The notes below the pieces were generated by a model that saw only the letters and a list, made by a program, of their open reading frames with translations, did not search any database and was not told the DNA's origin. From NCBI GenBank assembly GCA_023132505.1, contig JAGLYE010000012.1, positions 1-15,558 of the forward strand: 15,558 nucleotides of DNA, in the 5' to 3' direction. The position numbers and the translations under genes were made by a program. Within the stretch, counting starts at the first letter, position 1; each line of letters starts with the position of its first letter. The stretch is from Bacteroidales bacterium. GTDB lineage: Bacteria; Bacteroidota; Bacteroidia; Bacteroidales; B18-G4. Shown piece after piece: positions 1 to 15,558 of this stretch.

Positions 1-474
1 ATCCTTCTCCTCCCCTATACCATCCTCTGGCTTTTCTTTTCCTGGCAGGATAAAGCGGCCAGGCTCCAGGAACTTGAAGAAAAAGAAATGCCTGTATCGA
101 GGGCTTCCGGCGGAATGATCCCATTCAGGGATGAAAAAGGCACACTGCGATTATCGGTGATACAGGAAGATCTGTTATACATTGAAGCAGCCGATAATTA
201 TGTGTCGGTGTATTATCTCCACCGCGGCATATTACAGAAATTTATGGTCAGGAATTCAATGAAGTCATATGAGGAACAGTTCAAAGACAGCAACATCGTT
301 CGCTGCCACCGATCATACATGGTTAACCTCGATAAAGTTGAGATCATCCGCAAGGAGAAAGACGGGCTTCATCTTGAGCTGGATACTGAACCACCCATAT
401 CATTGCTGGTTTCCAAAACCTATGTAAAAGGTGTAATGGAAACTTTTTCAATGACCTCACCCCTGGACAGTTAA
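1..474 (+). CDS. LytTR-domain transcriptional regulator, membrane-anchored (5' partial)
   Basis: This reading frame is open from base 1 to the stop at 472-474, so the gene begins outside the window and 157 residues are visible. The first ~16 residues (ILLLPYTILWLFFSW) are a hydrophobic helix, then a short charged linker (QELEEKE). After it comes a DNA-binding LytTR domain, roughly from LSVIQEDLLYIEAADNYV to the end, with the family hallmark VRCHRSYMVNL. The LytTR family binds direct repeats in promoters. Classical members carry an N-terminal response-regulator domain, but the form seen in many Bacteroidota has transmembrane helices instead, which fits the helix here. The Met at base 88 is internal, since the frame and the hydrophobic segment continue upstream. 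It converges with the acyltransferase gene, separated by 136 bp. Targets cannot be told from the sequence. The domain call is confident. How many membrane helices lie upstream is unknown. Confidence 0.9.
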   Translation: MLLLPYTILWLFFSWQDKAARLQELEEKEMPVSRASGGMIPFRDEKGTLRLSVIQEDLLYIEAADNYVSVYYLHRGILQKFMVRNSMKSYEEQFKDSNIVRCHRSYMVNLDKVEIIRKEKDGLHLELDTEPPISLLVSKTYVKGVMETFSMTSPLDS

Positions 475-522
475 ACGCTGTGCTAATTTTTAATTAGGGG
501 TGTTCACAGCCTACTGCCTACC

Positions 523-607
523 GTCAACCGCCTGCCCGCCGAAGCGAAGCGTAGGAGGGTCAACTGTCAACCGCCTGCCCGCCGAAGCGAAGCGTAGGAG
601 GGTCAAC
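523..607. repeat. Exact 42-bp tandem direct repeat, two copies
   Basis: Copies at 523-564 and 566-607 are identical over 42 bp and separated by a single T. Each begins GTCAACCG and ends GGAGGGTCAAC. Within each copy, CCCGCC can pair with GGAGGG (one mismatch) around a loop containing GAAGCGAAGCG, so each copy could form a hairpin. The repeat is more GC-rich than the surrounding intergenic DNA. It fills the gap between two convergent genes, so it could also help transcription end there. It looks like a dispersed intergenic repeat that duplicated locally. Its spread in the genome cannot be seen from here. Confidence 0.9.
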
Positions 608-610
608 CGT

Positions 611-1183
611 TCACTGCCCTTCCTCATCATACATAGCACTGAGATTGAAACGATCCGGATGGCGTGGATACTTGTCTCGATAAAAGTCCTGGATCAGCTT
701 AAGGTCTTTTTCATAATCCCCCGTGGGATAAAAAGTAAGGCCATATCCCACCTTTTTATTTCTGTAATCAATGTAAACACATCCGATGGGTACCTCCGCT
801 GCCATAGCTATGGCATAAAAGCCTTTTTTCCACTTCTTTACCAACTTGCGTGTGCCCTCCGGGGTTATCATCAGGAAAAAGCTGTCGTTTTTTTTAAACA
901 TTTCTGCTAACTGTTCAATAAGGCGGTTGTTCTTGCCACGGTCAACAGGGATGCCTCCGGCCTTTTTGACCAGCCAGCCCATCGGCCCGCTAAAAGCCTC
1001 TTTTTTAATCAGAAAGCGCGTTTTCAAGCCCAATATCGTTGCACCAAACCTTCCAAAGACAAAATCGAAATTGCTCGTATGTGGTGCAGCCAGCAAAACA
1101 CACTTTTTCAGATCCGGTGGAGGTTTGTTTTCGATCTTCCAACCGCTAACCCAGAAATAGAATTTGGCGAACAGGCGTATCAT
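611..1183 (-). CDS. 1-acyl-sn-glycerol-3-phosphate acyltransferase-like protein (PlsC family)
   Basis: This is a 190-residue protein of the PlsC/LPLAT acyltransferase family, whose members move an acyl chain from acyl-ACP or acyl-CoA to a lysophospholipid or related acceptor at the inner membrane. Visible family blocks, numbered from the chosen start, are the catalytic HTSNFD (H35 and D40, the HX4D motif), the GGIPVDR block at 76-82, and ITPEGTR at 106-112, which binds the acceptor phosphate. The N-terminus (MIRLFAKFYFWVSGW) is amphipathic to hydrophobic and probably seats the protein in the membrane. I chose the ATG at 1181-1183 over one 19 codons upstream because a TATATTTG promoter box lies just ahead of it and the extra residues do not look like family sequence. 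It is shorter than standard PlsC (about 240 residues), as is common for the small Bacteroidota members, so the exact acceptor is uncertain. Confidence 0.88.
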   Translation of the reverse strand: MIRLFAKFYFWVSGWKIENKPPPDLKKCVLLAAPHTSNFDFVFGRFGATILGLKTRFLIKKEAFSGPMGWLVKKAGGIPVDRGKNNRLIEQLAEMFKKNDSFFLMITPEGTRKLVKKWKKGFYAIAMAAEVPIGCVYIDYRNKKVGYGLTFYPTGDYEKDLKLIQDFYRDKYPRHPDRFNLSAMYDEEGQ

Positions 1184-1199
1184 GATAAGATAATTAATA

Positions 1200-1207
1200 C
1201 AAATATA
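1200..1207 (-). promoter_or_regulatory. Bacteroidota -7 promoter box for the PlsC-like gene
   Basis: On the minus strand these bases read TATATTTG, matching the Bacteroidota TAnnTTTG element, 16 bp ahead of the ATG at 1183. A clear -33 TTTG element is not visible at the expected distance, so this is a reasonable but incomplete promoter. If it is real, the 5' leader is only about 10 nt. Confidence 0.5.
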
Positions 1208-1310
1208 TGGATTATCGAGAAACGACTTCCGGCTACCCAAGATAGAATGGTTAAAACCCTAAATTTTAAGCTCTAAATTCTAAACAAATTCATAACTTAA
1301 AACTAATTCA

Positions 1311-1328
1311 ACACTCAACCCTCAACCC
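1311..1328. repeat. Short heptamer tandem repeat in AT/CA-rich intergenic DNA
   Basis: The divergent intergenic region 1184-1430 contains two tandem CTCAACC units (1314-1327) at the end of a low-complexity stretch of related words such as ACCCTAAATT, CTCTAAATTC and AACACTCAACC. The same kind of C/A heptamer array recurs at the right edge of the window (15541-15558). No gene or RNA was recognised in the stretch. Confidence 0.5.
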
Positions 1329-1349
1329 TAATTATTAGTCAAATGGAGA

Positions 1350-1381
1350 TTTGCTATACGCTTAAGTATGAACTATATTTG
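1350..1381 (+). promoter_or_regulatory. Bacteroidota promoter (-33 TTTG, -7 TATATTTG) for the M16 peptidase
   Basis: TTTG at 1350-1353 and TATATTTG at 1374-1381 are separated by 20 bp. This fits the known Bacteroidota consensus of TTTG, about 19-21 bp, then TAnnTTTG. It predicts transcription starting near 1386-1389 and a leader of about 43 nt before the ATG at 1431. This is the best-formed promoter in the window. Confidence 0.75.
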
Positions 1382-1430
1382 TACTTATTAAAGCAAACCG
1401 GCGAATTAAGCCAACCTAAAAATATATATC

Positions 1431-4241
1431 ATGAAAAAGTATATGCTTCTGCTACTGGCCTTTTTTGCTGTAGCATCCCTTACTGCCCAGGAATTTGTGT
1501 ATGAGGACGATGCGCCGGTACCTCTCGATCCGGCTGTGATCTATGGCAAGCTCGACAACGGCTTAACTTATTACATCCTTGAGAACGATATGCCTGAAAA
1601 CAGGGCTGAATTCTACCTTATTCTTAATGCCGGGGCCATTCTCGAAGATGATTCCCAAAATGGACTGGCACACTTTTGTGAGCATATGTGCTTTAATGGT
1701 ACGGAAAACTTTGAGAAACACGACATCATTAACTATCTGCAATCGATCGGGATGAAATTTGGTCCCGAGATAAATGCCTTTACAAGCCACGACAATACCA
1801 CTTATATGCTTCGGAAGGTTCCGACTGATGAGCCTGCCAACATTGATACGGCGCTCATGATCCTGTATGATTGGGCGAACAATGTTTCTTTCGAAGATGA
1901 AGAGATTGATAATGAACGTGGTGTGATCCATGAAGAATGGAGAACACGTCGCGGGGCGATGTTCCGCCTGATGACCAAGTCGCAAAAGGTGCTTTTTAAA
2001 GGTTCTAAATATGCCGAAAGGGATGTTATCGGCGATATTGATATCATTGATAATTGTGCTTATGATGAATTGCGCAGGTTCTATTACGACTGGTACCGCC
2101 CTGACTTGCAAGCTGTGATTGCTGTTGGTGATTTTGATGCAGCAGAAATGGAAACCCATATTGCTGCTCTGTTTTCCCAGATACCTGCACGTGAGGATGC
2201 TAAACCAAGGGAAGTATTTCCTGTTCCCGATCATAATGAAACCTATGTGAGCATTGAAACAGATCCTGAAGCCCAGTACAATATGATACAGGTTTACTGG
2301 AAGCATGATCCTGATCCCGATAAGAACATGGGGTATTATCGCGATGGTGTGTTGCAGGAGTTGTATAGCATTATGTTAAATGCACGCCTGCAGGAGCTTA
2401 ATTTACAGGACGATCCTCCATTCATCTTTGCCATCTCAATGTATAGTAATGTGGTACGCAGCAAGGATGCCTATATTGCATTTGCCATTGCATCAAATGA
2501 AAAGATCCCCGTCGCACTTGAGGCCATTTTATTGGAAAACGAAAGGGTGAAACTCCACGGATTCACCGCTACGGAATTGGAAAGGGCGAAAGCCGATTAC
2601 CTCAGCAGCATGGAAACCCAATACAAGGAAAAAGATAAGCAGGAGTCGGATACTTATGTGTGGGAGTATTCCGATCATTTTCTGAATGATGAACCTGTTC
2701 CCGGAATCGATTTCGATTATGCATTTGTTCAGAAGGTATTGCCCGGGATCAGCCAGGAAGAAATGAATGAACTGGCAGCAAAATGGATTACCGACGGTAA
2801 TCGCGTAGTGGTCATTGCCGGCCCCGAATCTGAGGAAATACAAATGCCTTCGGCTGAAGAAGTGCTTAGCCTGGTTGCTGCTGTTGAAAATATGGAGATT
2901 GAACCTTATATCGATAAGGTGTCAGATGCACCCCTGGTTGCTGAAGTACCTGAACCCGGAACCATTGAAAAGAAAAGAAAGGATAAAAAATTAGGCACAC
3001 TTAGCTGGGATCTTTCCAATGGTGTCAGGGTAGTATTCAAACCTACTAATTTTAAGGATGATGAGATACTGATGAGTGCATATAGTTTCGGAGGTACAAG
3101 CTTATATGAAATGGATGAGTTGATGTCGGCAGATAACAGTGTCGGCGTTGTAAGTATGAGTGGATTGGCAAGCTTTGATGAAATTGAGCTGCAAAAGAAA
3201 CTTTCCGGAAAAATAGTGAGTGTCTGGCCGTATGTGGGTGAAAGCTCGGAAGGGTTTAACGGGGAATGTACCCCCGAAGATTTTGAAACCATGATGAAGC
3301 TGGTGTACCTGTATTTTACCCAAACCCGCCAGGATGAAACAGCCTTCAATTCTTTCATGAATATGATGAAAGGGATTTTGGATAACAGGGAGAACAACCC
3401 CTCCTCGGCACTGCAGGACACTTTGCTTGTAACTATGGCAGATTACAACCCCCGCGTAAGACCGGTGACCTCCGAACGGCTTGAGGAAATCAATTTCAAG
3501 AAGTTGCATTATATCTACAATGAAAGGTTCGGAGATCCCGGTAGTTTTACTTTTTACTTTGTCGGGAATATTGATCCGGTAGAAGTAGAGCCCCTGGTTC
3601 TTACATACCTGGGAGGTCTTCCCATAGTTAAGCGAAATGAAAACTGGAAAGATAACGGCGTGAGGCCTCCTGATGGCACAGTGGTAAAGACCGTGGTCAG
3701 GGATATGGAAGTGCCCAAGGCGACTGTCAGCATAAGCTTTACAAGTGTATATGATTATGATAATGCCCTGGCAAGGATGGAATTGTCGACACTTTGCGAT
3801 GTACTTGATATACGCTATACAGAGTCTATCCGTGAAGAACAGGGTGGTACTTATGGCGTGGGCGTAAACCCTCAGCAAGTACACTATCCATGGGAGCATT
3901 ATATCGTAAGAATATACTTCGACTGCGATCCGGAAAAAGTTGATAAGCTTAAGGCCATCGTATTTGAGGAAATTGATAAACTTAAATCGGAAGGCCCGAA
4001 GGCAAAAGACTTGAATGGTGTGAAGGAAAACCTGCTTAAATCGAGGGCGGAACGCTTGGAACAAAACAGTTTCTGGCTGAATATGCTTAAAAATATTGAT
4101 TATCACCAGGCGGATCCCAAAAACATCTTCAAGTATGACGATATGGTTAACAGTATGACCATAGAAAGCCTGAAAGATGCAGCTAACAGGTTCTTTAATG
4201 TGGATTATGTTGAGGTGGTTCTTCTTCCGTCAGATAATTGA
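1431..4241 (+). CDS. Secreted M16-family zinc metallopeptidase (two-domain, pitrilysin/PqqL type)
   Basis: A 936-residue peptidase with a signal peptide (MKKYMLLLLAFFAVASLTAQ, probable cleavage near residue 19-20), so it acts in the periplasm or on the cell surface. The N-terminal catalytic half carries the inverted zinc motif HFCEH, with H81 and H85 as zinc ligands and E84 as the catalytic base. E162 in NERGVIHEE, 77 residues after H85, is the expected third zinc ligand. The C-terminal half has no HXXEH and is the usual inactive M16 repeat, but it keeps the conserved substrate-binding Arg-Tyr pair (R801 and Y808 in REEQGGTYGV). The length matches the ~930-residue single-chain family members in Bacteroidota. 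M16 enzymes degrade peptides inside a closed chamber, and the substrate here is unknown. It is monocistronic, with its own promoter upstream and a palindromic terminator-like element four bases after the stop. Confidence 0.95.
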   Translation: MKKYMLLLLAFFAVASLTAQEFVYEDDAPVPLDPAVIYGKLDNGLTYYILENDMPENRAEFYLILNAGAILEDDSQNGLAHFCEHMCFNGTENFEKHDIINYLQSIGMKFGPEINAFTSHDNTTYMLRKVPTDEPANIDTALMILYDWANNVSFEDEEIDNERGVIHEEWRTRRGAMFRLMTKSQKVLFKGSKYAERDVIGDIDIIDNCAYDELRRFYYDWYRPDLQAVIAVGDFDAAEMETHIAALFSQIPAREDAKPREVFPVPDHNETYVSIETDPEAQYNMIQVYWKHDPDPDKNMGYYRDGVLQELYSIMLNARLQELNLQDDPPFIFAISMYSNVVRSKDAYIAFAIASNEKIPVALEAILLENERVKLHGFTATELERAKADYLSSMETQYKEKDKQESDTYVWEYSDHFLNDEPVPGIDFDYAFVQKVLPGISQEEMNELAAKWITDGNRVVVIAGPESEEIQMPSAEEVLSLVAAVENMEIEPYIDKVSDAPLVAEVPEPGTIEKKRKDKKLGTLSWDLSNGVRVVFKPTNFKDDEILMSAYSFGGTSLYEMDELMSADNSVGVVSMSGLASFDEIELQKKLSGKIVSVWPYVGESSEGFNGECTPEDFETMMKLVYLYFTQTRQDETAFNSFMNMMKGILDNRENNPSSALQDTLLVTMADYNPRVRPVTSERLEEINFKKLHYIYNERFGDPGSFTFYFVGNIDPVEVEPLVLTYLGGLPIVKRNENWKDNGVRPPDGTVVKTVVRDMEVPKATVSISFTSVYDYDNALARMELSTLCDVLDIRYTESIREEQGGTYGVGVNPQQVHYPWEHYIVRIYFDCDPEKVDKLKAIVFEEIDKLKSEGPKAKDLNGVKENLLKSRAERLEQNSFWLNMLKNIDYHQADPKNIFKYDDMVNSMTIESLKDAANRFFNVDYVEVVLLPSDN

Positions 4242-4244
4242 TCG

Positions 4245-4302
4245 TAGGGTTGGCAACCTTTTAAAAGGTTGCCAACCCTAATTTAAAAGGTTGCCAACCC
4301 TA
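4245..4302. terminator. 36-bp perfect palindrome plus a third half-copy; likely bidirectional terminator and repeat element
   Basis: The arm at 4245-4262 (TAGGGTTGGCAACCTTTT) is the exact reverse complement of 4263-4280. A further exact copy of the second arm follows at 4285-4302, 22 bp downstream. It lies between the convergent M16 peptidase and dnaX genes, whose stops are at 4241 and 4306, and can fold the same way from either side. The stem ends in an A/T block rather than a run of U after the stem, so it is not a textbook rho-independent terminator. The extra half-copy points to a repeat family, and REP-like or palindromic intergenic elements are possible. Confidence 0.7.
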
Positions 4303-4305
4303 ATA

Positions 4306-6036
4306 TTAAAAGTCAATTTCAAGATCTAATTGATCCCGGAGGTTTTTGATCTCCGGGTTTTTTTCTGTCATCTTTTTAAAGATCTCATCAGGAAAGTAAG
4401 CCTTGTCCTGTTGATCTTTGATATCAGCCAGGGCGATATTAATGGTGATAAAATCGTTGTTAAGTTCCTTCTTCAGAAACTCCATGATCTTTGGCAAAAG
4501 ACTCTTTATCTCCTGCTCCAGAACTTTACTATCGGCTGTAATTTCAAGGGCGAAATTTTCTTTAAGGACAGGATTTTTCACTGTCAGGCTGCTGAGCAGG
4601 TTATTAGAGTGCTTGCAAATACCGGGAATGCCTTTCTTCCATGCAGCATTAAGTTCTTCCTGGGTGAAAGCTGTCTTGTTGGTTGGCTCTCGTTTTTTTT
4701 CAGTTAACTCTCCTTTTTCTTTATCCCCGTTCAGGATTTTTGAAGCTTTTTTAATGGAGATATGATCAATGATGGAATCATCCGGTGTGTTGTAGTTTTT
4801 CTGTGGTTCTTTTACTTTAGTGACTTCAGTTTCTTCCGGCTTTTCCTTTTTAGCAGGTGCTGCAGCTATGGGTTGGGTGGGTGTATTATCGGGTGAAGGA
4901 AGGTCACGGCCTTTTTTTTCCTGCACTGTTTGCTTTGCAGGAAACCCCATCAAACCACACATCTGGAGCAGGGAGAGCTCAAGCAATAGTTGTTTGTTGT
5001 TACTGCTTTTGTATTGCACATCATACTGGTTATTGATACTCAATGCCCTGAGAAGGAAATCAGTTTCGCAAAGGCCTGCCTGGTCCAGGTATCTTTTTTT
5101 GAGATTGTCGCTGACCTCAAGCAGATTGGAGGTGGCGGGGTCCTTACATACCAGGAGGTTGCGCAGGTGTTCACCCAAACCGATGATAAAATGCTGTCCG
5201 TCAAAGCCATTGTCGATGATCTCATTGATGATAAGCAAAGTTCCTGAGGCATCCCCTTTCAGGATATGCTGGATGATCCTGAAATAATAATCATAATCAA
5301 GAACATTCAGATTCTGTATAACCTTTTCATATGTGAGTTCACTGCCGGCAAAGCTTACAAGCTGGTCGAAAATTGACAGGGCATCACGCAGTGCCCCGTC
5401 GGCTTTCTGGGCTATGATGTGCAAGGCATCATCACTGGCGTCTACCTGTTCGCTTTTCGCAACAAACTTCAGATGCCTGGCAATATCTTCAACAGTTATC
5501 CGCTTAAAATCAAAGATCTGGCACCTGGAAAGTATGGTAGGGATGATCTTGTGTTTTTCTGTTGTCGCGAGAATGAATTTAGCGTAGGCCGGGGGCTCCT
5601 CAAGAGTTTTTAAAAATGCATTGAAGGCAGCCGCCGACAACATGTGTACCTCATCAATGATATATACTTTATAATTACCAACCTGTGGTGGCACACGTAC
5701 CTGGTCAACAAGATTACGTATGTCTTCTACGGAGTTGTTTGAGGCAGCATCAAGTTCATGGATATTAAAAGAAGCCGATTCATTGAATGATTTGCACGAT
5801 TCACAGGTATTGCATGCTTCAATCTTGTCGGAAATATTCTGGCAATTGATGGTTTTGGCCAGGATCCTGGCACAGGTAGTCTTTCCCACACCCCTGGGGC
5901 CGCAAAACAAAAATGCCTGCGCCAGGTGCTGATTCCTGATCGCATTTTTAAGTGTAGCGGTGATAGATTTTTGCCCTACCACCGTGTCAAAGGTGATCGG
6001 CCTGTATTTCCTTGCGGAGACAACAAAGTTTTCCAT
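4306..6036 (-). CDS. dnaX: DNA polymerase III subunit gamma/tau
   Basis: The 576-residue clamp-loader ATPase that loads the beta clamp at the replication fork. The N-terminal AAA+ module shows Walker A GPRGVGKTT (46-54), a four-cysteine zinc site (C65, C75, C78, C81), Walker B VYIIDEVH (124-131), sensor 1 ILATTE (155-160) and the arginine finger SRC (R171). The oligomerisation domain III ends near residue 361. Residues ~365-480 are a low-complexity, Lys/Glu/Pro-rich linker, followed by a divergent tau-specific C-terminal domain. The ATG at 6036 fits the family N-terminus (MENFVVSARKYRP). An A8 run at codons 373-375 could yield a short gamma form (separate entry). It is divergent from the deacetylase cluster and convergent with the peptidase. 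The gene identification is certain. Confidence 0.98.
   Translation of the reverse strand: MENFVVSARKYRPITFDTVVGQKSITATLKNAIRNQHLAQAFLFCGPRGVGKTTCARILAKTINCQNISDKIEACNTCESCKSFNESASFNIHELDAASNNSVEDIRNLVDQVRVPPQVGNYKVYIIDEVHMLSAAAFNAFLKTLEEPPAYAKFILATTEKHKIIPTILSRCQIFDFKRITVEDIARHLKFVAKSEQVDASDDALHIIAQKADGALRDALSIFDQLVSFAGSELTYEKVIQNLNVLDYDYYFRIIQHILKGDASGTLLIINEIIDNGFDGQHFIIGLGEHLRNLLVCKDPATSNLLEVSDNLKKRYLDQAGLCETDFLLRALSINNQYDVQYKSSNNKQLLLELSLLQMCGLMGFPAKQTVQEKKGRDLPSPDNTPTQPIAAAPAKKEKPEETEVTKVKEPQKNYNTPDDSIIDHISIKKASKILNGDKEKGELTEKKREPTNKTAFTQEELNAAWKKGIPGICKHSNNLLSSLTVKNPVLKENFALEITADSKVLEQEIKSLLPKIMEFLKKELNNDFITINIALADIKDQQDKAYFPDEIFKKMTEKNPEIKNLRDQLDLEIDF
4912..4919 (-). other. Candidate slippage / -1 frameshift site in dnaX (A8)
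   Basis: On the coding strand codons 373-375 read GAA AAA AAA, followed by GGC. A -1 slip on A AAA AAA gives AGG CCG TGA, a stop after two extra codons and a 377-residue product of domains I-III only. Loss of one A also ends soon, at a TAG about 15 codons on. E. coli makes gamma by -1 frameshifting on an A-rich heptamer, and Thermus by slippage on an A9 run. No strong downstream stem-loop was seen, only a 4-bp one (GTGA/TCAC). A8 runs also occur elsewhere in the window, for example 888-895, 4693-4700 and 8036-8043. Confidence 0.45.
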
Positions 6037-6060
6037 GTGCGAATGCCTGTTTTAGGAATT

Positions 6061-6068
6061 CAAAAGTA
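6061..6068 (-). promoter_or_regulatory. -7 promoter box for dnaX
   Basis: On the minus strand these bases read TACTTTTG, fitting TAnnTTTG, and lie 24 bp before the dnaX ATG at 6036. No TTTG was found at the -33 distance. That position is instead covered by the left arm of the inverted repeat at 6077-6100. Confidence 0.5.
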
Positions 6069-6076
6069 CAAAAAAT

Positions 6077-6172
6077 AGTATTGAGATTTGAGTATTGGGA
6101 TGTGAGACAAACATTTTGGCAAATGATCACATTTTAAGTGGAATAATGTCTCAATACTCAAATCCCAATACT
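6077..6172. repeat. Imperfect inverted repeat (24-bp arms) in the divergent dnaX / deacetylase region
   Basis: The left arm 6077-6100 and the reverse complement of the right arm 6149-6172 match at 22 of 24 positions, with a 48-bp spacer. Each arm is itself two copies of AGTATTGRGA separated by TTTG (or the complement). The two arms sit 8 and 11 bp upstream of the -7 boxes of dnaX and of the first cluster gene, in the same orientation relative to each promoter. This could be a shared upstream regulatory element or only a dispersed intergenic repeat. No other gene or RNA is visible in 6037-6196. Confidence 0.7.
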
Positions 6173-6183
6173 CGATAATTAAC

Positions 6184-6191
6184 TACCTTTG
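6184..6191 (+). promoter_or_regulatory. -7 promoter box for the deacetylase-led cluster
   Basis: TACCTTTG matches TAnnTTTG and ends only 5 bp before the ATG at 6197. If used, transcription would begin at about 6195-6198, giving a leaderless or nearly leaderless mRNA. No -33 TTTG is visible. Confidence 0.45.
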
Positions 6192-6196
6192 CCTTC

Positions 6197-7489
6197 ATGA
6201 TCCTCATCTATTCCCCCAAAATAACTCCCCGCATCCGGTATATTTTCAAGCTTATATTTTCGGGGCTGTTAAAAGATGAGCCTGTTTTTACTTCCGATGT
6301 TGAAGAATTTGCTGCAGCAAATAGCCCAAAGATAAACTACTCGAAGGACCCTGCTGCAGGGGGATTATTCATGGAAGCACAGGGCCTTCTCAGCGAGAAG
6401 GAGATCCAAACCCGGGAACTTGTATTTCTTGAGGATGAAGATCCTCCTGCTTTCTTTCCGGTATATCATGAAAGCGCTTCCATGAAATTTGATGCTTTTG
6501 CAGCATCTTTTTATCTGGTTAGCCGGTATGAGGAATATCTCCCTTTTGTAAGGGATGAATATGGACGGTTTCAGGCCAGGGAGAGTATTGCCTGGAAAAT
6601 GGACTTTCTCGATAAGCCGGTAGTTAACATCTGGGCGGATAGGATCGCTGCAGCGATCATGAAAAAGTGGCCGGACTGGAAACCGGGACCCAAAGAGTAC
6701 CGCTTTATCCCAACCATCGACATAAACGCAGCATGGAAGTTTAAGCGGAAAGGCTTCTTCAGGACTACGGCCGGCATTGCCAATGCCCTGATCAAGGGTG
6801 AATTTGAAAATGCTATTGAGAGGATGAAGGTTATCGGTAACAGCAGACCGGACCCTTTTGATACCTATGAAGAACAATTGGACCTTCATAAAAACTATGA
6901 GCTGGAAACCATCTATTTTGTCCTGTTTGCCGATTATGATAATAACGACAGGAACATCCCGATAAATAACAGGCACTTTAAAACACTCATCAAAAACCTG
7001 GCAGACTATTGCAGGATCGGCATCCACACATCTTTTGCATCATTGAAATCCTATGATAAACTGAATCTGGAATTCAAAAGACTTGCAGCTGTATTAAATA
7101 GAGAGATCGATATGACGCGGCAGCATTTTCATGTACTCAATATGCCGGTTACATATCGGAATTTTGTCAGCCGCGATGTGGAAAACGACTATTCAATGGG
7201 ATATGCCGTTATACCTGGTTTCAGGGCCGGCATTTGTGATCCGTTTTATTTTTATGATCTTGATTTCGAATTGGAAACAAACATGCGTATCTGGCCTTAT
7301 GCTATTGTTGACAAGGCACTTGAACAGGGCTATGATCCTGAAAAGTCATTCAAACCTATTATCGACAGGGTGAAAGAGATGAATGGCACCCTGATAACAT
7401 TATGGAACAATGAATCCCTGGTGAAGGAGAAAGGGCATAAGGCAAATTTGCAAGGGTACGAAGAAATCATCCGAATGGCAATCCCATAA
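6197..7489 (+). CDS. Polysaccharide deacetylase-like protein 1 (DUF7033-type), probably catalytically impaired
   Basis: A 430-residue protein without a signal peptide, clearly paralogous to the protein at 11929-13239. They share FYLVSRYEEYLPF exactly, and closely share FIPTID, SRQHF/TRQHF, DYSMGYA and GFRAGI. The architecture is a Bacteroidota-type N-terminal region (I believe catalogued as DUF7033) followed by a divergent NodB-like barrel. NodB-family enzymes remove N- or O-acetyl groups from glycans using Asp-His-His metal sites. Here the first motif reads PTIDIN (D175, N177) where the paralogue has PTIDVD. The C-terminal motif reads LWNN (N404) where the paralogue has IWHN. H277 in IHTSF is kept. 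Loss of one acidic residue and one histidine suggests weak or no catalysis, perhaps a binding or regulatory partner. The start aligns with the paralogue's N-terminus. It is the first gene of the cluster. Confidence 0.8.
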   Translation: MILIYSPKITPRIRYIFKLIFSGLLKDEPVFTSDVEEFAAANSPKINYSKDPAAGGLFMEAQGLLSEKEIQTRELVFLEDEDPPAFFPVYHESASMKFDAFAASFYLVSRYEEYLPFVRDEYGRFQARESIAWKMDFLDKPVVNIWADRIAAAIMKKWPDWKPGPKEYRFIPTIDINAAWKFKRKGFFRTTAGIANALIKGEFENAIERMKVIGNSRPDPFDTYEEQLDLHKNYELETIYFVLFADYDNNDRNIPINNRHFKTLIKNLADYCRIGIHTSFASLKSYDKLNLEFKRLAAVLNREIDMTRQHFHVLNMPVTYRNFVSRDVENDYSMGYAVIPGFRAGICDPFYFYDLDFELETNMRIWPYAIVDKALEQGYDPEKSFKPIIDRVKEMNGTLITLWNNESLVKEKGHKANLQGYEEIIRMAIP

Positions 7490-7529
7490 ATAATCCCTTC
7501 CTTCTTAAAACTGATTTCATTATTCAAAC

Positions 7530-7537
7530 TATATTTG
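7530..7537 (+). promoter_or_regulatory. Possible internal -7 promoter box before the toroid gene
   Basis: TATATTTG in the 65-bp gap between the deacetylase-like gene and the toroid gene, 17 bp ahead of the ATG at 7555. No -33 TTTG is visible. It could allow separate transcription of the seven downstream genes. Confidence 0.45.
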
Positions 7538-7554
7538 TCGAGATTTCTGTTGAT

Positions 7555-8754
7555 ATGTTTAAAAGCTTGTTTCTATATGTGAGGTGCTTCCTCCTTACGG
7601 TATTTTCCGCCAGGATCAGATATCTGTTAAAAGACTTTTACAGATATCATTTGAGAGGAAATCGGTATTATAACGGCCAACACCCTGATAGTAAACAAAG
7701 AAAACTGGCCATTGGACGTGCCGTGAACTGGTTGCTCCGGGCACAGGCAGCCAATAATGATGGCGGAATGGGCTCCTTTCACCTGGTGAGCGAATGGTCA
7801 TCCTCCTATCCGGAAACAACAGGCTATATCATACCTACCCTGCTTCAATATGCAAGCGAAAAAAATGACAGCAATATTACTGAAGCTGCGATCAGGGCAG
7901 CCGACTGGCTTATCGATATACAAAGACCACCCGGTGGATGGCAGGGAGGACGTGTGAATGAGAATAAACCTCCTGTTGTTTTCAATACAGCCCAGGTCAT
8001 CAGAGGACTGCTTGCCGTTTACCAGCTGACAAAAGAAAAAAAATATATCGACAGTGCTGTGAAAGCAGGTGACTGGCTGTGCAGTATACAAGATAAGGAG
8101 GGCACATGGACAAGACATGCCCTTATGAAGAGAGCCCGGGTTTACGACAGCTATGTGGACTTTCCTTTGCTGATGCTCCACAAAGAGACAAGAATTAAAA
8201 AGTATATGCACCATGCCATCCGGAATCTTAACTGGATTGTAGAAGAGAAACAGCATGAAAATGGATGGTTTGAGGATTGTGATAATACGATCAAAAGAAA
8301 CCACAAACCTATTCTCCATACTATTGCATACACGATCGACGGATTGCTTGATTCCGGGATTTACTTAAATGAGAGAAAGTATATTGAAGCCGCCCTGAAA
8401 GCTGCCGATGTATTGAAAGAGAAATTTGACCGGGATGGCTTTTTGCATGGCAGGTACGACAGGGAATGGAACGGAAGTGAACATATAATCTTAACCGCTT
8501 GCGCACAAATGTCAATCATATGGCAAAAAATGGCCCACTATGCAGGGAATAAAACCTATGCAGATACAGCCCGAAAGATGAATAGCTTGCTTGTTTGTTT
8601 ACAAAATAGAAATTTCAGGAACGAATCAACCAACACCCTGGGTGCTATGAATGGGTCCTTTCCGTTATGGGGAAGGTATGAGCCTTTTGCCTATCCCAAT
8701 TGGGCCACTAAATATTTTGCCGATGCAATGATGTTGGAGGAAAATAATCAATAA
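7555..8754 (+). CDS. Alpha/alpha-toroid protein with QW-like repeats (prenyltransferase/terpene-cyclase-like or glycan-active fold), function unknown
   Basis: A 399-residue protein I cannot assign to a specific enzyme. It shows regularly spaced QxxxxGxW-like motifs: QAANNDGG (from Q64), QRPPGGW (Q123-W129), QDKEGTW (Q179-W185) and QHENGW (Q233-W238), at intervals of 54-59 residues. Each is preceded by a helix with an AxxAxxWL pattern (RAADWLIDI, KAGDWLCSI, RNLNWIVEE). This is the signature of an alpha/alpha barrel, shared by squalene-hopene cyclases, prenyltransferases, and also by several polysaccharide lyases, hydrolases and C5-epimerases. The DXDD motif of class II cyclases is absent. The N-terminus (MFKSLFLYVRCFLL) is hydrophobic and may associate with the membrane. 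There is no typical cleavage site. Placed between a deacetylase and the activation genes, a glycan-directed role seems likelier than terpenoid synthesis, but that is inference. Confidence 0.6.
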   Translation: MFKSLFLYVRCFLLTVFSARIRYLLKDFYRYHLRGNRYYNGQHPDSKQRKLAIGRAVNWLLRAQAANNDGGMGSFHLVSEWSSSYPETTGYIIPTLLQYASEKNDSNITEAAIRAADWLIDIQRPPGGWQGGRVNENKPPVVFNTAQVIRGLLAVYQLTKEKKYIDSAVKAGDWLCSIQDKEGTWTRHALMKRARVYDSYVDFPLLMLHKETRIKKYMHHAIRNLNWIVEEKQHENGWFEDCDNTIKRNHKPILHTIAYTIDGLLDSGIYLNERKYIEAALKAADVLKEKFDRDGFLHGRYDREWNGSEHIILTACAQMSIIWQKMAHYAGNKTYADTARKMNSLLVCLQNRNFRNESTNTLGAMNGSFPLWGRYEPFAYPNWATKYFADAMMLEENNQ

Positions 8755-8757
8755 GGA
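8753..8757 (+). promoter_or_regulatory. Ribosome binding site supporting a TTG start
   Basis: AAGGA lies 7 bp ahead of TTG at 8765 and overlaps the stop codon of the toroid gene. It is one of the few Shine-Dalgarno-like sites in the window and decides the start of the adenylation gene, which has no suitable ATG. Confidence 0.55.
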
Positions 8758-8764
8758 TACCGGT

Positions 8765-10321
8765 TTGAACAAAGAAATACTTGCATACAGGCTTCAAGAG
8801 GCATTTCTGAAATACAGAGATAATGCTGCCATACAAATAGGAAACAAGGTATGGACCTTTGAAGACCTCCATATTAAGTCTCTTGCAATAAGTTATGCGA
8901 TACAGCAATCATCAGCCGGTGAAAACACCCCTGTAGCAATACTGGGTGCCAAAAGTTTCATGACATTTGCCGGTATATGCGGAAGTTTATTGGCTTCTCG
9001 TACATATATGCCCTTGAATCTTAAATTTCCCGCGAAACGGAATCAGAAAATGCTGACTTTGTCAGCAGCCGGGATCATCATTGCAGATGATGAATCTGAG
9101 AGCATGCTCAGCCAGTTGTTGACTGATGATACGGTGAATTACCAGGTGGTGATTGATGCAGACATGGCTAAATGGTCAAATGAATTTCCTGAACACCGCT
9201 TTATTCCATTAATGGATAATGTATCATTATCCGGTTTGGATATCACTGCCCATCCGGAGAATCCCGCATACCTTCTTTTTACATCCGGCACAACGGGAGT
9301 TCCCAAAGGGGTGCCGGTATCCAATAAAAATGTGACCGCATACCTGGATTACATCTTGTCGGCATGGGATTTCAGAGAAGATGACCGTTTTTCTCAAACC
9401 TTTGACCTGACTTTCGACCTCAGTGTACATGATATAATGGTATGCTGGCTTTCGGGAGCATGCTTGTGCGTTCCGGACGATGACTCACCATTCCGGCTTA
9501 CTTCCTATATACGCGATCAAAGGATTAGTGTCTGGTTCTCCGTCCCCACTGTGGCAGTTTTGATGCACAAGATGCGACTGTTGAAAAGTAACACTTTTGC
9601 GAAGCTTCGCATGAGCTTTTTTTGTGGGGAGCCGCTTCCGGCAGGAATTGCTGATCAATGGCAGGAGGCAGTGGGTGGAAGGGAAGTCGTAAACCTCTAC
9701 GGGCCCACCGAAACAACTATCGCCATCAGCGCTTATGCCTGGAATCCCGGAAACAAAAAGAATAAAAACGGGATTGTGTGCCTGGGGAAGATCTTTGAGG
9801 GGCAAAGGCATTTATTGCTTGATATGGAAACCCTGAAACCGGCAGGGGAAGAAGGAGAACTTTGCCTTGGCGGAAGCCAGGTGATCCATGCATATCTGGG
9901 TGATGATAAACTGACTGAAAAATATTTTATCCGGGTGGATGAAATTCCCGGGGAAATATGGTACAGGACCGGCGACCTGGTACGTGAGGATGAGGATGGT
10001 GACCTCTTCTTTCTTGGCAGGGCCGATTCAGAAGTGAAGATCTCAGGGTACAGGGTGAACCTTTTTGAAATCGATACAGCGATCAGGAAGGCGGCCGGTA
10101 CGGATATGGTGGCATCTGTCCTGGTTGATAAGAAAACACCCGCCATTATAAGTTTTGTTAGCGGAGATCACTCCCTGGGAGAATCGGAGATCATTCATGA
10201 CTGCAAGAAAGAACTGCCATGGTATATGATCCCGGAAAGGATTATATTTGTGGATGAAATGCCTTTGACCCTTAATGGGAAAATTGACAGGAATAAGTTA
10301 AAGCAAAGCCTTAATGGATAG
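8765..10321 (+). CDS. Stand-alone amino-acid adenylation enzyme, DltA-like (AMP-forming ligase)
   Basis: A 518-residue adenylate-forming enzyme that should activate a carboxylic acid with ATP and load it on a carrier protein. It shows the core motifs of non-ribosomal peptide A domains and DltA: TSGTTGVPKG (173-182), FDLSV (217-221), YGPTETT (312-318), YRTGDL (400-405), FLGRADSEVKISGYRVN, and LNGKIDR with the catalytic lysine K506. D218 in FDLSV is the position that binds the amino group in amino-acid-activating members, and DltA proteins have the same motif, so an alpha-amino acid is the likely substrate. Fatty acyl-CoA ligases lack it. The length matches DltA (about 505-520). It starts at TTG behind an AAGGA. 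It overlaps the carrier gene by 8 bp, so the two are probably made together. Which amino acid is used cannot be told. Confidence 0.85.
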   Translation: MNKEILAYRLQEAFLKYRDNAAIQIGNKVWTFEDLHIKSLAISYAIQQSSAGENTPVAILGAKSFMTFAGICGSLLASRTYMPLNLKFPAKRNQKMLTLSAAGIIIADDESESMLSQLLTDDTVNYQVVIDADMAKWSNEFPEHRFIPLMDNVSLSGLDITAHPENPAYLLFTSGTTGVPKGVPVSNKNVTAYLDYILSAWDFREDDRFSQTFDLTFDLSVHDIMVCWLSGACLCVPDDDSPFRLTSYIRDQRISVWFSVPTVAVLMHKMRLLKSNTFAKLRMSFFCGEPLPAGIADQWQEAVGGREVVNLYGPTETTIAISAYAWNPGNKKNKNGIVCLGKIFEGQRHLLLDMETLKPAGEEGELCLGGSQVIHAYLGDDKLTEKYFIRVDEIPGEIWYRTGDLVREDEDGDLFFLGRADSEVKISGYRVNLFEIDTAIRKAAGTDMVASVLVDKKTPAIISFVSGDHSLGESEIIHDCKKELPWYMIPERIIFVDEMPLTLNGKIDRNKLKQSLNG

Positions 10322-10577
10322 AGGGGAGATCAACGATTATATTATCGAAAATTTAAAGGATAAGCTTGCCTTATTTGATATCTCCCCCGGAGAGATTCAA
10401 AAGGATTTCGACCTGGTAAAAAGCGGACTGCTCGACAGCATGGCTTTTATTGATCTGCTTGCAGATGTTGAAGAGAAGTTTCAACTTGAGATTGATTTTG
10501 AAAAAGCTGCTGAAGAAGATGACTTCACCAGCCTGGGAGGGATGATAAACATTATTATGAACTTAGGGAATGCCTGA
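10314..10577 (+). CDS. Acyl/aminoacyl carrier protein, DltC-like
   Basis: An 87-residue acidic carrier protein. The 4'-phosphopantetheine attachment serine is S42 in SGLLDSMAF, with the pattern seen in DltC (LLDS followed by M or F), followed by helix II (IDLLADVEEKFQLEI). Length and helix arrangement match DltC (about 78-90 residues) and acyl carrier proteins. It overlaps both neighbours by 8 bp (the adenylation gene upstream, the GNAT gene downstream), which implies coupled translation. The expected role is to hold the adenylated substrate as a thioester for the transferases downstream. It could instead be a generic acyl carrier. A phosphopantetheinyl transferase would be needed and is not in the window. 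Confidence 0.88.
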   Translation: MDRGEINDYIIENLKDKLALFDISPGEIQKDFDLVKSGLLDSMAFIDLLADVEEKFQLEIDFEKAAEEDDFTSLGGMINIIMNLGNA

Positions 10578-11061
10578 TAAATTCGAAATACTTGAGCTGA
10601 CCGATAAACAGGACCCTGCCCTTGAGCAGGTGACAGGGCTCTTCAGCGAAATGTACACTTATATGCAGGAACATGGCCTGATGCTTGAACTCTCTGAAGA
10701 TGGCGCTCAAAAGTGGATAGCCTCAGTAAAAAAAGGACTTGGGCGTTTTGGGATCCTGTATATTTCCTTGCACAATAATAAAATAAGCGGCTTCGCACAT
10801 GGCAGCATCAAGCTCATCCCTGATTATCTTGGAAGTAAAAAAACAGGGGTGATCAACCATGTTTATGTGATAAGTGATCATCGTAATGCAGGTGTAGGAA
10901 AAGCCCTGGTGCAATCACTGGAAAAATGGTTTTCCGGTCTGGAGGTCCATTCACTGGAACTGCAGGTTCTCTTTGGCAACCTGCCGGCTGTGAGTTTTTG
11001 GGATAAGCTGGGCTATCACCGGGAACTTTTGCAATGCCGGAAGATGGGTGAGGAGACCTGA
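10570..11061 (+). CDS. GNAT-family N-acetyltransferase
   Basis: A 163-residue GNAT-superfamily protein. Motif A is NHVYVISDHRNAGVGKALV at ~96-114, with the acyl-CoA (or acyl-pantetheine) pyrophosphate-binding RxxGxGK (R105-K111). Motif B follows with ELQVLFGNLPAVSFWDKLGY. The family transfers an acyl group from acyl-CoA to a primary amine, and some members accept carrier-bound acyl groups. It overlaps the carrier gene by 8 bp, so the carrier or the amine made by the deacetylase may be its partner. No residue tells its substrate. The annotation as GNAT is firm, the acceptor unknown. Confidence 0.85.
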   Translation: MPDKFEILELTDKQDPALEQVTGLFSEMYTYMQEHGLMLELSEDGAQKWIASVKKGLGRFGILYISLHNNKISGFAHGSIKLIPDYLGSKKTGVINHVYVISDHRNAGVGKALVQSLEKWFSGLEVHSLELQVLFGNLPAVSFWDKLGYHRELLQCRKMGEET

Positions 11062-11096
11062 TCATAGCTTTACTGCAGAAAAAACAAGATAAGCAC

Positions 11097-11963
11097 ATGG
11101 ATCAACAGCCATATATTCCATACAGGGAAATAGCCGGAAAGCTGCAAATCCAAAATGGAGATGTGGTCCTGCTTACTTCCGATATTCTCCGGCTGGCCAT
11201 GAGAGCAAGAAAAACCGAGAGGGAATTCAGCGCTGAGGCTTTTCTGGAAAGCTTTATCGAGGTGCTCGGCCCTGATGGGACACTCCTCATCCCGGCCTAT
11301 AATTTTGACCTTGAGAATGGAGATGCATACGATATATCCAAAACAGAACCCATGACAGGTTCACTTGCTGTTGCTGCGATGCATATTGATGGCTTTATCC
11401 GTACAACACACCCACTGCATTCATTCCTGGTTTCGGGAAAAGATGCCGGATTATTATCAGACCTGGAAAATTCCAGCTCATTTGGGAAGGATTCTCCTTT
11501 TGCATATCTGCTCGAGAAAAATGCGCTCCTGATATTTGCCGGAACCACCATTGAGGAAGCCATGACCTTTACGCATTTTGTGGAAGAAAATGAACAGGTC
11601 CGCTACCGCAGATACAAGAACCTGAAAGTGGACTATACCGACCGTAAAGGGGATACGTATGCCAAAGTATTTAAACTCTATGCAAAAAAAGCAGGATATA
11701 CCATGGCATTGGATCGTTTGGCAGATATCCTTCCCGCAGAGATACTGTTTAAGAATATGATCAATAATGTCCCTTTTATCAGCCTTCGCTGCAAAGATAC
11801 TTATGAGATCATTGGAAGGGATATCAGGGAAAACAATGCTTCCTCAATAGCTAAATTCAGCTATAGTTTATACATTCGTGATATAATAAAGAATGGCCTG
11901 CAGCGGTTTAACTTATTCAGAACAACCTATGGCAAGATCAGAAGTGCTAAGCGTATATATTGA
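11097..11963 (+). CDS. AAC(3)/Antibiotic_NAT-family acyltransferase
   Basis: A 288-residue member of the AAC(3) fold, typified by aminoglycoside 3-N-acetyltransferases and YokD. Family blocks are LGPDGTLLIPAYNF (57-70), the catalytic-histidine region TTHPLHSF (H105, H108), SPFAYLLEKNALLIFAGTT, and THFVEE (159-164) near the active site. Family members acylate an amino group of an aminosugar using acetyl-CoA. Many relatives outside resistance sit in polysaccharide and O-antigen clusters and act on sugars. Here, in a glycan-like cluster, a role in sugar N-acylation is likelier than drug resistance. It follows the GNAT gene after 35 bp, and its 3' end overlaps the next gene's start by up to 35 bp. 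The donor could be acyl-CoA or the neighbouring carrier protein. That last point is inference. Confidence 0.8.
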   Translation: MDQQPYIPYREIAGKLQIQNGDVVLLTSDILRLAMRARKTEREFSAEAFLESFIEVLGPDGTLLIPAYNFDLENGDAYDISKTEPMTGSLAVAAMHIDGFIRTTHPLHSFLVSGKDAGLLSDLENSSSFGKDSPFAYLLEKNALLIFAGTTIEEAMTFTHFVEENEQVRYRRYKNLKVDYTDRKGDTYAKVFKLYAKKAGYTMALDRLADILPAEILFKNMINNVPFISLRCKDTYEIIGRDIRENNASSIAKFSYSLYIRDIIKNGLQRFNLFRTTYGKIRSAKRIY

Positions 11964-13239
11964 GGATATCAGCCCCAGGGCAAGCTGGGTGCTCAGACTG
12001 ATATTTGAAGACCTGCTTGGCCTGAAACTAAGCCTGACAGATGACAGCACGCTGCTGAGCATTCCCGGAAAGACTGTTCTCAACTACTCTGCAGCTGAAA
12101 CTCCCCATCTGCTTTCAATCACTCCTTACGGCCTCCTGTCAGAAACAGATCTGAAACCACAGGATGTCCGGATGAGTCAGTATGAAGGCCTGCCGGTATT
12201 TTTCCCCACAGGGGATGGTGACCTTCCATTTGATCCATTCTCAATGATATTCTACCTGGTTTCAAGGTATGAAGAATACCTGCCATTCAAGGCAGATGGT
12301 CATGGACGTTTTCCGCATACCGAAAGCCTGGCCTATAAGGAAGGTTTCCTCAAGCTTGCTATTGTGAACCGCCTGGCATTGAAACTTAAAGGTCTTTTAT
12401 TGCAAAAGTTCCCGGATCTCGTGTGTAATTGTCCTGATTACCGTTTTATACCTACCATAGATGTTGACATTGCCTTTGCACACCTCGGAAAAGGTTTTGT
12501 GCGGACCTATGGTGCCATGGCAAAGCTATTGCTGAAAGGGAATATTAAAGAGATCGGTAAGCGGATAAGAACCATGCAGGGGAAAGCAGAAGATCCTTAC
12601 GATAATTTTGATCTGTTATTGTCTTTATTTTCAAAATACTCTCTGGATCCTGTGTTCTTTATCCTTGCAGGTAATCCGGGCCCCTTTGACAGGAACTTGT
12701 CTTTAAAGAACAAACTCTTTGCCGGACTTTTGATTAAACTTTCGGAAAGTGCTGAGTTGGGTGTTCACCCTTCGTATGGTGCCGGCCATGACCATGGCAA
12801 AATAAAGAATGAAATTGACAGAATTGAAGCAGTGACAGGCAAGAAGGTAAGCAAAAGCCGGCAGCATTTTGTCAGGATGAGATTTCCGGAAACATATGAA
12901 GGTTTATTACATAATGGCATTCTTGAGGATTACTCAATGGGTTATGCCTCCATGTCTGGCTTCAGGGCAGGCATCGCCTCCCCATTCAGGTTTTACAACC
13001 TAAGAAACGACGAAGAAACCTCGTTGATAGTACACCCATTCATATTTATGGACACTACACTGGACGATTACATGAAGCTGGATCCAAAGGATTATCCGGC
13101 GGCTGTCGTTCCGTTGATTGAGGAGGTGAAGGCAGTAAATGGCACCCTCATTGCCATTTGGCATAATTATGCACTGGCGGATGATGTGCAAAAACACAAA
13201 GCCTTTAAGGATATCATGAAAACAGCAAGCAGAATATGA
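11929..13239 (+). CDS. Polysaccharide deacetylase-like protein 2 (DUF7033-type), predicted active
   Basis: A 436-residue protein, paralogous to the one at 6197. The barrel keeps the metal and catalytic positions expected for NodB-like deacetylases: TIDVD (D178, D180), VHPSYGAGHD (H280 and the later H) and IWHN (H412). Paralogue 1 has Asn at D180 and H412. Shared blocks include FYLVSRYEEYLPF, SRQHFVRM, DYSMGYASMSGFRAG and NGTLIAIWHN. No signal peptide is seen. The start is uncertain: ATG at 11929 is used here. GTG at 11944 would align exactly with the first residue of paralogue 1, and an earlier ATG at 11893 overlaps the previous gene far more. It probably removes acetyl groups from a glycan or its lipid-linked precursor in the cytoplasm, exposing amines for the acyltransferases. 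Its stop overlaps the next gene (ATGA). Confidence 0.82.
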   Translation: MARSEVLSVYIEDISPRASWVLRLIFEDLLGLKLSLTDDSTLLSIPGKTVLNYSAAETPHLLSITPYGLLSETDLKPQDVRMSQYEGLPVFFPTGDGDLPFDPFSMIFYLVSRYEEYLPFKADGHGRFPHTESLAYKEGFLKLAIVNRLALKLKGLLLQKFPDLVCNCPDYRFIPTIDVDIAFAHLGKGFVRTYGAMAKLLLKGNIKEIGKRIRTMQGKAEDPYDNFDLLLSLFSKYSLDPVFFILAGNPGPFDRNLSLKNKLFAGLLIKLSESAELGVHPSYGAGHDHGKIKNEIDRIEAVTGKKVSKSRQHFVRMRFPETYEGLLHNGILEDYSMGYASMSGFRAGIASPFRFYNLRNDEETSLIVHPFIFMDTTLDDYMKLDPKDYPAAVVPLIEEVKAVNGTLIAIWHNYALADDVQKHKAFKDIMKTASRI

Positions 13240-14171
13240 TAAAACATCTCAAATATGAGCATATCGACAAGGAAAAGTGGGATGACTGCATCAGCAATTC
13301 CTTCAATGGGGTGATCTATGCCTATTCATGGTTCCTGGATGTGGTTTGTGAGGAATGGGAAGCTTTGGTAGAAGGCGACTACGACAGGGTATTTCCGATA
13401 AATTTCAGGAAAAAGGCAGGAGTGAATATCATCTACCAGCCATTTTTTACACAACAGCTTGGGGTATTCTCGAAAACCGGGCTCACTCCGGAAGTAATAA
13501 ATAACTTTCTGAAGGCCATTCCCCGAAAATACAAGGTCATCGACCTGAACCTGAACATACATAATAAGCCCGACCTTCCGGGCTTTGAATATTCGCTACA
13601 GATAAATCACGAGCTTGATCTGATCGGTGATTATGCTGCCCTCAGGAGCAATTACGCAACAAATACCCGTCGTAACCTGGTAAAGACTGAGTCAGCAGGG
13701 CTTTCCATTGTTAAGGGAATCAAACCTGATGATGTTATTGATCTTTTCAGGGCCAACCGGGGCAGGAATATAAAGGTACTGAAAGATGCCAATTACCTTA
13801 AGCTTAAAAGATTGATCTACACATGCATCTATAAGGGAATTGCATGCGTTTATGGGGTTTATACCGAAAACAATGTTTTATGTGCAGGAGCTGTATTCCT
13901 CGAAAGCAATAAGAAATCCGTGTTCTTCTTTTCCGGGCTCAGCAGTGACGGCCGGGATCAAAGAGCCATGTTTTTCCTGATAGACCATTTTATAAAAGAT
14001 CACTCGAATAAGCACCTGACGCTTGATTTTGATGGTTCGAACAATGAAGCGCTGGCCCGTTTTTATAAAAGTTTCGGTTCAACGAGAATTGATTTTATGA
14101 GGATCAGCCGCAATACACTTCCTTCCTGCCTGAAAATCCCTTTAAAGTTTTATCGGAAGATGCGGTCATAA
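13236..14171 (+). CDS. FemAB-like / GNAT-fold (BioF2-like, Acetyltransf_6) transferase
   Basis: A 311-residue protein of the FemAB-related GNAT-fold superfamily. The motif NTRRNLVKTESAG (143-155) matches the RRN-K segment of FemAB-like proteins. The C-terminal half (DANYLKLKRLI, LCAGAVFLES, DFDGSNNEALARFYKSFGS) matches the Acetyltransf_6 pattern. FemA/FemB/FemX proteins attach amino acids to peptidoglycan precursors from aminoacyl-tRNA. Relatives occur in exosortase/exopolysaccharide clusters. It overlaps deacetylase 2 at ATGA, so translation is coupled. A tRNA-independent donor such as the adjacent carrier protein is possible but unproven. It is the last gene of the cluster, 40 bp before the permease, which has its own promoter box. 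Confidence 0.75.
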   Translation: MIKHLKYEHIDKEKWDDCISNSFNGVIYAYSWFLDVVCEEWEALVEGDYDRVFPINFRKKAGVNIIYQPFFTQQLGVFSKTGLTPEVINNFLKAIPRKYKVIDLNLNIHNKPDLPGFEYSLQINHELDLIGDYAALRSNYATNTRRNLVKTESAGLSIVKGIKPDDVIDLFRANRGRNIKVLKDANYLKLKRLIYTCIYKGIACVYGVYTENNVLCAGAVFLESNKKSVFFFSGLSSDGRDQRAMFFLIDHFIKDHSNKHLTLDFDGSNNEALARFYKSFGSTRIDFMRISRNTLPSCLKIPLKFYRKMRS

Positions 14172-14175
14172 TTTG

Positions 14176-14183
14176 TACATTTG
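14176..14183 (+). promoter_or_regulatory. -7 promoter box for the ABC permease
   Basis: TACATTTG fits TAnnTTTG, 28 bp ahead of the ATG at 14212. No TTTG is visible at the -33 distance. It suggests the permease may be transcribed apart from the cluster. Confidence 0.45.
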
Positions 14184-14211
14184 TTGAACAGCTGCCTAAA
14201 GGCATAATTTC

Positions 14212-15453
14212 ATGAAATTACTGGCCTCAGAGAATATCAAAATTGCCATTGATGCAGTCAAAAGCCATAAGCTGCGGTCATGGCTTACCATTGGCATCAT
14301 CGCTTTTGGGATCATGGCCCTGGTGGGTATCCTGACTTCCATTGATGCGGTTAAGTATTTCCTGAAGGATAATTTCAGTATGATGGGGGCAAATACCTTC
14401 ACCATCCGGAATCGATCTTTAAGGATACATGTTGGCGGCAAAGCTCCCAAAAGTGAATACTACAGGACTATTACCTATGATGAAGCTGTGGAATTTAAGG
14501 AAAGCTTTGACTTTCCCGCTTCCACAAGCATCAGTATATGGGGTACCGGTATTGCAACTATAAAATATAAGTCGGAAAAGACCAGTCCCAATGTGGGTGT
14601 GATCGGCGGAGATGAGAACTATGTTGAGAATGCCGGCTATGATATGGAGAAAGGCCGCAATATGTCACAGACTGAAATACGGGATGGGAGGCATGTTGTT
14701 ATCATTGGAAGCGAGATAGTAAATACAATATTCAAAAATGATGAAGACCCTTTAGATAAAGTAATTTCTATTGGCCCTGGAAAATACAGGGTTATCGGGG
14801 TCCTCCAGGAAAAAGGTTCCAGTGCGGGATTTTCCGGCGACAGAAGGTGCATTGTCCCCCTGAACAATGTACGGCGTTATTTTTCAAGGTCAAATATGAA
14901 TTACAACATCGCCATTAAATCCGAGAACCCGCAAAGAATGGAAGCTGCCATCAATGAGGCAACCGGCTTGTTTCGGATAGTCCGGGATGTCCCGTTTGGG
15001 GAAGAAGAGAATTTTGCCATCATTAAGAGCGATAATATTGTGGAAATGTTAAATGATTTCCTTAAGGAGATCAAGGTAGGAGCCATCGTTATCGGTATCA
15101 TTACACTTTTTGGTGCCGTGATCGGCCTGATGAACATCATGCTGGTTTCCGTTTCAGAGAGAACCCGTGAGATTGGTCTTCGTAAAGCCGTTGGAGCGAA
15201 TCGCCGGCGTATACTCTATCAGTTTCTTGTTGAGGCTATCGTGATTGGCCAGCTGGGTGGTGTCTTCGGGATCATCCTCGGGATCATTATCGGAAATGCT
15301 GTTTCCGGTCTCATCGGAAGTGATTTCATCGTCCCCTGGGAATGGATTGGTCTTGGTGTCAGCCTTTGTCTGCTTGTTGCCCTGCTTTCCGGTATCCTCC
15401 CCGCCATTAAAGCAGCCAAGCTGGATCCTATTGAATCCCTCCGCCATGAATAA
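14212..15453 (+). CDS. MacB/FtsX-type ABC transporter permease
   Basis: A 413-residue permease with the MacB layout: TM1 at ~22-44 (LRSWLTIGIIAFGIMALVGI), a large periplasmic MacB_PCD-like domain to ~285, then three C-terminal helices (~289-311, 338-366, 377-400). The motif SERTREIGLRKAVGA lies just after TM2, and the ending LDPIESLRHE is typical of complete family members. This family couples ATP hydrolysis to export of lipoproteins, peptides or macrolides by a mechanotransmission cycle, and often has adaptor and ATPase partners. Neither is in the window, so they may lie just downstream. Whether it serves the neighbouring cluster is not shown. The length matches the family (about 400-415). 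Confidence 0.93.
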   Translation: MKLLASENIKIAIDAVKSHKLRSWLTIGIIAFGIMALVGILTSIDAVKYFLKDNFSMMGANTFTIRNRSLRIHVGGKAPKSEYYRTITYDEAVEFKESFDFPASTSISIWGTGIATIKYKSEKTSPNVGVIGGDENYVENAGYDMEKGRNMSQTEIRDGRHVVIIGSEIVNTIFKNDEDPLDKVISIGPGKYRVIGVLQEKGSSAGFSGDRRCIVPLNNVRRYFSRSNMNYNIAIKSENPQRMEAAINEATGLFRIVRDVPFGEEENFAIIKSDNIVEMLNDFLKEIKVGAIVIGIITLFGAVIGLMNIMLVSVSERTREIGLRKAVGANRRRILYQFLVEAIVIGQLGGVFGIILGIIIGNAVSGLIGSDFIVPWEWIGLGVSLCLLVALLSGILPAIKAAKLDPIESLRHE

Positions 15454-15506
15454 CCTTTAAGAGTTCCTAGTTCCGTGTGCCTAGTGCCGAGCGGCTATTT
15501 GGAGTT

Positions 15507-15558
15507 GTTAGACTGTTAAACTGTTAAATTGTTAAATTCAACCCAACACCCAACACCC
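15507..15558. repeat. Octamer and heptamer tandem repeats in the terminal intergenic DNA
   Basis: Four consecutive 8-bp units lie at 15507-15538: GTTAGACT, GTTAAACT, GTTAAATT, GTTAAATT. They are followed by CCCAACA heptamers (15542-15555) and a partial CCC to the window edge. Just before, 15465-15490 has the near-repeats CCTAGTTCC and CCTAGTGCC. No gene or RNA is visible in 15454-15558. Confidence 0.75.

Follow-up and report, generated by a model that had tools for sequence, protein, structure and literature searches.

A candidate glycine-tailoring gene cassette in a VimE/VimA-type locus of a Bacteroidales bacterium

Gene content and layout

The window, which is the whole stretch of DNA analysed here, comprises 15,558 nt and is the entire contig G000:C24 of a Bacteroidales assembly (G000) that is 75.7% complete and distributed over 352 contigs. 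Because the window spans the complete contig, the locus is readable over these 15,558 nt and the wider locus is unreadable in this genome. Eight ORFs lie on the + strand and overlap or nearly touch each other (Table 1), which bears out the co-directional cluster described in the initial annotation. The cluster is flanked by dnaX and an ABC permease gene. A family scan of the window detected no glycosyltransferase and no polysaccharide exporter among its ORFs, and none of the Wbp genes (WbpA/B/E/D) occurs among the scanned window ORFs. The only match to a defence system, DpdC to DA1 (E 0.0052), was judged to be due to chance. The start sites of its relatives place the likely start of DA2 at the ATG at 11929 rather than at 11893.

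Table 1. Features of the window
Feature	Position	Strand	Assignment
PlsC-type acyltransferase (PF01553)	611-1240	opposite to cluster	beyond dnaX, outside operon
Cluster of eight ORFs	6197-14171	+	
DA1	6197..7489	+	VimE-like DUF7033 protein, native lineage; DUF7033 111.6 bits, NF053580 118.6 bits
TOR	7555..8754	+	alpha/alpha-toroid protein; SQHop_cyclase_C 38.7 bits
AMP	8765..10321	+	free-standing amino-acid adenylation enzyme (A-domain); AMP-binding 209.9 bits
ACP	10314..10577	+	carrier protein; PP-binding 21.5 bits
GNAT	10570..11061	+	GNAT acyltransferase; 51 bits
AAC3	11097..11963	+	AAC(3)-fold acyltransferase; Antibiotic_NAT/AAC(3) 77 bits
DA2	11929..13239 (ORF as called: 11893-13239)	+	VimE-like DUF7033 deacetylase; DUF7033 101.9 bits, NF053580 175.8 bits
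FEM	13236..14171	+	FemAB-like transferase

Conservation of the cluster

That the eight genes form one system had been proposed from the window, with conservation in other genomes as the preset test. Conservation was computed on loci selected by their toroid gene, the best 80 of at least 572 confirmed loci rather than a census, in which gene labels are similarity matches on mechanically called ORFs. The order toroid, A-domain, carrier, GNAT and AAC(3) recurs exactly in 12 of these best 80 loci, 11 of which also contain deacetylase and FemAB-like genes, and the genes are thus conserved together. The grouping is more than chance since the order recurs on other contigs and, in locus L021, the toroid and A-domain are naturally fused in one 937-aa ORF.

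Of 29 toroid-less loci, 14 have a VimE-like deacetylase gene directly beside a FemAB-like gene. In genome G048 (locus L170) the order is dnaX, deacetylase (DA), FEM, UPRTase and ABC permease, the same place that the cluster occupies in the window, and locus L026 reads epimerase, DA, TOR-AMP-ACP-GNAT-AAC3, FEM and UPRTase. The UPRTase and permease of toroid-less loci, the M16 peptidase, and the Bcp, RecA, PIG-L and glycosyltransferase of locus L216 were named by sequence reading or from one scanned representative. Deacetylase and FEM are associated across 60 relatives (47/2/2/9; Fisher p 1.9e-7, relatedness ignored), among which two genomes carry FEM without the deacetylase and two the deacetylase without FEM.

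Literature searches, in which subscription journals are thinly covered, returned no published description of the cluster. The colony-spreading genes of Flavobacterium collinsii were considered and rejected; the main text of that report contains none of the words 'deacetylase', 'acetyltransferase' and 'FemAB' (PMC9950754).

Adenylation enzyme and carrier protein

AMP scores 305.4 bits against TIGR01733, slightly below the cut-off of 317.4. Its initial description as DltA-like holds loosely (249.5 bits, under the DltA cut-off of 476), and its binding-pocket motifs TFDLSVHDI, SFFCG and NLYGPTExTIA are common to the glycine-activating AlmE (4oxi). The AlmE residues L248 and C316 have been probed by mutagenesis (PMC11253843). 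All 15 cluster A-domains keep the Asp for alpha-amine binding together with the Leu and Cys that determine glycine, and AMP is predicted from its sequence to activate glycine. By score AlmE ranks third for AMP, behind 8k4r and 6akd; since 6akd (IdnL7) outscores AlmE and, according to a review, accepts Gly, Ala or Ser (PMC11253843), alanine or serine are possible substrates of AMP as well. The phosphopantetheine serine of ACP (in the motif DSM) is invariant in 16 relatives. Re-acylation with either an amino acid or an acyl group had been envisaged; the amino acid is the likelier, whereas a fatty-acid load on ACP is unlikely because the Asp, Leu and Cys determinants are invariant in 15/15 cluster A-domains.

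The layout of A-domain and carrier is also that of DltA-DltC, which serve to place D-alanine on teichoic acid. However, in addition to the low score against the DltA model, no match to the DltB or DltD families is found in the cluster or the window, and near the pocket AMP has a Leu where DltA has a Thr (review, PMC11253843). AlmEFG of Vibrio cholerae, which places glycine on lipid A, likewise combines a carrier with a free-standing A-domain that has the AlmE pocket motifs. In contrast to AlmEFG, the eight genes include no AlmG-type acyltransferase; instead they encode AAC(3) and GNAT enzymes, with sugar enzymes beside them.

Two VimE-like proteins

Both DA1 and DA2 match the VimE model NF053580 (E 2.5e-34 and E 1.1e-51, respectively), and neither reaches its cut-off of 440, which makes them homologues of VimE only. 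Searches with thin coverage of subscription journals found no literature on DUF7033. The TxDxD and WHN residues were read by the roles of CE4 motifs. DA2 keeps every motif residue, whereas in DA1 Asn replaces both the second Asp of TxDxD and the His of WHN. This loss is seen in nine of nine clade members, and as these form a single clade it counts as one event. DA1 is probably a pseudoenzyme because the two residues are lost throughout the clade and yet the protein is conserved. Hence, of the two deacetylases first annotated, DA2 is probably active and DA1 probably is not. The probable pseudoenzyme upstream and the AlmE-matching pocket of the A-domain are new here.

Toroid protein and acyltransferases

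TOR resembles toroid enzymes weakly, and its fold and active site are assigned from these weak sequence matches. A UDP-GlcNAc 2-epimerase gene is located near 30 of the best 80 of at least 572 confirmed toroid loci; it was not found in G000, G001 and G006, which are 75.7, 75 and 82% complete. Archaea and other phyla also have toroid and AAC(3)-like genes, there without DA or FEM, and within the phylum the toroid was detected at E 1e-30 in 6 of 395 genomes, a distribution that rules out the toroid as a T9SS marker.

In AAC3, His160 and Glu163 are invariant in 109/109 aligned relatives (of 116 matches) and presumably play the roles of the AAC(3) His-Glu pair. FEM itself has no Pfam or NCBIfam match at E 1, and of the 21 aligned members of its family seven match FemAB and 12 match Acetyltransf_6. 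By profile comparison (hhalign 99.6%, E 1.3e-24) it is distantly homologous to the protein that stands at the vimA position in locus L216, where VimE is over its cut-off (675.6 bits) and the match to the FEM profile lies two genes upstream (110.4 bits). In the window FEM adjoins DA2, so that a VimA-type acyltransferase lies beside the deacetylase. In genome G038 FEM is found two ORFs downstream of porK-L-M-N.

Relation to the Wbp/Vim pathway and T9SS

The gene order bcp-recA-vimA-vimE-vimF is known. The Wbp/Vim pathway of Porphyromonas gingivalis and Tannerella forsythia makes the sugar that links type IX cargo to LPS, and VimE and VimA have been proposed to deacetylate a sugar and then to re-acylate it with an amino acid (PMC7468200). 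The same sequence of steps had been suggested for the cluster from the window, and thus matches the proposal for its nearest studied relatives. VimA matches pep-cterm_femAB (PMC7468200) and vimF adjoins vimE and vimA (PMC13086638). By sequence the DA-FEM pair is homologous to VimE-VimA, and an amino acid on an amino sugar is expected in both cases. Unlike the Wbp/Vim loci, the window has no Wbp gene and its deacetylases fall below the VimE cut-off; it adds a toroid, A-domain, carrier, GNAT and AAC(3), none of which figures in the passages on that pathway (PMC7468200).

G000 encodes two adjacent full-length T9SS sortases and has 78 CTD matches (candidate type IX cargo). Among the 60 relatives the sortase is present in 49 of 49 deacetylase-positive genomes and the deacetylase is absent from seven of 56 sortase genomes (49/7/0/4; Fisher p 6.8e-4, relatedness ignored). 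In a phylum sample the sortase occurs in 95 of 109 deacetylase-positive genomes; the other 14 give no match at E 1e-110 and rule out the deacetylase as a T9SS-only marker.

Alternative explanations

The cassette may instead be unrelated to T9SS anchoring and glycylate a repeat sugar in an O-antigen, capsule or exopolysaccharide, a reading that we consider possible though rather doubtful. In other groups the toroid gene of L091 lies amid glycosyltransferase, flippase-like and Wzy-like genes. L046 and L048 have neighbouring genes for a sugar-phosphate transferase, a GT4 and a sugar epimerase, and the 14 deacetylase-positive genomes without a sortase fit such a role. Set against this, the window-family cluster sits between dnaX and the ABC permease without a glycosyltransferase or polysaccharide exporter, and the site is that of the DA-FEM locus, whose presence tracks the sortase in the 60 relatives. 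Glycylation of an aminolipid or of lipid A, in the manner of AlmEFG, is improbable. The AlmE-like pocket, the carrier and the PlsC-type acyltransferase beyond dnaX speak for it, but the latter gene is outside the operon on the opposite strand, and the cassette accompanies a sugar deacetylase and, in many toroid loci, the epimerase.

Proteobacterial XrtA/PEP-CTERM exopolysaccharide loci combine a deacetylase, a FemAB-like protein, an AMP ligase and a carrier, a set which the window shares. The initial annotation noted a resemblance to this group, but the nearest kin are the Bacteroidota Wbp/Vim genes: AMP scores 170 bits against the XrtA-associated ligase model TIGR03098, where 592.35 is the cut-off, and TIGR03019 gives no match to FEM. 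That the cassette makes an exosortase attachment target, as proposed for PEP-CTERM loci, is very unlikely. Exosortase-family matches do occur in seven of ten cassette genomes, five of them over the cut-off, but they are weak (24-39 bits) and off the cassette contigs, and none was found in the window or in G000 (75.7% complete). The slimmest chance goes to a cluster for the synthesis or modification of an antibiotic or other small molecule, in which the AAC(3) and GNAT folds would be tailoring or resistance enzymes: peptide synthetases, polyketide synthases and transporters of such type are absent from the cluster, and its locus is common to the DA-FEM pair.

Proposed mechanism and significance

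We favour, at about even odds, the explanation that a VimE/VimA-type aminoacyl-sugar locus has gained a glycine-tailoring cassette in the form of this cluster, which probably alters the T9SS linking sugar. From the computed gene content we infer the chemistry, including the glycine and the link to the sortase, as follows. AMP would adenylate glycine and load it onto ACP as AlmE does on AlmF, and AAC3, GNAT or both would transfer the glycyl group, perhaps N-acetylated, onto the amine of an amino sugar. In line with the proposal for VimE and VimA, DA2 would strip an N-acetyl group and FEM would attach an amino acid to the exposed amine. TOR may alter the sugar in an unspecified manner, and DA1 would be a pseudoenzyme kept from an older DA-FEM pair. 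The most likely product would be the sugar that presents its aminoacyl amine to the type IX sortase as nucleophile, so that cargo would be tied to LPS via a different linker.

Several observations were counted against the glycine-tailoring cassette. The three acyltransferases could be assigned to more than one acceptor position, both deacetylases score below the VimE cut-off, the window has no Wbp gene and 14/109 deacetylase genomes lack a sortase match; no epimerase was detected in the incomplete genomes G000, G001 and G006, and toroid and AAC(3) genes occur elsewhere without DA or FEM.

The presence of a probable glycine-loading cassette within a locus related to the linking sugar suggests an undescribed chemical variant of the surface anchor in some uncultured Bacteroidota. 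More tentatively, it may represent a second, carrier-protein route to the sortase sugar in this phylum, with AlmE-like loading, AAC(3)-fold transfer and a cassette swapped into a VimE/VimA-type locus whose old deacetylase became a pseudoenzyme. If true, T9SS linker chemistry would vary by cassette in a serotype-like manner. As to how amino acids reach T9SS linking sugars, the main text on the Wbp/Vim pathway contains neither 'tRNA' nor 'aminoacyl' (PMC7468200), and for Prevotella intermedia the alanine-transfer pathway is stated to be unknown, with several pathways possible (PMC11969387). The cluster offers a testable source in the form of a predicted glycyl carrier protein. Here the AAC(3) enzymes would put a fold known best from drug resistance to work on a surface sugar, and DUF7033 together with the FemAB-like gene provides a marker pair for such loci across the phylum.

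Gene order and genomic setting

The cluster is real and conserved and varies the VimE/VimA theme by a predicted AlmE-like supply of glycine, a variant that is undescribed as far as literature searches show. All eight co-directional genes of the initial annotation were found as ORFs on the plus strand, with the same families: a deacetylase-type protein (DA1), an alpha/alpha-toroid protein (TOR), a free-standing A-domain (AMP), a carrier (ACP), a GNAT, an AAC(3)-fold acyltransferase (AAC3), a second deacetylase-type protein (DA2) and a FemAB-like protein (FEM). FEM has no Pfam match by itself; in its family, FemAB is matched by 7 and Acetyltransf_6 by 12 of 21 members. The window, 15,558 bp long, is one entire contig of G000, a 1.9 Mb assembly estimated to be 75.7% complete.

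Coordinates of the cluster, its ordinary neighbours and two loci from other genomes
Location	Strand	Feature
Window 611-1240	-	PlsC-type acyltransferase, PF01553; ordinary neighbour
Window 1431-4241	+	Large ORF, reads like M16 peptidase; ordinary neighbour
Window 6197-14171	+	Eight-gene cluster
L021:5369-8182		Toroid and A-domain in a single 937-aa ORF
L172:316-8725 (G038)		porK-L-M-N row with FEM

A toroid profile search of species genomes confirmed at least 572 places, the best 80 of which were used for loci. Within these best 80, AMP lies at most two genes downstream of the toroid in 17, and the exact cassette order TOR-AMP-ACP-GNAT-AAC3 recurs in 12, 11 of which also contain a deacetylase and FEM, showing that the genes are conserved together; some of the remaining loci end at a contig edge. 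The L021 ORF has no internal stop and is a natural fusion, and a second toroid/A-domain fusion (P0105) is partial. Among 60 relatives a strong toroid match (E 3.6e-131 or better) occurs in all nine members of the family of G000, itself included, and in G054, and in all ten the cassette genes lie downstream of it as far as the contigs extend, the cassette being divided between two contigs in G001, G004 and G007. In the phylum sample the toroid is rare, with 6 of 395 genomes matching at E 1e-30, the window's genome counted.

The cassette is located within a deacetylase-FEM locus, as comparison of three gene orders reveals. The G048 locus (L170) reads M16 peptidase, dnaX, deacetylase, FEM, UPRTase, ABC permease; the window reads dnaX (left flank, opposite strand), DA1-TOR-AMP-ACP-GNAT-AAC3-DA2-FEM, MacB/FtsX-type permease (right flank); and L026 reads S20, RadC, UDP-GlcNAc 2-epimerase, deacetylase, TOR-AMP-ACP-GNAT-AAC3, FEM, UPRTase. 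VimE-family (E 1e-8) and FEM (E 1e-20) matches are each present in 49 of the 60 relatives, and FEM adjoins the deacetylase in 14 of 29 toroid-less deacetylase loci, two of which (L157 and L162) come from cassette genomes.

Deacetylases and the type IX secretion system

VimE, a UDP-2,3-diacetamido-2,3-dideoxy-glucuronate deacetylase, is the closest NCBIfam model to both deacetylases, which resemble it but score below its cut-off (DA2 1.1e-51, DA1 2.5e-34). In the Wbp/Vim pathway VimE is proposed to take off an acetyl group and VimA to add serine or glycine, yielding the sugar that becomes bonded to type IX secretion (T9SS) cargo at its C-terminus (PMC7468200). The genome G406 has a VimE above cut-off (675.6 bits) in a row that, with names read from the sequences, comprises Bcp, RecA, a FEM-profile match (110.4 bits; hhalign 99.6%, E 1.3e-24), a PIG-L-like protein, VimE and a glycosyltransferase.

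Two deacetylase-family genes are indeed present, as initially annotated, but one of the pair, DA1, is probably dead, a putative retained pseudoenzyme. A tree built from 72 deacetylases joins the DA1 clade (9 rows, support 100/100) to the toroid-less L148, L150 and L170 at 93/93, below the tool's star level, and its DA2 clade (15 rows, 100/99) draws every row from a cassette-bearing genome. In each of the nine DA1-clade rows Asn replaces the second Asp of TxDxD, and the WHN motif has Asn or Ser where its His should be; outside the clade the Asp is kept in 63/63 rows and the His in 62/63, the sequence of L063 ending before that site. The single deacetylase of L026 has both residues. DA1 is still conserved (dN 0.122, dS 0.81 against L016), with values similar to those of DA2 (dN 0.146, dS 1.08 against L151).

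G000 carries two full-length sortase genes side by side (L186) on a contig, G000:C201, that also bears a GldJ gene, and has 78 matches to the C-terminal domain (CTD) of T9SS cargo. Each of the ten cassette genomes has at least 70 such CTD matches, counted up to a ceiling of 150. Side-by-side sortase pairs also occur in G005, G021 and G048. Of the 60 relatives, 49 have both sortase and deacetylase, 7 sortase only, none deacetylase only and 4 neither (p 6.8e-4, kinship ignored); the corresponding counts for the 395 phylum genomes are 95, 162, 14 and 124 (odds ratio 5.2, p 3.8e-9, kinship ignored). The tie is strong yet non-exclusive, the fourteen genomes of the phylum sample that have a DUF7033 deacetylase and no sortase match at E 1e-110 counting against an exclusive T9SS link. 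In G038, FEM lies two ORFs downstream of porN. The single interpretation favoured most, with about an even chance of being right, is that the cluster has a role in T9SS anchoring. The ORF preceding FEM in G038 is a weak match of the same FEM profile.

Substrate of the A-domain

With the amino-acid adenylation model AMP reaches 305.4 bits, slightly below the cut-off of 317.4. It has the same pocket-region motifs as AlmE (4oxi), namely TFDLSVHDI, SFFCG and NLYGPTExTIA. AlmE ranks third by score, behind 8k4r and 6akd, both of which are without TFDLSVHDI and SFFCG. AlmE is reported to use D247 to bind the glycyl amine, and L248 and C316, both tested by mutagenesis, to restrict the substrate (review PMC11253843); D218, L219 and C287 of AMP are invariant in 15/15 cluster A-domains. 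Ala or Ser may be the substrate instead of glycine, since 6akd (IdnL7) accepts Gly, Ala or Ser (review PMC11253843). The V. cholerae system has AlmE load AlmF, after which AlmG transfers glycine to lipid A (PMC12930378). The window cluster contains no AlmG-type gene.

The wider toroid family

In the stretch from three genes upstream to eight downstream of the toroid, 51 of the best 80 of at least 572 loci have an AAC(3)-like gene and 30 have a UDP-GlcNAc 2-epimerase gene. The toroid profile weakly matches solved structures including GH76 mannanase, squalene-hopene cyclase and glucuronyl C5-epimerase. Acyl supply differs among toroid loci: the window has an A-domain, carrier and GNAT; a Woesearchaeote locus (L066) has genes for a carrier, a MaoC protein, an FkbH-like protein and a phosphopantetheinyl transferase; and Cryomorphaceae and Schleiferiaceae loci have a short-chain dehydrogenase. 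This variation suggests an ancient module for sugar N-acylation whose acyl supply can be exchanged and which in Bacteroidota was joined to the deacetylase-FEM pair. The archaeal loci form an apparent cross-domain sugar acylation module. Toroid and AAC(3)-like genes occur together in Woesearchaeota/Lokiarchaeota at L066, L069, L074, L076, L077, L080, L084, L090 and L095.

UDP-GlcNAc 2-epimerase is present outside the cluster in 7 of the 10 cassette genomes, and in four its gene shares a contig with CTD cargo genes (L234, L237, L238, L240). Short exosortase-family proteins (L217-L224) occur in 7 of the 10, above cut-off in 5.
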